Shown: piece by piece, positions 1 through 64,000 of the stretch | Numbering within the stretch: the first letter of the stretch is position 1 | Layout: each line of letters starts with the position of its first letter | Source of the DNA: an uncultured Cellulomonas sp. | GTDB taxonomy: Bacteria > Actinomycetota > Actinomycetes > Actinomycetales > Cellulomonadaceae | Length of the DNA: 64,000 bases | Assembly: GCF_947494015.1 (NCBI RefSeq) | Contig: NZ_CANLTL010000010.1 | Coordinates: 1-64,000 of the forward strand | Direction: 5' to 3' | Notes under the pieces: generated by a model | The model's input: only the letters and a program-made list of their open reading frames with translations | Database searches by the model: none | Told to the model about the DNA's origin: nothing | Position numbers and translations under genes: made by a program

Positions 1-207
1 TTGGGCACGGTGCACATCCTCCCAGCGGTGCCCCTCGGCACCACAGGTCAGGTGTCACCTATCCGTGCAGCAGACCCGGCAGCACGCCCTTCCGCGGCGG
101 CGGTGGCGTTGCGTTGGGCTCCCCCCTAGCGAGGGATCTGTCACAGGGAGTCCTCGCGCTCCCCGGCGCAACAGCTCCGCCGGCGGGTGGAGCGGCGCGC
201 ACCATCC

Positions 208-223
208 GCGGCATGACCGTGCG
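208..223 (+). repeat. Dispersed repeat, copy A
   Basis: The 16-mer GCGGCATGACCGTGCG occurs here, 43 bases before the start of the DUF429-RusA gene, and again without change at 1497. It belongs to a family of related short sequences that sit in the spacers of the first 14 kb. The function is unknown. Confidence 0.55.
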
Positions 224-265
224 CGCTCCGGACCGCCAGAGCGCCGTCTTAGGCAGACTGGGAAG

Positions 266-1414
266 ATGACCGGTTCAGACGCGGTACACAGCACGTCGCT
301 CTTCCTCGGTGTTGACCTGGGCTGGTCAACCGGTGCGACGGGACTGGCCGCAGTCGACGACTCGGGCCGTCTGACGGCATCTGGGCGCGTCAAGACCGAC
401 GATGAGATCGCTGACTGGATCGCGGCGCAACCCGGTCGAGTCGTTGTCGCTGCCCTAGACGCGCCTCTCATCGTGCCCAACGAGACTGGTCAACGCGTCG
501 CGGAGCGGCTGATCGGCCAGGCGTTCGGCGGCTTCGGTGCGTCGGCTCACACCTCGAATCGCACCCGCTTCGGCGGCGACACACGGGCCATGAAGTTGGC
601 TCAGCGCTTCGGATGGGAAGTCGATCCCCGGACGCCTACGGGTCGCGACGTCACCGTCTGCATCGAGGTGTACCCGCACCCAGCGCTTGTGGGACTCTTC
701 CGACTCCCGTACCGGCTGGACTACAAGAAGGGCAACGACCAAAGACGCGCGCCGGGATTTCGCCTACTTGTGCAGCACCTCGAGTCGATCCCGCAGTTGG
801 GCCTCACCCGTAGTCCTCGATGGGCTCAACTTAAGCGAACGCTTTCCGCGCCTCGACCTGGCGACCTTAACTGCGTCGAGGACGAGCTGGATGCAATCGT
901 CTGCGCCCACTTGGCATGGCTGTGGGCGCACCGGCCAAGCGAACTGCGCGTCTACGGAGATGTCGAGGACGGCTACATCATCGCGCCGCCCCCGCCACAG
1001 CACCGACCACAGCAACCTGAACGCCGCAGCCGTAGCGCTGAAGTGCCAGCAGCCGTCCGCTTCGAGAGGACCGTACACGGCAGGCCCACCGGGTACGCAG
1101 CCGGAGCCAACGAGCAACGCTGGAAGGCGGCCGTCCGGGCGGTCTTCTCCGACTGCGCACTCGCGGCCGACTGTCGCGTCCAAGTGGACCTTGAGTTCCT
1201 GCTTGGCCCGGACCAGCAGGGGCGGAAAGAGCCCGACCTCGACAACCTGATCAAGACGACGATTGACGCCCTCGACGGCGTCCTCGGTGCGCGCACAGGC
1301 ACCGGCCTCCGCGCCGAAGCGGATGACGTACGGGTTGACCGCATCACGGCATCCAAGCGCCCTGCTGGCACAGAAGGAGACGCAGGCGCCCGCATCACCG
1401 TGACCGAGCTCTGA
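266..1414 (+). CDS. DUF429 (RNase H-like) - RusA fusion nuclease
   Basis: The protein has 382 residues. Residues 10-240 match the DUF429 family, a predicted RNase H-like fold: GVDLG (Asp17), AALDAP (Asp65), CIEVYPHP (Glu134) and EDELDAIV (Asp209) give the expected acidic cluster. A proline-rich linker (about 240-262) leads to a RusA-like Holliday-junction resolvase domain (about 263-382) with PDLDNLIK (Asp324, Asp326, Lys330), an Asp at 334 and EADD near 353. These match the catalytic Asp/Lys set of RusA, so both parts look intact. The ATG at 266 is chosen because the reading frame upstream is not protein-like and the DUF429 core begins about 10 residues after it. The gene stands alone between repeat copies A and B. 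RusA genes are usually phage-borne, so a phage or defence link is plausible but inferred. Confidence 0.75.
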   Translation: MTGSDAVHSTSLFLGVDLGWSTGATGLAAVDDSGRLTASGRVKTDDEIADWIAAQPGRVVVAALDAPLIVPNETGQRVAERLIGQAFGGFGASAHTSNRTRFGGDTRAMKLAQRFGWEVDPRTPTGRDVTVCIEVYPHPALVGLFRLPYRLDYKKGNDQRRAPGFRLLVQHLESIPQLGLTRSPRWAQLKRTLSAPRPGDLNCVEDELDAIVCAHLAWLWAHRPSELRVYGDVEDGYIIAPPPPQHRPQQPERRSRSAEVPAAVRFERTVHGRPTGYAAGANEQRWKAAVRAVFSDCALAADCRVQVDLEFLLGPDQQGRKEPDLDNLIKTTIDALDGVLGARTGTGLRAEADDVRVDRITASKRPAGTEGDAGARITVTEL

Positions 1415-1496
1415 GGTGACCGCGCACCACGGCCGGATCCTCGCCGAGTTGCCGGGGCTCTGGCAATTTGAGGGAGCGCGAGGCACGCGCCGCAGG

Positions 1497-1512
1497 GCGG
1501 CATGACCGTGCG
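1497..1512 (+). repeat. Dispersed repeat, copy B
   Basis: This copy has the same 16 bases as copy A. It lies 83 bases after the DUF429-RusA stop codon and about 110 bases before the next gene. It is preceded by CGCCGCAGG, which also appears near the copies at 13988 and 19644. Confidence 0.55.
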
Positions 1513-1622
1513 CCCGGGCTCGCCAGCTCAGCGCACGGAGGCGTTGGACGATGAGGGCGACGAAGCCCCGCCGGCCGGAGGGGGATGCCAGGCGGGCTCT
1601 GCCGCCGAAGGAAGGTGGCTAG

Positions 1623-1967
1623 GTGCTGTTCGATCGACGTCCGGCGCAAGACTTCGCCGTCATGACGAGCGAGGAAGTCTTGAGCGAGCGGCTCCCCGTG
1701 ACTCGTGTCTTCCACTTCGCCAGCGGTGGGTGGATGTATGTGTCCGGCCATGAGGACGACGACTCAGAGCCTCTGTGGGTGCACTACAGGCATGTCGAGG
1801 AACTCGATCCAACGCTCACGACTCTCGCCCTGCGTAAGGGGCGATACGCCATGAGGTGGCAGATCGACACGCCGTGGTTCGTCTACGGGCCACTGAGCGA
1901 CGAACGCGTGGATGTGCTGCTGTACGACGGAACGATCGACACCCAGCACGCCGACCTGGAGGGCTGA
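1623..1967 (+). CDS. Small DUF2185/Imm33-like protein
   Basis: The protein has 114 residues and no signal peptide or membrane segment. After a short lead, the pattern MTSEEVL, GGWMYVSGHEDDD, a short charged loop and ELDPTL resembles the DUF2185 (Imm33) fold, whose members carry a similar SGW-x-F-SG-E-DD block. Some of them are immunity proteins of polymorphic toxins. No toxin gene lies next to it. The GTG start at 1623 has a GAAGGAAGGTGG purine run upstream. An internal ATG at 1662 would drop the first 13 residues and keep the domain. The gene lies alone between repeat copies B and C. The family call is from memory of the pattern, so it is only moderately sure. Confidence 0.5.
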   Translation: MLFDRRPAQDFAVMTSEEVLSERLPVTRVFHFASGGWMYVSGHEDDDSEPLWVHYRHVEELDPTLTTLALRKGRYAMRWQIDTPWFVYGPLSDERVDVLLYDGTIDTQHADLEG

Positions 1968-1990
1968 CCCGGGTCCGACCGGACTCACGC

Positions 1991-2014
1991 TCGGACGGCG
2001 GAATGAGCGGAAGC
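1991..2014 (+). repeat. Dispersed repeat, copy C
   Basis: The sequence CGGACGGCGGAATGAGCGG begins at 1992, 24 bases after the stop of the DUF2185-like gene. It agrees with the copy at 10129 at 20 of 22 positions. Confidence 0.55.
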
Positions 2015-2164
2015 CCGTGCGCGACCGAACAGCGGCGTGCCCAATGAGTTGATGCGCTGCTCGCTCGGCGGCGGAACGGCCCCGCGATGTTGCAGCAAAG
2101 TTCCGACGTCTCCTGTGGCCCCTTGAGTAGACTGGTGACTGGCCCGAACTGCCGTGGAGGTTCG

Positions 2165-2524
2165 ATGAGGCATCTTCCTGAACGAGCAAGCATGGCCGCC
2201 TCGGTGCGCCCCTCTGCTGCCGTCGCCGCACCCATCGGTGCGGTTAGCCGTAAGGACCTTCAACGCGCCGGCAAGACGTCACTGCGCCACGAGGGGACGT
2301 CCCGCCTTATCCTCCAGACCGCGCTCCCGGGCAGCGTGCGCGTGCAGCGCCGGAGCGCCGACGGGACCTGGCAGACCGTCGACAGGCGACCGGCATCGCG
2401 GCTGGGTCGCACCCGCATAAACCTGCCGCACGACGCGGCGGCGCCATCGCAGACGTTTCGGATCGTGTTCTCACCCAGGAACTCGAACATTTCGTCGTGG
2501 ACTTCGGAGAACATCAGCGGATGA
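2165..2524 (+). CDS. Small hypothetical protein with a beta-rich C-terminal part
   Basis: The predicted product has 119 residues. The ATG at 2165 is chosen because GTGGAGG lies at a good distance upstream. The first 40 residues are Ala/Ser-rich but do not form a convincing signal peptide. Residues 50-119 look like a small beta-sandwich (RVQRRSADGTWQTV, then FRIVFSPRNSNISSW). This type of segment is common at the C-terminus of secreted actinobacterial proteins. The gene could be the surviving 3' end of a larger secreted protein or a short gene in its own right. I do not recognise a named family. Confidence 0.4.
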   Translation: MRHLPERASMAASVRPSAAVAAPIGAVSRKDLQRAGKTSLRHEGTSRLILQTALPGSVRVQRRSADGTWQTVDRRPASRLGRTRINLPHDAAAPSQTFRIVFSPRNSNISSWTSENISG

Positions 2525-3164
2525 CGGTCATCCCAGCACAACGGCGCTGGTAGCGCTCTTAGCCCGCGAAAAGGAGTGTCGGCGGGCAAGGTTGAAATAG
2601 TCGCTGTCTGAGTCGTGCGCTTGTGGCCTACATCCCGTCCCTGCCGCGATGGCCGCGCTTGGCGAGTCGTCCGGACATCAAGCAGGACCGTGCGCCGCCC
2701 GGCGTCCGGACGTTGCGTTGGGGTACACCCAGGCGCGACGGATCTGTCGCAGCAACTCCTCGAGGCTCCGAGATCCAACGGCTCGGCCAGGTGGGAGCGA
2801 CCACCACACGCGACCGGCCATCGACGTGCGTCGTGAGCGATGTCGGTCGAGACATCCTGTGACGGGAAGCAAGATTCTCGACAGGGCGCTCCACGCACTT
2901 CGCCGGGTCGCCGACGTCCTTCTCGGCCGCACCGGTCGCACGCACGCCGCTGCCGAGACGCTGCGGTGATGCGGCCCCCTGCACGTCCCGCGATGGCTCG
3001 GCATCGGGCCCCCCAAACCATCACATCGTTGCCCAGGGCGCCGATCTATGCGGGTGCAGGGGCAGGACGCCCGGTGGTCGTCAGATGCCACCGGGCGGTG
3101 ACCCCTTTCCCCGAGCCGGCCCGCACCGCCGGCCGCCTCCTTCAGACCGCCCGAGAGGCCCACC
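2525..3164. other. Spacer with no supported gene
   Basis: About 640 bases hold no reading frame with convincing protein character on either strand. One plus-strand frame near 2700-2862 has a few sensible-looking residues but no start or domain that I can defend. The last 100 bases must contain the promoter of the large surface protein. I see no clear -35/-10 pair. Confidence 0.5.
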
Positions 3165-6100
3165 ATGTCCGTCTCCCCACGACCACCCGCGACATCAGGT
3201 CTGCGTCGGGTCGCGGCCGCCACGGTGAGCCTCGTGCTCGCCGGGGCCGGTCTGACCACGCTCGCCGCACCGGCGTCCGCCCTGTTCTCGACCAACTTCA
3301 CGCAGAGCCGGACGCCGGCCCCCGTCGGCGAGTGGGTGCACCTCACGTGGAACTGCCCGCCCGACAGCGTGGCCTCCGACCTGTTCAACCTGTTCGGGCA
3401 GACCGTGGGCTCCAGGGACGTGCCGTCGGTCCCCGGCGGCTTCGAGACCGACTACATCCCCGAGGTGACGGGGAACGGGGACTTCACCATCCAGTGCTAC
3501 GACGCGTCGTGGGCCGTCGCCTACAGGTTCCCGGGAACGCTCGCCGTCACCGAGGGCGTGACGGAGTCCATCACCACCACCGACCTGGCGATCAACCCCA
3601 GCAGCCTGCTGCCCGGGCAGCCTGCGACGGTGACGGCCACGGTTCGCAGCGACAACCCGGACGCGTGGGTCGACGCCGCCCTGCCGCCGGTCACGTTCAG
3701 CTTCGGCAGCGAGACGGCCACCGCCCCGCTGAGGCCCACGGGCGACGCCTCCGTCTACGAGGCGACCCTCGAGCTCGACCCCGAGCAGCTCCGCTCAGCC
3801 GGCGGCTACGTCGGCGCGACCTTCCCGGGCGTCGCTCGCCGGCTCTCCGCCTCTGACGCGTCGGAGTGGTTCGACCTGACGAAGGCGCCCTCCGTCCTCG
3901 AGCTCACGGTCCCGGCCACCACGGTCACGGGCCAGCCCGCCTCCGCGGTCGCCACGGTGACCCGCCCGGCCGGCGTGGCCGACTGGCTGCCGACCCCCAC
4001 GGGCACGGTGACGTTCGACGTCGAGCCGTGGACCCCCGGTCCGCACACCGTCGTGCCCGTGGCCGTCGGCCCCGACGGCCGCGCCGTCCTGGACCTGTCC
4101 GGTTACGCCGCGGACAAGTACAGCGTCAGCGTGACCTACAGCGGCGACGCGAACCACGAGCCGGTCGAGGAGTACCTCACCGACACCGTCGTGGTCACGG
4201 CCTACGACACCACGACGACGCTCGAGTTCCTCGACGGCCCGACGCCCCTCCTCGGCGCCCCGACGACCGCCGTCGCCACCGTGGCCCGCACGGACGACCG
4301 CTCGCCCGTGACGTCCGGCGCGGTCCACTTCACCAGCGGCGTGTATGCGGGCACCGTCCCCGTCGGGCCTGACGGCTCGGCGCGCTGGGACGTCCCGACG
4401 CCGGTCGCCGGCGCCTTCCCCGTCCGCGCCGAGTACCTCGGCGCCGACGTGTGGGCCCGCAGCCAGCGCGACGGCGTGGTGGAGGTTCGGCAGGGCACCC
4501 CCACCGTCACCGTCGAGGGCCGGACGGCGTGGACGTACGGCGAGCCGGCCGAGGCCCTCGCCGCCGTCGCCGGCGTCGCGAACGCCGCCGCCCCGCTCGG
4601 CAGCCTCGAGTACCGGATCGACGGCCAGTGGACCGGCTACGTCGGCACCGACCCGTGGTCCTCCGTGCCGACCGGGACGGGCCGGATCGACCTGTCCCAC
4701 CTGACCCCCGGGCGCCATGAGGTGACCGTCGGCTTCATCGGCGACGCCAACTACGTGGCGGCGGACAGCGACCCGCTGGTCGTCGAGGTCGCCAAGGCGA
4801 CGCCGTCGGTCGAGCTCGGCACGCTCGATGGCCGCACCACCTGGGCGCTCGGCGAGCCGGCCGCGCTGCACACCATGGCCTTCGGCGTCACGCCCACCGC
4901 CGTGCCGCCGACCGGCGCGGTCCTGCTCACGGTCGACGACGGCGAGCAGCTCACCGGGACCGACCTCGCCGACCTGCAGCCGGGCACCCACACGATCACC
5001 GCCCGCTACCCCGGCGACGCCGTCTACACGCCCGCCGAGCGGCAGCTGACCGTCACCGTGACCCCGGCCGTCACCGACACGGTCGTCGAGGGCAACCCCT
5101 GGATCGTCGCCGGCGACGCCGCGACGCTGCGCGCGCGGGTCACCCCGCGCGTCGGCCAGGGCGTGCCCACGGGCTCCGTGACGTTCACGGTCGACGGCGT
5201 CACGGGCGCGCCCGTGCCCCTCGAGGACGGGTCCGCGGCGCTCGACGTCAGCGGCCTGCTCCCCGGGCAGCACGACGTCGACGCGACCTACTCCGGCAGC
5301 GACCGGTACGCCGGGTCGGCCTGGGAGCGCTACGGCGTCTCCGTGTCCGCGGTCGAGACCCGCACGTCCGTGCAGATCAAGCCGACCTGGGTCACGGGCC
5401 TGGGCTCGGCCTCCACCGCGACCGTCACGGTCACGCGCGCCGACTCCGACGCACCGGTCACGACCGGCAAGGTCGAGGTCATCGTCGACGCGCCGTCCGG
5501 CAGCCCGTTCTTCGCCAGCCGCACCGTGACCACGAGCGCCGTCGGCACCGACGGCACCCTCTCCGTCCAGCTCCCGACGCACCGCGTCGGCGACGTCACG
5601 GTCACCGCCGAGTACCTCGGCTCGCCCATCCACGCGGCGAGCCTCGGCTCCGCCGGCAGCTACGTCGCCCCCGGCGACGCCGGCCTGAAGCTCAGCGGCG
5701 AGACGTCCTGGACGTACGGCGCCCCCGGCACCCTCTCCGCCACGGCGGACGGCGTCGCAGGCGCCGACCGGCCGACCGGCACCGTGAGCCTCGTGATCGA
5801 CGGCCTCGGGCAGGGTCCCGTGGTCGAGCTGGGCACCGACGGCGCCACCACGACGCTCGGCAACCTCGCGCCCGGGACGTACACGGTCACCGCCTTCTAC
5901 AGCGGCGACGCGACGTACTCCTCGGTCGCGACCGACCCGTTCCAGGTCACCGTCCACCGCGCCCCCGCCGCGGTCTCCACCGCGCTCGACGGCCCCGCCA
6001 CCTGGGCCTACGGCCGCCCGTCCACCGTCTCCGCGACGGTGACCGGCGTGGACGCCCCGGACGCCGCCCGCCCCGGGCCGGCCGTCCTGTCCGCGGACGG

Positions 6101-8183
6101 CGGCGCCGTCGTCGGCCCCGACGGGTCGATGGACTGGGCGCCGGGCATCTACATCGTCACGGCCACCTACCCGGGTGACCCGTACTACCTGCCTGGCACC
6201 GCCACCCGCACCGTCGAGGTGACGCGGTCCGCGACCTCGCTCGCGCTCGACGTCCCCGCGTCGTGGACGTGGGGCCAGCCCGCGGCGGTCACCGCCACGG
6301 TGACGCGCGCCTCCGGCGCCGCCGCACCCACCGGCACCGCGACCTTCGTGGTCGACGGCGTCGTCCGCGAGCCGGTCGTCGTGTCCGCCGACGGCGTCGC
6401 GACGCTGGACCTCGGCGAGCTCCTGCCCGGTGACCACGCGGTCACCGCGACGTACTCGGGCGACGCCCGGTACGCCGGCTCCGCGGCCGGGGACCACCCG
6501 GTCGCCGTCGACGCCGTCGCGACGACGTCGACCATCGACGTCGCCGCGGGCCTCGCCCTCGGAGCGTCCGCGGACGCGACCGTCACGGTCGTCCGCGCCG
6601 ACAACGGCGCCCCCGTCACCGAGGGCACGGTCGAGGTGTCGATCGGCTCGTCGACCTCCACGCTCGGGGTGCGCCCCGACGGCACCGTCTCCGTGCCCGT
6701 GCCGACCGGCACGGCCCGCGAGATCGCCGTCTCCGCGCGGTACCTCGGCTCGCCCCGCTTCGCCGGGTCCGAGGCGTACGGGACGACCCGGGTCGCGACC
6801 GGCTCCGCCGGTGTGACGGTCGACGGCCCGACCACCTGGACCTACGGCTCGCCGGCGGCGTTCGTCGCCGCCACGCCCGGGGTCGAGGGTGCGGACGCCC
6901 CGACCGGCGGCGTGCGGATCCTCGTCGAGGGCGCGGACCACGCAGTCGCGCCGTTCGACGCGGTCGCCGGCCAGCCCGTCGACCTGTCGCTGCTCGCCCC
7001 CGGCGAGTACGCGGTCACCGCGTCGTACGCGGGCGACGGGTCCTACTTGCCGGGCGCGAGCGCCCCGGTGCTCGTGACGGTCGCGAAGGCGCCGGTCCAG
7101 CTCGACCTCGCCGTCGCGGACGCCGCGCCGTCGTACGGCAGCGCGACGGCCGTGACCGCGCGGGTGCTCGGGGTCCCGCACCCCGGCGCCGCGACGCCGG
7201 GTGCCGCCACGGTCACCACCGACGGGGGCACCGTCACCGACGGCGTCATCCGCGGATGGGCCCCGGGGACGCACACCGTCACCGCGACCTTCCCGGGCGA
7301 CGCGTACTACCTGCCCGCGGAGCGGAGCCTCACGGTCGCCGTGACCGCCGCCGCCACGGCGCTCACGGTCCGCGACGCGGCCACGACAGTGGGCACGCCC
7401 GCCGCGCTCGAGGTCGACCTGGCCGGGGGCACCGCCCCCGCGCCCGCGGCGGCCGACGTCACGGTCTGGGCCGGCGACACGCAGGTCGGCCTCGGCCGGC
7501 TCGACGCGGGTCACGGCACCGTCCAGCTCGACCGCGCGCTGGCGGCCGGGGAGCACACGCTCACCGTCCGGTACGCGGGCGACGGGCGGTACGCGCCCAG
7601 CGAGACGACTCTCCGGCTCACCGTCGCGGGCATCCCGGCGCACCCCGAGGTCGTCACCGGCGGCCCCGTCGCGGTCGGCGTCTCCGACGCGTCGCTGAAC
7701 CCGTCGAGCTCGGTCACCATCACGGCCGAGGGCTTCCAGCCCGGCGAGACGGTCGTCTTCGTCCTGCACTCGGACCCGGTCATCCTGGGCACCGCGGTCG
7801 CCGGCGAGGACGGCCGGGCGGTCCTCACCGTCGCCTCGCTGCCCGCGGGCACGGCACTGGGTGACCATCTGGTGCAGGCCATCGGCGGCACCTCGCAGCG
7901 CGTGGCCGAGATCCCGGTCACCGTGGGCGTCCCGACCGATGTCCCGGGCCCCGTGGCCCCGCCGACCACGGCAGACCCCGCGCCGGAGCCCTCGGCGCCG
8001 GTCACCGAGCCGGTCGCCTCGGCCGCGGCTCCCCGGGCGACGTCGTCCGCGCTGGTCCCGGGCACCCGCCTGGCCAGCACGGGCTCGACGGCCGGACCCC
8101 TGGTCGGCCTCAGCGCGCTGCTGGTGCTGACGGGTGCGGCGGCCCTCGTGCTGTCGCGCCGCCGGGCGGACGGTCGCGCCTGA
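3165..8183 (+). CDS. Giant cell-wall-anchored Ig-like repeat protein (LASTG motif)
   Basis: The protein has 1,672 residues. Residues 1-40 form a signal peptide ending in APASA. Residues 41-240 are a unique N-terminal region. From about 242 to 1488 there are thirteen bacterial Ig-like domains (Big_3 type), each ending in a Y-x-GD/GS-x-x-Y strand (residues near 325, 423, 524, 615, 709, 816, 911, 1002, 1097, 1193, 1288, 1376, 1470). A further beta domain (about 1490-1585) contains GFQPGETVVFVLHSDP, followed by a Pro/Ala-rich stalk. The C-terminus has LASTG near 1636-1640, a hydrophobic segment and RRR. LAxTG is the signal of class E sortases, so the protein is most likely linked to peptidoglycan and acts as an adhesin or surface spacer. 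No sortase gene lies in the window. A strong hairpin follows the stop codon. Confidence 0.9.
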   Translation: MSVSPRPPATSGLRRVAAATVSLVLAGAGLTTLAAPASALFSTNFTQSRTPAPVGEWVHLTWNCPPDSVASDLFNLFGQTVGSRDVPSVPGGFETDYIPEVTGNGDFTIQCYDASWAVAYRFPGTLAVTEGVTESITTTDLAINPSSLLPGQPATVTATVRSDNPDAWVDAALPPVTFSFGSETATAPLRPTGDASVYEATLELDPEQLRSAGGYVGATFPGVARRLSASDASEWFDLTKAPSVLELTVPATTVTGQPASAVATVTRPAGVADWLPTPTGTVTFDVEPWTPGPHTVVPVAVGPDGRAVLDLSGYAADKYSVSVTYSGDANHEPVEEYLTDTVVVTAYDTTTTLEFLDGPTPLLGAPTTAVATVARTDDRSPVTSGAVHFTSGVYAGTVPVGPDGSARWDVPTPVAGAFPVRAEYLGADVWARSQRDGVVEVRQGTPTVTVEGRTAWTYGEPAEALAAVAGVANAAAPLGSLEYRIDGQWTGYVGTDPWSSVPTGTGRIDLSHLTPGRHEVTVGFIGDANYVAADSDPLVVEVAKATPSVELGTLDGRTTWALGEPAALHTMAFGVTPTAVPPTGAVLLTVDDGEQLTGTDLADLQPGTHTITARYPGDAVYTPAERQLTVTVTPAVTDTVVEGNPWIVAGDAATLRARVTPRVGQGVPTGSVTFTVDGVTGAPVPLEDGSAALDVSGLLPGQHDVDATYSGSDRYAGSAWERYGVSVSAVETRTSVQIKPTWVTGLGSASTATVTVTRADSDAPVTTGKVEVIVDAPSGSPFFASRTVTTSAVGTDGTLSVQLPTHRVGDVTVTAEYLGSPIHAASLGSAGSYVAPGDAGLKLSGETSWTYGAPGTLSATADGVAGADRPTGTVSLVIDGLGQGPVVELGTDGATTTLGNLAPGTYTVTAFYSGDATYSSVATDPFQVTVHRAPAAVSTALDGPATWAYGRPSTVSATVTGVDAPDAARPGPAVLSADGGAVVGPDGSMDWAPGIYIVTATYPGDPYYLPGTATRTVEVTRSATSLALDVPASWTWGQPAAVTATVTRASGAAAPTGTATFVVDGVVREPVVVSADGVATLDLGELLPGDHAVTATYSGDARYAGSAAGDHPVAVDAVATTSTIDVAAGLALGASADATVTVVRADNGAPVTEGTVEVSIGSSTSTLGVRPDGTVSVPVPTGTAREIAVSARYLGSPRFAGSEAYGTTRVATGSAGVTVDGPTTWTYGSPAAFVAATPGVEGADAPTGGVRILVEGADHAVAPFDAVAGQPVDLSLLAPGEYAVTASYAGDGSYLPGASAPVLVTVAKAPVQLDLAVADAAPSYGSATAVTARVLGVPHPGAATPGAATVTTDGGTVTDGVIRGWAPGTHTVTATFPGDAYYLPAERSLTVAVTAAATALTVRDAATTVGTPAALEVDLAGGTAPAPAAADVTVWAGDTQVGLGRLDAGHGTVQLDRALAAGEHTLTVRYAGDGRYAPSETTLRLTVAGIPAHPEVVTGGPVAVGVSDASLNPSSSVTITAEGFQPGETVVFVLHSDPVILGTAVAGEDGRAVLTVASLPAGTALGDHLVQAIGGTSQRVAEIPVTVGVPTDVPGPVAPPTTADPAPEPSAPVTEPVASAAAPRATSSALVPGTRLASTGSTAGPLVGLSALLVLTGAAALVLSRRRADGRA

Positions 8184-8201
8184 CGATCGACCCGTACCGA
8201 C

Positions 8202-8243
8202 CACGGGAGCGACGCCGGACACCCGTCCGGCGTCGCTCCCGTG
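8202..8243 (+). terminator. Perfect 19-bp hairpin after the surface-protein gene
   Basis: Two perfectly complementary 19-base arms (8202-8220 and 8225-8243) are separated by a four-base loop, ACCC. The hairpin starts 19 bases after the stop codon. There is no T-run, as is usual in high-GC actinobacteria. It most likely ends transcription or protects the 3' end of the very long mRNA. Confidence 0.8.
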
Positions 8244-8801
8244 CGTCTGCCCCGCGGTCCGGGGGCTATGCCAGGGGACCGACCCGAGCGGGGTCGGCGG
8301 GCATCGGGTACCGAGTTCTGCGTCCGTGCGTACGTCCCTGAACCCCCGGACGCCACTCAGGCCGTTTCATCCTGGCCGTGATACCAGATCGAATGGGTCG
8401 CTCCTGAGCAGGCACACGCAGAACGCGAGCGGCTCGGCATCCGCCCCGAGGACTCTTGAGCCAAGGCCGAGCGCTCTCGATTTCCTCGGCAGGCGGTCCG
8501 GTCGGCGGCAGATCCGGGCGAGCGCAGCCGCTCTCACCGCGGCATGTCCGGACGCTTGGTGATTCCGTCCAGTCCCCGTGAGGGCAAGCGTCGGGCGGCG
8601 TGGGGGAGGATGCTGCGCATGGCTGACTTGCTGGCACCAACGACCCTGTCAATCTCACGCTGGAAGAGCCCATTGCAATCGAGGTAACGGCCATCGTTGC
8701 CTGTTCAGGGAGGTCGTTCCGGCGTTCGCTCCGCCAACAGGCGCTACCGCCCCGAAGTGCGTCCGCACGACGTCGCCCTGCCGTTCTGAGCCGCCGGCCC
8801 A
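8244..8801. other. Spacer with no supported gene
   Basis: About 560 bases separate the surface-protein terminator from the end of the minus-strand 377-aa gene. Reading frames exist on both strands, but none shows a conserved motif, a good ribosome site or actinobacterial codon bias. Repeat copy H lies inside. It may hold gene remnants that I cannot identify. Confidence 0.45.
8539..8554 (+). repeat. Dispersed repeat, copy H (diverged)
   Basis: GCGGCATGTCCGGACG matches the core of the copy at 10129 at 14 of 16 positions. It lies about 250 bases beyond the 3' end of the 377-aa gene at 8802-9935, so that gene is flanked by this copy and by copy D. Confidence 0.35.
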
Positions 8802-9935
8802 TCACGACCCATGCGCCGCACTACTCCTTGCTAGAAGCTGCCTGAGCAGGTCAACCGTGGCGAGATACCACCAAAAGACCCAGTCGAGGTAGGCGTCGGC
8901 GTAGTTCGGCTGCTGGTCAGCCCGCTGATGTCTGATGGCGAACTTGTTGGCGATCTGGAACAGCGCCCCCTCATCGCCCTGCAGCATCTCTTCCTTCAGC
9001 AGGTCGCGGTGTTCCTCGAGGATGCCAGCCAGCGCAACGACGGCCGTCCGCTTCTCGACACGGGTCGCCCCGCGTCGACGGAACTGCTCAATCGCGTGCG
9101 AGAGCGCGTCCGGAGAGGGCGCCTCCGCATCATGAACCAGGCTCTCCACGAGCTCATCTCGGGGATCGCCCGTCGTCTCCTTTAACACGCCGCTCGAGTC
9201 TAAACGCAACAGCGAGTTCGACCGCTCGAGCAACCCGTTCATCCGCCACCGGAAGACTCCCTGCCCAGCGCGACGGTCGAAGTCGTCGTAATGCCATTCG
9301 CCACCGTATGAGTGGTACGACCGCTTCCGAGGGCGCGCCACGAAGTGATGTGCCGCTTCAATCACTGTGTAGGCGTGGTCCAGGTGCTCGCCCAGGCCGT
9401 ACGCGTCGAGCTCCGGGGGCCACTGCTCGTTCGAAGCCATCAGGTCGGAAAGTGCCTCTCGGCCACGTCCAGCATGGTCGTTCTCCGTGTCCACGCAGTC
9501 TTCGCCAAACGCGAGGTCGAAGTAGCCCGCTTGGTCGAGCTCAGTGATCAGCTTGCTCGTCGCCTCGACAAGTGCTGTATCGGTGAGGTTGGGCCTCTCG
9601 CGGGTCGTCACGCCGGCCACACGGTCCCGGTACAGGAGCGGACGCGCATACACCGGCACTCGCAACGGATCGGCGGCGATCTGCGCCGTCAGGGCGTCGA
9701 CCGTCCCGTCGGCCAGCGCCGTGTTGAGCCACTGAACACCCGTATCGGCGTAGAAGGCCTCCTCGAACAGCAGCCGAACACTGTCCTCGTTGGTGACCCC
9801 GCGAACCAGCGACGGGCCAGGTCCGAGGGGGTTGAAGGAACCAGGTACAGGGCGCGCTGACGTGATGTCCCGCAACTCGCTGGCGAACAGATCCCTCGGC
9901 CACACGAGCTGCAAGTCCTCAATACGCACTCCCAT
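8802..9935 (-). CDS. Uncharacterised 377-aa protein with conserved HEPN-like C-terminal module
   Basis: The protein is soluble, with no signal peptide or membrane segment. The N-terminal 200 residues match nothing I recognise. The middle (about 185-240) is rich in His, Tyr and Trp. The last 110 residues are helical: a basic block RRRGATRVEKRTAVV, a long charged helix, then ALFQIANKFAIRHQRAD and a Trp/Tyr-rich final helix. I recall a similar tail (IANNFAIRHH followed by a hydrophobic W-x-F-Y-Y-LAT helix) in uncharacterised bacterial proteins, some near defence genes. I cannot name the family. The gene stands alone on the minus strand between repeat copies H and D and has lower GC bias than the downstream chromosome. 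Acquired accessory function, possibly defence, is an inference. Confidence 0.6.
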   Translation of the reverse strand: MGVRIEDLQLVWPRDLFASELRDITSARPVPGSFNPLGPGPSLVRGVTNEDSVRLLFEEAFYADTGVQWLNTALADGTVDALTAQIAADPLRVPVYARPLLYRDRVAGVTTRERPNLTDTALVEATSKLITELDQAGYFDLAFGEDCVDTENDHAGRGREALSDLMASNEQWPPELDAYGLGEHLDHAYTVIEAAHHFVARPRKRSYHSYGGEWHYDDFDRRAGQGVFRWRMNGLLERSNSLLRLDSSGVLKETTGDPRDELVESLVHDAEAPSPDALSHAIEQFRRRGATRVEKRTAVVALAGILEEHRDLLKEEMLQGDEGALFQIANKFAIRHQRADQQPNYADAYLDWVFWWYLATVDLLRQLLARSSAAHGS

Positions 9936-10242
9936 GCGGGCACAGTAGATCGTCGACGCGACGTCGCGGCTGTCGCCTGTCGTGTCACTCGCAGGGAGTC
10001 GACTCCGCCTGCGGGGCTGCTGCTCTCGATGCCTTGGAAACCCCGCCTCCGGTGGGAGAACTCGAAGCCGTACTTCGCCGGCTCCGGCGGAGAGCAGCCG
10101 GATGGCGCGCTCACGCTCGAGCGCCGAGCGGACGGCGGCATGAGCGGACGTCGGTACCGCGTCAGACGCGCGGCGTGATCGTTCGTCTCCCAGCGGTGGC
10201 GGCTAGGACGTCGACCCATCGATCGCGCGCGAGTTGCCTGAG
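9936..10242. other. Spacer carrying repeat copy D
   Basis: The promoter of the minus-strand 377-aa gene must lie in the first part of this spacer. Nothing else is recognisable apart from the dispersed repeat at 10129. The stretch around 10075-10125 is rich in GGCTCCGGCGG-like sequence that also precedes the repeat copy at 13988. Confidence 0.4.
10129..10150 (+). repeat. Dispersed repeat, copy D
   Basis: This 22-base copy has the core GACGGCGGCATGAGCGGACG and differs at one position from the copy at 13988. It lies about 190 bases upstream of the start of the 377-aa gene. Confidence 0.6.
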
Positions 10243-10560
10243 CTACCGCTGCTGCCAAGGTCCAGCTACGTAGACGGTTCTGGCCCAGACCTCACCGGGC
10301 TGCGCCGTGGGCAGCGGCTGACCGATTGCGTCGGGGTGACCGGCCCTCATCACCTTGAGCTCGCGGGAGCGCACTGCGCTGGAGCCGCGCTGGCGCAACA
10401 AGACTGTCGCTTCCATTCGCGACGGTGCGCACGTCAGCACCTCGACGGCGCAGGCATGCTCGAGCGCGTCGACACGGTCGTCGTTGGTGACGTCGACGTG
10501 GAACAAGCTTATGAAGTGACGATACGACGACGTCCGTCCCAGGCCCTGTTGCCCAACAGG
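10243..10560 (-). pseudogene. Gene fragment of unknown function
   Basis: On the minus strand a frame ending at 10243 keeps high GC in third codon positions and reads as plausible protein over about 100 residues (for example HVDVTNDDRVDALEHAC, then RQRGSSAVRSRELKVM and GEVWARTVYVAGPW). No ATG or GTG start with a ribosome site exists at its upstream end, where the frame runs into sequence unlike protein. It is best read as the 3' remnant of a gene. The upstream boundary given is approximate. A plus-strand frame overlaps it but has worse codon bias. I recognise no family. Confidence 0.3.
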
Positions 10561-10625
10561 GTCGAGGTGGCGGACTAGAGGTCCCGTTCGGCTGCATAAC
10601 CGAACGTCGGCGGGCGCACCGGACA

Positions 10626-10640
10626 GCGCATGACCGTGCG
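10626..10640 (+). repeat. Dispersed repeat, copy E
   Basis: The 13-mer GCATGACCGTGCG is shared exactly with copies A and B. It lies between the gene fragment at 10243-10560 and the end of the acetyltransferase gene. Confidence 0.45.
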
Positions 10641-10750
10641 ACTGCGCTTCGACTTCAGCCGGAGTAGAGGGGGCCCCGCCCTGGTCTGACGCACCACCGC
10701 TCGTCCGGTCCGCGCCGTGGGTCGGGTTCCCAGCGCCTCGTGCTGAGCCG

Positions 10751-11335
10751 TCAGGGTCCTTGGACGTCGAAGCCGGTTGCGCGGATCGGCCTGGCCGGAA
10801 CGCCGGCGACGATCGTGTTGGCCGGCACGTCTTTGGTGACGACCGCGCCGGCGCCGACAATCGCACCGTGGCCGATCGTCACACCGGGGACGACCGTCAC
10901 TGCGGCGCCGAGCCAGACTTGGCGGCCGATCACGATGGGTGCGGGGACGATGTCGGCGCGGCGGGCGGGGTCGACCGCGTGGTTCAAGGTGACCAGGGTG
11001 CTGCCGTGCCCGATGAGCGTCCCGTCCCCGATGGTGATGCCGCCGGTGTCTTGGAAGCGACAGCCCATGTTGATAAAGACGTCCTTCCCGAACGTAAGGC
11101 TCTTGCCGAACTCGCAGTAGAACGGTGGGAAGACCGTCACAGAGTCGTCCACCGTCCGTCCGGTCAGTTGCGACAGCAGGACGCGCGTCTCCTCGGGGGA
11201 GCGGTACCTGGTGTTCAGCTCCGCGGCGATGCGAAGCGCGTCTTGGGCTGCGTGGTGCATGAAGGCGTGCTGCTCGGAGCCGCCCTCGATGACGGCCCCA
11301 CGCCGCACGTGGTCGAGAAAGTCGTGCAGGTCCAT
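10751..11335 (-). CDS. Sugar O-acetyltransferase, maltose acetyltransferase-like
   Basis: The 194-residue protein has the short N-terminal Mac domain (about 1-60) followed by left-handed beta-helix hexapeptide repeats (about 70-185). Typical stretches are [14 protein letters not shown] with the catalytic His, [13 protein letters not shown], and [21 protein letters not shown] at the end. Family members transfer acetyl groups from acetyl-CoA to sugars. The ATG at 11335 overlaps the stop of the upstream XRE regulator gene as TGATG, which points to translational coupling. A GTG one codon earlier is a less likely start. Its physiological substrate is not clear. Confidence 0.85.
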
Positions 11336-12258
11336 CACCGCTCCTGTCGCTCGGGGTCAACTGAGGGAGCAGCACAGCCGGCCACCATGTGCCGTCCGGC
11401 GTGCCCCGGGTCGGCTGCCCAAGAGGCGAGCAGCCGCAGCCGTTCGGCCGACCCGGAGCCAGGCTCGGCGGTGTAGACCATGAGCACCTGGCCGGGCTCC
11501 GCGGTGATGGCGAGCTCTTCGTACGCCAGGGTCAGCTCGCCGGCGACCGGGTGGTGGAACCGCTTGGTGCCGGCGCCGTGCGTTCGCACGTCGTGGGCGC
11601 CCCAGAGCCGGCGGAACGTCTCGCTGTGCGTGGACAGCTCTCCGACGAGGTCCTGCAGGCCCTTGTCGTGCGGGTCGCGTCCGGCCTCGGTCCGCATGAT
11701 CGCCACGCACATCTCGGCGAACAGGTCCCAGTCGGGGTAGAAGTCGCGTGAGGCCGGATCTAAGAACTGGAACCGCGCGAGGTTCGGTGTACGGCCGCCG
11801 TTCCCGATGACGGGGGAGTAGAACGCGCGGCCGAGCGCGTTGGTCGCCAGGACGTCCTGGTGTTGGTCGCGGACGAACGCGACACCGTCGGTGATGGCGG
11901 ACAGCGCCCACTGCAGGCTGGGCCGGGGTGAGGGGGAGCGCGTGGCGCGTCGGCGCAGCCTGCCCGACGGGGGGATGCCGTCTGCGGTGCGGGCCAGGTC
12001 GAGCAGGTGCGCGCGTTCGGTGTCGTCGAGCTGCAGGGCGCGCGCCACAGAGTCCAGGACGGACGCCGAGGCCCCCCCGATCGCGCCGCGCTCGAGCTTG
12101 GCGTAGTACTCCACGCTGACTCCGGCCAATGCCGCGACCTCGCTGCGGCGCAGGCCCGGCACCCGGCGGTTGGCCGCGCCGACGACGCCGGCGGCGTCCG
12201 GGGTCACCTTCGCGCGCCGCGACATCAGGAACTCGCGCACGTCCGCTCGGTTGTCCAT
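11335..12258 (-). CDS. XRE-family regulator with MmyB-type ligand-binding domain
   Basis: The 307-residue protein has an N-terminal helix-turn-helix (about 15-75, with [19 protein letters not shown] and LERG). This is followed by an MmyB-like domain (about 110-280) of the PAS-related type found in many actinobacterial regulators. The ATG at 12258 is preferred because the longer frame upstream runs through the divergent promoter region and does not resemble protein. The gene is divergent from the zinc alcohol dehydrogenase gene (12397), with 138 bases between the starts. In this family, control of the divergent oxidoreductase gene is the usual arrangement. Ligand unknown. Confidence 0.85.
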
Positions 12259-12396
12259 GGTCTCGACCGTAGGCCGGACGACGTCCACGAGGGAGTCCAC
12301 GCCGTGGGGTGCACTGCGGGTACACCCCACGACAGGCACTCCCACCCCGGCGGGCGCAGGGGGAGGGTGGAGGCACCGACCAGAAGGAGAACCCTC

Positions 12397-13419
12397 ATGC
12401 GTGGCGTGATCATGTACGGCCCCGGCGATGTCCGCGTCGAGGAGCGCGACGACCCCACGATCGTCGACCCGACCGACGCGGTCATCCGTTTGGCCGCGAC
12501 CTGCATCTGCGGGTCGGACCTGTGGCCGTACCGCGGCGCCGACCAGGTGGACCACGCGAAGATGGGCCACGAGTACGTCGGCGTCGTCGAGGAGGTCGGC
12601 GCCCAGGTCACCACGATCAAGCCCGGTGACTTCGTTGTGGGGTCGTTCGTCATCTCCGACGGCACCTGCGAGATCTGCCGCTCTGGTTACCCGTCCAGCT
12701 GCGTGCACCGCATCTTCGTCGACGGCGCGATCGGTACCCAAGCCGACAAGGCCCGGATCCCCTACGCCGACGGCACCCTCGTCGCCACCCCAGGTCAGCC
12801 CGGCCCCGACCTCATCCCGCACCTGCTGGCGGCCTCCGACGTCCTGGGCACCGGCTGGTTCGCCGCCGTCGCCGCACAAGCCGGCCCAGGCAAGACGGTC
12901 GCGGTCGTCGGGGACGGCGCGGTGGGCCTCATGGGTATCCTCGCCGCGAAGCAGCTCGGCGCCGAGCGCATCGTCGCGATGTCACGCCACTCCGGCCGCC
13001 AGGACCTCGCGCGGCACTTCGGAGCCACCGACATCATCGAAGAGCGCGGCGACGCGGGCATCGCGCGGATCAAGGAACTCACCGACGGGTTCGGCGCTCA
13101 CTCGGTGATCGAGGCCGTCGGCACCCAGGAGTCGATGGTCCAGGCCATCGGTTCTACCCGACCAGGCGGCAACGTCGGCTTCGTCGGCGTCACGCACGAC
13201 GTGCAGCTGCCCGGCCAGCTGCTGTTCCTCTCCCAGGTTCAGATCCTCGGCGGGCCCGCCCCCGTCCGCCGCTTCCTGCCCGAGCTCATCCAGCTCATCT
13301 GGGACCGCCAGATCGAGCCCGGGAAGGTTCTCGACCTCACTCTGCCCCTGGAGCAGGCCGCCGACGGCTATAAGGCCATGGATGAGCGACGCGCCACCAA
13401 GGTGCTGCTCACTGTCTGA
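12397..13419 (+). CDS. Zinc-dependent alcohol dehydrogenase family protein
   Basis: The 340-residue medium-chain dehydrogenase carries catalytic zinc ligands in CICGSDLW and MGHEYVG. It has a structural-zinc-like Cys cluster (SDGTCEICRSGYPSSC) and the cofactor-binding glycine motif VVGDGAVGLMG near residue 170. This subgroup oxidises or reduces alcohols and aldehydes with NAD(P), but the substrate is unknown. The start at 12397 is set by AGAAGGAG seven bases upstream. It is followed after 32 bases by a cupin gene and is divergent from an XRE regulator. Confidence 0.9.
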   Translation: MRGVIMYGPGDVRVEERDDPTIVDPTDAVIRLAATCICGSDLWPYRGADQVDHAKMGHEYVGVVEEVGAQVTTIKPGDFVVGSFVISDGTCEICRSGYPSSCVHRIFVDGAIGTQADKARIPYADGTLVATPGQPGPDLIPHLLAASDVLGTGWFAAVAAQAGPGKTVAVVGDGAVGLMGILAAKQLGAERIVAMSRHSGRQDLARHFGATDIIEERGDAGIARIKELTDGFGAHSVIEAVGTQESMVQAIGSTRPGGNVGFVGVTHDVQLPGQLLFLSQVQILGGPAPVRRFLPELIQLIWDRQIEPGKVLDLTLPLEQAADGYKAMDERRATKVLLTV

Positions 13420-13451
13420 ACCGGCCAAGAAACGCGACGAAGGAGAGACCC

Positions 13452-13850
13452 ATGAAGCTCACGCAAAGTGGCGGCCGGACCGCTGCCGGGCCAGCCGACT
13501 GGTTCACAGGCACGGTGTTGATCGACGGCATCCGCGACCCTGACGACCAGTCGGTGATCGGCTGCGCCCACGTGCGGTTCACCCCGGGGGCGCGAACCGC
13601 CTGGCACACCCACCCCTACGGACAGACCCTCTACGTCACCGACGGCATCGGCCTGGTCGCCAAGCGCGGAGGAGAGGTGCGGGAGATCCGCCCCGGCGAT
13701 GTCGTCTACATCGAGCCCGGCGAAGAGCACTGGCACGGGGCCACCGCAGACCGGTTCATGGCCCATGTCGCGCTCCAGGAGGCAGACGACCACGGTCAGA
13801 TGGTGACATGGCTCGGCCACGTCACGGACGACGAGTACCGCGGCAGCTGA
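13452..13850 (+). CDS. Small cupin-domain protein
   Basis: The 132-residue protein is a single cupin barrel. Metal ligands are visible in WHTHPYGQTLYV (His-x-His and Gln) and GEEHWHGA. It resembles the short cupins annotated as mandelonitrile-lyase-like or quercetin-dioxygenase-like, many of which have no tested activity. A GAAGGAGAG ribosome site precedes the ATG. It is the second gene of an apparent two-gene operon with the zinc dehydrogenase, so it may act on the same substrate or product. Confidence 0.85.
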   Translation: MKLTQSGGRTAAGPADWFTGTVLIDGIRDPDDQSVIGCAHVRFTPGARTAWHTHPYGQTLYVTDGIGLVAKRGGEVREIRPGDVVYIEPGEEHWHGATADRFMAHVALQEADDHGQMVTWLGHVTDDEYRGS

Positions 13851-14232
13851 CCGGCCGACATCGAGCTGACGCCCACGCAGATCCGCGCTCACCAGCAGGG
13901 TGGCCGCCAGGCCCGGCGGCGTGCCGGGCTGGCACGAGTCGCGCGCTCATCGGCAGGAGCGCGCCGCAGGCGGCTCCGGGGCGCGCACGGACGGCGGCAT
14001 GTGCGGACGCCGGCGTCCACCGCGCCGTGGCATGAGCGCCCGTTGCGTCGCGGCCGTTCGCCGGACGAAGGTGCCAACTCTCGGTGGCAGCAGGCGAAGG
14101 TTGTGCGCCGGAGAAGACCTAGGGAGGCCCGGCGGGGCCCGGGGGCCCATAGGAACGGCCTCCGGGCCGCGGTCGCGCGTGTGGGTTAGGCAGCACAAAG
14201 GTCGGTTGTCACGGCCAACGGGCGGGAGGCCG
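13851..14232. other. Spacer carrying repeat copy F
   Basis: The 380 bases between the cupin gene and the end of a minus-strand membrane-protein gene have no supported reading frame. The dispersed repeat lies at 13988, and a partial second motif (GGCATGAGCGCC) lies near 14032. Confidence 0.45.
13988..14009 (+). repeat. Dispersed repeat, copy F
   Basis: This 22-base copy agrees with copy D at 21 of 22 positions. It begins 138 bases after the cupin stop codon and is preceded by CGCCGCAGGCGG. Confidence 0.6.
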
Positions 14233-14529
14233 CTATGTCGGCGGCGAGGGCCTAGAGGCGGGACCCGCCGCACCCCCGGACCGCAGAAACTCGGGGAACT
14301 TGCGCGTGAGGTCGTAGACCACAACCGACAGGAAGCCGGTCGCCACTCCGCTTGCCCACTCGGTGTTGCCGTAATATCGCAGCAGGCCGACGCTGATGGC
14401 CACCAGTGCCGCGAGGGACACCAGTTCCACGCTGGCACGTAATCGCTCCTCGCGGGTGCGCGCGCTCGCATACGTGCCCCACACACCGCCGGCCAGCAAG
14501 AATCCCGCCGCAGCCACGAACCACCACAT
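14233..14529 (-). CDS. Small hypothetical membrane protein
   Basis: The 98-residue product starts with MWWFVAAAGFLLAGG and has two or three predicted membrane helices (about 2-20, 33-52 and a weaker one at 62-76), then a short charged tail. The ATG at 14529 is chosen because GTGGAGG lies just upstream. It follows the 640-aa secreted or membrane-anchored protein gene by 17 bases on the same strand, so the two are probably co-transcribed. No family recognised. Confidence 0.6.
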   Translation of the reverse strand: MWWFVAAAGFLLAGGVWGTYASARTREERLRASVELVSLAALVAISVGLLRYYGNTEWASGVATGFLSVVVYDLTRKFPEFLRSGGAAGPASRPSPPT

Positions 14530-14546
14530 GCTGGCCTCCACTCGTT

Positions 14547-16469
14547 CTAGAAGTTCCACGGGATGTCGGGCGCGCCCCAGTCCGTCAGTTCGCTGAACGC
14601 TCGCCACCGGTCATCGTCCGCATATCCGATGGCAACCGGTATCACGCGGATACGCGCGCCGGAGGCGCCAGTCCGTGGGACGTCGAACACCAGTGAGCCG
14701 TAGCCTTTGCGCTCGTCATAGAAGCGGCTGCCGGGCGCAATAGAAGCCTCGGGCAACTCGGTCGCGAAGCTCATGGTCGACTCGTCCGGAGCGACGACGA
14801 CGACGTCACGAGGGTTCGCCGGGAACGCATACAGCCCGTACGGCGTGCCGTTGACGGTCACCGTCTGCATCGAGTCCAGCACGACCGCCTGGGTCGCCTC
14901 AGCGACGACAAGTTCGCGGCCGGACCAGAGCTCGCCGACGATACCTCCGTCGTCCGATTGCGCCGGGATCTCGTACTCAAGAGTCGCACCGCCTGCCACT
15001 AGGCCCATGAGATAGAAGCGTTCGGGGTCGAGGTCGGCCGGCGCCGTCGCACCGGAGGCGTCCAGTCCAAGCTTGATCTTGAAGAAGCTCCGGTCGTCGG
15101 CCACGGTGCTCTGGCACGAACAGAAGGCAACGACGTCGAGCGACACGGGCCTTTCGGAGATCCAGGACCTGAAGTTGAGCTCGCGGGTCGCCGAAGACTC
15201 CAGGTTGGTGACAGATCTGACGGACGTCACGGAGAGGTCGCCGTCAGCGGCCACCAGGAGAGCTCCGTCCGACGCAATCTCCAGCACACCAGGGTCGGGG
15301 ATGTGGTAATCGCCCGCCTTCTCGACGGAGGGAGCGCGGCTCGGGACGATGTGGTCCACCGCCCCCATCGGATCCATCCGGTGGACGCCGTCCACGGTCG
15401 TCCAGTAAAGGTTTCCAAGTTCGTCGTACTCCAAGTCCCGGATCGACTCGTCCTCCGGCAGCACCTCATACAGCACGCTGGTCGTCTGCCCGTCGACCGC
15501 GACGATCCGGCGGCCCGACTGGTCGAGCAGCGCGAGTTCCCCTGCGTGCGAGGCCGCGATCTTGAGCACACCGTCGAGGGCCACGGGGCGGCCGGATGAA
15601 ATAATGCGGGCGCCCGCCGCGTCGGCCAGACCGATGGCGTCCGGAAGAACGCTCGGCTCGAAGTTGGAGCCGGACACGACGCCGCCGGAGGTCACCGGAC
15701 GTACGGCCGAAAGCGTGGACTTGCCGAGCGGCCCCGACATGAACAGCGTCGAATCGCTGCCTTCCGCGAAGTCCTCGATCGGTCCGAGAGTCGCCGAGGC
15801 GTCGTCCGGCAGGGTTGCCTTGGTGACGCTGAGAGAGCCTTCTGCTCCTGGACCGAGAGGCAACGTCACGCCTGCCTGGTACAGGCCGGTCGAGGACCCG
15901 AGCCAGAGCGCACGACCTGGATCTGCCGCAGAGACGCTGACAGCACGGGAAAAATCGCCCTGGTCGGGTTGGACATTGAGCGCCTCCATCGAGGTGATCG
16001 CTCCCACTTCTTGATTCATGGGCAGGCGCCGCGCCGACCGATTCTGCGGATCGACGTACCACACCTCGCTTTCGCCCTGGTCGCTTCCGAGCGCGAGGTA
16101 AGTCAGCCCGTCGGTGCTGCTGGCGATTGCCTGGACTTTGGATCCCGTTGGAGGAGGTCCGTCCACGGACTCACGGAAGAGGCGCGGGTCAATGTTGGTC
16201 GTGAGGCTGCCCGGATTCGCCGGGACAGGGAGCGGGTCGCTGGGTGTCGTCGGCTGCGCAAGCCCGGTCGCGGCAGCGGCGAGTGACGCTGCCACAAAGC
16301 CTGTGAAGATGCCGATGGGCGCAAGCCGCCGCCAGCGGGTCCGAGCGACGGGAGGCGGTGCGGGACGCGGGGCGCTCGGCCGGGGTCGACGCGCTTCGTC
16401 GGCCAACCTCGGGGACGGTGGAAGGTCGCGCCGCTTCTGCGGTCGGGCTTTGCGCTTCTTTCGAGCCAT
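14547..16469 (-). CDS. Large membrane-anchored hypothetical protein, likely beta-propeller
   Basis: The 640-residue protein begins with a very basic, Pro-rich cytoplasmic part (1-48) and has one membrane helix (about 51-73). The rest is outside the membrane. The exported part repeats short blade-like units such as SSTDGLTYLALGSD, YDELGNLYWTTVDGVHRMD and ASDGALLVAADGD, which suggests an NHL/SMP-30-like propeller over residues 110-450. The C-terminal 180 residues form a separate beta-rich region containing a Cys pair (FCSCQS). The ATG at 16469 starts the basic MARKKRKARP segment, and the longer frame upstream is not protein-like. Function unknown. A binding or sensing role at the cell surface is a guess. 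Confidence 0.6.
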   Translation of the reverse strand: MARKKRKARPQKRRDLPPSPRLADEARRPRPSAPRPAPPPVARTRWRRLAPIGIFTGFVAASLAAAATGLAQPTTPSDPLPVPANPGSLTTNIDPRLFRESVDGPPPTGSKVQAIASSTDGLTYLALGSDQGESEVWYVDPQNRSARRLPMNQEVGAITSMEALNVQPDQGDFSRAVSVSAADPGRALWLGSSTGLYQAGVTLPLGPGAEGSLSVTKATLPDDASATLGPIEDFAEGSDSTLFMSGPLGKSTLSAVRPVTSGGVVSGSNFEPSVLPDAIGLADAAGARIISSGRPVALDGVLKIAASHAGELALLDQSGRRIVAVDGQTTSVLYEVLPEDESIRDLEYDELGNLYWTTVDGVHRMDPMGAVDHIVPSRAPSVEKAGDYHIPDPGVLEIASDGALLVAADGDLSVTSVRSVTNLESSATRELNFRSWISERPVSLDVVAFCSCQSTVADDRSFFKIKLGLDASGATAPADLDPERFYLMGLVAGGATLEYEIPAQSDDGGIVGELWSGRELVVAEATQAVVLDSMQTVTVNGTPYGLYAFPANPRDVVVVAPDESTMSFATELPEASIAPGSRFYDERKGYGSLVFDVPRTGASGARIRVIPVAIGYADDDRWRAFSELTDWGAPDIPWNF

Positions 16470-16629
16470 CGCGTGAACGTCCTGAGAGGCTGGGACGGAC
16501 CGCAGTGGTTGCTCCCGAGTGCCACTTGTCCGCAGGCTTGCCGGATCTGGTGCTCGAAGCGACCAACGCGGGGGTGAAACGGGCCGGTTGTGAGTGTAGG
16601 AGTTCCTGTGGACAGGTCGGGGGTGATTC

Positions 16630-16776
16630 CTAGGGAAGCGGTTCTTCGCGCACGAGTTCACTGAGCGAGTGCAGCCAGTGCAGCCAGTGCGGACGAGGCC
16701 CCGGCGCGACGTCCCCGATGAGGCACGCCAGACGTGGCGGGGTGGGCGGCTCAGCGACCGTGGTGTCGTCCAGCAT
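16630..16776 (-). CDS. Possible 48-aa small protein
   Basis: The frame starts with ATG preceded by AAGAGGGC on the minus strand and codes for a Pro- and Trp-containing peptide (MLDDTTVAEPPTPPRL at the start). It lies 160 bases upstream of the 640-aa gene on the same strand. Nothing is known to match it. It may be a leader peptide or chance, and it adjoins an IS30 remnant, so it could also be debris. Confidence 0.25.
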   Translation of the reverse strand: MLDDTTVAEPPTPPRLACLIGDVAPGPRPHWLHWLHSLSELVREEPLP

Positions 16777-16859
16777 GTTGCCCTCTTGTGTGTGCCAAAA
16801 CGTTGGCGGGCTCAAGGGTCAACACATCACCACGATGATCACGACCCGTGGAGGTGCCC

Positions 16860-17365
16860 GTGCCCCGACCCCAGCTGTCCCACGAGCAGCAGGACCGCGC
16901 CTGGGAAAAGTGGCGCACCGAGCAATCAGTGCGCTCTGTCGCTCACGACCTCGGCGTCCCCGTCCAGTAGGCCCGTCGGCACTTCGCCGTGACCGGTGGT
17001 GTCGGCACCCCGCCCAGCGAGTCGCTCGGCCCGGCACTGTCGCTGGTCGAGCGGGAGGAGGTCTCCCGCGGCCTTGCGGCCCGGTGACAGCCTGCGCGCC
17101 ATCGTGTCCGCTCTCGGTCGCCCGCCACGCCGGCTGCCGCCCGACAGGTCCCCATCACGACGGGTTGACACCGCGCGCAACAGAAGGGAGCCATGGGCGG
17201 ATGTCGGCGGGCACCGGGGCAGGGCTGCCTGCCCCCCTGGCCGAGCCGGAACCGGCGGCGGATCGTTGACGGCATGCGACGAGACGAGAGCCGAGCAGTC
17301 GACGCGTTCTGCCAGCGCCTGGCCGATGGGCGATCGCACCCCTTGGCCGGAGAAGCGGCATCATG
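16860..17365 (+). pseudogene. IS30-family transposase remnant
   Basis: From a GTG at 16860 with GTGGAGG upstream, one frame gives PRPQLSHEQQDRAWEKWR and continues to a stop at 16969. The next frame piece contains ALSLVEREEVSRGLAAR (about 17030), and the next, shifted, GDSLRAIVSALGR. These are the N-terminal landmarks of actinobacterial IS30 transposases in the right order, but separated by a stop and frameshifts. Later pieces up to about 17365 show only weak similarity. The DDE catalytic part is absent. The start region is clear and the end is approximate. I could not place the terminal inverted repeats. Confidence 0.6.
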
Positions 17366-17375
17366 CTTCGCATGG

Positions 17376-17858
17376 ATGAGCAGTTGCAGGGTGTCCTGCT
17401 CGGCGGTCGTGGCGCTGATCGGAGTGGCGGCCGAGTGGCTCAGGGACCGGCGCCGCCTCAGCCACGAACGTCTGCTCGCGGCCGAGCAGCGTGAGCACGA
17501 GATGAGCGAGAAGCGGTACGACGACGTAAGAGCGGTGTACCTGCGCTTCGCCACGGAGATGCGCAAGGTTGTAGACCGAGCGGAGGGGTTCCAAATGGAC
17601 CTTGGATACACCTACGGCTCGGGACCCGGCGATCCGGAGCCGTGGGACGTCCACCAGCCCGGTCCCGAGCAGGCATTGGCGGAGCTGCAGCTGTTGGCCG
17701 GCGCCGAACTCTACGAGGCGGCAGGCACCTGGCTGAAGCGGTATTACGAGCACTGGTGGCATGCCGCCACACCCGAGGAGCAACGAAAGGTAGAGGTCCG
17801 TGGGGCCGAAGAACAGTATGTCGTGGCAGGCAGGCGCGCACTCGGGCTGACCGGGTGA
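17376..17858 (+). CDS. Membrane-anchored hypothetical protein
   Basis: The predicted 160-residue protein starts with a short hydrophobic stretch (about 9-20, AVVALIGVAAEWL) followed by a long charged helical region and no known domain. The chosen ATG at 17376 gives an odd Ser/Cys-rich start. An ATG four bases earlier, in another frame, reads MDEQLQGVLLGG, a natural lead into the same hydrophobic segment, so a one-base frameshift near 17400 is possible. The upstream sequence is transposase debris. The next gene downstream is also membrane-anchored and of unknown function. Confidence 0.5.
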   Translation: MSSCRVSCSAVVALIGVAAEWLRDRRRLSHERLLAAEQREHEMSEKRYDDVRAVYLRFATEMRKVVDRAEGFQMDLGYTYGSGPGDPEPWDVHQPGPEQALAELQLLAGAELYEAAGTWLKRYYEHWWHAATPEEQRKVEVRGAEEQYVVAGRRALGLTG

Positions 17859-17986
17859 GCCGTGCGATCCATGATCACCTTGGCGCAGAATCACGCGCTC
17901 GTCGACACCGTGCTCGAGGTGGCCGGCGGGCGCCCTGTAGTCGTCGATAGGAGACGGCAACCTATTGTCCGGTGTATGGTGCGTGA

Positions 17987-18607
17987 ATGCTGGACCTACC
18001 CTCTAACGCGCCCGGATGGCTTGGCTGGGTGCTCTTTGGCCTGCTTCTTGTAGTCTCCGTCTTGCGGGAGATTCAAAACGCTCGAGCGGGTTCAGTGCAG
18101 CGGGAGAAAGTCAAGGCGGAGACTCAGAAGATTCGACTCGACATGCTGGGTGCGTCTGCTGACGGCTACATCAAGCAAATTGAGGTCATCAAAGACGTCA
18201 TGACGGCCGATCCTCTTGCTGTGCCATCGCGCCGAGACCTGAGAGCGCTCGAGAATCGGGGGCGTCGGCGACCTGGTTTGAAGCACAATGCCGCCCAGAT
18301 CGCTCACCTCGGAGCAAGGATCGAGGCACGAGAGGGTTTGCCGGATCTGCTCGATCGGCTGGGGAAGGTGCGAAACCAGCAGGCACAGTTGGAGCGAGAC
18401 CTGGGTGTCGGAGTCACCGTAGCAGAACGCGACATTGCCAGCATCAAGGACGACATGGACGCGGTCGGTGAGGATCTGCGCCAGCTGATCCGCCTTCTTT
18501 CGGAATCGCCTCGCATACTGGTTCGTCGCTCCGATGAGCCCCTTCCTGCTGGGCGCGAAGGTGACCTCATCACCATGGTGGAGCCCGAGGACTACGAGGA
18601 CTCATAG
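17987..18607 (+). CDS. Membrane-anchored coiled-coil hypothetical protein
   Basis: The 206-residue protein has one N-terminal membrane helix (about 9-28, GWLGWVLFGLLLVVSVL). Long charged helices follow, with coiled-coil character around 35-70 and 105-165, and an acidic tail ends in EPEDYEDS. I recognise no enzyme motif. It follows the 160-aa membrane protein after 128 bases on the same strand. The two share an anchor-plus-helix layout and may work together, but this is inference. Confidence 0.55.
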   Translation: MLDLPSNAPGWLGWVLFGLLLVVSVLREIQNARAGSVQREKVKAETQKIRLDMLGASADGYIKQIEVIKDVMTADPLAVPSRRDLRALENRGRRRPGLKHNAAQIAHLGARIEAREGLPDLLDRLGKVRNQQAQLERDLGVGVTVAERDIASIKDDMDAVGEDLRQLIRLLSESPRILVRRSDEPLPAGREGDLITMVEPEDYEDS

Positions 18608-18833
18608 GATTGCTCGACGCGAGCGGCCATTGGGCTGTGGCGTTCAACAGTCGACTGCTCTCTGTCGCCGACCTGCGGGCGACGCCTGAGCCACCCGCAC
18701 ATCGGCAGACGCGCGCTCGAGCTCAGGCTCCTGAGGCAGGCGGGTGGCGAGGACGTCGTCGGTCGATGCCGGCGTCGGGCGTGGTGGTTGCGTAGGGGTC
18801 GGTGCCCGGTGTTGCCCGCAGTCCCGCGTCCTG

Positions 18834-19463
18834 TCAGCCTGCGGCCGCTACCGGCCCTTGCTGGTCGTGAGGGTGCTGGGCGGACCGCTCTTGGAAGGCG
18901 AGGACCGCCGGGTCGAGGACGTGCCCGTCGCTGATCGGGATCGCCCGCCGAATCGTGGCGTTGGCCTCCCACGACGCGGGTCCTCCCATCACGGTCCGCA
19001 GGAACGGCAGCAGTGCCTCGCTGATCTCCCAGCTCGCGGAGTCCCACAGCAGGGACGGGCTGTGGTCGACGGCGTAGTAGCCGGATGTGGTCGCCGACCT
19101 CACGCATCGGCTCCGCGAATGACGTGGGCCGGGCCCACTCGAACCCCATGCCCTCGTCGCAGGAGACGTCCACCACGAGGCTGCCCGGGCTGAACGCCGC
19201 CAGGTCCTGCGTGCGCAGGTACATGTGCGGTGCCTGCGGGTCCTGCAGGGTGCAGTTGACCACGACGTCGTCACGGGCGAGGAAGGGCGCGAGCGGCACC
19301 CGGGCGCGGTCGGCGACGACGTGGCTGCCGGACCCCTCCTCCAGGACCAGCCGTCCGCGCAGATCGGCGTCGACCCGTTCGAGGTGGCGCGGGTGCAGGG
19401 CGACCCGGCGCTCGTCGGGCTTGTGCGAGGTCCCCAGGACCCCAGCGTGAGCAGCTCGGTCAC
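18834..19463 (-). pseudogene. Degraded N5-(carboxyethyl)ornithine synthase
   Basis: Read on the minus strand across frames, the N-terminal signature GTSHKPDERRVALHPRHLER (from about 19440) is followed directly by LAPFLARDDVVVNC, DVSCDEGMGFEWARPTSFAE and, after a frame change near 19080, YYAVDHSPSLLWDSASWEIS and ALLPFLRTVMGG. These are landmarks of N5-(carboxyethyl)ornithine synthase (alanine dehydrogenase-like). The family's middle part, including the NAD-binding Rossmann domain (roughly 150-200 residues), is missing. A one-base shift separates the C-terminal block. The gene cannot make a working enzyme. The start region also reads in a third frame, so decay is advanced. Confidence 0.75.
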
Positions 19464-19608
19464 CGAGGTCCCTCCGTCCGGGTCGACGCCGGGACCGGTG
19501 CCCGGGCCGGGCGACGTGCTCGGCTCACTGCTGACCCCTCGGGGCCGGCCCCGCGTGCGCGTCGGTGCGCTCGGGTGCTGCTCGGGTGCTGCTCGACCAA
19601 CCTAGCGC

Positions 19609-19632
19609 CGCCTGCGGCGATCGCCGCAGGCG
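19609..19632. repeat. 24-bp perfect palindrome
   Basis: The 12-base arm CGCCTGCGGCGA is followed at once by its exact reverse complement. It sits between the degraded ornithine-synthase gene and the alpha/beta hydrolase gene. It could act as a bidirectional terminator or as a protein-binding site. Neither is shown. Confidence 0.6.
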
Positions 19633-19643
19633 CCGCACGCGCC

Positions 19644-19664
19644 GAGCGCCGCAGGCGGACGGCG
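19644..19664 (+). repeat. Possible diverged copy of the dispersed repeat
   Basis: GAGCGCCGCAGGCGGACGGC resembles the lead-in and left half of copy D (GAGCGCCGAGCGGACGGC) but lacks the CATGAGCGG part. It is the last candidate family member seen in the window. Confidence 0.3.
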
Positions 19665-19737
19665 CCCCGCACCGTCGACCCGCGATATTCGACCCGCGCG
19701 CCAGGGTCCGGACGGCCCGAACAGGGCTACCGTCGAG

Positions 19738-21210
19738 ATGACGGCACGTGCCCACAGTGCAGCTCTCTGCACTCGCGCGACGCCAGCAGTGCGTGCGAAT
19801 CGAGTCATCGTGGCCGCGAGCCGGACCCCCACCGACGTCCGCCCCTCCCCGCCCAGCGGCCCCGAGCGTGGGTCCGGCGCCGCTCCGGGGCCGAGGGGAC
19901 ACATCGGCCGGGTCGTGACCGGATCGCTGGCCGCGGGACTCCTCGCGGCCGCGCTGCTCGCCGCGGCACCGTTCGTCCCGGCACGGGAGAGTGCCGTCAC
20001 CGGCGCGATCCTGTGCGGCTTCGCCGTGGGGTGGGCCCTGCTGGCCGTGCTGTCGGTGCGGTCCACCGATCAGCCCCAGCGGTGGGCCGGCGTCCCGGCG
20101 CTGGTCATGGGCGTGGGCGGGCTCGTCCTGCTGGGGTTCGGGCGGCCGGCCCGGGACGTGCTCGACTGGGTCTGGCCGCCGGTCGTGCTGGTGCTGGCGA
20201 CCTGGATGCTCGCCGTGGCGCACCGACGGCTGCGCAGCCCCAGCAGGCGGTGGGTTCTCTACCCGGTGATCGCCGCGCTGGCGCTGGCCGGGCTGGGCGG
20301 CGGCTACCAGACCGTGGCCGTCGCATCGGACGCCCGGGAGTTCCCGATGCCTGGGCAGCTGGTCGACGTCGGCGGGCACCGCCTGCACCTGAGCTGCACC
20401 GGCACTGGCAGCCCCACCGTGGTCCTGCAGCCGGGCCTCGGTGAGATGTCGTCCACCATGGGATGGATCGCGCCGGCGGTGGCCCGGCAGACCCGTGTGT
20501 GCGTCTACGACCGGGCCGGTCGCGGGTGGAGCGAGCCGTCCGACACCGCCGAGGACGCCACCCAGATCGCGACCGAGCTGCACACGCTGCTGGGACGGGC
20601 GGGCGTCCAGGCGCCCTACGTGCTGGCCGGCCACTCCTTCGGTGGCCGCTACGTGCTCACCTACGCCGCCCGCTACCCGGACGATGTCGCCGGGATGGTG
20701 CTGATCGACACCACGCCACCGGCATCGCAACCGGGTCCGGCGGTCGCGGCGCCGGGCGGGCGCGGCTCCGACGACGCGGTGGCGCGCGTGTCGGCGCTGG
20801 CCGCGGCCGCCGCCCGACTCGGCGTGGCCCGGCTGTACAGCCAGCTCGTGCCCGGCACGCTGCCTGCGCGGCCGGCGGGCGAGGTGCGCGCCAGCACCTC
20901 GACGGCCGACAACTTCGCCAGCTTCGTCGACGAGTTCGCCCAGGGCAACGCCTCCGCGCAGGAGGCCGCGGGCTTCACCGACTTCGCCGACAAGCCCCTG
21001 GTCGTGCTGACCGCGGGCGCCGGCGGCGACCCCGCCGACGCCGCGGCGCACGTGCGCCTGGCCTCCATGTCGACCGACGGCGTGCACCGCGTCATCGACG
21101 GCGCCACCCACCAGTCGCTCATCGCCGACCACGACGACTCGGCCGCCACCGCCCGAGCCGTCCTCGACGTCGTCGCGTCGCTACGCACCGGCAGCCGGCT
21201 CACCGACTGA
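19738..21210 (+). CDS. Membrane-anchored alpha/beta hydrolase
   Basis: The 490-residue protein has a low-complexity start (1-55) and four or five membrane helices (about 58-200). The alpha/beta-hydrolase domain covers about 220-485. The nucleophile elbow GHSFGG, an oxyanion region LQPGLGEMSSTMGW, a likely acid (LTAGAGGDPAD region) and the histidine in GATHQSLIADH are visible. The substrate is unknown, and ester or amide hydrolysis near the membrane is expected. The start at 19738 is uncertain because the first 50 residues are poorly constrained. Confidence 0.8.
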   Translation: MTARAHSAALCTRATPAVRANRVIVAASRTPTDVRPSPPSGPERGSGAAPGPRGHIGRVVTGSLAAGLLAAALLAAAPFVPARESAVTGAILCGFAVGWALLAVLSVRSTDQPQRWAGVPALVMGVGGLVLLGFGRPARDVLDWVWPPVVLVLATWMLAVAHRRLRSPSRRWVLYPVIAALALAGLGGGYQTVAVASDAREFPMPGQLVDVGGHRLHLSCTGTGSPTVVLQPGLGEMSSTMGWIAPAVARQTRVCVYDRAGRGWSEPSDTAEDATQIATELHTLLGRAGVQAPYVLAGHSFGGRYVLTYAARYPDDVAGMVLIDTTPPASQPGPAVAAPGGRGSDDAVARVSALAAAAARLGVARLYSQLVPGTLPARPAGEVRASTSTADNFASFVDEFAQGNASAQEAAGFTDFADKPLVVLTAGAGGDPADAAAHVRLASMSTDGVHRVIDGATHQSLIADHDDSAATARAVLDVVASLRTGSRLTD

Positions 21211-21352
21211 GTCGACGTCCCCGTCCGGATCGGTGGCGGGCACGTCGCACGCCGCGCACCTGCGGCTCACCAGACCGTTCGCCCCGTCCGGGAACGGTGA
21301 CAGGGACCGACCCGTCCCGGGGCCGGTCCGACCGGGCAGTGAGGAGCACCCC

Positions 21353-22117
21353 ATGAACGAGAACGGAACGTCCTATCCCGTGCGCGTCGACGCATCGCTC
21401 GACCCGTCCCTGTCCCGCGGGCTGTGGCTGGTCAAGTGGCTGCTGCTCATCCCGCACTACGTCGTGCTCGCGTTCCTGTGGGTCGCGTTCCTCGTCGTGA
21501 GCGTCATCGCGTTCTTCGCGATCCTGTTCACCGGGCGCTACCCACGGCCGCTCTTCGAGTTCAACCTCGGCGTGCTGCGGTGGGGCTGGCGGGTGGACTA
21601 CTACGGCTACCGGGCGCTGGCCACCGACCGGTACCCCCCGTTCACCCTGCGCGACGTCGAGGACTACCCCGCGCACGTCGTCGTGCCCTACCCGGAGCGG
21701 CTGTCCCGTGGCCTGGTCCTGCTGAAGTGGTGGCTGCTCGCCCTCCCGCACTACCTCATCCTGTCGGTCCTCATCGGGGGAGGGGCCTGGCTCGGGACGC
21801 GGGACTGGTCCGACGCCGCCGGGTCCGACGCCGGCCGGACGGCCGTCAGCCTGATCGGGCTGCTCGTCCTGATCGTCGGGGTCGCCCTGCTGTTCACCGG
21901 CCGCTACCTGGCCTCGCTGTACCCGTTCATCGTCGGGGTGAACCGGTGGGCGCTGCGCGTGGTGGCCTACGCGGCGCTGATGACGGACGCCTACCCGCCC
22001 TTCCGGCTCGACCAGGGCGGCACCGACCCGGGCTGGTCGCCGTCCGACGACGCCACGCCGTCGCCGACGGGAGCGCCGATCGCGGCGCCGGCCGTACCCC
22101 CCGTGCCGGCGGTCTGA
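21353..22117 (+). CDS. DUF4389 membrane protein, tandem repeat
   Basis: The 254-residue protein contains two DUF4389 units. Each begins with a Y-P-x-R/E motif and SRGL-x-L-x-KW, passes through two membrane helices, and ends with a FTGRYP or FTGRYL motif and a YPPF-x-L stretch. Four membrane helices are predicted in all, with a Pro/Ala-rich tail. The ATG follows GAGGAG by seven bases. The family's function is unknown. It precedes another membrane protein by 92 bases, and they may share a transcript. Confidence 0.85.
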   Translation: MNENGTSYPVRVDASLDPSLSRGLWLVKWLLLIPHYVVLAFLWVAFLVVSVIAFFAILFTGRYPRPLFEFNLGVLRWGWRVDYYGYRALATDRYPPFTLRDVEDYPAHVVVPYPERLSRGLVLLKWWLLALPHYLILSVLIGGGAWLGTRDWSDAAGSDAGRTAVSLIGLLVLIVGVALLFTGRYLASLYPFIVGVNRWALRVVAYAALMTDAYPPFRLDQGGTDPGWSPSDDATPSPTGAPIAAPAVPPVPAV

Positions 22118-22209
22118 CCGGACCGGACGGCTGGCCCTCCCAGCCCCGTCAGCACCGTCGACCAGGCGTCGCCCGTCGCGGAGGCGTCGACCCACCCGAG
22201 GAGATCGCC

Positions 22210-22902
22210 ATGACCATCACCCCCACCACCCTTGCTCGTGCGGCCGCCCTGGCGGCCGTCGTCGCCGGGCTCGCCTACATCACCATCCAGCTCATCCACC
22301 CTGCCGACGACGTCGCCTCGCTCGCGACGCAGGCCTGGACGGGCGTGCACCTCCTCAGCTTCGCCGAAGCCGTCCTCGCCCTGGTCGGCGTCACCGGGGT
22401 CTACCTCCGCCAGGTCCGACGCCTCGGGGTGCTCGGTCTCGTCGGGTACGTCCTGTTCGCTTTCTTCTTCGTGCTGCAGTCTGCCTTCAACTTCGCCGAA
22501 GCCCTCATCGCCCCGCTGATCGCGGTGAGCTCCCGCCAGCTCGCCGTGGACTTCGTCGGCCTCTTCGGGCAGGACCCGGCAATGACCGATCTCGGGCTGC
22601 TCGCCGTGGTCCCGCAGCTGGGAGGTGCGCTCTACGTCGTCGGAGCGATCGTGCTCGGCATCGCCATCGTCCGGGCCCGAGTCCTGTCCCGCGGGGCCGG
22701 CATCCTGCTGATCGCCGCCGCCGCCGTGACGCCCGTCGCCGGTGCGCTGCTCGCCCACCCGCTCGATCGCATCGCTGCCGTCCCCATGGGGCTGGCGCTC
22801 ATCTGGCTCGGCGTCTCGCTCTGGTCCCACCCCGGCGGGGACTCGACGGAGCGTCCGTCGAGCCCACGGGAGAACCCTCTCGAGCCGGCCCTGGCGGTGT
22901 GA
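22210..22902 (+). CDS. Hypothetical integral membrane protein
   Basis: The 230-residue protein has six predicted membrane helices (near 8-28, 45-65, 72-95, 130-155, 165-190 and 195-210) and a short polar tail. A GAGGAG ribosome site precedes the ATG. The pattern resembles DUF4386-like actinobacterial membrane proteins with no known role, but I cannot assign a family firmly. It converges with the allophanate hydrolase gene, with 118 bases between the ends. Confidence 0.7.
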   Translation: MTITPTTLARAAALAAVVAGLAYITIQLIHPADDVASLATQAWTGVHLLSFAEAVLALVGVTGVYLRQVRRLGVLGLVGYVLFAFFFVLQSAFNFAEALIAPLIAVSSRQLAVDFVGLFGQDPAMTDLGLLAVVPQLGGALYVVGAIVLGIAIVRARVLSRGAGILLIAAAAVTPVAGALLAHPLDRIAAVPMGLALIWLGVSLWSHPGGDSTERPSSPRENPLEPALAV

Positions 22903-23020
22903 GGGCCCGCGACAGCTCCCCTCTGCTCGGGTCCTGCTCGTCTCCTGCTCGTCTCCGGCGAGAACGCGCTCGCGAGCACGTTCCGGGACGTCGCATCCCT
23001 CCGTGCGGCACCGGTCGCCG

Positions 23021-24763
23021 TCACGCCGCGCCAGCGGGGTCGGCGCCGGCGAGCCCGGCGAGGTGCCGGCGCCAGCCGCCGGTCGTGGTGATGTCCCGGG
23101 CATCGTGGAGTGCGAGAGGCTCGCACAGGAACCCGCTCACGGTCGCGCCGTCGGCGAGCCGGACCGGGCCGATCGCCATGGGGTGCGGGAGGGCCGCGAC
23201 CAGCTCGGCGAAGCCCGCCGGCGGCAGCGCCCACACCTCGACCTCGATGCGGGACCCGCCCTGCTCGACCCGCTCGAGCCCCGGCTTGGCCGGCGTCGTG
23301 GACAGCGCGTGCAGCCGGTACTCCGGCGCGGTGGTGGTCGTCCCCACGAACGTGCCACCGCGCCCGGTGAGCTCGCCGTTGAGGGGCTGCCCGCGCAGGT
23401 GGGCGCCGACCACGGCCAGCGGGACGGTCGCTGCGCCCGTGCCTCGGACCGGCCGGTCACCGGCGGGCTCGCCCGTGAGCAGCCGCCCCAGGCCGGCCAG
23501 CCGCGCGTCCGAGAACGCGGGGCCGCAGAGCTGGACGCCGAACGGCAGCCCGTCGACCTCCCCGGCCGGGACGGCGACGGCGGCCAGGTCGAGCAGGTTG
23601 GCGAAGTTCGTGAACCGGCCCAGGTCGCTGTTGACCCGCACGGGGTCGGCCCGCACCGCGGCCAGGGTCGGGTGCTGCGTCGTGGTGGGCAGCAGCACCG
23701 CGTCCAGACCGGCGAGCCTACGGGCCGCCGCCAGGCGCAGCTCGTCGAGCGTCTCGAGGTCCGTGAAGTACCGGTGGGCCGGCAGCTCGCCCGCCGCCCG
23801 GATGATGCCACCGACGACGGGGTCGACCGCGTCCGGGTGCGTGCTGACGAACGTGCCGACCGCGGCGTACCGCTCGGCCACGAAGGCGCCGTCGTACAGC
23901 AGCCGGGCCGCGGCGAGCAGCGGGTCGATGTCGACCGGCACGGTCCGCACGCCCGCCGCCCGCAGGTCGGTGGCCGCGCGCTCGAACGCCGTGGCCCAGC
24001 CGGGTGCGAGCGCGCCGAGCGCCGCGGTGTCGGGCACGCCGACCACGCCGGGACCGGTGGTCACCGCGACCGCAGCGCCGGTCCGGGCCAGCGGGTCCGT
24101 GCCGTCGGGTCCGGCGAGCACGCCGAGCACCCGTTCGGCGAGCGCGACGGTGTCCGCGAACACCGAGACGCAGTCCAGCGTGCGGCACGCGGGCACGACG
24201 CCGGTGACCGGCACCAGGCCGCGGGTCGGCTTGACGCCGACCAGGCCGTGCAGCGCCGCCGGTACCCGCCCGGATCCCGCGGTGTCGGTGCCGAGGGCGA
24301 GGTCGGCGATCCCCAGCGCGACCGCGACGGCCGAGCCGCTGCTGGACCCGCCGGAGATGCGGTCGGGTGCGGTCGCGTGCCGGACGGCGCCGTACGGGCT
24401 GCGGGTGCCGACCAGGCCGGTGGCGAACTGGTCGAGGTTCGTCGTGCCGAGCACCACCGCGCCGGCGTCCCGCAGCCGCGCCACGGCGGTCGCGTCGGCG
24501 GGCGCCGGACCGTCGGCGAACGAGGGGCACCCGGCGGTGGTCGGCAGCCCCGCCACCGCGATGTTGCCCTTGACCGCCGCCACCAGCCCGGCGAGCGGCA
24601 GGTGCTCGCCGGCCGCGACGCGCTCGTCCACCCGGGCGGCGTCCGCCAGGAGGTCGTCGTCCGGTCGCAGGTCGATGAACACCTCGGGTCGGTCGACCTG
24701 CGCGATCCGCGCCAGCGCCGCGCGGACCCGCTCGGTCGCCGTCGCGCCGCTCGCCCCGCTCAC
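23021..24763 (-). CDS. atzF: Allophanate hydrolase
   Basis: The 580-residue protein hydrolyses allophanate to ammonia and carbon dioxide. The amidase-signature domain (about 1-440) shows the Ser-cisSer-Lys triad: Lys in AAVKGNIAVAG, the loop ISGGSSSGSAVA, and the nucleophile region GTDTAGSGRVP. The C-terminal domain (about 460-580) is the second domain found in AtzF proteins. The GTG start overlaps the carboxylase stop by four bases (GTGA), making this the last gene of a tightly coupled four-gene operon. Confidence 0.93.
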   Translation of the reverse strand: MSGASGATATERVRAALARIAQVDRPEVFIDLRPDDDLLADAARVDERVAAGEHLPLAGLVAAVKGNIAVAGLPTTAGCPSFADGPAPADATAVARLRDAGAVVLGTTNLDQFATGLVGTRSPYGAVRHATAPDRISGGSSSGSAVAVALGIADLALGTDTAGSGRVPAALHGLVGVKPTRGLVPVTGVVPACRTLDCVSVFADTVALAERVLGVLAGPDGTDPLARTGAAVAVTTGPGVVGVPDTAALGALAPGWATAFERAATDLRAAGVRTVPVDIDPLLAAARLLYDGAFVAERYAAVGTFVSTHPDAVDPVVGGIIRAAGELPAHRYFTDLETLDELRLAAARRLAGLDAVLLPTTTQHPTLAAVRADPVRVNSDLGRFTNFANLLDLAAVAVPAGEVDGLPFGVQLCGPAFSDARLAGLGRLLTGEPAGDRPVRGTGAATVPLAVVGAHLRGQPLNGELTGRGGTFVGTTTTAPEYRLHALSTTPAKPGLERVEQGGSRIEVEVWALPPAGFAELVAALPHPMAIGPVRLADGATVSGFLCEPLALHDARDITTTGGWRRHLAGLAGADPAGAA

Positions 24764-27700
24764 GCCGCGACCTGCTGCTCGACGACGACCAGGACCTGGC
24801 CGGGGGAGACCTGGTCGCCGGGGGTCACCGACACCGCGGTGACGGTGCCGGACACGGTCGCGACCACGGGGGCCTCCATCTTCATCGCCTCCAGCGCGAG
24901 CAGAACCTGCCCTTCGACCACGACGTCACCGGGGCGGACGTCGATCCGGAACACCGTGCCCACGAAGGGCGCGCCGACGCCGTCGGAGCCGTCCGGCACC
25001 TCGACGCCGTCGGGCACGGGGGCGGCGAGCTCGGGCTCCGCGCGGCGGTCGAACTCGCCGGCCGCCTCCCACGCGTCGCGCTCGGTGGAGAACGCCGCCG
25101 CCTGCCGGCGCTGGAAGTCGGCGATCGACCCCGCGTGGTCGGCGAGGAACCGCTCGTGGTCGGCCAGGGCGAACTGCCCGGGCTCGATCCGCAGGTCCAG
25201 GCCGCCCGCACGGGCGTCCGCCCGCAGGTCGAGCAGCTCGTCGGCGCCTACCGGGTACCACTTGATGACGTCGAAGAACCGCAGCAGCCACGGCGTCCCC
25301 GGCTCGAAGGCGCCGCGCTGGGTGTGCGTCGACCACACCGGCACGGTGCGACCGACGAACTGGTAGCCCCCGGGGCCCTCCATGCCGTAGATGCACAGGT
25401 AGGCGCCGCCGATGCCGACCGCGTTCTCCGGCGTCCAGGTGCGCGCCGGGTTGTACTTCGTCGTCACCAGCCGGTGGCGCGGGTCCAGCGGGGTCGCGAC
25501 CGGGGCGCCGAGGTAGACGTCGCCCAGGCCCATGACGAGGTAGTCGGCGTCGAACACGGTCCGGTACACGTCGTCGACCGAGCCCAGGCCGTTGATGCGG
25601 CGGATGAACTCGATGTTCCATGGGCACCAGGGGGCGTCGTCGCGCACGCCGGCCATGTAGCGCTCGATCGCCTCCCGGGTCGCCGGGTCGTCCCAGGACA
25701 GCGGCAGGTGCACGGTCCGGCTCGGCACCACGAGGTCGCTGGTCGCGGGCAGCTCGTGCTCGACCGCACGCACCAGGTCCAGCGCGGTCCGCAGCGGCAG
25801 GACGTCGGGGTCCAGGTGCAGCTGCAGGGACCGGATGCCCGGGGTGAGGTCGACCAGCCCGCGGGCGGCCCGGCCGCCGTCGGCGACCAGGCGCTCGCGG
25901 ACCGCCTCGGCGAGCGCGTGCACCCGCATCCGGGAGGCCAGGTCGAGCTGCATGGGGCCGTACTCGACCAGCAGGTTGTCGTCCCCCGACCGGCGGTAGG
26001 TCACCTCGGGGTGGTGGGCCTCGGCGGGGGCCCGGCCCAGGACGCCGCCGTCGTCGTGCGCGGGGCGGGACGGCACCGGTCGGGTCTGCGGCGTCGTCCG
26101 CAGGGTCGCTGCCTGCGCCTCGTCGACGGGCACGAAGCGGACCGTGTCGCCCGGGCGCAGCTGGCCCAGCTTCCACATCTGCCCGACGGCGACCGTCGCG
26201 GGGCAGGTGAAGCCGCCCAGGCTGGGACCGTCGGGGCCCAGCAGGATGGGCAGGTCGCCGGTGTAGTCGACGGCGCCGACCGCGTACGGGGTGTCGTGGA
26301 TGTTGGACGGGTGCAGCCCCGCCTCGCCGCCGTCCGGCCGCGCCCAGGTGGGCTTGGGGCCGACGAGCCGCACGCCGGTGCGCGCGGAGTTGAAGTGCAC
26401 GGACCAGCGGGCGGCGTAGAACTCCGCCACGTCGCCCGGCGTGAAGAACTCCGGTGCGGCGTGCGGGCCCTCCAGGGCGCCGATCTCCCAGGTGTCGGTG
26501 AGCACGGGGCGCTCGGCCGGCGGGACGGCGGTCGCTGCCGGCGTGCCGACCGGCTCGGTGCGGGGCAGCGGCAGCCCGTCGCCGGCGCGCAGCGGTCCAC
26601 CGGTGGTGCCGCCGATCCGGCCGAGGTCGAAGGTCGCCGCCGAGCCGAGCACCGGCGTGACGTCCAGGCCGCCGCGGACGAGCAGGTACGTGCGCATGCC
26701 TGCGGTCGGTGCGCCGATGTCCAGGACGCCGCCCGCCGGGACGTGGACCGGCTGCCACTGTGGCGCGCGCGTCCCGTCGACGGTGACTGGCGCCGGGGCG
26801 CCGGTGACCATGACGGTGGCCGCGGTGCGGAACCGCAGCGCCGGGCCGGCCAGCGTGCACTCCAGCCCGGCCGCGCCCTCGTCGTTGCCCAGCGCGCGGT
26901 TGCCCAGCCGGAACGACAGGTCGTCCATCGGCCCCGACGGCGGGATGCCCACGTGCCACAGGCCGGTCCGGCCGGGCCAGTCCTGGACGGTCGTGAGCAT
27001 GCCGGGCCGCACCACCTCGACCCGCGGGTCGGCGTCCTCGACGTGGGCGACCGTGCCGGTGTGGTGCGCCGCGTCGAGCACGACGGGCGTGCGCGCGATC
27101 GACCGCAGCAGTCCGAGGTTGGTCGCGATGCCGTCGACCCGGGCCGAGTCCAGCGCGGTCGCCAGCGCGCCCCATGCCGCGTCGCGGTCGTCCCCGGCGG
27201 TGATGACCTTGGCCAGCAGCGGGTCGTAGTGGGTGGTGACCTCGGTGCCGGCCTCGACCCAGGTGTCGACCCGGGCGTCGTCGGGCATCCGCAGCGCGGT
27301 CACCGTGCCGGCGCTGGGCAGGTGGTCGCGATCGGGGTTCTCGGCGTACACGCGCGCCTCGACGGCGTGCCCGCGCGGGGTCAGCTCGGTCCGCACGACC
27401 GAGGTGTCGCCCTGCGCCAGGCGCAGCATCCACTCCACGAGGTCGACGCCGTACACGGCCTCGGTGACCGGGTGCTCGACCTGCAGCCGGGTGTTCACCT
27501 CGAGGAAGGCGGCCTCCTCGCGCTCGGCGTCGTAGACGTACTCGACCGTGCCGGCTGAGCGGTAGGCGACCGAGGCGCACAGGTCCCGGGCGGCGTCCGC
27601 GATGCCGGCCCGGACGGCGTCGGGCAGGCCGGGCGCGGGTGCCTCCTCGCAGACCTTCTGGTGGCGGCGCTGCAGGGAGCAGTCGCGGTCGCCGAGCGTC

Positions 27701-28365
27701 ACCACGGTGCCGGCGCCGTCGCCGAAGACCTGCACCTCGACGTGCCGGGCGGCGGTGATCAGCCGCTCCAGGAAGACCCCCGCGGTCCCGAAGCTCGCTC
27801 CGGCGGTGCGCCGCACCGACTCCCACGCGGCCGTCAGCTCCGCGGCGGACCGGCACGCGCGCATCCCGATCCCGCCTCCGCCGGCGGTCGCCTTGAGCAT
27901 CACGGGGTAGCCGATCCCGTCGGCCGCCACGAGCGCCTCGTCGAGGGAGCCCAGCAGCCCGGTGCCGGCGAGCATCGGCACCCCGACCGCCCGGGCGGCG
28001 TCCCGCGCGGTGTGCTTGGAGCCGAACAGCTCGAGGTGCTCCGGGGCCGGGCCGACGAACGCGATGCCGGCCGCCTCGGCGGCCCGGGCGAAGGCCGCGT
28101 TCTCGGACAGGAACCCGTAGCCGGGGTGGATGGCGCCGGCGCCGGCGTCGACGGCGGCCTCGATGATCCGGTCGGCGCGCAGGTAGCTCTGCGTCGCGGG
28201 TGCGGGGCCGAGCAGCAACGAGCGGTCGGCGAGCCGGACGTGCGGGGCGCCCGCGTCGGCCGCGGAGTGGACCGCGACCGTCCGCAGGCCCAGCGCGCGC
28301 GCCGTGCGCAGGATGCGGACGGCGATCTCGCCGCGGTTGGCTACGAGCAGGGTGTCGAAGCTCAT
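24760..28365 (-). CDS. Biotin-dependent guanidine (urea-type) carboxylase
   Basis: The 1,201-residue protein has the full urea-carboxylase layout. It has a biotin carboxylase domain (1-450, with VANRGEIAVRILR and HPGYGFLSEN), AHS2/AHS1-type carboxyltransferase domains (about 460-1050), and a C-terminal biotinyl domain with the carrier lysine in LEAMKMEAPV. The length is standard. It is annotated in most genomes as urea carboxylase. In operons with two DUF1989 genes, experimental work on relatives shows that guanidine is the preferred substrate. It would convert guanidine, bicarbonate and ATP to carboxyguanidine. I could not place the specificity-determining pocket residue with certainty, so the substrate rests on gene context. 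Confidence 0.9.
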   Translation of the reverse strand: MSFDTLLVANRGEIAVRILRTARALGLRTVAVHSAADAGAPHVRLADRSLLLGPAPATQSYLRADRIIEAAVDAGAGAIHPGYGFLSENAAFARAAEAAGIAFVGPAPEHLELFGSKHTARDAARAVGVPMLAGTGLLGSLDEALVAADGIGYPVMLKATAGGGGIGMRACRSAAELTAAWESVRRTAGASFGTAGVFLERLITAARHVEVQVFGDGAGTVVTLGDRDCSLQRRHQKVCEEAPAPGLPDAVRAGIADAARDLCASVAYRSAGTVEYVYDAEREEAAFLEVNTRLQVEHPVTEAVYGVDLVEWMLRLAQGDTSVVRTELTPRGHAVEARVYAENPDRDHLPSAGTVTALRMPDDARVDTWVEAGTEVTTHYDPLLAKVITAGDDRDAAWGALATALDSARVDGIATNLGLLRSIARTPVVLDAAHHTGTVAHVEDADPRVEVVRPGMLTTVQDWPGRTGLWHVGIPPSGPMDDLSFRLGNRALGNDEGAAGLECTLAGPALRFRTAATVMVTGAPAPVTVDGTRAPQWQPVHVPAGGVLDIGAPTAGMRTYLLVRGGLDVTPVLGSAATFDLGRIGGTTGGPLRAGDGLPLPRTEPVGTPAATAVPPAERPVLTDTWEIGALEGPHAAPEFFTPGDVAEFYAARWSVHFNSARTGVRLVGPKPTWARPDGGEAGLHPSNIHDTPYAVGAVDYTGDLPILLGPDGPSLGGFTCPATVAVGQMWKLGQLRPGDTVRFVPVDEAQAATLRTTPQTRPVPSRPAHDDGGVLGRAPAEAHHPEVTYRRSGDDNLLVEYGPMQLDLASRMRVHALAEAVRERLVADGGRAARGLVDLTPGIRSLQLHLDPDVLPLRTALDLVRAVEHELPATSDLVVPSRTVHLPLSWDDPATREAIERYMAGVRDDAPWCPWNIEFIRRINGLGSVDDVYRTVFDADYLVMGLGDVYLGAPVATPLDPRHRLVTTKYNPARTWTPENAVGIGGAYLCIYGMEGPGGYQFVGRTVPVWSTHTQRGAFEPGTPWLLRFFDVIKWYPVGADELLDLRADARAGGLDLRIEPGQFALADHERFLADHAGSIADFQRRQAAAFSTERDAWEAAGEFDRRAEPELAAPVPDGVEVPDGSDGVGAPFVGTVFRIDVRPGDVVVEGQVLLALEAMKMEAPVVATVSGTVTAVSVTPGDQVSPGQVLVVVEQQVAA

Positions 28366-28366
28366 G

Positions 28367-29074
28367 TCAGCGGTCCTGTCCCGCGGTGGTGGTGGTGGCG
28401 GTGGTGCTGCGGCCCCGGGTGGGGTCGGCGTCGTCGGCCGCGGGCGTCGTGACGACCATCCGCACGGGAGTGGGGTCGAAGCCGTTGCACGGGTTGTTGA
28501 CCTGGGGGCAGTTGGACAAGATGACGAGGGTGTCCTTCTCCGCCCGCAGCGTGACGGTGAGCCCGGGCGCGGAGATGCCGTCCACGATGCCCAGGGCGCC
28601 GTCGGGGTCCACCGGCACGTTCATGTACCAGTTCACGTTCGACACCAGGTCGCGGGCGGTCAGGCCCCAGCGGCTGCCCTCGAGCAGGAAGTTCTCCGCG
28701 CACGCGTGCTGGCCCGCGGTGTGCCGGCCGTAGCGCAGCGCGTTGGACTCCTTCGAGCACGCCCCACCGAGGGTGTCGTGCCGGCCGCAGTCGTCGGCGA
28801 CGACGGTCAGCAGCGGGTCGTGCTCGCTGTCGAGCAGGACGCTGCCGGTGGTGAGGAAGATCGACCCCTGCGCCGCGATGGTGTCCGGGGCGCTGTAGCG
28901 CCGGGAGGTGTCGTGGGCGTCGTAGGCGAGGAAGTCGACCGCCTGGTTGCCCTCGAGGTCGACGATCGAGAGCTCCGCGCCGGCCGGCAGCACGGTCGAC
29001 CACGGCGCGCGGGCGGGCACGACCTCGTCGAGCAGCACGGTCGGCCGGGAGGTGGGGTACGTGTCGGTGCTCAT
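28367..29074 (-). CDS. DUF1989 protein, carboxyguanidine deiminase subunit (UAAP2 type)
   Basis: The 235-residue protein belongs to the urea-carboxylase-associated DUF1989 family. Conserved pieces are DLEGNQAVDFLAYD, a Cys-rich stretch (DDCGRHDTLGGACSKESN) and HACAENFLLEG, which likely form a metal site. In relatives the two DUF1989 proteins form a carboxyguanidine deiminase that releases ammonia and gives allophanate. The ATG overlaps the stop of the other DUF1989 gene by four bases, and one base separates the stop from the carboxylase start. A Thr-rich C-terminal tail (about 20 residues) is unusual and probably disordered. Confidence 0.88.
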   Translation of the reverse strand: MSTDTYPTSRPTVLLDEVVPARAPWSTVLPAGAELSIVDLEGNQAVDFLAYDAHDTSRRYSAPDTIAAQGSIFLTTGSVLLDSEHDPLLTVVADDCGRHDTLGGACSKESNALRYGRHTAGQHACAENFLLEGSRWGLTARDLVSNVNWYMNVPVDPDGALGIVDGISAPGLTVTLRAEKDTLVILSNCPQVNNPCNGFDPTPVRMVVTTPAADDADPTRGRSTTATTTTAGQDR

Positions 29075-29922
29075 CGGATCCCTCTCGTGGTCAGGTAGGC
29101 GGCGGTCGCGTCCAGCGCGCGCCGCCCCTCGGGGGTCGCGGTCCACCGCGGGTCGGACGGCGTCGTCGGCGCGCTGCGCCAGCCCAGGACCTCGAGCGGC
29201 CCGCTGGTGAAGTGCGGCCGGGGGTCGAGCGGGTGCGCGGTGTTCGCGACCAGCACGAGCAGCCGCATCTCGGCGAGCAGCGTCACGTGCGTGCCCGCAC
29301 CGGCCGACCCGCTGCTGTGCGCTCGCCCGTCGGCGTCCACCGTGACCCCGTGGAAGAAGGAGATGCTCGGCGGGAGGTCGCGCCGGCCGAGGCCGTGCTT
29401 GGCGGCGGCCAGGGTGAACAGCTCGCGGCCGGCCGGGGCCGGACCGTGGGCCGAGCCGTCGCCGTAGCGCTCGTCGTTGCGTCGCCGGGTCGTGGTGCCG
29501 AACAGTGCGTCGTGGTGCCCGGACGTGTCGTCGAGGACGCTCGCCAGGACGCGGCCCTGCCCGGACAGCAGCGCGTGGCCCGCGGTGAGGTGGACCTGCC
29601 ACTGCACCTTGACGGTGTCGGCGACGCTGAGGCGTTCCCACGGCTCGTCGGCGTTGAGCAGCAGCACGTGCGCGCACGCGTCGCCGGTCAGGTCGGTGAG
29701 ACGGATCGCCGTCCCGCGGTCGACCACCGCATGGGTGTACCCGCCGCCGGCCACCGTCTCGGCCCAGACGAGGTCGGCGGGCCGCACCCCGTCCGGCGGG
29801 CTCGGCCACGCGCTCGCGGGCAGGGTGGGCATCGCCGTCACCTGCCCGACGGCGGCCGCCTCCTGGGCGCGGGCGTGCTCGCGGGCCCCTGCGGTGGTGC
29901 TCGTGCCGTTGCTGCCGGTCAT
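29071..29922 (-). CDS. DUF1989 protein, carboxyguanidine deiminase subunit (UAAP1 type)
   Basis: The 283-residue protein is the first gene of the operon and the second DUF1989 partner. It has DLTGDACAHVLLLNADEP, an H-x-x-x-FGTTTRRRNDERYG block, and a SISFFHGVTVDADG stretch. The family's core begins near residue 50, and the Ala-rich lead may be partly non-structural. Together with the next gene it is predicted to deaminate carboxyguanidine to allophanate. Its promoter region holds a palindrome that is shared with the symporter gene. Confidence 0.88.
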   Translation of the reverse strand: MTGSNGTSTTAGAREHARAQEAAAVGQVTAMPTLPASAWPSPPDGVRPADLVWAETVAGGGYTHAVVDRGTAIRLTDLTGDACAHVLLLNADEPWERLSVADTVKVQWQVHLTAGHALLSGQGRVLASVLDDTSGHHDALFGTTTRRRNDERYGDGSAHGPAPAGRELFTLAAAKHGLGRRDLPPSISFFHGVTVDADGRAHSSGSAGAGTHVTLLAEMRLLVLVANTAHPLDPRPHFTSGPLEVLGWRSAPTTPSDPRWTATPEGRRALDATAAYLTTRGIR

Positions 29923-29942
29923 GTGGCTCCCCGCTCGTTAAT

Positions 29943-29959
29943 CTGTTGATCGACAGGAA
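29943..29959. promoter_or_regulatory. Probable TetR operator between the guanidine operon and tetR
   Basis: CTGTTGATCGACAGGAA contains a 6+2+6 near-palindrome (CTGTTG-AT-CGACAG, one mismatch). It agrees at 15 of 17 positions with the sequence at 30832-30848 upstream of the symporter. It lies 21 bases before the DUF1989 start and about 80 before the TetR start. A second inverted repeat (GGAACAG at 29956 and CTGTTCC at 29975) overlaps its edge. Autoregulation and control of the operon are inferred. Confidence 0.65.
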
Positions 29960-30037
29960 CAGGGTGCGGTGCCGCTGTTCCGCAGTGGTCACCGCGAGGT
30001 AAACGGGCTGTAACGCGGTGATAGGTTCGGCCGCGAG

Positions 30038-30709
30038 ATGGCACGCAGACCGGGACGACCGCGCGCGAGCGCCGGGCCTGACACGGGGCGGGGGACCGCG
30101 CAGGACATCCTCGACGCGGCCGCGGCGCTGTTCTGCACCGTGGGGTACACCTCCACCAGCACCTACGCCATCGCCGAGCGCGCCGGCGTCCGGCAGGCCT
30201 CGATCTACCACCACTTCGCCGGCAAGCACGCGATCCTGCTCGAGCTGCTGCTCGGCACGGTGCGTCCCTCGCTCGCCAACGTGGATGCGCTCGCGGGCGG
30301 TGATGCCCCGATCCCGGCGCGGCTGTGGGCGCTGTGCCACGCCGACGTGACCCTCCTGTGCGCGGGCCGGGACAACCTGGGGGCCCTGTACCTCCTGCCC
30401 GAGGTCGCCGACGACCGCTTCGCGGAGTTCCGCCGGCTGCACGCGGACCTGCGCACCGGGTACGAGCGCCTCGTCGCCGGGTTCCCCGGGGTGGCGCCGG
30501 AGGAGGCCCCGGACCTCGCCGCCCTCGTGCTCGGGCTGGTCGAGAGCGTCATCCTGCTCCGCCGCGGGGAGCCGGCGCTGCGCGCGCAGGACGTCGCACC
30601 GCGGGTGGCCGACGCCGTCCAGCGCATCCTCGGCCTGCCGCACGAGCGGATCGCCGAGGTGCGCGCGCAGGGCCTGGCGCTGGGCGCGGGCCTCCCCGCG
30701 TCGGGCTGA
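30038..30709 (+). CDS. TetR-family transcriptional regulator
   Basis: The 223-residue protein has an N-terminal TetR helix-turn-helix (about 20-70, with TYAIAERAGVRQASIYHHFA) and an all-helical ligand-binding domain. It is divergent from the guanidine operon, with a palindromic operator between them, and lies 209 bases before the symporter gene, which has a matching operator. It is the likely repressor of both. Guanidine operons are often under a guanidine riboswitch, and none fits in this 115-base gap. The ligand is unknown. Confidence 0.88.
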   Translation: MARRPGRPRASAGPDTGRGTAQDILDAAAALFCTVGYTSTSTYAIAERAGVRQASIYHHFAGKHAILLELLLGTVRPSLANVDALAGGDAPIPARLWALCHADVTLLCAGRDNLGALYLLPEVADDRFAEFRRLHADLRTGYERLVAGFPGVAPEEAPDLAALVLGLVESVILLRRGEPALRAQDVAPRVADAVQRILGLPHERIAEVRAQGLALGAGLPASG

Positions 30710-30831
30710 CCCGACCGCGTCCGGACCCGGGACGCGGGTGTCGCGGGCGGCCCGCGAGCTCGGGCCGGCAGATTTAACACGTCCGTTTCACGGCGGCAGC
30801 GAGCCGGACACGGCCCCGGTGGTCAATGAAC

Positions 30832-30848
30832 CTGTCGCTCGACAGGAA
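30832..30848. promoter_or_regulatory. Probable TetR operator upstream of the symporter
   Basis: CTGTCGCTCGACAGGAA holds a perfect palindrome, with arms CCTGTCG and CGACAGG around CT when the preceding C at 30831 is counted. It matches the operator at 29943 at 15 of 17 positions. It is 70 bases upstream of the chosen symporter start. A start codon at 30826 would place the palindrome inside the coding sequence, which argues against that longer start. Confidence 0.65.
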
Positions 30849-30918
30849 GTCGGCGGCATCGGTCCGCGGTCCCCGACCGCCTCCGCACCGCGCGGAGCCC
30901 AAGCCCCCTGGAGCTGCC

Positions 30919-32544
30919 GTGATCATCGCTGGTGTCGGTCTGAGCGTTCTCGCCGTCGTCCTGGTCGGCATCCTCGTCGCCCGCAAGGTGGACGGTGACA
31001 GCGCCAACTTCCTCGTCGCCGGACGGCGCCTGGGTGTCCCGCTGGTCGCGGCGTCCCTCATGGCCGCCGCCGTGGACTCCAACGCGACGGTCGGCAACAC
31101 CGACCTCACGTCCGCGTTCGGCTTCTGGTCCGGGGCCTCGCTCGCGCTCGGCCTGGCGCTGTGCCTGCTGCTCACGGGGCTGTTCCTGGCCCGGCCGATG
31201 AACCGGATGGGCTTGTTCACCCTGGCCGACTTCTACCGGCTGCGGTACGGGCGCGGGGTCGAGGTGGGGTCGTCCGTGCTGATGATCTTCGCCTTCGCGA
31301 TCCTCATGGCGGGCAACCTGGTGGCGTGCGGCTTCCTGCTCGAGCGCTTCCTCGGGCTCGACTACACGGTCGGCGTGCTCATCGCGGTCGCGCTCGTGCT
31401 GGTGTACACGATCGGCGGCGGGATGTTCTCCGACGCGTACACCGCCGCGATCCAGATCGTCATCACGCTGGTGGCGACCGTCGCCCTGCTGTGGTGGGTC
31501 GGGTCGACCATCGGCTTCGCGATCCCCGAGGGCATGGGACCGTTCGACCTCGCCCAGCTGACGTCCACCGATGCCGGCGCCCCGATCAACTGGGCGACGC
31601 TGCTGTCGCTCGGGATCGGCGACATCGTCGCCATCGACTTCATGCAGCGGATCTTCTCCGCCCGCAGCCCCGAGGTCGCGCGACGCTCGTGCTTCACCGG
31701 CGCCGCCGGGACCGCCGTGATCGGCGTCGCCTACGCGCTCGTGTCGCTCGCGGCGGTCTCGGCGCTGGGGCTGGACATGGCCGACGGGCCGGTGCTGTTC
31801 ACGCTGCTGGACAGCTACGCGCCACCGGCCCTGACCATCCTGGTGCTGTCGGGAATCGTCGCCGCGTCGTTCTCGACGGCGTCCGGGGCCATCCTGGCGA
31901 CCTCCGCCGTCGCGGTGCGCAACATCTTCGGGGTGCGTCGGGTCGCCACCGAGCCCGGCACCGCCGACCCGCTGCTGCGCTGGACGCGGCTGGCGATGGT
32001 GCCCGTGGTGCTGCTCGGCGTCACCGTGGCGCTGCAGGTCGCGCAGACCGGCATCCTGCTCACGCTGGCCTTCGACCTCATGCTGGCCTGCCTGGTCGTG
32101 CCGTTCCTGCTCGGCCTGTTCTGGAAGCGCGGCGGGACCCGCGCCGCGGTCGCGGCGATGGTGACCGGGCTCGTCGTCCGCATCACGCTGTTCGTGCTCA
32201 CGCCCACGATGTACGGGGTGCCCAACGACGTCGCCTACCTCCCCAACGACCTGGTGCCGGCGTCGTTCGACGGCTGGCCGACGATGTACGGGGCACTCGC
32301 CTCGCTGCTGGCCTACCTCGTCGCGGCGGCGGTCTGGCCGCGCGCGGTCACCGAGGAGGCCTGGGCCATCGCCGACGGCGACGCGTTCGCGGCGGCGCCG
32401 GTCGTGCCCGCCCCGGCACCCGCCTCCGTCCCCGGCGGCGCGGGTGCGGTCGCCGCGGCTGCGGCCCCGGTCGTGAGCGGCGACGTCGAGGCGCCGGCGT
32501 CCGCCGTACCGGCCGGGGTGGCGTCGTCGACCGAGCGGGCCTGA
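30919..32544 (+). CDS. Sodium:solute symporter (SSS family), probable guanidine/urea uptake
   Basis: The 541-residue protein has about thirteen membrane helices typical of the SSS family. Landmarks are FLVAGRRLG, the GN-x-D-L region near 60, the IGGGMFSDAYTAAIQ motif near 170, and FSTASGAI near 320. The GTG at 30919 is preferred because TGGAG precedes it and because the hydrophobic helix begins there. An ATG at 30826 adds a non-conserved lead containing the operator. The tail after residue 480 is Ala/Pro-rich. Shared operator sequence with the guanidine operon suggests that it imports guanidine or a related nitrogen compound. Confidence 0.85.
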   Translation: MIIAGVGLSVLAVVLVGILVARKVDGDSANFLVAGRRLGVPLVAASLMAAAVDSNATVGNTDLTSAFGFWSGASLALGLALCLLLTGLFLARPMNRMGLFTLADFYRLRYGRGVEVGSSVLMIFAFAILMAGNLVACGFLLERFLGLDYTVGVLIAVALVLVYTIGGGMFSDAYTAAIQIVITLVATVALLWWVGSTIGFAIPEGMGPFDLAQLTSTDAGAPINWATLLSLGIGDIVAIDFMQRIFSARSPEVARRSCFTGAAGTAVIGVAYALVSLAAVSALGLDMADGPVLFTLLDSYAPPALTILVLSGIVAASFSTASGAILATSAVAVRNIFGVRRVATEPGTADPLLRWTRLAMVPVVLLGVTVALQVAQTGILLTLAFDLMLACLVVPFLLGLFWKRGGTRAAVAAMVTGLVVRITLFVLTPTMYGVPNDVAYLPNDLVPASFDGWPTMYGALASLLAYLVAAAVWPRAVTEEAWAIADGDAFAAAPVVPAPAPASVPGGAGAVAAAAAPVVSGDVEAPASAVPAGVASSTERA

Positions 32545-32576
32545 GGCGGCGCCCCTCGAGCGGTACCGCGGGCGTG

Positions 32577-32599
32577 GGCGCCGCCGCGCGGGCGGCGCC
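32577..32599 (+). terminator. GC-rich hairpin after the symporter
   Basis: Arms GGCGCCGCC and GGCGGCGCC surround the loop GCGCG, 32 bases after the symporter stop. There is no T-run, but the position between two plus-strand genes fits a terminator. Confidence 0.5.
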
Positions 32600-32698
32600 G
32601 ATACCCCCCCGGGTGCGCGCGCGGCGGACAATGGTGCCGACAGGACAGCCGGCGGCCGGCGCGTCGAGCCGGGCGGCCGCGTGACCACGGGAGCACCG

Positions 32699-33838
32699 AT
32701 GACGAACCTCGACACGCGGCCTGACGCGGTGACCTGCGACGACGCCCCTCGGGGTGCCGGCTCCACGAGCGTGGAGGTGCTCACGCCGCGCGACGTCCCG
32801 CTCGGCGGGGTCCGGGCCATGACGGTCCGCCGGACCCTGCCGCAGCGTGCCCGATCCTTCATCGGTGCGTGGTGCTTCCTCGACCACTACGGGCCGGACG
32901 ACGTCGCGGTCACCGGCGGGATGCGGGTGCCCCCGCACCCGCACACCGGGCTGCAGACGGTCAGCTGGCTGTTCTCCGGGGAGGTGGAGCACCGCGACAG
33001 CCTCGGTACGCACGCCGTCGTGCGCCCGGGGGAGCTCAACCTCATGACCGCCGGTTACGGCATCAGCCACTCCGAGGACTCCACGCCGGCGACCACGGTG
33101 CTGCACGGCGTCCAGCTGTGGACGGTCCTGCCCGAGCGACACCGGGGGACGGCGCCGGCCTTCGACCACCACGTCCCGCCGGTGACCGGGCTCGACGACG
33201 GCGCCGTGCGGGTCTTCCTCGGCTCGCTCGCGGGCTCGACGTCGCCGGTGCCGACCTTCTCGCCGCTGCTCGGCGCCGAGGTCGTTCTCGGCGGCGGGTA
33301 CGCGCACACGTTCGCGGTCGACCCGACGTTCGAGCACGGCGTCCTGGTGGACACCGGCACGGTGGAGGTCGGTGCGGGGGACGTCCTTCGGGGCGAGGAC
33401 GGCTCGGGCGGGGCGCACGGTGTGCAGGGGCGGGCCGGGGAGCTGCTGTACGTGCCGGCGGGGACGACGTCGCTCACCGTGCGGGCCTCCGACGGCGACG
33501 TCCGGCTCGTCCTCATCGGCGGTGAGCCGCTGGGGGAGCGCATCGTCATGTGGTGGAACTTCATCGGCCGCGACCACGACGAGGTGACCCGGGCGCGCCG
33601 GCAGTGGCAGGCGCAGATCGGCGCCGACGACGCCGAGATCGCCGCCGAAGGGGACCCGTCCGGCGGTGACACCACCCGGGCCGATCTCGGCGGACCGGAC
33701 GGCGTGCCCCCCGACGCCGTCCTCGACCCGGCCGCCGGGGCGCCGTCGGGCGGTCGTTTCGGGACGGTGACCGGCCACCCGCACCCACCCCTGCCGGCGC
33801 CGCCCATGCCGCACCAGCGGCTCAAGCCGCGCGGCTGA
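32699..33838 (+). CDS. Pirin family protein
   Basis: The 379-residue protein has the two-cupin pirin fold. The N-terminal domain carries the metal-binding pattern PPHPHTGLQTVSWL and a conserved GELNLMTAGYGISHSE stretch, and the C-terminal domain (about 180-290) the IGGEPLGERI motif. The last 80 residues are a Gly/Asp/Pro-rich extension beyond the usual pirin length. Family members bind iron, and some act as quercetinases. The ATG at 32699 with GGGAG before it is preferred over a GTG 18 bases upstream. Confidence 0.88.
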   Translation: MTNLDTRPDAVTCDDAPRGAGSTSVEVLTPRDVPLGGVRAMTVRRTLPQRARSFIGAWCFLDHYGPDDVAVTGGMRVPPHPHTGLQTVSWLFSGEVEHRDSLGTHAVVRPGELNLMTAGYGISHSEDSTPATTVLHGVQLWTVLPERHRGTAPAFDHHVPPVTGLDDGAVRVFLGSLAGSTSPVPTFSPLLGAEVVLGGGYAHTFAVDPTFEHGVLVDTGTVEVGAGDVLRGEDGSGGAHGVQGRAGELLYVPAGTTSLTVRASDGDVRLVLIGGEPLGERIVMWWNFIGRDHDEVTRARRQWQAQIGADDAEIAAEGDPSGGDTTRADLGGPDGVPPDAVLDPAAGAPSGGRFGTVTGHPHPPLPAPPMPHQRLKPRG

Positions 33839-33856
33839 GGGCCCCGCACCGCCGGC

Positions 33857-33980
33857 GGACCTGCGCCGGGGGACGGACGCCGGGGGACGGAGCGGGGGAC
33901 CTGCGCCGGGGGGGCGGAGCGGGGGACCTGCGCCGAGGGACCTTCGCCGAGGGACCTCCGCCGGGGGGCGGAGCGGGGGT
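33857..33980. repeat. Short GGACCTGCGCC-type repeats, G-rich
   Basis: Five copies of an 11-base unit (GGACCTGCGCC at 33857, 33897 and 33924, then variants at 33938 and 33952) are separated by GGGGG-rich runs and GGCGGAGC blocks. The stretch lies between the pirin stop and the heme oxygenase start. The plus strand has many G-runs and could fold into quadruplexes. Confidence 0.7.
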
Positions 33981-34078
33981 CGGGCCGACGTCGTCGGAGG
34001 GTGGAAGTGGTCGGGGACGGGGCTGCCCGGTGATGGACGGGCGTCGTCGGGCACGCCACGGCCTGGGATCCTGGTGCC

Positions 34079-34717
34079 GTGGACACGCAACTCGTCGCGG
34101 ACCTGCGCACCGCGACCCGGACCCAGCACGAGCAGGCGGAGGCGATGCCGTTCGTGGGAGAGCTGATGGCCGGCCGGGTGCCGGTCGAGGCCTACGTCGA
34201 CCTGCTCACGCAGCACCACGCGATCTACGGCGCCCTCGAGGCGGCCGAGCCGTTCGTCCGCGTTGACACGGCGGGGGCGACGATGCTGTTCGACGTGCTG
34301 TCTCGGAGCGCCGCGATCGAGCACGACCTGGCGGTGCTGCGCGGGCCGTCCTGGCGGCAGCACGGGCGCACCCTGCCGGCCACGGACCGCTACGTCGACC
34401 GGCTGCTCGCCGTCGCGGGGACGTGGGTGGGCGGGTACGTGGCGCACGCCTACACGCGCTACCTCGGCGACCTGTCCGGGGGACTGGCCATCCGGTCGGT
34501 GCTGCGCCGCGAGTACGGGCTCGGTGACGACGCGCTCCACTTCTACACGTTCCCCGGCATCGCCAAGCCCAAGCTCTTCAAGGACCTCTACCGGGCGCGG
34601 CTGGACGCCCTTCCGTTCGACGACGGCGAGCGGGCCCGCGTCGCGGAGGAGGCGGGGGTGGCGTTCCGGCTGAACGCCGAGGTGTTCGCGGACCTGGGGG
34701 CGGTGTACCTGTCCTGA
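34079..34717 (+). CDS. Biliverdin-producing heme oxygenase
   Basis: The 212-residue helical protein carries the proximal heme ligand His17 (RTQHEQAE) and the distal-helix signature YLGDLSGG (about 128-135). These identify heme oxygenase, which opens heme to biliverdin, iron and carbon monoxide. The start is GTG. It stands alone, but a bacteriophytochrome that needs biliverdin is encoded 2.3 kb downstream, with only a DUF222/HNH gene between them. Iron recovery is another possible role. Confidence 0.93.
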   Translation: MDTQLVADLRTATRTQHEQAEAMPFVGELMAGRVPVEAYVDLLTQHHAIYGALEAAEPFVRVDTAGATMLFDVLSRSAAIEHDLAVLRGPSWRQHGRTLPATDRYVDRLLAVAGTWVGGYVAHAYTRYLGDLSGGLAIRSVLRREYGLGDDALHFYTFPGIAKPKLFKDLYRARLDALPFDDGERARVAEEAGVAFRLNAEVFADLGAVYLS

Positions 34718-35377
34718 CGCGGGGCGCCGTCGCGGCGGCGGCTGGAGGCGGGGGTCGTCGTGGCGACGCGCCGACGACGGCGTCGGCTCGGTGTGCGGTG
34801 TCAGGTGCCGCGGGTGCCGCAGGCGCCGCGGGTGCGGTCGCGGGGCCGGCTGGGTACGGCCTGTGTCGGTGGTCGGTGGTCGGTGTTCGTCGGTCGGTCG
34901 GGGTGGCGGCCGTGCGGAGCCCCGCGCGGTGCGCCGCCGCGGTGGTGCGGGCGGGGAGGCGTCGCCATCGGGCGCCGGACAGTGGTGGACGCAGGACGGC
35001 GGTGATGTTGGTGGACCCGCGGACGGCGGTAGGGGGGCGGTGTGGGGCGGGCAGCGAACGGCTGGGGTGGAGCGCCGCCGCAGGCGTCGAACGGCGCACT
35101 TCACGCGCCGCGCCGGGATCCGGGAGGCGCGATGGGCGCCCCGGCGCAAGCGAGCCGCGCGGACGGCTGCGCCGATTCGCGGTCCCGCTGCACTTCTTTC
35201 ATCGCGACGCGACAACAGCGCTCTTGACGGCCGAGGCAGTCGACCGCTGAAGGCGCCGTGAACTCGAGCAAACCGGTCCACAGCCCGCTCGGGTGAAACG
35301 CCGTCCACAAACGCTGATGGCCACGGCGGGGATGTCAGTGGCTGACCGTAGAGTGTGGGTATCGCTTTGATCGAGGC
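34718..35377. other. Long GC-rich spacer
   Basis: About 660 bases hold no defensible gene. The first 400 are low in complexity, with runs such as GGTGCCGCGGGTGCCGCAGG and repeated GTCGGTGG words. The last 200 are of more mixed composition and must include the promoter of the DUF222/HNH gene. Confidence 0.45.
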
Positions 35378-36880
35378 ATGGCCGGACGGGGCGGAAAGGG
35401 GCGGGCGATGAGTGTCGACAATCCCGTTCCGGCGCCGTCGGGGGACGCCGCTTCGGGTGGCCCGTCGTGCGTTTCTTCCCAGGTGGGTGCGGCGTTGTCG
35501 GCGATGGAGGCCGCGGTCGACGTGCTGGCCGGTCTGGACGTGGCGGTGGTGGACGGGCCGGCGGCGGCGGTGGTGGCGCGCCGGTTGGCGGTGGTGGTCA
35601 GTCGGGCGGTGGTGGCCCGGGTGCGGCTGCTGCCGGTGATCGACACCGACGGGCTGTGGGCGCTCAGTGGTGCCCGGTCGTTCCCGGTGTGGGTGTCCCA
35701 CGAGCACCAGGTGTCGGTGCAGACCGCCCGGGCCCAGGTGCGCCTGGGCCGGGCCCTGCGCGACCACCTGCCCGCCACCTCTGACGCCGCCGCGACCGGG
35801 GCGATCACCGTCGAGCAGGCCCAGCTGCTGGCCACGTTGACGCCCACCACGGCGCAGCGGCGCCAGGTGCTGGCGGACCCGGCGCATGAGTGCAACGAGG
35901 CGTTCCTGCTCGACCAGGCGGCGCGGTTGTCGGTGGACGAGACGCGGGTGCTGGCCCGGCAGTGGGCCGCCTACGCCGACCCCGACGCCGACGACCGCGG
36001 CTACGTCGAGTCCGGCGACCGCGAACACCTCGAGCTCTCACGCATGGGCGACGGATACCACCTGGAAGGGCAGCTCACCATCGAGCACGGGCAGACCCTG
36101 AAAGCCGCCCTGGCCGCCGTCACGCCGGTGCCGGCGGTCGACGACGACCGCACCCCCACCCAACGCCGCGCCCACGCGCTGGCGGACCTGGCCGCGATCA
36201 CCCTCGACCACGGCCTGGTCGGGACCGGCCGGGCGGTGCGCCCGCGGGTCACGGTCCTGGTCGACGAGCCGACCTTCCGCGCCCGCGCCCAAGCCGCCCT
36301 GGCCCGACCCCCGCACGGCACGCCGCCCGCGCAGAAGCAGGGCACGTTGGCTGCCCCCACCGACGGCCACGACACCGCTCCCAGCGCTCCGCCAGCGCTG
36401 ACGGCGGCGATGCTCACCGGTCAGGCGGTGGCCGGTGGGCCGCAGTACGAGGACCGCACCCCCGTCCCCCGCGCGTTGCTGGACCGGATCGCGTGCGACA
36501 GCCAGATCAACCGCATCATCTTCGGACCCCACGCCGAAGTCCTCGATGTCGGACGCGCCGAACGCACCTTCACCCGACATCTACGCGCCGCGATCACCGC
36601 CCGCGACAAGCACTGCCAATACCCCACCTGCACCGCACCACCACCGGTGTGCGAAGCCCACCACGTCCAGCACTGGGCCCGCGACCACGGCGCCACCAAG
36701 GTCGACAACGGAATACTCCTGTGCACCTACCACCACGGCCTCATCCACCGCCGCGGAATACAGATCCACCGGCACGGGAAACACTGGACATTCCACGACG
36801 TCCACGGAAGTCAGCTCGACCCCGACCGGGACCGAAACGGGACGAGGTCGTTATTCGGGCCTGTCCGACGACGGCGGTGA
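35378..36880 (+). CDS. DUF222 / HNH endonuclease domain protein (13E12 type)
   Basis: The 500-residue protein has an N-terminal DUF222 region (about 40-330) and a C-terminal HNH nuclease domain (about 395-465). The latter has CQYPTCTAPPPVCEAHHV (zinc Cys and catalytic HH), then DNGILLCTYHHGLIH. These multi-copy actinobacterial genes resemble the mycobacterial 13E12 repeat family. Their role is unknown and they often recombine between copies. The start could also be the ATG at 35408, which has an AAAGGGGC run before it. The gene converges with the phytochrome gene. Confidence 0.85.
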   Translation: MAGRGGKGRAMSVDNPVPAPSGDAASGGPSCVSSQVGAALSAMEAAVDVLAGLDVAVVDGPAAAVVARRLAVVVSRAVVARVRLLPVIDTDGLWALSGARSFPVWVSHEHQVSVQTARAQVRLGRALRDHLPATSDAAATGAITVEQAQLLATLTPTTAQRRQVLADPAHECNEAFLLDQAARLSVDETRVLARQWAAYADPDADDRGYVESGDREHLELSRMGDGYHLEGQLTIEHGQTLKAALAAVTPVPAVDDDRTPTQRRAHALADLAAITLDHGLVGTGRAVRPRVTVLVDEPTFRARAQAALARPPHGTPPAQKQGTLAAPTDGHDTAPSAPPALTAAMLTGQAVAGGPQYEDRTPVPRALLDRIACDSQINRIIFGPHAEVLDVGRAERTFTRHLRAAITARDKHCQYPTCTAPPPVCEAHHVQHWARDHGATKVDNGILLCTYHHGLIHRRGIQIHRHGKHWTFHDVHGSQLDPDRDRNGTRSLFGPVRRRR

Positions 36881-37003
36881 GCGGCGATTCCGGGCGCATC
36901 TGTGGTCCGTTCGAACGCAGCGCGATTCGGCACCGGGGTGCGGGATCGAGACGGCCCTGAGAGAGGACCAGGAGAGCTGGCGACCGCCGGCCACGAAGGT
37001 TCG

Positions 37004-39226
37004 TCAGTACCGCCGGATGGCCAGCACCGTCACGTCGTCGTTGGTGGCGGGCGCACCCGAGACGAGCTGCTCGCACAGCTCGTCGGGGTCTCGGCTCGCG
37101 GCGGCGGCCCGCACCCGCAGGTCCTCGAGGCTCTCCAGGAGGTGCACGCCGCGCTCCTCGACGAGACCGTCGGAGTACAGCACCAGCGCGTCACCCGGGG
37201 CGAGCTGGATCGTCGCCTCGTCCGACGGCGTGGCGACGTCCACGCCGAGCGCTGGACCGGTCGCCTCGCGGACCAGCCGGGCGTCGTCGCCGGACACGTG
37301 CAGGATCGGCAGGTGTCCGGCACTGGTCACCCGCACGGTGCCGGTCGCCGGATCGAGCTCGGCAGCGACGACGGTCGCCAGCTTGCCCGGCAGGAGTGCG
37401 CCGATCAGCGTGCTGAGCTGGCGCAACGCGACCGACGCGCTGCCCTCGTTGACGAGGTACGCGCGCAGCGCGTGCCGCATCTGGGCGGTGATCGCGGCCA
37501 CACCCATGCCGTGCCCGGCGACGTCGCCGACCATGACCACGACGCGCCCGTCGGGCAGCACGGTCACGTCGTACCAGTCCCCGCCGATGATGTCCCGGCC
37601 GCTCGGCAGGTACCGCGTGGCGAGGGAGAACCCGGCCGGGATGGCGGGGCGCTCGGTGACGACGATGCGCTGGAGGGCCGCCGCGATCCGACCGTCCTCG
37701 GCCGTTCGCCGTGCGAGCAGCTCGTCGACGTCCTGGCCCAGTCGCTTCGCGGCGGCGGCCTCCGATGCGCTCCACGGCTCGGACCGCCCCCGGACCTGCT
37801 CGACCCATGCGGCGAACGACGCCCGAGGGGTGAGCCGGAGCCCGGCGTCAGTCACTTCGACGTGCTGCGCGTGCGGGTTCCCCGCCCAGTGCACCTCCGC
37901 GAGCACCTCGGGGCGGAACCACATCAGGAAGTCGTTGCGGCCACCCGACATCAGCGGCACGGCCAGCACACCGCTCGCCGTCGCGGCGATCCGCTGCGGC
38001 AGGTCGGTTGTCGGGAAGTCGCGGGTCAGGCTGTCGGACACCACCGGCTCCCGGCTGCTCGACCACCACAGCCGGGCGAGCTCGTCCACCTCCTCGGCCG
38101 ATGGCGTCTGACCGAGCAGCCGGACCTCGCCGTGCACCCGGACGGCCGCGCCCGCGGCGCCGTCGATCAGGTCCAGGACTCCGCCGTGCTCCGTGAGGGT
38201 GGTCAACGGCTCCCGGATGTTGGCGGCGAGCGCCCGGGTCAGGTCCGCCGCCGTCGCGGTGATCGACAGGGCGTCGACGTACCGGGCCTCGTCCTCCTTG
38301 CCCTGCAGCAGCAGCGAGGCCGTCCGGCCCAGGAACTCGGCGAGGTTGCGGGTCGCAGCGCTCGGGTAGTGCGGGCCGTCGTAGTGGTGGCACGCGATCA
38401 GGCCCCAGAGTCGGCCGTGCGACAGCAGGGACACCGACATCGAGGCGCGCACACCCATGTTTGCCAGGTACTGCAGGTGCACGGGGGAGACACTGCGCAG
38501 GGCGGCGCCGGAGAGGTCCAGCGGGAGCCCGCTGCGAGGGTTCAGCGGCGGCACGAGCGGGCTGGCGGTGTAGCGGGCGTCCGGGATGGAGCGCAGCCAC
38601 TGCGTCGTGTAGAGCGCGCGCGCCTGCTCGGGGATGTCCGAGGCGGGGTAGTGCAGACCGAGGAACGGCTCGAGGTCCTCGCGTGCCGCCTCGGCGACGA
38701 CCTCGCCGTTCCACTCCTCGTCGAACCGGTAGACCATGACACGGTCGAACCCGGTCACCCGGCGCACCTCGTGGGCGAGCATCCGGGTCAGCTCCGTCTG
38801 GGTGCCGGCGCCCTGCAGTGCGCGCAGCGCGAGCCGCGTGCGCGGCGCGGACTCCGGCAGCGCGTCCCCCCGCGGTTCGAGCTCCACGACGAGCAGCCCG
38901 TCGGTGCGGTGCGCCAGCAGGTCGACCGTGCGCCGAACGCCGTCCGGGCCGTTCAGCTGCACCCGCCGGGGCTCGCCACCCTCGTCGCCGGGCGCGAGCG
39001 CGGACAGATGCTCGGCACCCAGGACGTCGGCCAGCCGTAGCCCGAGCAGCTCCTCGGCCGGCCGGCCCAGGTGCTCGGCGGCGTTCGCCGAGGCCATCAG
39101 GATGGTGTGGTCGCCCTCGTCCGCGACGAGCAGCGCGCCGTGGGCCTGGACGGACCCCGGGATGCGGATCGGCTCATCGGCGCAGTCGACGACATGGTTC
39201 AGGGACAGGGGTGCAGCAGCGGTCAC
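37004..39226 (-). CDS. Bacteriophytochrome with PP2C/SpoIIE phosphatase output
   Basis: The 740-residue protein starts with a PAS domain whose Cys15 (VVDCADEPIRIPGS) lies where bacteriophytochromes attach biliverdin. The GAF domain (about 140-310) has PASDIP (194-199), SPVHLQYL with His250, and IACHH (His280/281), the chromophore contacts. The PHY domain (about 320-500) has the tongue motif PRASF (467-471). The usual histidine kinase is replaced by a PP2C-like phosphatase (about 530-740) with GGDWYD, GDVAGHG and TNDDVT. Red/far-red light would thus control a serine/threonine phosphatase, probably in a partner-switching pathway. The GTG at 39226 is chosen because the longer frame runs through a hexamer repeat. 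Confidence 0.92.
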   Translation of the reverse strand: MTAAAPLSLNHVVDCADEPIRIPGSVQAHGALLVADEGDHTILMASANAAEHLGRPAEELLGLRLADVLGAEHLSALAPGDEGGEPRRVQLNGPDGVRRTVDLLAHRTDGLLVVELEPRGDALPESAPRTRLALRALQGAGTQTELTRMLAHEVRRVTGFDRVMVYRFDEEWNGEVVAEAAREDLEPFLGLHYPASDIPEQARALYTTQWLRSIPDARYTASPLVPPLNPRSGLPLDLSGAALRSVSPVHLQYLANMGVRASMSVSLLSHGRLWGLIACHHYDGPHYPSAATRNLAEFLGRTASLLLQGKEDEARYVDALSITATAADLTRALAANIREPLTTLTEHGGVLDLIDGAAGAAVRVHGEVRLLGQTPSAEEVDELARLWWSSSREPVVSDSLTRDFPTTDLPQRIAATASGVLAVPLMSGGRNDFLMWFRPEVLAEVHWAGNPHAQHVEVTDAGLRLTPRASFAAWVEQVRGRSEPWSASEAAAAKRLGQDVDELLARRTAEDGRIAAALQRIVVTERPAIPAGFSLATRYLPSGRDIIGGDWYDVTVLPDGRVVVMVGDVAGHGMGVAAITAQMRHALRAYLVNEGSASVALRQLSTLIGALLPGKLATVVAAELDPATGTVRVTSAGHLPILHVSGDDARLVREATGPALGVDVATPSDEATIQLAPGDALVLYSDGLVEERGVHLLESLEDLRVRAAAASRDPDELCEQLVSGAPATNDDVTVLAIRRY

Positions 39227-39400
39227 GCGGAGGTCCTCAGGGCCGGGCGGTGCGATCGGCGGGCGGTCGATCGGCGGAACGGGAGACGGGGCGGGGCTGC
39301 TCAGCCAGCACGGGGAGCACCCGGCGTCGAGCCCGATGGATGACGAATCTAACCCGAGTGCGTCGACGGCGCCCCGGATGCTCCGGGCGCCGACGTGCGA

Positions 39401-39453
39401 CAGTCGCAGTCGCAGTCGCAGTCGCAGTCCCGGTCCAGTCGCAGTCGCAGTCG
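39401..39453. repeat. CAGTCG hexamer repeat
   Basis: Four CAGTCG units, an 11-base interruption (CAGTCCCGGTC) and three more units lie in the divergent promoter region between the phytochrome and patatin genes. Change in copy number could alter promoter spacing for either gene. Confidence 0.85.
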
Positions 39454-39509
39454 CGGGTGCGCACGAGTGGTCGTGCGGCGCCGCGCGGACGGCGCGAGAG
39501 AGGAGACCC

Positions 39510-40982
39510 ATGAGAGCGGTCGGTGTACTGCGCCGCCAGCTGCGTGCGGCCGGTCGGCGCACCGGCCCGACACGCGTGCGGGAGGCCCTGGCGCTCAGTG
39601 GTGGCGGCTCGCGCGCAGGCTTCGAGATCGGTGCCCTGCGCTACCTGTACGACGTCGTCGGTGTCTCGCCGAGCATCATCACCGGCACCTCCGCCGGCTC
39701 GCTGGTGGCGGCCGTGCTCGCCCAGAGCCGGGACCCGCACGAGCAGCGCGCCGCCCTGGCCGGGCTGGAGACGCTGTGGCGAGGCATGAGGACGTCGTCG
39801 GACCTGTTCGAGGAGACGCCCTGGTTCACGTCGCTGCGCACCATCGCCCCCGAGTGGCTCGAGGTCTTCCAGCGACGACGCCGCGTCGGGCACGTGCTCG
39901 GCGACCCGGCCGAGGCGCCGATGTGGAGCCCCTTCCGGACGGTGGACGCGCTGCTCGCGATGCGGGCGCTGGGCCGTACCGGCCGGGACCTGGAGCACGT
40001 GCTGTCGGCGGCGGAGACCGCGCAGGGACTCTTCGCCCCCGGCCGCCTGACCCGCCAGGTGCAGGACCCGGCGGTCTTCGACCCCGGCCGGGTGCCCGGC
40101 TCGGGGGTGCAGCTGCGGATCGCCGTCGTGGGCCTGGAGTCCGGGGAGCTGCGGTACGTCACGGAGGCCGGCCGGCTCGTCGATCGCAGCAACCGTCCGG
40201 TCCCCGGCGGGGCCACGATCGCGATCACCGACGCCGTCCGGGCGTCGTCGGCCATCCCGGTCGTCTTCCCGCCCGTGCGGCTCGACGGGGAGCACTACGT
40301 GGACGGCGGGGTGCGCGAGGTGGTCCCGATCGAGATGGCTGCGCGCCACCTGGGCGGCACCCGGTGCTGGGCGGTGGTCGCGTCGGCGACCGGCAGCCCA
40401 CCGGACACCGACTTCGCGGGCAAGAACATCCTGGCCATCGCGTCCCGGGCGTACACCGACATCATGTGGGACGAGGTGCTGCGCGACGAGGTCGAGCTCG
40501 CGCGGACCTCGGCCCGCGTCACGCTGATCCAGCCGGAGGTCGACGTCCACGACAGCCTCGGCGTCGACCCGGGCCTGACCGCGATCGACATCGACCACGG
40601 CTGGCTGCGGGCGGGCGACGTCGTGCGCGGGGCCGATGCGGACGAGTGCCGCCTCACCGCGCGGATCGTCACGCTGCGCCGCGACATCTGGCAGGCGGAG
40701 CACGCCCACGCCGGCGTGCCGATCGTCCGCGGCGCGGGCGGCGGCCCGGGCGGCGGCACGGGCGGCGGCACGGGTGCCGCTGCCGTGTCGGACGCGCCCA
40801 CGGCGCACCGCCGCCCCACCGCCGCGGACGACGCCGCACTCGCCCTGCTCAAGCGGCAGCTGCGCGACGCCGTCGCCGCGAAGGACCCGGCACAGCTGCC
40901 CGCCGGTGCGCACGGGTGGTGGCAGCGGTGGGAGGACCACGCGTGGCCGACGCCGGTGCGCCGGCCCTGGCCCGCCGACTGA
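39510..40982 (+). CDS. Patatin-like phospholipase
   Basis: The 490-residue protein has the patatin catalytic dyad: an oxyanion loop SGGGSRAGFE (about 30-39), the nucleophile in GTSAG (about 58), and Asp in DGG (about 271). A GGG/GGT-rich spacer (about 410-430) separates the core from a short C-terminal helical part. Such enzymes remove acyl chains from lipids. AGGAGA precedes the ATG. It is divergent from the phytochrome gene across a hexamer repeat. Confidence 0.9.
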   Translation: MRAVGVLRRQLRAAGRRTGPTRVREALALSGGGSRAGFEIGALRYLYDVVGVSPSIITGTSAGSLVAAVLAQSRDPHEQRAALAGLETLWRGMRTSSDLFEETPWFTSLRTIAPEWLEVFQRRRRVGHVLGDPAEAPMWSPFRTVDALLAMRALGRTGRDLEHVLSAAETAQGLFAPGRLTRQVQDPAVFDPGRVPGSGVQLRIAVVGLESGELRYVTEAGRLVDRSNRPVPGGATIAITDAVRASSAIPVVFPPVRLDGEHYVDGGVREVVPIEMAARHLGGTRCWAVVASATGSPPDTDFAGKNILAIASRAYTDIMWDEVLRDEVELARTSARVTLIQPEVDVHDSLGVDPGLTAIDIDHGWLRAGDVVRGADADECRLTARIVTLRRDIWQAEHAHAGVPIVRGAGGGPGGGTGGGTGAAAVSDAPTAHRRPTAADDAALALLKRQLRDAVAAKDPAQLPAGAHGWWQRWEDHAWPTPVRRPWPAD

Positions 40983-41055
40983 CGCGCCGCCTGGCGACGC
41001 GCCGCGTGGCGACGGGCCGCGTGGCGACCCGTCGCCTGCGAGCCTGCGGCCGAGG

Positions 41056-42387
41056 TCAGCCCGTGCCCAGGACCGCCCACCCGTGCGCCGGCAGCACGAC
41101 CTGCGTGGCGGGTCCGGCGCCGTCCACCCGGCCGTCACCGGCCAGGACGGATGTCGCGCCGGGTGCGGTGAGCGTGGTCGCGGAGTCCTCGAGGCTCAGG
41201 GCGAGGAGCAGGGCGTCGTCGCCGGCGTGCTGGCGCAGCACGAGGGTGCGGTTGGTGCACAGCACGGACTCCGAGCGCGCGGTGTGCAGCCACGGGTGCC
41301 GGCGGCGCAGCGCGATCAGCGCCCGGTGCGCGTCGAGCACGGACGCGCCGCCCGGCGCGAGCTCGCCCGGCGTCGGCGGGAAGGTCGGCCGCACGGCGTC
41401 GTCCCCGCCGGCCCGGTCCTCCTTCACCCCGGTCATGCCCTGCTCGTCTCCCGCGTAGACCGTCGGCGTGCCGCCGAGGCCGAACAGCAGCGCGACGGCG
41501 TGCAGAAGGTGGCGGCGGTCGGTGATCCTGCTGGCCAACCGGGTGACGTCGTGGTTGCCGACGAAGGTGAGGGGGACGAACGTGTCCAGGAAGGTGTCGT
41601 GGCGGGTCAGCGCCCACGCCAGCTCGAAGAAGTTGCCGTCGTTGAGCGAGCTCCAGATGGCCTTCCACAGCTCGTACTGGGTCACCGCGTCGAAGCCCGC
41701 CTCGGTGACCACGGCGCCGAGGTCCCCGTGCAGCACCTCGCCGAACACGTACGCCTCGGGGTGCCTGGCGCGGACGGCCGGCAGGACGCGGCGCCAGAAC
41801 GACGTCGGGACGGCGTACGCGGCGTCCAGCCGCCAGCCGTCCACGCCGCGGTCCAGCCAGTGGTTCATCACCTCGGCGACGTGCGCCGCGACCGCGGGCT
41901 CGTCGTGGTTCAGCGCGACCAGCGCGTGGTGGCCCTCGAAGTCGGCGTAGCCGGGCTCCGTCCCGGGTCCCGCGCCCTCGGGCCAGGTGAGGCGGAACCA
42001 GCTCTCCCGCGGGGCTCCGGGACCGTGCCGCAGGGTCTCGGCGAACGCCTCGAACCCGCGCCCGACGTGGTTGAACACACCGTCCACGGTGACCCGCAGC
42101 CCGCGCGCGTGGGCGGCGGCGAGGAAGTCGTCGAAGTCCTGCTCGGTGCCCAGCCGCGGGTCGATCCGCAGGTGGTCGACGGTGTCGTACCCGTGCGTGT
42201 GCGAGGCGAAGACCGGGCCGAGCGCGATCCCGGACAGGCCGAGGTCCACCACGTAGTCCAGCCAGGCGGTCAGGTGCTCGAACCGGTGCCCGGGTGGCGC
42301 CCCGGCGTCGAGCGCCTCGGGTTCGGCGCCCACGAACCCCAGCGGGTACACGTGCCACCACATCGCGTGCTGCACCCAGCCGGGCAT
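41056..42387 (-). CDS. GH13 alpha-amylase family enzyme
   Basis: The 443-residue cytoplasmic protein is a GH13 barrel with DGVFNH (about 102-107), the nucleophile Asp188 in DGWRLDAA, the acid Glu217 in FGEVLHG, and Asp280 in FVGNHD. The C-terminal beta domain is short. There is no signal peptide, so it acts on internal oligosaccharides, maltodextrins or trehalose-like sugars. Exact specificity is not readable. A pentamer repeat stands just upstream of its start. Confidence 0.9.
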   Translation of the reverse strand: MPGWVQHAMWWHVYPLGFVGAEPEALDAGAPPGHRFEHLTAWLDYVVDLGLSGIALGPVFASHTHGYDTVDHLRIDPRLGTEQDFDDFLAAAHARGLRVTVDGVFNHVGRGFEAFAETLRHGPGAPRESWFRLTWPEGAGPGTEPGYADFEGHHALVALNHDEPAVAAHVAEVMNHWLDRGVDGWRLDAAYAVPTSFWRRVLPAVRARHPEAYVFGEVLHGDLGAVVTEAGFDAVTQYELWKAIWSSLNDGNFFELAWALTRHDTFLDTFVPLTFVGNHDVTRLASRITDRRHLLHAVALLFGLGGTPTVYAGDEQGMTGVKEDRAGGDDAVRPTFPPTPGELAPGGASVLDAHRALIALRRRHPWLHTARSESVLCTNRTLVLRQHAGDDALLLALSLEDSATTLTAPGATSVLAGDGRVDGAGPATQVVLPAHGWAVLGTG

Positions 42388-42399
42388 GCCACCTCCGCA

Positions 42400-42468
42400 G
42401 GTCAGGTCCGGTCAGGACAGGCCGGATCGGATCGGATCGGGTCGGATCAGGTCGGATCGGGTCCGTCA
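42400..42468. repeat. GGATC/GGTCA pentamer-like repeat
   Basis: Degenerate tandem five-base units (CGGAT, CGGGT, CAGGT) fill the 69 bases just before the amylase start and reach the end of the next minus-strand gene. They lie where the amylase promoter or leader should be. Confidence 0.75.
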
Positions 42469-42885
42469 GCCCCCCGTGACCGGTGCGCCCGGTCGCGCCG
42501 TCGAGCCTGCCACTGTAGCCGCGGGCACGCGGACCGCTCGCCCCACCGGTGCCGGGACGACCGGTGCCCGGACCTGCAGCCTGGTCAGCGCGCCCGCGGC
42601 CTGCGGAACGACGTCGACCGGCCGGAGCCCCTCCCGGCGCAGACCGTGGGTCGCCAGCTCGACGTCCAGCACCGCGAGCGTCATCGCCCACAGGGCGTCA
42701 CCCCAGCCGCCCTGCCACCGGGCGCGCAGCCGCAGCCCTGCGCGCCAGGCGTCGGCGCACGCCTGGCCACGCCAGACCAGCTCGCCGTCGCGGGTCGCCA
42801 GGACGAGGTCCGACGTCGCCGGCTGCGCGTCGGCGTCGAGCTCGAGAGTCAGCAGAGCGGACCGCGGCCGCAGGTGGGTGCTCAC
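42466..42885 (-). CDS. Hypothetical protein, 139 aa
   Basis: The product has no signal peptide or membrane helix. The first 90 residues read as a compact domain (LLTLELDADAQP, then LVLATRDGELVWRGQACADAWRAG and LDVELATHGL). The last 50 are Pro/Ala/Val-rich. The GTG start at 42885 is chosen because it is the first start in the frame after sequence that antisenses the neighbouring phosphatase gene. The two genes are divergent, with 99 bases between starts. No family recognised. Confidence 0.55.
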   Translation of the reverse strand: MSTHLRPRSALLTLELDADAQPATSDLVLATRDGELVWRGQACADAWRAGLRLRARWQGGWGDALWAMTLAVLDVELATHGLRREGLRPVDVVPQAAGALTRLQVRAPVVPAPVGRAVRVPAATVAGSTARPGAPVTGG

Positions 42886-42984
42886 GCGCCCGAGCCTGGC
42901 AGCGGTCTGTGACGGCGGCGTTTCCGTCGTGTGCCGACCTCGCGGCCGTCGCCCGCGGGTGCCCGCAACCCTAAGGTTCGAGGC

Positions 42985-44241
42985 ATGGCCCCCGTGCGCG
43001 ACGACCGTCTGCTCGCCGTGCTGCGCACCATGCTCGACCGGGTCCACCTCGCGACGCCCGGGCAGGTGCCCGACGTCGTCGCGGCGGCGGCCGCGGAGCT
43101 GGGGTGGACCACGGCGATCTACCTCGTGGACGACGAGCAGCGTCAGCTCCTGCAGTTCTCCGCGACGCGCGCCCCGCACGCCGACCCGCAGTCCGTCGAG
43201 GGCACGCTGGCCGGCCGGGCGTTCAAGCTGGTGCAGCCGGTCGTCGTCCACGGTGGCGAGCCCGCCGTCTGGGTCCCGCTGGTCGACGGCACCCACCGGC
43301 TCGGCGTGCTGCGGATCGCGGTGCCGGTCGGGACCGACCTGGCCGACCCGACGGTCGAGGACGCCTACCGGATGCTCGCGCACCTGGCCGGTCACCTGGT
43401 GGCCGCCAAGCGGCCGTACGGCGACGCGGTGTCGCGGGCGTCGCGCACCCGGGAGCGGTCCGTCGCGTCCGAGCTGCTGTGGGACCTGCTGCCGCCGCTC
43501 ACCTTCGGCTGCGAGGGGCTGGTCGTCTCGGCGATCCTGGAGCCGTGCTACGACGTGGCCGCCGACGCCTTCGACTACAGCGTGGTCGACGACGTCGCCC
43601 ACCTCGCCGTGCTGGACGCGACCGGTCACGACCTGCGGGGCACCGTCTCGGCGGCGGTCACGCTCGCCGCGCTGCGCAACAGCCGACGCGAGGGCCGCGA
43701 CCTGGAGACGACCGTGCGGGTGATGGACCGCTACGCGACGGAGCAGGGCCGGGGGCAGATCTTCGTGACGGCCGTCGTGGCGACCCTGGACCTGCCGACC
43801 GGACGGCTGCGGTATGCGAACGCCGGGCACCTGGCGCCGCTGCTGATGCGGCGCGGCAAGGTCGTCAAGCAGCTCACCGGCGGGCGCCGCGTGCTGATGG
43901 GTCTGGGCCACGAGGAGGTCGCCGTCGCCGAGGAGCAGCTCGAGCCGGGGGACTGCGTGGTGCTCTACACCGACGGCATCACCGAGGCGCGCGACGACAC
44001 GGGGACGTTCTTCGGCATCGACCGGCTCATCGGTCACCTCGAACGGTCCGCCGCGGCCGATCTGCCCGCCCCCGAGATGTTGCGCCGGCTCAGCCACGAC
44101 GTGCTGGACCACCAGAAGGGCGTCCTGCAGGACGACGCCACGCTCGTGGTGGCACAGTGGGCGAGCGGCGAGGAGCACACGTACACCTCGGGGCTCGCCG
44201 CGGCGCCGACGCCCTTGGGCGCCGACGCGCTGCGGCACTGA
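42985..44241 (+). CDS. GAF-SpoIIE (PP2C-type) serine phosphatase
   Basis: The 418-residue protein has a GAF-like sensor domain (about 10-145) and a SpoIIE/PP2C phosphatase domain (about 170-390). Metal-site stretches are DATGHDLRG, YANAGHLAPLL, LYTDGITEARDD and LQDDATLVV. The first Asp pair usually seen as GGDWYD is replaced by AADAFDYSV, which keeps an Asp but not the Gly-Gly. Enzymes of this kind dephosphorylate anti-anti-sigma factors of the RsbV type. No such gene lies nearby. It is the second phosphatase of this family in the window. Confidence 0.88.
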   Translation: MAPVRDDRLLAVLRTMLDRVHLATPGQVPDVVAAAAAELGWTTAIYLVDDEQRQLLQFSATRAPHADPQSVEGTLAGRAFKLVQPVVVHGGEPAVWVPLVDGTHRLGVLRIAVPVGTDLADPTVEDAYRMLAHLAGHLVAAKRPYGDAVSRASRTRERSVASELLWDLLPPLTFGCEGLVVSAILEPCYDVAADAFDYSVVDDVAHLAVLDATGHDLRGTVSAAVTLAALRNSRREGRDLETTVRVMDRYATEQGRGQIFVTAVVATLDLPTGRLRYANAGHLAPLLMRRGKVVKQLTGGRRVLMGLGHEEVAVAEEQLEPGDCVVLYTDGITEARDDTGTFFGIDRLIGHLERSAAADLPAPEMLRRLSHDVLDHQKGVLQDDATLVVAQWASGEEHTYTSGLAAAPTPLGADALRH

Positions 44242-44311
44242 CACTGGCACTGACGCCGTCCCGGCCCCGCTGAACGCCGTCATCACACCCACTCGTCCCA
44301 CCGGAGGACCC

Positions 44312-45343
44312 ATGCAGTACCGCACCCTCGGCCGCAGCGGCACCGTCGTGTCGACCCAGTGCCTGGGCACCATGACGTTCGGCGCGGAGGCCGACGAGGA
44401 GACCTCGGGCCGGCTCATGACGACGTTCGTCGAGTCCGGCGGGACCTTCGTCGACACCGCCGACGTCTACGGTGCCGGCACGTCGGAGAGCATCGTGGGG
44501 CGGTGGCTCGCACAGCATCCGACCGACGCGGCCCAGGTCGTGCTCGCGACCAAGGGCCGGTTCCCGATGGGGTCCGGCCCCAACGACCACGGGCTCTCCC
44601 GCCGCCACCTGCGCGACGCGCTCGACGCCTCGCTGCGCCGGCTCGGTGTCGACCACGTCGACCTGTACCAGGTGCACGCCTGGGACGCCCTGACGCCGCT
44701 GGACGAGACCCTTCGGTTCCTGGACGACGCCGTCGGCGCCGGCAAGATCCTCGGCTACGGGTTCTCCAACTACCTCGGCTGGCAGCTGACCAAGGCGGTG
44801 CACGTCGCGGCGGCGCACGGCTGGGCGGCCCCGGTGACCCTCCAGCCGCAGTACAACCTGCTGGTCCGGGCCATCGAGCACGAGGTGGTGCCGGCCGCGC
44901 TCGACGCGGGGATCGGCCTGCTGCCGTGGTCGCCGCTGGCCGGCGGCTGGCTGACCGGCAAGTACGAGCGCGACGTCGACCCGTCCGGTGCCACCCGACT
45001 GGGGGAGGACCCGACCCGCGGCATGGAGGCGTGGCAGGCCCGCAACGACGACGAGCGGACCTGGCAGGTCCTGGCCGCGGTGCGCACGGTGGCCGACGCG
45101 CACGGCGTGTCGTCGTCGCAGGTCGCCCTGGCCTGGCTCGCGGCGCAGCCCGCGGTCACCTCGGTCATCCTCGGCGCCCGCACCGTGGAGCAGCTCATCG
45201 ACAACCTCGGCGCCGCCGACCTGGTGCTGACCGACGACGAGCTGGCCCGGCTGGGCGCAGCCAGCGCGCCGCGGGTCGACGACTACCCGTACGGGGCGGC
45301 CGGCGTCCAGCAGCGGCACCGCAAGCTGACCGGCGGCCGTTGA
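44312..45343 (+). CDS. Aldo/keto reductase
   Basis: The 343-residue barrel enzyme has the catalytic tetrad typical of the family: Asp and Tyr in FVDTADVYG, Lys in LATKGRF, and His in LYQVHAWD. The NADPH-binding end has SVILGARTVEQL. It likely reduces aldehydes or ketones. The ATG follows GGAGG. The stop codon overlaps the next start as TGATG, so the two products are made together. Confidence 0.92.
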   Translation: MQYRTLGRSGTVVSTQCLGTMTFGAEADEETSGRLMTTFVESGGTFVDTADVYGAGTSESIVGRWLAQHPTDAAQVVLATKGRFPMGSGPNDHGLSRRHLRDALDASLRRLGVDHVDLYQVHAWDALTPLDETLRFLDDAVGAGKILGYGFSNYLGWQLTKAVHVAAAHGWAAPVTLQPQYNLLVRAIEHEVVPAALDAGIGLLPWSPLAGGWLTGKYERDVDPSGATRLGEDPTRGMEAWQARNDDERTWQVLAAVRTVADAHGVSSSQVALAWLAAQPAVTSVILGARTVEQLIDNLGAADLVLTDDELARLGAASAPRVDDYPYGAAGVQQRHRKLTGGR

Positions 45344-46935
45344 TGACCGCCGCCACCGACGCCGATCACCAGCAGCAGTCCCAGCCCGCGGCCCCATCGG
45401 CGCCGGAGCCGTCGCCGCGGCCGTTGCCGCACAGCACCCCGCGCGAGCAAGGGGTCGACGCCCGCGGCGTGCTCGCGTTCGTCGACGCGCTCGAGGCCGC
45501 GCCGGGCATCGAGCCGCACAGCCTCATGCTGCTACGGCACGGGCACGTGGTGGCGCAGGGCTGGTGGCGCCCGTACCGGCCGGACGGTCTGCAGCTGCTG
45601 TACTCGCTGAGCAAGAGCTTCACCGCCACCGCCCTCGGGCTGGCGGTCGCCGAGGGCCTGGTCGGCCTGGACGACACGGTGCTCAGCCACTTCCCCGAGC
45701 TCGACGACGAGGTCACCGATCCCCGCACCCGCCGCATGCTCGTGCGGCACGTCGCGTCCATGGCCAGCGGCCACCTGACCGAGACGCTGGACCGCGCGCA
45801 CGCCGCGGACCCCGAGAACCTCGTCCGGGGGTTCCTGCTCACCCCGCCCGACCGCGAGCCCGGCAGCGTGTTCGCGTACAACCAGCCCTGCACGTACACG
45901 GTCGGGGCGATCGTGTCGCGCCGGTCGGGGCAGTCGCTGACCGACTTCCTGCGGCCGCGGCTGCTCGACCCGGTCGGGATCGGGGACGTCGCGTGGCAGC
46001 GCGACCGCACCGGCACCCAGCTCGGCTACTCGGGCCTGCACGCGACGACCGACGCCATCGCCCGGCTCGGCCTGCTGCACCTGCAGCGCGGGGTGTGGGA
46101 CGGCGAGCCGGTGCTCGACGAGGCCTGGGTCCGGGAGGCGTCGTCGTTCCAGGTCGCCAACGCCGACGCGAACGACAGCCCCGACTGGGCGCAGGGGTAC
46201 GGCTTCCAGTTCTGGCGGTCCCAGCACGGCTACCGCGGCGACGGGGCGTACGGCCAGTTCTGCCTCGTGCTGCCCGAGCACGAGGTGGTGCTCGCGATGA
46301 CCGCCGCGACGCCGGACCTGCAGGGCGTGCTCGACGCCGCGTGGACGCACCTGCTGCCTGCCTTCGGGCCCGTGCCCGGGCAGGACGCGCACACCGATTC
46401 CGACGACGACACGCACGACGACGGCACGCACGACGACGGCGCCGTGCGCGCCGACGAGGCGCTCGCGGCCCGGCTCGCGGCCGCCGTCGTGCCGCCGGTC
46501 GGGGGGAGCCCCGCGCCGCCCGACGCGGGCGCCGAGGGATGGGACGGCCTGGTCGCGACGAGCTCCGACGGCCCCGTGCGGCGGCTGGCCGTCACCGACG
46601 CCGGCGGGCGGTGGGAGGTGACGGTCACCGGGTCGCACCCCGCGGACACCGACGCGCCGCTGAGCGTGACCCTGGCTGGACCCGATGGCGGGACCGGCGC
46701 CGACGACCGCGGCTGGGCCGTGGGCTCCGCCCTGCTGCCGGACGGCGGGACGGTCCCGGTGGCGGTCAGCGGGGGCTGGACCGGACCGGACCACCTGCGC
46801 GTCGACGTGCTGTTCCGCGAGACGCCCCACCGGCTCGAGATCGCCTGCACGCGCGACGGGGCCCTGGCCGGGAACTGGTGCACCGAGCCCCTGGGCGACG
46901 TCCCGCTGCGCCGGTTGCGAGCACCCGTGGCGTGA
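45343..46935 (+). CDS. Serine hydrolase of the beta-lactamase/penicillin-binding fold
   Basis: The 530-residue protein has the class C-like SxxK motif in YSLSKSFTATA (about 90) and a Y-x-N stretch in FAYNQPCTYTVG (about 185). The third motif is near HGYRGDGAYGQF. There is no signal peptide. A His/Asp-rich insert (about 345-365) precedes a C-terminal beta-rich domain. Relatives are esterases or peptidases rather than antibiotic-resistance enzymes. Translation is coupled to the aldo/keto reductase gene by a TGATG overlap. Confidence 0.85.
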   Translation: MTAATDADHQQQSQPAAPSAPEPSPRPLPHSTPREQGVDARGVLAFVDALEAAPGIEPHSLMLLRHGHVVAQGWWRPYRPDGLQLLYSLSKSFTATALGLAVAEGLVGLDDTVLSHFPELDDEVTDPRTRRMLVRHVASMASGHLTETLDRAHAADPENLVRGFLLTPPDREPGSVFAYNQPCTYTVGAIVSRRSGQSLTDFLRPRLLDPVGIGDVAWQRDRTGTQLGYSGLHATTDAIARLGLLHLQRGVWDGEPVLDEAWVREASSFQVANADANDSPDWAQGYGFQFWRSQHGYRGDGAYGQFCLVLPEHEVVLAMTAATPDLQGVLDAAWTHLLPAFGPVPGQDAHTDSDDDTHDDGTHDDGAVRADEALAARLAAAVVPPVGGSPAPPDAGAEGWDGLVATSSDGPVRRLAVTDAGGRWEVTVTGSHPADTDAPLSVTLAGPDGGTGADDRGWAVGSALLPDGGTVPVAVSGGWTGPDHLRVDVLFRETPHRLEIACTRDGALAGNWCTEPLGDVPLRRLRAPVA

Positions 46936-46962
46936 GGCGCGAGGGGTCCGGGGCCGGCGTCG

Positions 46963-47805
46963 TCAGCCCGCGTAGGGCAGCACCGGGCGTCCCGGGGTGT
47001 CGACCCGGGCGCGGAACACGGCACCGGCCCCCGGCTCGGGGTCGTCCAGCCCCTCCCGCGAGGTCGTGATGTAGAGGTCACGCAGGTCGTGCCCGCCCAG
47101 CGTGCACGCGGTGACCCCCTGCGCCGGCACGGTCAGCTCGGTCAGGACCGACCCGTCGGGGGAGAGGCACCGCACCCGCCCCGCGCCGTTGAGCGCCACC
47201 CAGACGTTGCCGGCCGAGTCCACGGTCAGGCCGTCCGGGACGCCGTCGTCCACGCTGTGGAAGCGACGGCGGCCGGTCAGCTCGCCGTCGACGACGTCGA
47301 ACACGTCGGTGCCGCCGGCGCGCGAGTCGTCGTAGTAGGCGTGGCTGCCGTCGGGACTGAAGTCCAGGCCGTTGGAGATCGTCACGCCCTCGAGCACCCG
47401 GGTGACCGCTCCGTCGGCGTCGACCCGGTAGAGGGTCGCGGCGCCGGGGGACTGGTCGTAGGCCATCGACCCGGCGTACAGCCGGCCGGCCGGGTCGCAC
47501 CCGCCCTCGTTCATCCGGATGCCGGCGTCGGACCACAGCGGGTCGAGCGGCACCGGGACGTCGTCGGGACCGTCGGCGAGCGCCAGCCCCCGCTCGACCG
47601 CGACGACGTAGCCGCCCCGCGTGCGCGGGCGCACGAACGCCGCCACGTCGCCGACGTGCAGCCGGTCCACCGACCCGTCGGCGCGCAGGGTCAGCAGGTC
47701 TCCCGCCAGCATGTCCACCCAGCGCAGACCACCCCACTGCGGTGACCACACCGGGCCCTCGGCGTGGAAGGCGATCGGGTCCGTGACCTGCTCGACGGTG
47801 CTCAT
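46963..47805 (-). CDS. SMP-30/gluconolactonase/LRE family protein
   Basis: The 280-residue six-bladed propeller shows the metal-site residues Glu in AEGPVW, Asn in ISNGLDFSPDG, and Asp in VPDGLTVD. Family members hydrolyse sugar lactones. The ATG at 47805 is preferred to a GTG two codons earlier. It converges with the beta-lactamase-fold gene and is divergent from the DNA glycosylase gene, with 95 bases between the starts. Confidence 0.9.
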   Translation of the reverse strand: MSTVEQVTDPIAFHAEGPVWSPQWGGLRWVDMLAGDLLTLRADGSVDRLHVGDVAAFVRPRTRGGYVVAVERGLALADGPDDVPVPLDPLWSDAGIRMNEGGCDPAGRLYAGSMAYDQSPGAATLYRVDADGAVTRVLEGVTISNGLDFSPDGSHAYYDDSRAGGTDVFDVVDGELTGRRRFHSVDDGVPDGLTVDSAGNVWVALNGAGRVRCLSPDGSVLTELTVPAQGVTACTLGGHDLRDLYITTSREGLDDPEPGAGAVFRARVDTPGRPVLPYAG

Positions 47806-47900
47806 GCGCACGATCCTGCTGCCGACCGCAGCCGGCCCGCACCTCGGCGCCGCACCGGGGGTCGCACCGGGGGGTCGCGCCGGGGCGCGATGATGGTGGG

Positions 47901-48815
47901 GTGGGTGCCGAGCAGACCGTGGTCCGGACGGCGGTCCCGGTGGACGTGCGCCGGACGCTCGCCAGCCTGCGGCGCGGGCACCGCGACCCGGCGTACCAGG
48001 TGACCACCGACGGCGCGGTCTGGCGGGCCACGGCGATGGTGTCCGGCGCGGCCACCGTGCGGCTGCTGCAGACCGGACCCACCGACGTCGAGGTCACGGC
48101 GTGGGGCGCCGGCGCGGCCGAGGCGCTCGCCGCCGCGCCCGCCCTGGTCGGCGAGCTCGACGACGTGACGGGCTTCGACCCGCCGCCCGGCCCGGTGCGG
48201 GACGCCTACCGCCGGTCGTCGACGGTCCGGCTGCCGCGCAGCGGTCGCGTGCTCGAGGCGCTCGTGCCGGCGATCCTCGAGCAGCGGGTGATCACCCGGA
48301 CCGCGTACGACGCCTGGCGCTGGCTGCTCGAGCGGCACGGCGCCCCGGCCCCCGGGCCGGCACCGGCCGGCATGCGCGTCCCGCCGTCGGCGCAGGCCTG
48401 GGCGTCGGTGCCGGTGTGGGACTTCCACCGCGCCGGCGTCGACCCGCGCCGGGCCCGCGCCGTGGTCGCGGCGGCACGGCTCGCGCACCGGCTCGAGGAC
48501 GCGGCCACCGAGGGTCCGGCGGAGACCACCCGGCGCCTGCTCCTGGTCCCCGGCGTGGGCCCGTGGACGGCCGCGGAGACCACCCAGCGGGCGCTCGGGG
48601 ACGCCGACGCCGTCTCCGTGGGGGACTTCCACCTGCCCGGCCAGATCGGCTGGGCGCTCGCCGGCGAGCGGGTCGACGACGCGGGGATGCTGCGGCTGCT
48701 GGCGCCCTACCGGCCGCACCGGTACCGCGCCGTGCGCCACCTGCTGCTCACCGGCATGGCGCGCGCGCCACGTCGGGGACCGCGGCTGTCGGTCGAGGAC
48801 CACCGGCACCGCTGA
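47901..48815 (+). CDS. DNA-3-methyladenine glycosylase II-like (AlkA family)
   Basis: The 304-residue protein contains the helix-hairpin-helix GPD motif (LLLVPGVGPWTAAETTQ) followed by the catalytic Asp in SVGDFHLPG. The length and the N-terminal AlkA-like domain fit a base-excision glycosylase that removes alkylated purines. It starts with GTG and precedes the DUF885 gene by 23 bases, so the two may share a transcript. Confidence 0.87.
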   Translation: MGAEQTVVRTAVPVDVRRTLASLRRGHRDPAYQVTTDGAVWRATAMVSGAATVRLLQTGPTDVEVTAWGAGAAEALAAAPALVGELDDVTGFDPPPGPVRDAYRRSSTVRLPRSGRVLEALVPAILEQRVITRTAYDAWRWLLERHGAPAPGPAPAGMRVPPSAQAWASVPVWDFHRAGVDPRRARAVVAAARLAHRLEDAATEGPAETTRRLLLVPGVGPWTAAETTQRALGDADAVSVGDFHLPGQIGWALAGERVDDAGMLRLLAPYRPHRYRAVRHLLLTGMARAPRRGPRLSVEDHRHR

Positions 48816-48838
48816 ACGTGCACGCGTAGCGTGCCGTC

Positions 48839-50518
48839 GTGACCACCGACGCACCCACCGCCCGCGCCGTCGCCGACCGCTGGGTCGAGACCCTCGCCGA
48901 CCTCGACCCGGGCGTGGGTACCGCGCTGGGCATCCGACCCGGCGACACCCGCATGCCGGACGGCTCACCCGAGGCGCACGCCGAACGGGCGGCAGCCGCC
49001 CGAGCCGCCCTCGACGAGCTGGCCGGCGCCCGGGTCCTCGACGACGACGACCGCCGGTGCGCCGCCCTGCTGCGCGAGCGCCTGGGCACCCAGCTCGCCG
49101 TGCACGACGCCGGCGAGCACCTGGCGTCGCTGCGACCGATCGGCTCGCCGGTGCAGTCGCTGCAGTCGATCTTCCTCATGATGCCCACCGCCGACGACGG
49201 CGACTGGGACGTCGTCGCCCGGCGGATGGCGCAGGTGCCGGGGGCCGCCGAGTCGCTGCGGCAGTCCCTCGCCCAGGGCCTGGCCACCGGGCAGGTCAGC
49301 GCGGCGCGGCAGGCGCAGGCCGTCGTCGACCAGCTCACCGCGTGGCTGCCGGGGCCGCGGGACCCCGGCTGGTTCGCCGGCTTCGTCGCGGGTGGCCCGG
49401 ACGCGCTGAGCGGCGACCTCGCCCGCTCGGCGGCGGTGGCGGCGGAAGGCGTCGCGGCCCTGCGGGACTGGATCGAGGGCACCTACCTGCCCGCCGTCGC
49501 CGACGTGCCGGACGGCGTCGGGCGCGACCGCTACCGGCTCGGTGCCCGCACGAGCCTGGGGGCGGACGTCGACCCCGAGGAGGCGTACGCCTGGGGCTGG
49601 GACGAGCTGGGCCGGATCGAGGCGGAGATGGCGGTCGAGGCCGAGCGGGTGCTTCCCGGCGCTGGCGTCGCCGAGGCCTTCCGCCACCTGGACGTCGCCG
49701 GTGAGGCGGTCGAGGGCGTGGAGGAGGTGCGCCGGTACCTGCAGACGTTGATGGACCGGGCGATCGGCGAGCTGGACGGCACGGTGGTCGACATCGCCGA
49801 GCCGGTCCGCCGGGTGGAGGCGATGATCGCGCCGCCCGGTGCCGCGGCGGCGCCGTACTACACCCGCCCGTCGCTGGACTTCCGTCGGCCGGGACGCACC
49901 TGGCTGCCCACGCTGGGCCGCACCCGCTTCCCCACCTGGGACCTGATCAGCACCTGGTACCACGAGGGCGTGCCGGGTCACCACCTGCAGCTCGGCCAGT
50001 GGGCGCACCGCGCGCGGGAGCTGTCCCGGTTCCAGGTGAGCGTGGGTTCTGTCTCCGCGACCACCGAGGGCTGGGCGCTGTACGCCGAGCGGCTCATGGA
50101 CGAGCTGGGCCACCTCACCGATCCCGGCACCCGCCTCGGGTACCTCGACGGCCAGCGGATGCGCGCCGTGCGGGTGGTGATCGACATCGGCATGCACCTG
50201 TCGCTGCGCATCCCGGCCGGGTCGTCCTTCCAGCCCGGTGAGACCTGGACGGCCGAGCTCGGGCGGCGGTTCCTGGCCGACCGGAGCGGCTCGCCCGCCG
50301 ACTTCGTCGCGAGCGAGGTGGTGCGCTACCTCGGCTGGCCCGGGCAGGCGATCAGCTACAAGCTCGGCGAGCGGGCGTGGCTCGCGGGGCGTGCGGCGGC
50401 CCGCGCACGCGCCGAGGCGGACGGACGCACCTTCGACCTGCGCGCCTGGCACACCGCGGCGCTCTCGCTCGGGTCACTCGGCCTGGACGACCTCGAGCGG
50501 GAGATCTCCGGGCTGTAG
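48839..50518 (+). CDS. DUF885 family metallopeptidase-like protein
   Basis: The 559-residue protein carries the DUF885 zinc-site signature TWYHEGVPGHHLQ (about 378), with a downstream Glu in SATTEGWALYAERLM. Helical sequence fills the rest, as expected. Family members are thought to be cytoplasmic carboxypeptidase-like enzymes, although few are tested. The GTG start lies 23 bases after the glycosylase gene. Confidence 0.88.
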   Translation: MTTDAPTARAVADRWVETLADLDPGVGTALGIRPGDTRMPDGSPEAHAERAAAARAALDELAGARVLDDDDRRCAALLRERLGTQLAVHDAGEHLASLRPIGSPVQSLQSIFLMMPTADDGDWDVVARRMAQVPGAAESLRQSLAQGLATGQVSAARQAQAVVDQLTAWLPGPRDPGWFAGFVAGGPDALSGDLARSAAVAAEGVAALRDWIEGTYLPAVADVPDGVGRDRYRLGARTSLGADVDPEEAYAWGWDELGRIEAEMAVEAERVLPGAGVAEAFRHLDVAGEAVEGVEEVRRYLQTLMDRAIGELDGTVVDIAEPVRRVEAMIAPPGAAAAPYYTRPSLDFRRPGRTWLPTLGRTRFPTWDLISTWYHEGVPGHHLQLGQWAHRARELSRFQVSVGSVSATTEGWALYAERLMDELGHLTDPGTRLGYLDGQRMRAVRVVIDIGMHLSLRIPAGSSFQPGETWTAELGRRFLADRSGSPADFVASEVVRYLGWPGQAISYKLGERAWLAGRAAARARAEADGRTFDLRAWHTAALSLGSLGLDDLEREISGL

Positions 50519-50673
50519 CGAAGGATGTAGGGCCGGGCGGACCGGTGGACGACGGCGCACCGGCTGACCGTCCCGCCCCCGCCGGTACCCCGGCTCACCA
50601 GGACGGAGGAGCCGCCGGGTGAAAAACGGTTGCCGAGGGCATCTTCACGTCCGCCGACCCCCAGGATGGGGCC

Positions 50674-51666
50674 GTGCACGCGAACCGCGCCCCCGGCGCA
50701 CCCCTGGTCTCGATCGGGATGCCGGCGTACAACGCCGAGGCATTCATCGTCCCCGCGATCGAGAGCCTGCTCGCGCAGACCGTGACCGATCTGGAGGTCG
50801 TCGTCTCCGACAACGGCTCCACCGACGCCACCGAGCGGCTCTGCCGGGAGATCGCCGCACGCGACCCCCGCCTGCGCTACGTCCGCCAGCCGGTCAACCG
50901 CGGCGGCGCCGCGAACTTCGCCGCGGTGTTCGACCTGCGCCACCCGGACGCCCTCTACTTCAAGTGGGCGGCGGCCGACGACGTCCACGAGCCGGGCTAC
51001 CTGGCCGCCGTGCTGGACGTGCTGCGCAGCGACCCCTCGGTGGCGGTCGCGCACACCGCGACCGACGACATCGACGAGCACGGCCTGCACCTGCGCGGAT
51101 GGGACGACCAGGGACTGCGCGCGGACGATCCGGACGTGGCGGTCCGGTTCGCGAGCCTGTCCCAGCGCAACCACGAGTGCTTCAGCATCTTCGGCCTGGT
51201 CCGGGCCGACCTGCTGGCCGCGACCCACGGGCTGGGCCGCTACCCCGAGTCCGACCGGGTGCTGCTGGCCGAGCTGTCCCTGCGCGGCCGCCTCGTCGAC
51301 GTGCCGCAGGTCCTGTTCCACCGCCGCCAGCACGCCGGGCGCTCGGTGCGGGAGTACCCGTCCGCGCGGTCGCGCACCGCCTGGTTCAACCCCGACCTCG
51401 TCGGCCGCCCGGTGTTCCCCGAGTGGCGCCTGGGCCGTGGCTACGTCGAGGCGGTCCTGTCGGCGCCGCTGAGCCCGGCCGACCGGTCCCGGTGCCTGGC
51501 GCAGATGGTCCGGTGGGGCGGGCAGCACGCGCCGCACCTGGCGCGCAACGTCGCCCGCACCGGGGTGGACCTCGCCCGCGGTGAGGTCCGGCCCGGTCGT
51601 GGCGCGCGCCCGGCCGGCCCGTCGGGCGCCGCCGCCCGCACGCTCGGGGACGTGCGGGTCCGGTGA
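50674..51666 (+). CDS. Family 2 glycosyltransferase
   Basis: The 330-residue GT-A enzyme has SIGMPAYNAEAFI, SDNGSTDATERL and the DxD-like metal motif AADDVHE. The C-terminal 60 residues are basic and Ala/Gly-rich. It is the first gene of a run of six on the plus strand, overlapping the next by four bases (GTGA). It would attach a sugar to a cell-surface polymer. The nucleotide sugar made by the downstream genes is a candidate donor. Confidence 0.88.
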   Translation: MHANRAPGAPLVSIGMPAYNAEAFIVPAIESLLAQTVTDLEVVVSDNGSTDATERLCREIAARDPRLRYVRQPVNRGGAANFAAVFDLRHPDALYFKWAAADDVHEPGYLAAVLDVLRSDPSVAVAHTATDDIDEHGLHLRGWDDQGLRADDPDVAVRFASLSQRNHECFSIFGLVRADLLAATHGLGRYPESDRVLLAELSLRGRLVDVPQVLFHRRQHAGRSVREYPSARSRTAWFNPDLVGRPVFPEWRLGRGYVEAVLSAPLSPADRSRCLAQMVRWGGQHAPHLARNVARTGVDLARGEVRPGRGARPAGPSGAAARTLGDVRVR

Positions 51667-52730
51667 CGCTGCCCGTCCTGACCGCGCACGCCGAGCGTGC
51701 GCGGGCGGCGCTGCCCGCCGCCGTCCACGAGTTCATGGCGTCCGGCGCCGGCGACGAGGTGACGCTGGCGGAGTCCGCCGCGGCGTGGTCGTCCTTCCGG
51801 CTGCTGCCGCGCGTGCTGCGCGACGTCGGTGTGGTGGACCTGACCACCGAGCTGCTCGGCGACGCCTTCGCCTCCCCGGTCGGGATCGCCCCGGCCGGCT
51901 ACGCGGGCCTGGTCCGCGACGAGGCCGAGGTCGCCGTCGCCGACGGCGCCCGACGGTCGGGGAGCCTCTACGTCGTCTCGACCCGGGCCTCGCGGCCGCT
52001 GGAGGAGGTCGCGGCCGCCGTCGGCGGTCCGTGGTGGTTCCAGGTGTACATGATGCGCGACCGTGGCCTGACCCGGGGGCTGGTGGAGCGGGCGGTCGCC
52101 GCGGGGGCGCGCGCCCTGGTGCTCACCGGCGACACCCCCGTCGTCGGCATCAAGCGCCGGGTCGGCGCGGCCCGCATCGACATCCCGGACGACAGCTTCC
52201 TGGTGAACCTGGCCCGGCACCTGTCCCCGGGCGACGCCCTCGCCCCGCGCGCCGCCGCCGAGCAGGACCCGACCGCGACGCTCGACGCCATCGGCTGGCT
52301 GCGCGAGCTGAGCGTTCTGCCGGTGCTGGTCAAGGGCGTCCTGCGTCCCGACGACGCGGCGGCCTGCCTCGACGCCGGCGCGGCCGGCGTCGTGGTCTCC
52401 AACCACGGGGGGCGCCAGCTGGACCGGTCGCTGCCCGCAGCCCTGGCGCTGGCCGGCGTGGTCGACGCGGCCGCCGGCCGCGGACCGGTGCTGGTCGACG
52501 GCGGCGTGCGGTCGGGTCTGGACGCCCTGGTCGCGCTCGCGCTCGGCGCGCAGGGCGTGCTGGTGGGCCGGCCGGTGGTGTGGGGGCTCGCCGCGGACGG
52601 CGCCGACGGTGTCGCCGCGGCGCTCGCCGCGGTGCGTGACGACCTCGCCCACGTCATGGCGCTCGCCGGCGCGAGCACGCCCGCGGACCTGGACCGGTCG
52701 CTCGTCGTCCCGCCGCCCGGGTCGCGCTGA
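51663..52730 (+). CDS. FMN-dependent alpha-hydroxy-acid oxidising protein
   Basis: The 355-residue barrel protein has the family signature SNHGGRQLD with the active-site His and Arg. FMN contacts are in APAGYAGL, LTGDTPVVG and VLVDGGVRSGLD, and a Lys is in LVKGVLRP. Members oxidise lactate, glycolate or mandelate. Its overlap with a glycosyltransferase gene suggests shared expression, but a role in glycan synthesis is not evident. Length is normal. Confidence 0.88.
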   Translation: MTLPVLTAHAERARAALPAAVHEFMASGAGDEVTLAESAAAWSSFRLLPRVLRDVGVVDLTTELLGDAFASPVGIAPAGYAGLVRDEAEVAVADGARRSGSLYVVSTRASRPLEEVAAAVGGPWWFQVYMMRDRGLTRGLVERAVAAGARALVLTGDTPVVGIKRRVGAARIDIPDDSFLVNLARHLSPGDALAPRAAAEQDPTATLDAIGWLRELSVLPVLVKGVLRPDDAAACLDAGAAGVVVSNHGGRQLDRSLPAALALAGVVDAAAGRGPVLVDGGVRSGLDALVALALGAQGVLVGRPVVWGLAADGADGVAAALAAVRDDLAHVMALAGASTPADLDRSLVVPPPGSR

Positions 52731-52810
52731 CCCGCCCCCATCGCCCCTGCCCGTCCTGACCGACGGCCGCCCGTCGCGGCCGACCCGCCGTCCTGCCCCG
52801 GAGACCGCCC

Positions 52811-53620
52811 ATGCCCGCACCCCACCCCCGTGACATCCCCGTCGTGATCCTCTGCGGCGGGATGGGGACCCGCCTGCGCGAGGCCAGCGAGAAGCTGCCC
52901 AAGCCGCTGGTCGACATCGGCGGCCGCCCGATCCTGTGGCACATCATGAAGACCTACGAGGCGCACGGGTTCCGGCGCTTCGTGCTGGCCCTGGGCTACA
53001 AGTCCGACCTGATCAAGCAGTACTTCCTCGACTACCGGCACCTGACGTCGGACTTCACGCTGCGCCTGGGCGGGGACCACGAGCCGGTGTTCCACAACTC
53101 CGCCGGCGACGTCGACTGGGAGATCACCTTCGTCGAGACCGGCCTGACCACCGGCACCGCCGCGCGGATCCGGCGCGTGGCCGAGCACCTGGACGCGCCA
53201 CGGTTCGCGCTCACCTACGGCGACGGCATCGGCGACGTGGACGTGACCCGGCTGCTCGAGCACCACGAGCGGGCCGGCGTGGTCGGGACGCTCACCGGCG
53301 TGCACCCGGGCAGCCGCTACGGCGAGATGCGGGTCGAGGGCGACACCGTCGTGGAGTTCAACGAGAAGCCGACCCTCGCCGAGGGCTGGGTCAACGGCGG
53401 GTTCTTCCTCTTCGAACGCGAGTTCGTCGAGAAGTACGTGCCCGAGGACGCCGACGTGATGCTCGAGACGGCGCCCCTGCAGGCCCTGGCCCGGGACCGC
53501 CAGCTGTCGGTCTTCGAGCACGAGGGGTTCTGGATGGGCATGGACACCTTCCGGGACTGGACCGAGCTCAACACCCTGTGGGACCGCGGCACCGCGCCGT
53601 GGAAGAAGTGGGAGGACTGA
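52811..53620 (+). CDS. rfbF: Glucose-1-phosphate cytidylyltransferase-like nucleotidyltransferase
   Basis: The 269-residue protein has the nucleotidyltransferase signature LCGGMGTRLRE and KLPKPLVDIGG, a DYR-x-L stretch, and TYGDGIGDVD for metal binding. The closest known relatives make CDP-glucose from CTP and glucose-1-phosphate. It starts a four-gene nucleotide-sugar block with gaps or overlaps of four bases or less. A different sugar phosphate is possible. Confidence 0.9.
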   Translation: MPAPHPRDIPVVILCGGMGTRLREASEKLPKPLVDIGGRPILWHIMKTYEAHGFRRFVLALGYKSDLIKQYFLDYRHLTSDFTLRLGGDHEPVFHNSAGDVDWEITFVETGLTTGTAARIRRVAEHLDAPRFALTYGDGIGDVDVTRLLEHHERAGVVGTLTGVHPGSRYGEMRVEGDTVVEFNEKPTLAEGWVNGGFFLFEREFVEKYVPEDADVMLETAPLQALARDRQLSVFEHEGFWMGMDTFRDWTELNTLWDRGTAPWKKWED

Positions 53621-53624
53621 CACC

Positions 53625-54653
53625 GTGCGCGTGCTCGTCACCGGGACCGAGGGCTACCTCGGGTCCCTGCTCGCCCCGACCCTGCTCGCCGAGGGCCACG
53701 ACGTGCTCGGGGTCGACACCGGCCTGTACAAGGAGGGCTGGCTGTACAACGGCTCGCCCCGCACCCCTCAGACGCTCGTCACGGACATCCGGCACCTGGA
53801 GGTCGGCGACCTCGAGGGCGTCGACGCCGTCGTGCACATGGCCGAGCTCAGCAACGACCCGATCGGCGACCTCATCGGGGACGTCACGTACGACATCAAC
53901 CACCACGGGTCCGTGCGGCTGGCCGGGCTGGCCAAGGCCGCCGGCGTGAGCCGGTTCGTGTACATGTCCTCGTGCAGCGTCTACGGCGTCGCCGACGGCA
54001 CCGTGGACGAGACGAGCCCGGTCAACCCGCAGACCGCGTACGCCCGGTGCAAGGCGCTGGTCGAGCGCGACGTCCTGCCGATGGCCGACGACGACTTCTC
54101 GCCCACCTTCCTGCGCAACGCCACCGCGTTCGGCGCCTCGCCGCGGATGCGGTTCGACATCGTGCTGAACAACCTCGCCGGGCTCGCCTGGACCGAGGGT
54201 CGCATCGCGATGACCAGCGACGGCACGCCGTGGCGTCCGCTCGTGCACGGCCTGGACATCGCCGCCGCCATCCGGGCGGTGCTCGCCGCCCCGCGCGAGG
54301 ACGTGCACGGGCAGGTGCTCAACGTCGGCAGCGCCGAGCAGAACTACACCGTGCGCCAGATCGCCGAGATCGTGGCCGCGGAGTTCCCCGGCTGCGAGGT
54401 CTCCTTCGGGGCCCCCAGCGCCGACAACCGCAGCTACCGGGTCGCGTTCGACAAGATCCGCTCCGTGCTGCCCGGCTACGAGTGCGCCTGGGACGCCCGC
54501 ACCGGTGCGGCCCAGCTGCGCGAGGTGTTCGAGCGCATCGACCTCGACGCCGCGACGTTCACCGGACGCGGTCACACGCGCCTGAAGCAGATCGAGCACC
54601 TGATGCGGACCCGCCAGGTGGATGACCAGCTCTTCTGGACGGTGCCCGCATGA
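53625..54653 (+). CDS. NAD-dependent sugar epimerase/dehydratase (extended SDR)
   Basis: The 342-residue protein shows the Rossmann motif VTGTEGYLG, the SCSVYG strand with its Ser, and the catalytic Tyr-x-x-x-Lys in AYARCKALVE. It belongs to the extended SDR group that modifies nucleotide sugars. In this block it could act as a 4,6-dehydratase or a reductase; the sequence does not settle this. The start is GTG and the stop overlaps the next start (ATGA). Confidence 0.9.
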   Translation: MRVLVTGTEGYLGSLLAPTLLAEGHDVLGVDTGLYKEGWLYNGSPRTPQTLVTDIRHLEVGDLEGVDAVVHMAELSNDPIGDLIGDVTYDINHHGSVRLAGLAKAAGVSRFVYMSSCSVYGVADGTVDETSPVNPQTAYARCKALVERDVLPMADDDFSPTFLRNATAFGASPRMRFDIVLNNLAGLAWTEGRIAMTSDGTPWRPLVHGLDIAAAIRAVLAAPREDVHGQVLNVGSAEQNYTVRQIAEIVAAEFPGCEVSFGAPSADNRSYRVAFDKIRSVLPGYECAWDARTGAAQLREVFERIDLDAATFTGRGHTRLKQIEHLMRTRQVDDQLFWTVPA

Positions 54654-55192
54654 GGTTCACCCCGACCGCCGTCGACGGCGCCTGGATCGTCGACCTCGAG
54701 CCGCACAGCGACGACCGGGGGATGTTCGCCCGGTCCTTCGACGCCGAGGAGTTCGCCGCGCACGGCCTGGACGCCGCGGTGGTGCAGGCCAACCTGTCGT
54801 TCAACCACCACGCCGGCACCGTGCGTGGGCTGCACCGGCAGGTCCCGCCGCACGCGGAGGGCAAGCTCGTGCGGTGCATCGCCGGCGGGATCGTGGACGT
54901 CGCCGCCGACGTGCGGCCCGGGTCGGCGACCTACGGCCGGCACGTCATGGTCGAGCTCACCGCCGCCAACCGGCGCGCGCTGTTCGTCCCGCCGTACGTG
55001 GCCCACGGCTACCAGACGCTCGTGGCCGACACCGAGGTGATGTACCAGGTCAGCGGGCCGTACGCGCCGGGCGGCGAGGAGGGCTACCGGCACGACGACC
55101 CGGACCTCGCCATCGCCTGGCCGCTGCCCGTCTCGACCATCTCCGCCAAGGACGCCGGCTGGCCGCTGCTCGCCGAGCGGGTGGACCGGTGA
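54650..55192 (+). CDS. dTDP-4-dehydrorhamnose 3,5-epimerase-like protein
   Basis: The 180-residue cupin-fold protein has RGMFARSF, NLSFNHHAGTVRGLHRQ with the catalytic His region, KLVRCIAGGIVDV, and a conserved Y-x-x-PYAP end. It is an RmlC homologue, acting at C3 and/or C5 of a 4-keto nucleotide sugar. The context with a cytidylyltransferase suggests a CDP-linked rather than dTDP-linked substrate. Both ends overlap neighbouring genes by four bases. Confidence 0.9.
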   Translation: MRFTPTAVDGAWIVDLEPHSDDRGMFARSFDAEEFAAHGLDAAVVQANLSFNHHAGTVRGLHRQVPPHAEGKLVRCIAGGIVDVAADVRPGSATYGRHVMVELTAANRRALFVPPYVAHGYQTLVADTEVMYQVSGPYAPGGEEGYRHDDPDLAIAWPLPVSTISAKDAGWPLLAERVDR

Positions 55193-56484
55193 TCGTCGTC
55201 GACAGCCTGCTCGCCGAGCGGCAGCGGAACGGGCGGCCGGTGCGAGTCGCCCTCGTCGGCGCCGGGTTCATGGGTCGCGGACTGGTCAACCAGATCGTCA
55301 ACGCGACGCCCGGCATGGACGTGGTCGCCATCGCCGCCCGCCGCCCCGAGCAGGGGGTGCGCGCCTTCACCGAGGCCGGCGCCGCGCACGTCGCGACGGC
55401 GGACGACGTCACCGCCGTGGACCGCGCCGTCCGGGCGGGCACGCCCGTGGTGACCCCGGACTGGCGAGCGGTCGTGGCCGCCGACGGCGTGGACGTCGTC
55501 GTGGACGTGACCGGCGCCGTCGAGCTCGGCGCGCACGTCGCCCTGGCCTGCTTCGAGCACGGCAAGCACCTGGTGCTGATGAACGCCGAGGTGGACGCGA
55601 CGGTCGGGCCCGAGCTCGCCCGACGGGCCGACGCGGCCGGCGTCGTGTACACCGGCTGCGACGGCGACCAGCCGGGCGTGCAGATGAACCTCGTGCGGTT
55701 CGTGCGCGGCCTCGGCCTGGAGCCCCTGGTCGCCGGCAACATCAAGGGCCTGCAGGACCCGTACCGCAACCCGACCACGCAGGAGGGCTTCGCCCGGCGG
55801 TGGGGCCAGGACCCGCACATGGTGACGAGCTTCGCCGACGGCACCAAGATCAGCATGGAGCAGGCGGTCGTCGCGAACGCGACCGGGATGAGCGTGCACC
55901 GGCGGGGCATGCTCGGCCGTGACCACCACGAGCACGTCGACACGCTCGTGGACCACTACGACGTCGACGAGCTGCGCAGCCTCGGTGGAGCGGTGGACTA
56001 CGTGGTCGGCGCCCAGCCGGGACCCGGCGTCTACGTGCTCGGCACTCACGACGACCCCAGGCAGCGGCACTACCTCGAGCTCTACAAGCTCGGCACCGGG
56101 CCGCTGTACAGCTTCTACACGCCCTACCACCTGTGCCACTTCGAGGTGCCCACCACCATCGCGCGCGCCGCGCTGCTGGGCGACGCGACGATCCGGCCGC
56201 TGTCCGGCCGACCGAGCGTGGAGGTGCTGACGACCGCCAAGACGCCGCTCGCGGCGGGGACCGTGCTGGACGGGCTCGGCGGGTACCACACCTACGGCCA
56301 GGCCGAGCGGGCCGACGTCACCGCGACCCAGCGCCTGCTGCCGATCGGTGTCGCCGAGGGCTGCACCCTGGTGCGCGACGTGCCGCAGGACGCGGTCCTC
56401 ACCTACGACGACGTCGTGCTGCCCGAGGGGCGTCTGGTGGACCGGCTGCGCGCCGAGCAGGATGCCCGGGTGCCGTCAGCCTGA
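55189..56484 (+). CDS. SAF-domain NAD(P) oxidoreductase
   Basis: The 431-residue protein has a homoserine-dehydrogenase-like Rossmann start (VALVGAGFMGRGLVNQI) and a middle catalytic region (GCDGDQPGVQMNLVRF, GNIKGLQDPYRNPTT). A C-terminal SAF domain (about 330-425) contains LTTAKTPLAAGTVLDGLGGY. Such proteins recur in polysaccharide clusters, but their reaction is not established to my knowledge. The GTG start overlaps the epimerase stop by four bases. Confidence 0.85.
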   Translation: MIVVDSLLAERQRNGRPVRVALVGAGFMGRGLVNQIVNATPGMDVVAIAARRPEQGVRAFTEAGAAHVATADDVTAVDRAVRAGTPVVTPDWRAVVAADGVDVVVDVTGAVELGAHVALACFEHGKHLVLMNAEVDATVGPELARRADAAGVVYTGCDGDQPGVQMNLVRFVRGLGLEPLVAGNIKGLQDPYRNPTTQEGFARRWGQDPHMVTSFADGTKISMEQAVVANATGMSVHRRGMLGRDHHEHVDTLVDHYDVDELRSLGGAVDYVVGAQPGPGVYVLGTHDDPRQRHYLELYKLGTGPLYSFYTPYHLCHFEVPTTIARAALLGDATIRPLSGRPSVEVLTTAKTPLAAGTVLDGLGGYHTYGQAERADVTATQRLLPIGVAEGCTLVRDVPQDAVLTYDDVVLPEGRLVDRLRAEQDARVPSA

Positions 56485-56502
56485 CGCGCGACCCGCCGCC
56501 GG

Positions 56503-58860
56503 TCACCCCCCGGGGGTGCTCGGCGTCGGGACGCGGTCGAGGCGCTCGGGGCCGCGCGACCGGTGCCACCGGTCGAGCGCCTCGACCGGCGCCGGGCGGG
56601 CGTGCACGTAGCCCTGGCTCTCGTCGCAGCCCAGCCGGCGCAGCGCGTCGAGCGTCCCCTCGTCCTCCACGCCCTCGGCGACCAGCCGCAGCCCGAGGCG
56701 GTGCGCGAGGTCGACCGTGCCGGCGACGATCGCGGCGGTGCGCTCGTCGCGCAGCAGCCGGGACACGAACGCCCGGTCGAGCTTGAGCTCGCTCGCCGGC
56801 AGGTCGTTGAGGTACGCGAGCGACGAGTGCCCGGTGCCGTAGTCGTCGATGCTCAGCCCCACCCCCCGGGCCGCGACCGCGTGCGCGGCCCGCAGCCCGC
56901 CGGCGGCGTCGGCCATGAGCGTGGTCTCGGTGACCTCCAGCACCAGCAGCGCCGGGTCGACGCCGGTGACCTGCAGCACCTCGTCCAGCAGCGGCAGCAG
57001 GTCCGGGTGCGTCAGCACGCTCGTGGACAGGTTGACCGAGACCCGCCACCGGCGCCCCGCCGCCTGCCACCCGGCGGCCAGGCGCGCGGCGGTCCACAGC
57101 ACCAACGAGGTCAGGTGCGGCATGAGCCCGTGCTCCTCGACGAGGTCCAGGAACTCCCCGGGAGCGAGCAGCCCGTGGCGGGGGTGCCGCCAGCGGACCA
57201 GCGCCTCGACGCCCGCGACGTCCCCGGTCGCCAGGTCCACCTGCGGCTGGTAGTGCACGACGATGCGCCGGCCCCGGCGGGGACCGGGCTCGAGCTCGGA
57301 GCGAAGCTCCTCCAGGCGCCGGGCGCTCTCGCGGGCCGCCCGGTCGATCCCCTGGTCGTACCGGGCGACGCCGCCCCCGGTCGACTTGGCGCCGTACATC
57401 GCGGTGTCCGCGCGGCGCAGCAGCTCGCCGCCGTCGACGCCGGGGCTGCCGGCGGCGACGCCGATGCTCGCGCTGCAGTGCACCGGGTGGCCGGCGATCT
57501 CGACGACGTCGCGGACCGCCTCGGCCAGACGCGCCGCGAGCGCGGCGGCGTCGTCCTCGTCGGACAGCACGAGCACGGCGAACTCGTCACCGCCGAGCCG
57601 CGCCAGCAGCCCGGACGGGGGGACGAGGGCGTCCAGCCGGGCCGCGACCGAGCGCAGCAGGGCGTCGCCCGTCGCGTGGCCGTAGCGGTCGTTGACCTCC
57701 TTGAAGCGGTCGACGTCCAGCACCAGCAGGCACAGGACCTGCTGGCGGGCGACGGCGTCGTGCAGGCGCTGGGTCAGGGCGCGCCGGTTGGCGATGCCGG
57801 TGAGCTCGTCCGTGTGCGCCTCGAGGCGGGTCTGGGCGAGCAGCGCGAGGTCCCGGATGAGGTGGACCACGCGCACGCTGACACCGATCACCGCGGCCAC
57901 CGCGAAGGCCATCGGGGCGTACGCGGCCTGCCCGCCCAGTCCTGCGGGCGCGGCCCGGGAGGCACGCTCGCTGGTGAGCACGAGGACGGTGACGCTCGCC
58001 AGCAGCACGACGAAGGCGCCGATGGTGGGGGCCTGCGGGGTCGCCTGCCTCGGTGCGGCCACGACCGGGGCGCGCAGCGTGCAGACCACGAGCAGGGCGG
58101 CGGTGAGCACCCAGCCCAGCAGCGGGCGCCCGGCCGCGTCCGGCTGCGCGCCGGCGACCAGGAATGCCGTCTCGCCGGCGGCCGCGGCCGCGAGCGCCGC
58201 TGCGACGCCCCACACGCGGGGGTCGCGCTGCAGCCCGCCGAGGGACGCGATCGTCAGGGTGGTGCCGAGCAGCATGAGGGCGGCGGAGATCCGCAGCAAC
58301 GATCCCTGCAGGACCCACCACGGCAGCCCGACCAGGCCGCTGCCCACCCAGATCAGGCCCAGGTTCGCCGCCGCCACGAGGGCGAGCACGGCGCTGAGCC
58401 CGTTGAGCCAGTCGCCGGGGTCCGCGACCAGGGTGCGGTACCGGTTCCAGCGGATCAGCCCCTGGTACACCCAGGGGGTCGCCCCCAGCGCCGCGACGCC
58501 CAGCACCGTGGGACCCCAGCCGGTGCGGACCAGCCCGGACGGGGCGGCCGCGTCGACCACCAGCTGGCCCAGCGCGCCCGCCGCGAGCACGGCCAGGGCA
58601 CGCGACAGCCACGACCACAGGTCGTGCTCGGCCCCGTCGCCGGCGGCGTCCGCCCGGGCGCGGGCCCGGAGCACCACGCCGGCGCCGACCAGCACCGCGA
58701 GGGCGAGCCCGTCCCGGCCGAGGTCCGCCGCGGTCCCGGGCGCGACCGCGGCCACGCCGGCGCAGGCGACGGCCGACGCCAGGACGGCGACGGCAGCGGC
58801 CGGGGGCCGGGCGCCGGGGCGGCGCGGGCGGACGAGGTGCACGAGGCCCCATCGGTGCAT
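56503..58860 (-). CDS. Membrane GGDEF-EAL protein (cyclic di-GMP turnover)
   Basis: The 785-residue protein has a hydrophobic N-terminal half with about nine membrane helices (20-330). A GGDEF domain (about 345-505) has an intact RLGGDEFAVL site. An EAL domain (about 530-775) has EALVRWRHP, LEVTETTLM, LSIDDYGTGHSSL, ELKLDR and VAEGVEDE, the full set of catalytic residues. Both synthesis and breakdown of cyclic di-GMP are therefore possible. The ATG at 58860 opens the hydrophobic part. The gene is divergent from a small hypothetical gene. Confidence 0.92.
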   Translation of the reverse strand: MHRWGLVHLVRPRRPGARPPAAAVAVLASAVACAGVAAVAPGTAADLGRDGLALAVLVGAGVVLRARARADAAGDGAEHDLWSWLSRALAVLAAGALGQLVVDAAAPSGLVRTGWGPTVLGVAALGATPWVYQGLIRWNRYRTLVADPGDWLNGLSAVLALVAAANLGLIWVGSGLVGLPWWVLQGSLLRISAALMLLGTTLTIASLGGLQRDPRVWGVAAALAAAAAGETAFLVAGAQPDAAGRPLLGWVLTAALLVVCTLRAPVVAAPRQATPQAPTIGAFVVLLASVTVLVLTSERASRAAPAGLGGQAAYAPMAFAVAAVIGVSVRVVHLIRDLALLAQTRLEAHTDELTGIANRRALTQRLHDAVARQQVLCLLVLDVDRFKEVNDRYGHATGDALLRSVAARLDALVPPSGLLARLGGDEFAVLVLSDEDDAAALAARLAEAVRDVVEIAGHPVHCSASIGVAAGSPGVDGGELLRRADTAMYGAKSTGGGVARYDQGIDRAARESARRLEELRSELEPGPRRGRRIVVHYQPQVDLATGDVAGVEALVRWRHPRHGLLAPGEFLDLVEEHGLMPHLTSLVLWTAARLAAGWQAAGRRWRVSVNLSTSVLTHPDLLPLLDEVLQVTGVDPALLVLEVTETTLMADAAGGLRAAHAVAARGVGLSIDDYGTGHSSLAYLNDLPASELKLDRAFVSRLLRDERTAAIVAGTVDLAHRLGLRLVAEGVEDEGTLDALRRLGCDESQGYVHARPAPVEALDRWHRSRGPERLDRVPTPSTPGG

Positions 58861-58998
58861 CCGCGGCGGCGATGAGCCACCCGGCCGGGTGAGGCGCCGT
58901 CGGCCGTCCGGGCGTCCCCGCCCGCGCGGGTTCGCCCGACCGGGTGGCGCGTCGCCGACGCCGCCGGCCGCGGGCGAGATGTCCCCTATGGTCGATCT

Positions 58999-59295
58999 GT
59001 GACCATCCAGCAGCACCACGACGTGGCCAGCGCGCTGCTCGACGCCCTGGTCGCGCTCGACCCCGACGACCACGAGGCCTCGGCGCACGCCATCCCGGTC
59101 GCCCTCGCGCGCCTCGACGAGGTGACCGGCGACGCCACGTCGCCCGGCGGGCCGTCGTCCGACGTGGGTGCCTCCGCGGTGGCGTACGGCGCTCTCGAGC
59201 TCGCCCACGTGTGCGTCGCGCTGGTCGCGGGGGTCAAGGGCGTCGACCGGCTCGACGTCATCGCCGCGCTGCGTCCGCTGTTCACCGCGGCGTAG
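58999..59295 (+). CDS. Small hypothetical protein, 98 aa
   Basis: The GTG-started product is Ala- and Asp-rich with helical potential (HHDVASALLDALVALDPDD at the start, LRPLFTAA at the end) and has no membrane helix. It lies between the divergent GGDEF-EAL gene and the ABC transporter operon. Codon use resembles neighbouring genes, so it is likely real. No family recognised. Confidence 0.55.
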   Translation: MTIQQHHDVASALLDALVALDPDDHEASAHAIPVALARLDEVTGDATSPGGPSSDVGASAVAYGALELAHVCVALVAGVKGVDRLDVIAALRPLFTAA

Positions 59296-59432
59296 CTCCC
59301 ACCGCGGCGCAGGTCCCACCGCGGCGTAGGTCACACCGCGGGCTCGCGTCCCGCGGGAACATCGCCGACCGGGTGCTGTTGGTTCTGGTGCGGGCGCGTC
59401 GCCCGCCGACGAGACACCCAGGAGAGCCCTCG

Positions 59433-60224
59433 ATGTTCAGCAAGCGCGCCACCATCGCCGTCCTCGCCGGAGCCGGCCTCGCCCTGGCCGGCTGCAGCGC
59501 CGACGACGCCGTCTCGCCCGCCGAGTCCGGCGCCGCGACGGGAGAGGCCGGCGTGCTGCGCGTGGGGACCGAGGGCACCTACTCCCCGTTCTCCTTCCAC
59601 GACACCGCGAGCAACGACCTGACCGGGTACGACGTCGACGTCATCACCGCGGTCGCCGACGAGCTCGGCATGGAGGTCGAGTTCTCCGAGGTGCCGTGGG
59701 ACGCCATCTTCGCGGGCCTGGAGGCCGGCCGGTACGACGTCGTCGCCAACCAGGTGTCGGTCACGCCCGAGCGCGAGGAGATCTACGACTTCTCCGAGCC
59801 GTACACCGTGTCCACCGGCGCCATCGTCACGCGGGCCGGTGACGAGTCGGTCTCCGGACCGGCGGACCTCGCCGGCAAGACGTCCGCGCAGTCGGCCACC
59901 AGCAACTGGGCCGACGTCGTGACCGAGGCCGGCGCGCAGGTCGAGGCGGTCGAGGGCTTCACCCAGGCGGTCGCCCTGCTCAAGCAGGAGCGCGTCGACG
60001 TCACGGTCAACGACAACCTCGCGGTGCTCAACTACCTCGAGACGACCGGTGACACCGACATCGAGATCGCGGCCGAGCTCGAGACCGGCACCGAGCAGGC
60101 GTTCGCCTTCGTCCAGGACTCCGAGCTCACCGCCCAGGTCGACGAGGCCCTCGCCACGCTGCGGGCCGACGGCACCCTCGCCGACATCTCCCAGAAGTGG
60201 TTCGGCGCCGACGTGACCCAGTGA
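59433..60224 (+). CDS. Polar amino acid ABC transporter, substrate-binding lipoprotein
   Basis: The 263-residue protein has a lipoprotein signal ([11 protein letters not shown], Cys21) and the family 3 solute-binding fold. [39 protein letters not shown] and YDFSEPYTV resemble the cystine-binding FliY/TcyA group more than the glutamine group. It begins a three-gene ABC transporter, followed by the permease after 86 bases. Substrate cystine is inferred. Confidence 0.9.
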
Positions 60225-60310
60225 GGCGGCGCCTGAGCCGGTACCCGGGTCGGTGCCGGCCGGTGGCGGCTCGCCGGGTGCCGCCCGGCGTGCGGGCCTA
60301 GGGTCGGCGC

Positions 60311-60982
60311 GTGGGCGAAGGCATCGACTGGCAGCTCGTGGGCGACTCGCTCGTCCCCCTGCTCATGGGGCTCGTCCACGGGACGATCCCGCTCACCGCG
60401 ATCACCTTCGTGCTGGGGCTCGCCCTGGCGTTGGTGGTCGCGCTCATGCGGCTGTCGAAGAGCCGGGTGCTGTCCGGCGTCGCCCGGGCGTACGTGTCGG
60501 TGATCCGGGGCACACCCCTGCTGGTGCAGCTGTTCATCATCTTCTACGGCCTGCCGAGCCTCGGTCTGACCATCGGGGCCTTCCCGAGCGCGGTCATCGC
60601 GTTCACGCTCAACGTCGGTGCGTACGCGTCCGAGGTGATCCGGGCGTCCATCCTGGCGGTGCCGCGGGGTCAGTGGGAGGCGGCGTCCACGATCGGCATG
60701 GACGGGTTCACGACGCTGCGGCGGGTCGTCCTGCCGCAGGCGACCCGGGTGGCGGTCCCGCCGTTGTCCAACACGCTGATCTCGCTGGTCAAGGACACCT
60801 CGCTGGCCTCGACCATCCTCGTCACGGAGCTGCTGCGCAAGGCCCAGGAGATCGCGGCGCCGACGTTCCAGTTCTTCACGCTCTACACGGTCGCGGCGAT
60901 CCTCTACTGGGTCGTCTGCTTCGTGCTGTCGGTCGTGCAGTCGCGCGCCGAGGTTCGGCTGGGAAGGTACGTGACGTCATGA
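60311..60982 (+). CDS. Polar amino acid ABC transporter, permease
   Basis: The 223-residue membrane protein has five helices and the EAA loop [21 protein letters not shown], which contacts the ATPase. [15 protein letters not shown] is typical of the polar amino acid group. It starts with GTG and overlaps the ATPase gene by four bases (ATGA). Confidence 0.93.
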
Positions 60983-61776
60983 GCACGAGCGTCGAGCACG
61001 TCGGACGGCCCGCCACCGGCGGCGGTCGCCCCCTGGTCGAGGTGCGGGACCTGCGCAAGTCGTTCGGCGAGCTGCACGTCCTGCGAGGCATGGACTTCGC
61101 GGTGCCGAGCGGATCGGTCACCGTGCTGATCGGACCGTCCGGCTCGGGCAAGACGACCGCGCTGCGCTGCCTGAACGCGCTGGAGGTCCCCGAGGCCGGG
61201 GTCGTCCGCGTCGCCGACTGCGAGGTCGACTTCGCCCGCCCGGTGGACAAGCGGACGGTCCGCACGCTGCGGTCCCAGAGCGGCATGGTCTTCCAGAGCC
61301 ATCACCTGTTCCCGCACATGACGGTGATCCAGAACGTCATGGAGGGCCCGGTGACCGTCCAGCGCCGGGCCCGCGAGCAGGCCCGCACCGACGCCCTCGC
61401 GCTGCTCGAGCGCGTCGGGCTGGCGGACAAGGCCGACCAGTTCCCGTTCCAGCTCTCCGGCGGGCAGCAGCAGCGGGTGGGCATCGCCCGGGCGCTCGCC
61501 ATCCAGCCGCGGCTCATGCTGTTCGACGAGCCGACGTCGGCGCTGGACCCCGAGCTGGTGGGGGAGGTGCTGGCGGTGATGAAGGACCTCGCCGACCAGG
61601 GCTGGACGATGGTCGTGGTGACGCACGAGATCCGCTTCGCCCAAGGCGTGGCCGACCAGGTGCTCTTCCTCGACGGCGGCGTCGTCGTGGAGCGCGGGGC
61701 GCCGGCCCAGGTGCTCACCGACCCGCGCGAGCCGCGGACCCGGCAGTTCCTGCACCGGCTGCTCGACCCGCTGTAG
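60979..61776 (+). CDS. Polar amino acid ABC transporter, ATPase
   Basis: The 265-residue ATPase has Walker [10 protein letters not shown], the signature [15 protein letters not shown], Walker B LMLFDEP, and the switch His in VVTHEI. It powers the transporter formed with the binding protein and permease just upstream. It ends 59 bases before the converging aminotransferase gene. Confidence 0.94.
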
Positions 61777-61835
61777 GCGTCGCCCGCTGTCGGCGCCCCA
61801 CCCGCGTGAGGCGCTCGGGCCGTCGCCCGGGGTGG

Positions 61836-63140
61836 CTACCGGCGCGAGAGCTGGGCGGCCTCCAGCCGCCGGACCGCCTCGGTCGTGGTCGCGACGTCCT
61901 TGACGAAGGTGAACCGCACCCACGAGCGCAGCGCGGTCGCGGTCGCGCTGCCCGGGTGGCAGAACGCCGTCACCGGGATGGCGACCACGCCGGCACGCTC
62001 GGGCAGCAGCCGGCACAGCTCCGCGCCGTCGTCGAACCCGGCGGGCGCGGCGTCGGCCAGCAGGAAGTAGGTGCCCCGCGAGGGCGCGGGGACGAGCCCG
62101 GCCGCCCGGACGCCGTCGGCCAGCCGGTCGCGACGCTGCACCAGCGAGGCGCGCAGGCCGTCGAGGTACGCGGCGGTGCGGCCGTCGTCGTCGGCCAGGG
62201 CGAGGCCCACGGCATGCTGGAACGCACCGGGCGTGACGTAGGTGAGGAACTGCTTGACCGTGCGCACCGCGGTGACCAGGTGCTCGGGCCCGTGCACCCA
62301 GCCCACCTTCCACCCGGTCACGGACAGGCTCTTGCCGGCCGAGGAGACCGTCAGCGTCCGGCCGGCCATGCCGGGCAGCGTCGCCAGCGGGACGTGCCGC
62401 GCACCGTCGTAGGTCAGGTGCTCGTAGACGTCGTCGGTGACCACGACGGCGTCGTGCTCCCGGGCCGCCGCCGCCAGCCAGCCGAGCTCCGTGGTCGTCA
62501 GCACGGTGCCGGTGGGGTTGTGCGGGGTGTTGACCAGGACGAGGCGAGTGCGCGGCGAGAACGCCGCCCGGACGTCGGCCTCGGTGACGGCGAACCCGTC
62601 CGGGCCGGGACGCAGCGGCACCGTCCGGTGGACGCCGCCGGCCAGCGCGACGACCGCCGCATAGGCGTCGTAGAACGGCTCGAGGGTGACCACCTCGTCG
62701 CCCGGGCAGACCAGCGCGAGCACCGCGGCGGCCACCGCCTCGGTGGCGCCCGCTGTCACCAGCACCTCGCGCTCGGCGTCCACCGCCAACCCGTAGTGAC
62801 GGTGCTGGTGGGTCGCCACCGCCCGGCGCAGACCGGGCAGGCCCGGCCCGGGCGGGTACTGGTTGAGGCCGGGCGGACCGTGCGGTGCACCGAGCACGGC
62901 GTCGGCGGCGGCCTGCAGCATCCACCGGGGACCGTCGTCGTCCGGGAAGCCCTGGCCGAGGTTGAGTGCGCCGGTGCGCCGGGCGAGTGCCGTCATCTCG
63001 GCGAACACCGTGGACCGGACGCCGCCCGCAGCGTCCAGCAGGCCGACCCCGCGGGCGACACGGCGCCACGGCTCCGACGGCGGCACCGGACGCGCAGGCG
63101 CTGGCGCGGGCGACGACGGGGGCGGCTGGGACGGTTGCAC
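61836..63140 (-). CDS. PLP-dependent aminotransferase (class I/II)
   Basis: The 434-residue fold-type I enzyme has LNLGQGFPDDDGP, NTPHNPTGTVL and the PLP-binding Lys in SSAGKSLSVTGWKVGW. The first 30 residues are Pro-rich and not part of the family core. The pattern is of the kynurenine/methionine aminotransferase and DapC group. The GTG at 63140 is chosen because the frame upstream covers another gene's sequence. The exact substrate is not readable. Confidence 0.9.
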   Translation of the reverse strand: MQPSQPPPSSPAPAPARPVPPSEPWRRVARGVGLLDAAGGVRSTVFAEMTALARRTGALNLGQGFPDDDGPRWMLQAAADAVLGAPHGPPGLNQYPPGPGLPGLRRAVATHQHRHYGLAVDAEREVLVTAGATEAVAAAVLALVCPGDEVVTLEPFYDAYAAVVALAGGVHRTVPLRPGPDGFAVTEADVRAAFSPRTRLVLVNTPHNPTGTVLTTTELGWLAAAAREHDAVVVTDDVYEHLTYDGARHVPLATLPGMAGRTLTVSSAGKSLSVTGWKVGWVHGPEHLVTAVRTVKQFLTYVTPGAFQHAVGLALADDDGRTAAYLDGLRASLVQRRDRLADGVRAAGLVPAPSRGTYFLLADAAPAGFDDGAELCRLLPERAGVVAIPVTAFCHPGSATATALRSWVRFTFVKDVATTTEAVRRLEAAQLSRR

Positions 63141-63341
63141 ACGGCGAGCGTACGCGGGGCCCCTGTTGCGAGCCCGGTGCGCCGTCCCTACCGTCGAACA
63201 CGGGCACGAGCACCAGCACCAGCACGGGGGCTCGCACCGCAGCCGCCCACCCCACGGTGGGGCAGCACGGCGGTCCGTCACCGTCCGCACGAACCCGTCA
63301 CGGAGGCCCGTGGCGCCGAAGCGCACCGGAGGGACACCGCC

Positions 63342-64000
63342 ATGATCACCACCGAGGACATCCAGCGACTGCTCGGGACCGACACACCGGTCCTGGCCGC
63401 GGACGGGTCGAGGATCGGTGCCATGGGCGAGGTCTTCCTGGACACCGTCAGCGGGGAGCCGGCCTGGGTGACGGTCCACACCGGGCTGCTCGGCCGGGCG
63501 GAGTCCTTCGTGCCACTGATCGGGGCGGTGACCCGCGGCGACGAGATCCACGTGCCCTACAGCAAGGACGACGTCAAGCACGCCCCCCGCCCCGAGTCGG
63601 CCGGCGGCCGGCTCTCGCCGGACGAGGAGCGTGCGCTGTACCGCCACTACGGCCTCGTGCACGACGACGAGGTCGAGGGGGCCGACGACCGGGGGTCGCA
63701 GGCCCGGGACGACTCCCTGCGGGTCGCCCGCCCCGTGCCGACCCCCGACCCCATCCCACCTCGGGGCGAGCTGGCGGCGGCCGGCCCGGTGCCGGCGGAG
63801 CTGACCACCGGCGCCGCACTGCCCGCCGCCGAGGCGCGACGCCATGAGGTGCACGAGGCGCGCGGCGACGGGTCGGTGGACGACGACTCGATGGTGCGCT
63901 CGGAGGAGCAGCTGCGGGTGGTCGGCACCGAGCAGGTGCCCACCGAGCGGGTGCGGATGCGCCGCTACACGGTCACCGAGCAGAAGGAGGTGACGGTGCC
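63342..64000 (+). CDS. PRC-barrel and DUF2382 protein (cut by the window end)
   Basis: The visible 219 residues start with a PRC-barrel domain (about 5-90, with GSRIGAMGEVFLD and FVPLIGAVTRGDE). A linker rich in charged residues follows, then the start of a DUF2382 domain (SEEQLRVVGTEQVPTERVRMRRY). Proteins of this layout occur widely in actinobacteria and may be stress-related, without a tested function. The ATG has GGAGGGA upstream. The 3' end lies beyond the window. Confidence 0.88.
   Translation, partial: MITTEDIQRLLGTDTPVLAADGSRIGAMGEVFLDTVSGEPAWVTVHTGLLGRAESFVPLIGAVTRGDEIHVPYSKDDVKHAPRPESAGGRLSPDEERALYRHYGLVHDDEVEGADDRGSQARDDSLRVARPVPTPDPIPPRGELAAAGPVPAELTTGAALPAAEARRHEVHEARGDGSVDDDSMVRSEEQLRVVGTEQVPTERVRMRRYTVTEQKEVTV

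Follow-up and report, generated by a model that had tools for sequence, protein, structure and literature searches.

How might a phytochrome that ends in a protein phosphatase pass a red-light signal to gene expression? The question is raised by a two-gene set, made up of a heme oxygenase gene and a bacteriophytochrome-SpoIIE/PP2C gene, within 64,000 nucleotides of DNA from an uncultured Cellulomonas sp. (the whole stretch is called the window below). Most of the bacterial phytochromes that have been characterized act as kinases or as cyclic-di-GMP enzymes. Both genes were verified in the window, with all the residues claimed for them, and the relevant features are the following:

34079..34717, + strand: bphO-like heme oxygenase gene, putative biliverdin supply (PF01126, E 1.1e-52, residues 4-205 of 212)
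35378-36880, + strand: DUF222/HNH gene, between the heme oxygenase and phytochrome genes
37004..39226, - strand: bphP-SpoIIE, bacteriophytochrome with PP2C phosphatase output (740 residues from a GTG at 39226)
37010..37555, - strand: SpoIIE/PP2C phosphatase domain (PF07228, E 8.6e-41, 1-191 of 192)
37661..37768, - strand: one predicted helix between PHY and PP2C, residues 487-522 (AlphaFold2 model; near-constant spacing in orthologues)
37703..38200, - strand: PHY domain with the PRASF tongue, P467-F471 at 37814-37828 (PF00360, E 6e-40)
38315..38791, - strand: GAF domain with YPASDIP, H250, and H280 (PF01590, E 3.8e-16)
38873..39184, - strand: PAS_2 domain with the biliverdin cysteine C15, codon 39182-39184 (PF08446, E 2.8e-21)
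42931-44241, + strand: second SpoIIE gene

Judged from sequence, the most probable reading (roughly 0.7) is that of a dimeric, biliverdin-binding red/far-red receptor with an RsbU/SpoIIE-type serine phosphatase output, acting on a STAS protein and thereby on an RsbW-like partner switch. The heme oxygenase would supply biliverdin, and light would flip the tongue of the PHY domain. This change would be carried by one continuous helix of fixed length to the PP2C domain and would alter its activity, most likely through the pairing and metal holding of two phosphatase domains in a presumed dimer. The phosphatase would then dephosphorylate an RsbV-like anti-anti-sigma protein of the STAS type, a substrate suggested by gene linkage, and the STAS protein, now unphosphorylated, would bind an RsbW-like kinase/anti-sigma protein, so that the client of the latter is freed. 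As for direction, our guess, at slightly better than even odds, is that red light (Pfr) activates. If the reading is correct, a red/far-red receptor feeding a partner switch would place sigma-factor-type control in actinobacteria under the direct influence of light. The protein would also test the reach of the proposed RsbU helix-to-phosphatase mechanism into phytochromes, and it would offer optogenetics a single-protein red-light phosphatase.

The architecture is ordinary in its order, where it occurs in 35 of 198 genomes (own genome counted, one protein truncated), and proteins of this type have been recognized from their sequences before. SpoIIE/PPM phosphatase, following the same PAS-GAF-PHY sensor, was listed among phytochrome effectors in 2022 (PMC9587094, Fig. 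2 legend). Effectors cluster on the tree of that study, and likewise on ours, in which the SpoIIE-type sensors are one phylogenetic group: a branch with SH-aLRT 95 separates all 73 of them from 46 others, four near-identical rows having been left out of the tree. The 2022 study deals with diguanylate cyclases, and on the phosphatase type its available excerpts are silent as to partner genes, linker data, and activity (PMC9587094). A search of the open-access literature found no biochemical study of a phytochrome-SpoIIE/PP2C protein. What is added here is evidence from genomic linkage, which would make a candidate light-to-gene-control pathway easy to test.

This linkage was followed in two sets of loci, overlapping by at least four: an order set, an even draw of relatives' genomes with 35 orthologue loci, and a named set, the best 80 loci by similarity, 42 of which are of SpoIIE type. 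In the order set, an RsbV-like STAS gene lies within 2 kb of bphP at 14 loci and an RsbW-like HATPase_c_2 gene at 17; 19 of the 35 have at least one of them and 12 have both. The corresponding counts among the 42 named loci are 13 for STAS, 11 for HATPase, and 13 for either. Only two STAS genes were found at 2-8 kb from bphP in the order set, which gives a binomial p of 3.7e-7 for near vs. far flanks, a value that overstates independence because the loci are related. The density of STAS genes in the same genomes predicts 0.46 near genes, against the 14 observed. All 14 near STAS proteins keep the D-S-x-G motif, which the STAS proteins of L097 and L124 do not have. At sixteen order loci, neither gene was found within 2 kb of bphP; five of these have a truncated flank and three carry a HATPase gene at 2.3-2.5 kb. 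Near vs. far flanks make a better control than 38 non-SpoIIE phytochrome loci (no STAS, 16 weak HATPase matches), which are mostly cyanobacterial and hence a weak comparison.

The linked genes are variously arranged. Among the closest linkages, the bphP stop of Aeromicrobium Root495 is overlapped by 4 bp by a STAS gene, and in another genome (G065, locus L205) it is the heme oxygenase gene that shares 4 bp with the start of bphP, with a divergent STAS-HATPase pair upstream. When the cassette state was scored on the tree, leaving out nine rows with short flanks, at least 10 changes were required, 6 of them forced by starred branches. Given these changes and the differing arrangements, the linkage probably arose more than once. 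Since STAS and RsbW-like genes adjoin many orthologues, red-light-controlled partner switching is supported as the putative mode of action of the family, and the linked STAS genes of relatives can be named as first candidate substrates.

In the window itself, the picture is different. The original prediction, of a one-protein light-controlled phosphatase fed by heme oxygenase and working by partner switching, had called for a search for co-occurring STAS/anti-sigma genes; such genes adjoin bphP in relatives, as described above, but no STAS or RsbW-like gene was matched at E 1e-3 across the 64 kb. Nor was a cassette seen in the nearest kin, which form with the window a four-row subclade: neither Cellulomonas aerilata (L090) nor an uncultured Cellulomonadaceae (L092) has a STAS or HATPase gene within 2 kb of bphP, L092 having one STAS gene 7 kb away, and the flank of Actinotalea L091 is shorter than 1 kb. 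In this subclade, the putative partner is unlinked. A tentative extension of the main reading, to which we give a little less than an even chance, is that BphP-SpoIIE proteins are red/far-red members of the stress phosphatases, repeatedly paired with different STAS/RsbW-like modules, and that this Cellulomonadaceae subclade lost its dedicated module and now directs the light signal to a partner switch that is unlinked and perhaps global.

The same absence of a cassette from the window, L090, and L092 could also mean that the PP2C domain is controlled by light but was rewired in this lineage to a phosphoprotein other than STAS. We consider this unlikely, while giving it some weight. It would agree with the search for the RsbW-like protein of the sister clade, of which no close homologue was found in the genomes of the window, C. 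aerilata, or L092; the best match in the window's genome (G000) reaches 7.7e-9, in a frame that also bears a SpoIIE match. However, unlinked partners exist, because this genome holds 15 STAS and 32 HATPase_c_2 matches, of which 14 and 25, respectively, exceed the cut-off, and the PP2C domain of the window aligns with those of orthologues that adjoin STAS genes.

For the partner-switch reading, one gene of the window's genome, G000:C2:119535, was examined as a candidate. It is the common best match there (45-49%) of the linked RsbW-like genes of Cellulosimicrobium (L101 and L139), Isoptericola (L113), and Cellulomonas PhB143 (L107). Members of its family are present in 20 of the 198 genomes: 14 of these are among the 40 genomes having a phytochrome match and 6 among the remaining 158 (Fisher 3.7e-7, kinship not removed). 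In 10 of the 14 genomes with both, a copy is found no more than about 1.3 kb from bphP. We refrain from assigning the gene as the partner by orthology, because in the window's genome it is unlinked to bphP and no STAS gene was seen beside it, and because it is closer to the unlinked paralogue than to the linked one in G027, G044, and G116 (closer to the linked one in G197). STAS orthology matches to the window's genome are too weak for assignment.

Binding of biliverdin is suggested by the photosensory core. Pfam matches in the window protein, the only PHY match in its genome in a genome-wide profile search, follow the order PAS-GAF-PHY, and the fold matches BphP cores (E 2.1e-46). The residues claimed for it are all kept: P194 and D197-I198-P199 of PASDIP, both key histidines (H250 and H280), and P467, R468, S470, and F471 of the PRxSF tongue are invariant in alignment A1 (28 of 36 orthologue loci). 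C15 is invariant in alignment A2, as are the GAF motifs; A2 holds 33 of the 43 SpoIIE-type rows (42 named loci plus the window), L139 being left out with stops in its phytochrome range. A motif pattern that saw 34 of the 35 order loci finds PASDIP, histidine, and PRxSF in 34/34 proteins and the cysteine in 32/34, the two exceptions being cut by contig ends; L125 and L208 were missed by the pattern count.

The heme oxygenase gene was found near the phytochrome as claimed, separated from it by the DUF222 gene. No DUF222/HNH gene intervenes in C. aerilata, unlike in the window; there and in Actinotalea L091, the same heme oxygenase gene adjoins bphP in convergent orientation. Counting divergent heme oxygenases, the gene is adjacent at 11 of the 35 loci in the order set and 17 of the 42 in the named set, with a broader model whose 10 seeds include some linked genes and which therefore leans toward these; the window sequence as sole query finds 6 of 42 and misses divergent ones. 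A heme oxygenase over cut-off is present in 27 of 32 searched genomes having a SpoIIE-type phytochrome. Iron release is another possible role of the enzyme, and the protein could be a non-light sensor, or bilin-free in the cell, with a constitutive or redox-gated phosphatase. This linkage and the conservation of C15, PASDIP, H250, H280, and PRxSF in 28 to 33 orthologues make that quite improbable.

As to the output, the Pfam search of the window phytochrome lists SpoIIE and no HisKA-type histidine kinase, in agreement with the original prediction. DrBphP-type histidine kinases share the photosensory core with its Cys, His, and PRxSF residues but have a kinase output, whereas the window protein has none and sits on a separate branch of the tree. 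D550, D553, D568, D686, and D731, which we take from PP2C enzymes to be the metal-binding acids, are invariant in the 28 rows of A1, D550 and D553 lying just upstream of the PF07228 match; loss of metal ligands is thus not seen in the alignment. A pseudo-phosphatase adaptor of the RssB type, suggested by a weak match to the RssB model (NF045505, 26.4 bits vs. a cut-off of 700), is very improbable with all five acidic positions kept.

The second SpoIIE-type phosphatase was indeed found, about 3.7 kb past the phytochrome start, but as a component of the system it was rejected: it is one of 13 SpoIIE matches in the genome and, apart from the phytochromes' own domain, has no homologue in the flanks of the 42 named relatives' loci. 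A patatin gene was likewise discarded as a conserved divergent partner, being present in the window alone among the window and the 42 named loci.

By sequence, the closest solved relative of the output domain is Rv1364c (3ke6, E 6.2e-20), one of the documented general-stress phosphatases (PMC12143880). RsbU, RsbP, and Rv1364c share with the window protein the succession of sensor, helical linker, and PP2C domain acting on a STAS protein, to which gene linkage points in the present case; the sensors described for them are an RsbT-binding domain, PAS, GAF, response receiver, or HAMP, here replaced by a phytochrome (PMC12143880). Their linker is described as a coiled coil (PMC12143880), whereas a heptad coiled coil was rejected in the window family, the heptad pattern falling short of significance (at least as high in 787 of 5000 permutations). 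The AlphaFold2 model of bphP-SpoIIE has a mean pLDDT of 86.8. As in PadC, sensor and effector would be coupled via one helix of constrained length, but the PadC linkers described in PMC9587094 have several lengths (multiples of 7, -4, +2), whereas one dominates here: PRxSF and GGDW are 81 residues apart in 28/28 orthologues and in 41/43 SpoIIE-type rows, and PRxSF and an L-Q pattern are 51 residues apart in 42/43.

The window encodes a bacteriophytochrome (bphP-SpoIIE, 740 residues) that carries a SpoIIE/PP2C phosphatase output instead of a kinase and has a heme oxygenase gene nearby, as originally predicted. A domain search identifies PAS_2, GAF, PHY and SpoIIE domains, with no kinase domain among the matches. 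Judged by its sequence, the protein is real and intact, and it is very likely a red/far-red-controlled phosphatase. The phytochrome-SpoIIE architecture itself is already known; within the part of the open-access literature covered, we found no activity measurement and no STAS/RsbW linkage for it. The genes concerned are the following:

34079-34717, + strand, heme oxygenase gene
35378-36880, + strand, DUF222 gene, between heme oxygenase and phytochrome
37004-39226, - strand, phytochrome gene
39510-40982, + strand, gene for a patatin-like phospholipase, transcribed away from the phytochrome gene (divergent)
42931-44241, + strand, second SpoIIE-type phosphatase gene, with a weak GAF match

The predicted sensor motifs are present and conserved. 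A first alignment of 28 rows, whose orthologues are 39-51% identical to the window protein, shows no variation in the PASDIP core, H250, H280, the PRxSF motif or the five PP2C acids; hence, by sequence, no loss of phosphatase metal ligands is seen. C15, the biliverdin Cys, is invariant across the 33 rows of a second alignment (D731 is absent from the invariant list of this alignment, some rows of which end before it). Pattern counts, covering 34 of 35 orthologue loci from an even draw of the order, find all motifs in 34/34 except the Cys (32/34; in the remaining two, a contig end truncates the protein). Among 42 relatives' loci picked by similarity (named loci) plus the window, with 42 of these 43 rows seen, the GDVxGHG or DDxT patterns are missed in several Geodermatophilaceae and a few others; the nine such rows inspected keep the acids (GDVVGHD, GDIAGHG, EDDVAL and similar). 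GDVVGHD replaces GDVAGHG, with the acids kept, in the Geodermatophilaceae loci L118, L119, L121, L123, L126, L127 and L128. In Cellulosimicrobium sp. CUA-896 (L139), the phytochrome-SpoIIE range contains five stop codons, possibly reflecting a broken gene or a sequencing error, and is adjoined by STAS and HATPase matches.

The sensor part matches solved phytochromes and the best sequence match of the phosphatase domain is Rv1364c. In an AlphaFold2 model (mean pLDDT 86.8), a single helix, residues 487-522, leads from PHY into the phosphatase. Between PRxSF and the first motif of the phosphatase lie 81 residues in 28/28 rows of the first alignment and in 41/43 rows of the named loci plus the window, the other two having 80. 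Similarly, 51 residues separate PRxSF from an L-Q position directly before the phosphatase in 42/43 rows, the remaining one having L-R. A test for a heptad signal in the linker was not significant. For a wide range of sensors, helical linkers have been proposed to determine how the phosphatases dimerise and bind metal (PMC12143880); a search of that paper's text returns no occurrence of the word phytochrome.

Full-length orthologues occur in 35/198 genomes of the order (one truncated at a contig end) and in 3/396 genomes of a phylum-wide draw, the window's own being included in both. Hosts among the best 80 matches listed include Cellulomonas, Actinotalea, Geodermatophilus, Kineococcus, Nocardioides, Aeromicrobium, Mycobacterium, Frankia, Georgenia and Cellulosimicrobium; the closest among the matches listed is Cellulomonas aerilata (77% identity). 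On the tree, one branch (SH-aLRT 95) splits 73 SpoIIE-type sensors from 46 others (kinase, GGDEF and other types), in agreement with the grouping of phytochrome effectors in general reported in PMC9587094 (2022).

A search for co-occurring STAS and anti-sigma genes had been proposed, and such genes were indeed found at relatives' loci. STAS and HATPase models derived from the genome that holds the window were run against flanks of up to 8 kb on each side of the 35 order loci. Within 2 kb, STAS is found in 14/35 loci, HATPase in 17/35, either in 19/35 and both in 12/35, vs. 2 STAS and 8 HATPase matches at 2-8 kb. The near flanks sum to 130.6 kb and the far flanks to 378.6 kb; the binomial p values, uncorrected for kinship among loci, are 3.7e-7 (STAS) and 3.9e-6 (HATPase). 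Among the named loci, which come from the best 80 matches listed and share at least four loci with the order set, STAS lies within 2 kb in 13/42 loci, 11 of which have HATPase too. All 14 near STAS proteins of the order set keep D-S-x-G, which we take to be the phosphosite motif, as in RsbV and SpoIIAA. The phosphorylation site of RsbV is S56, according to PMC11418112.

Orientation and placement of this cassette (linked RsbV-like STAS and/or RsbW-like HATPase_c_2 genes) vary between loci. Convergent downstream pairs are found in five more genomes from the family to which the window belongs (G008, G027, G044, G116, G186) and at the Cellulosimicrobium, Isoptericola and Cellulomonas PhB143 named loci. 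In the window's sister clade, the HATPase lies upstream in divergent orientation, sometimes together with STAS; another family (f15) has divergent upstream pairs; and a co-directional downstream STAS is seen in G067, G102 and Aeromicrobium Root495. Cassette state changes at least ten times on the tree, six changes being forced by starred branches. In the 12-row clade holding the window, seven loci have the cassette, three have none (the window, C. aerilata and the uncultured Cellulomonadaceae L092) and two with short flanks were left unscored (Actinotalea L091, and L094).

The phytochrome gives the single PHY match of the window's genome, which also contains 13 matches to SpoIIE, 15 to STAS (14 of them exceeding the cut-off) and 32 to HATPase_c_2 (25 of them exceeding it). 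The second SpoIIE phosphatase, originally singled out as a neighbour, is thus one of 13, and it is not a conserved neighbour of the phytochrome in the 42 named loci. Elsewhere in the genome (contig C13, 35547-37299), SpoIIE, HATPase_c_2 and two STAS matches follow consecutively, the first two sharing one 675-residue frame, a candidate Rv1364c-like cluster or fusion. Its HATPase is the genome's top match to the RsbW-like protein of the sister clade.

Heme oxygenase is over cut-off in 27/32 named genomes searched and, with a broader model, adjoins the phytochrome in 17/42 named and 11/35 order loci; four of the heme oxygenase genes of divergent sequence were confirmed with Pfam, and in G065 the heme oxygenase gene shares 4 bp with the start of the phytochrome gene. 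In the window, the phytochrome gene lies 2.3 kb past heme oxygenase on the opposite strand. In C. aerilata and Actinotalea C106, the two genes directly adjoin and are convergent, with a gap below 100 bp in C. aerilata, where the DUF222 gene is absent; the next gene there encodes a pirin, also present in the window. Given this adjacency, the DUF222-bearing gap of the window appears to have arisen by a later insertion. No clear flanking repeats were seen at this gap. The end of the DUF222 gene gives a weak match to a portion of an HNH-type restriction model, and the genome has about ten DUF222 reading frames.

The open frame of the phytochrome extends to 39562, 112 codons past the GTG at 39226, which appears a reasonable start since the extra codons are low-complexity sequence with a CAGTCG repeat. 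No patatin-like gene was found in the flanks of the 42 named loci. Between the divergent phytochrome and patatin-like genes, the hexamer is repeated in nine copies (39401-39454), and this repeat might change in length and influence expression.
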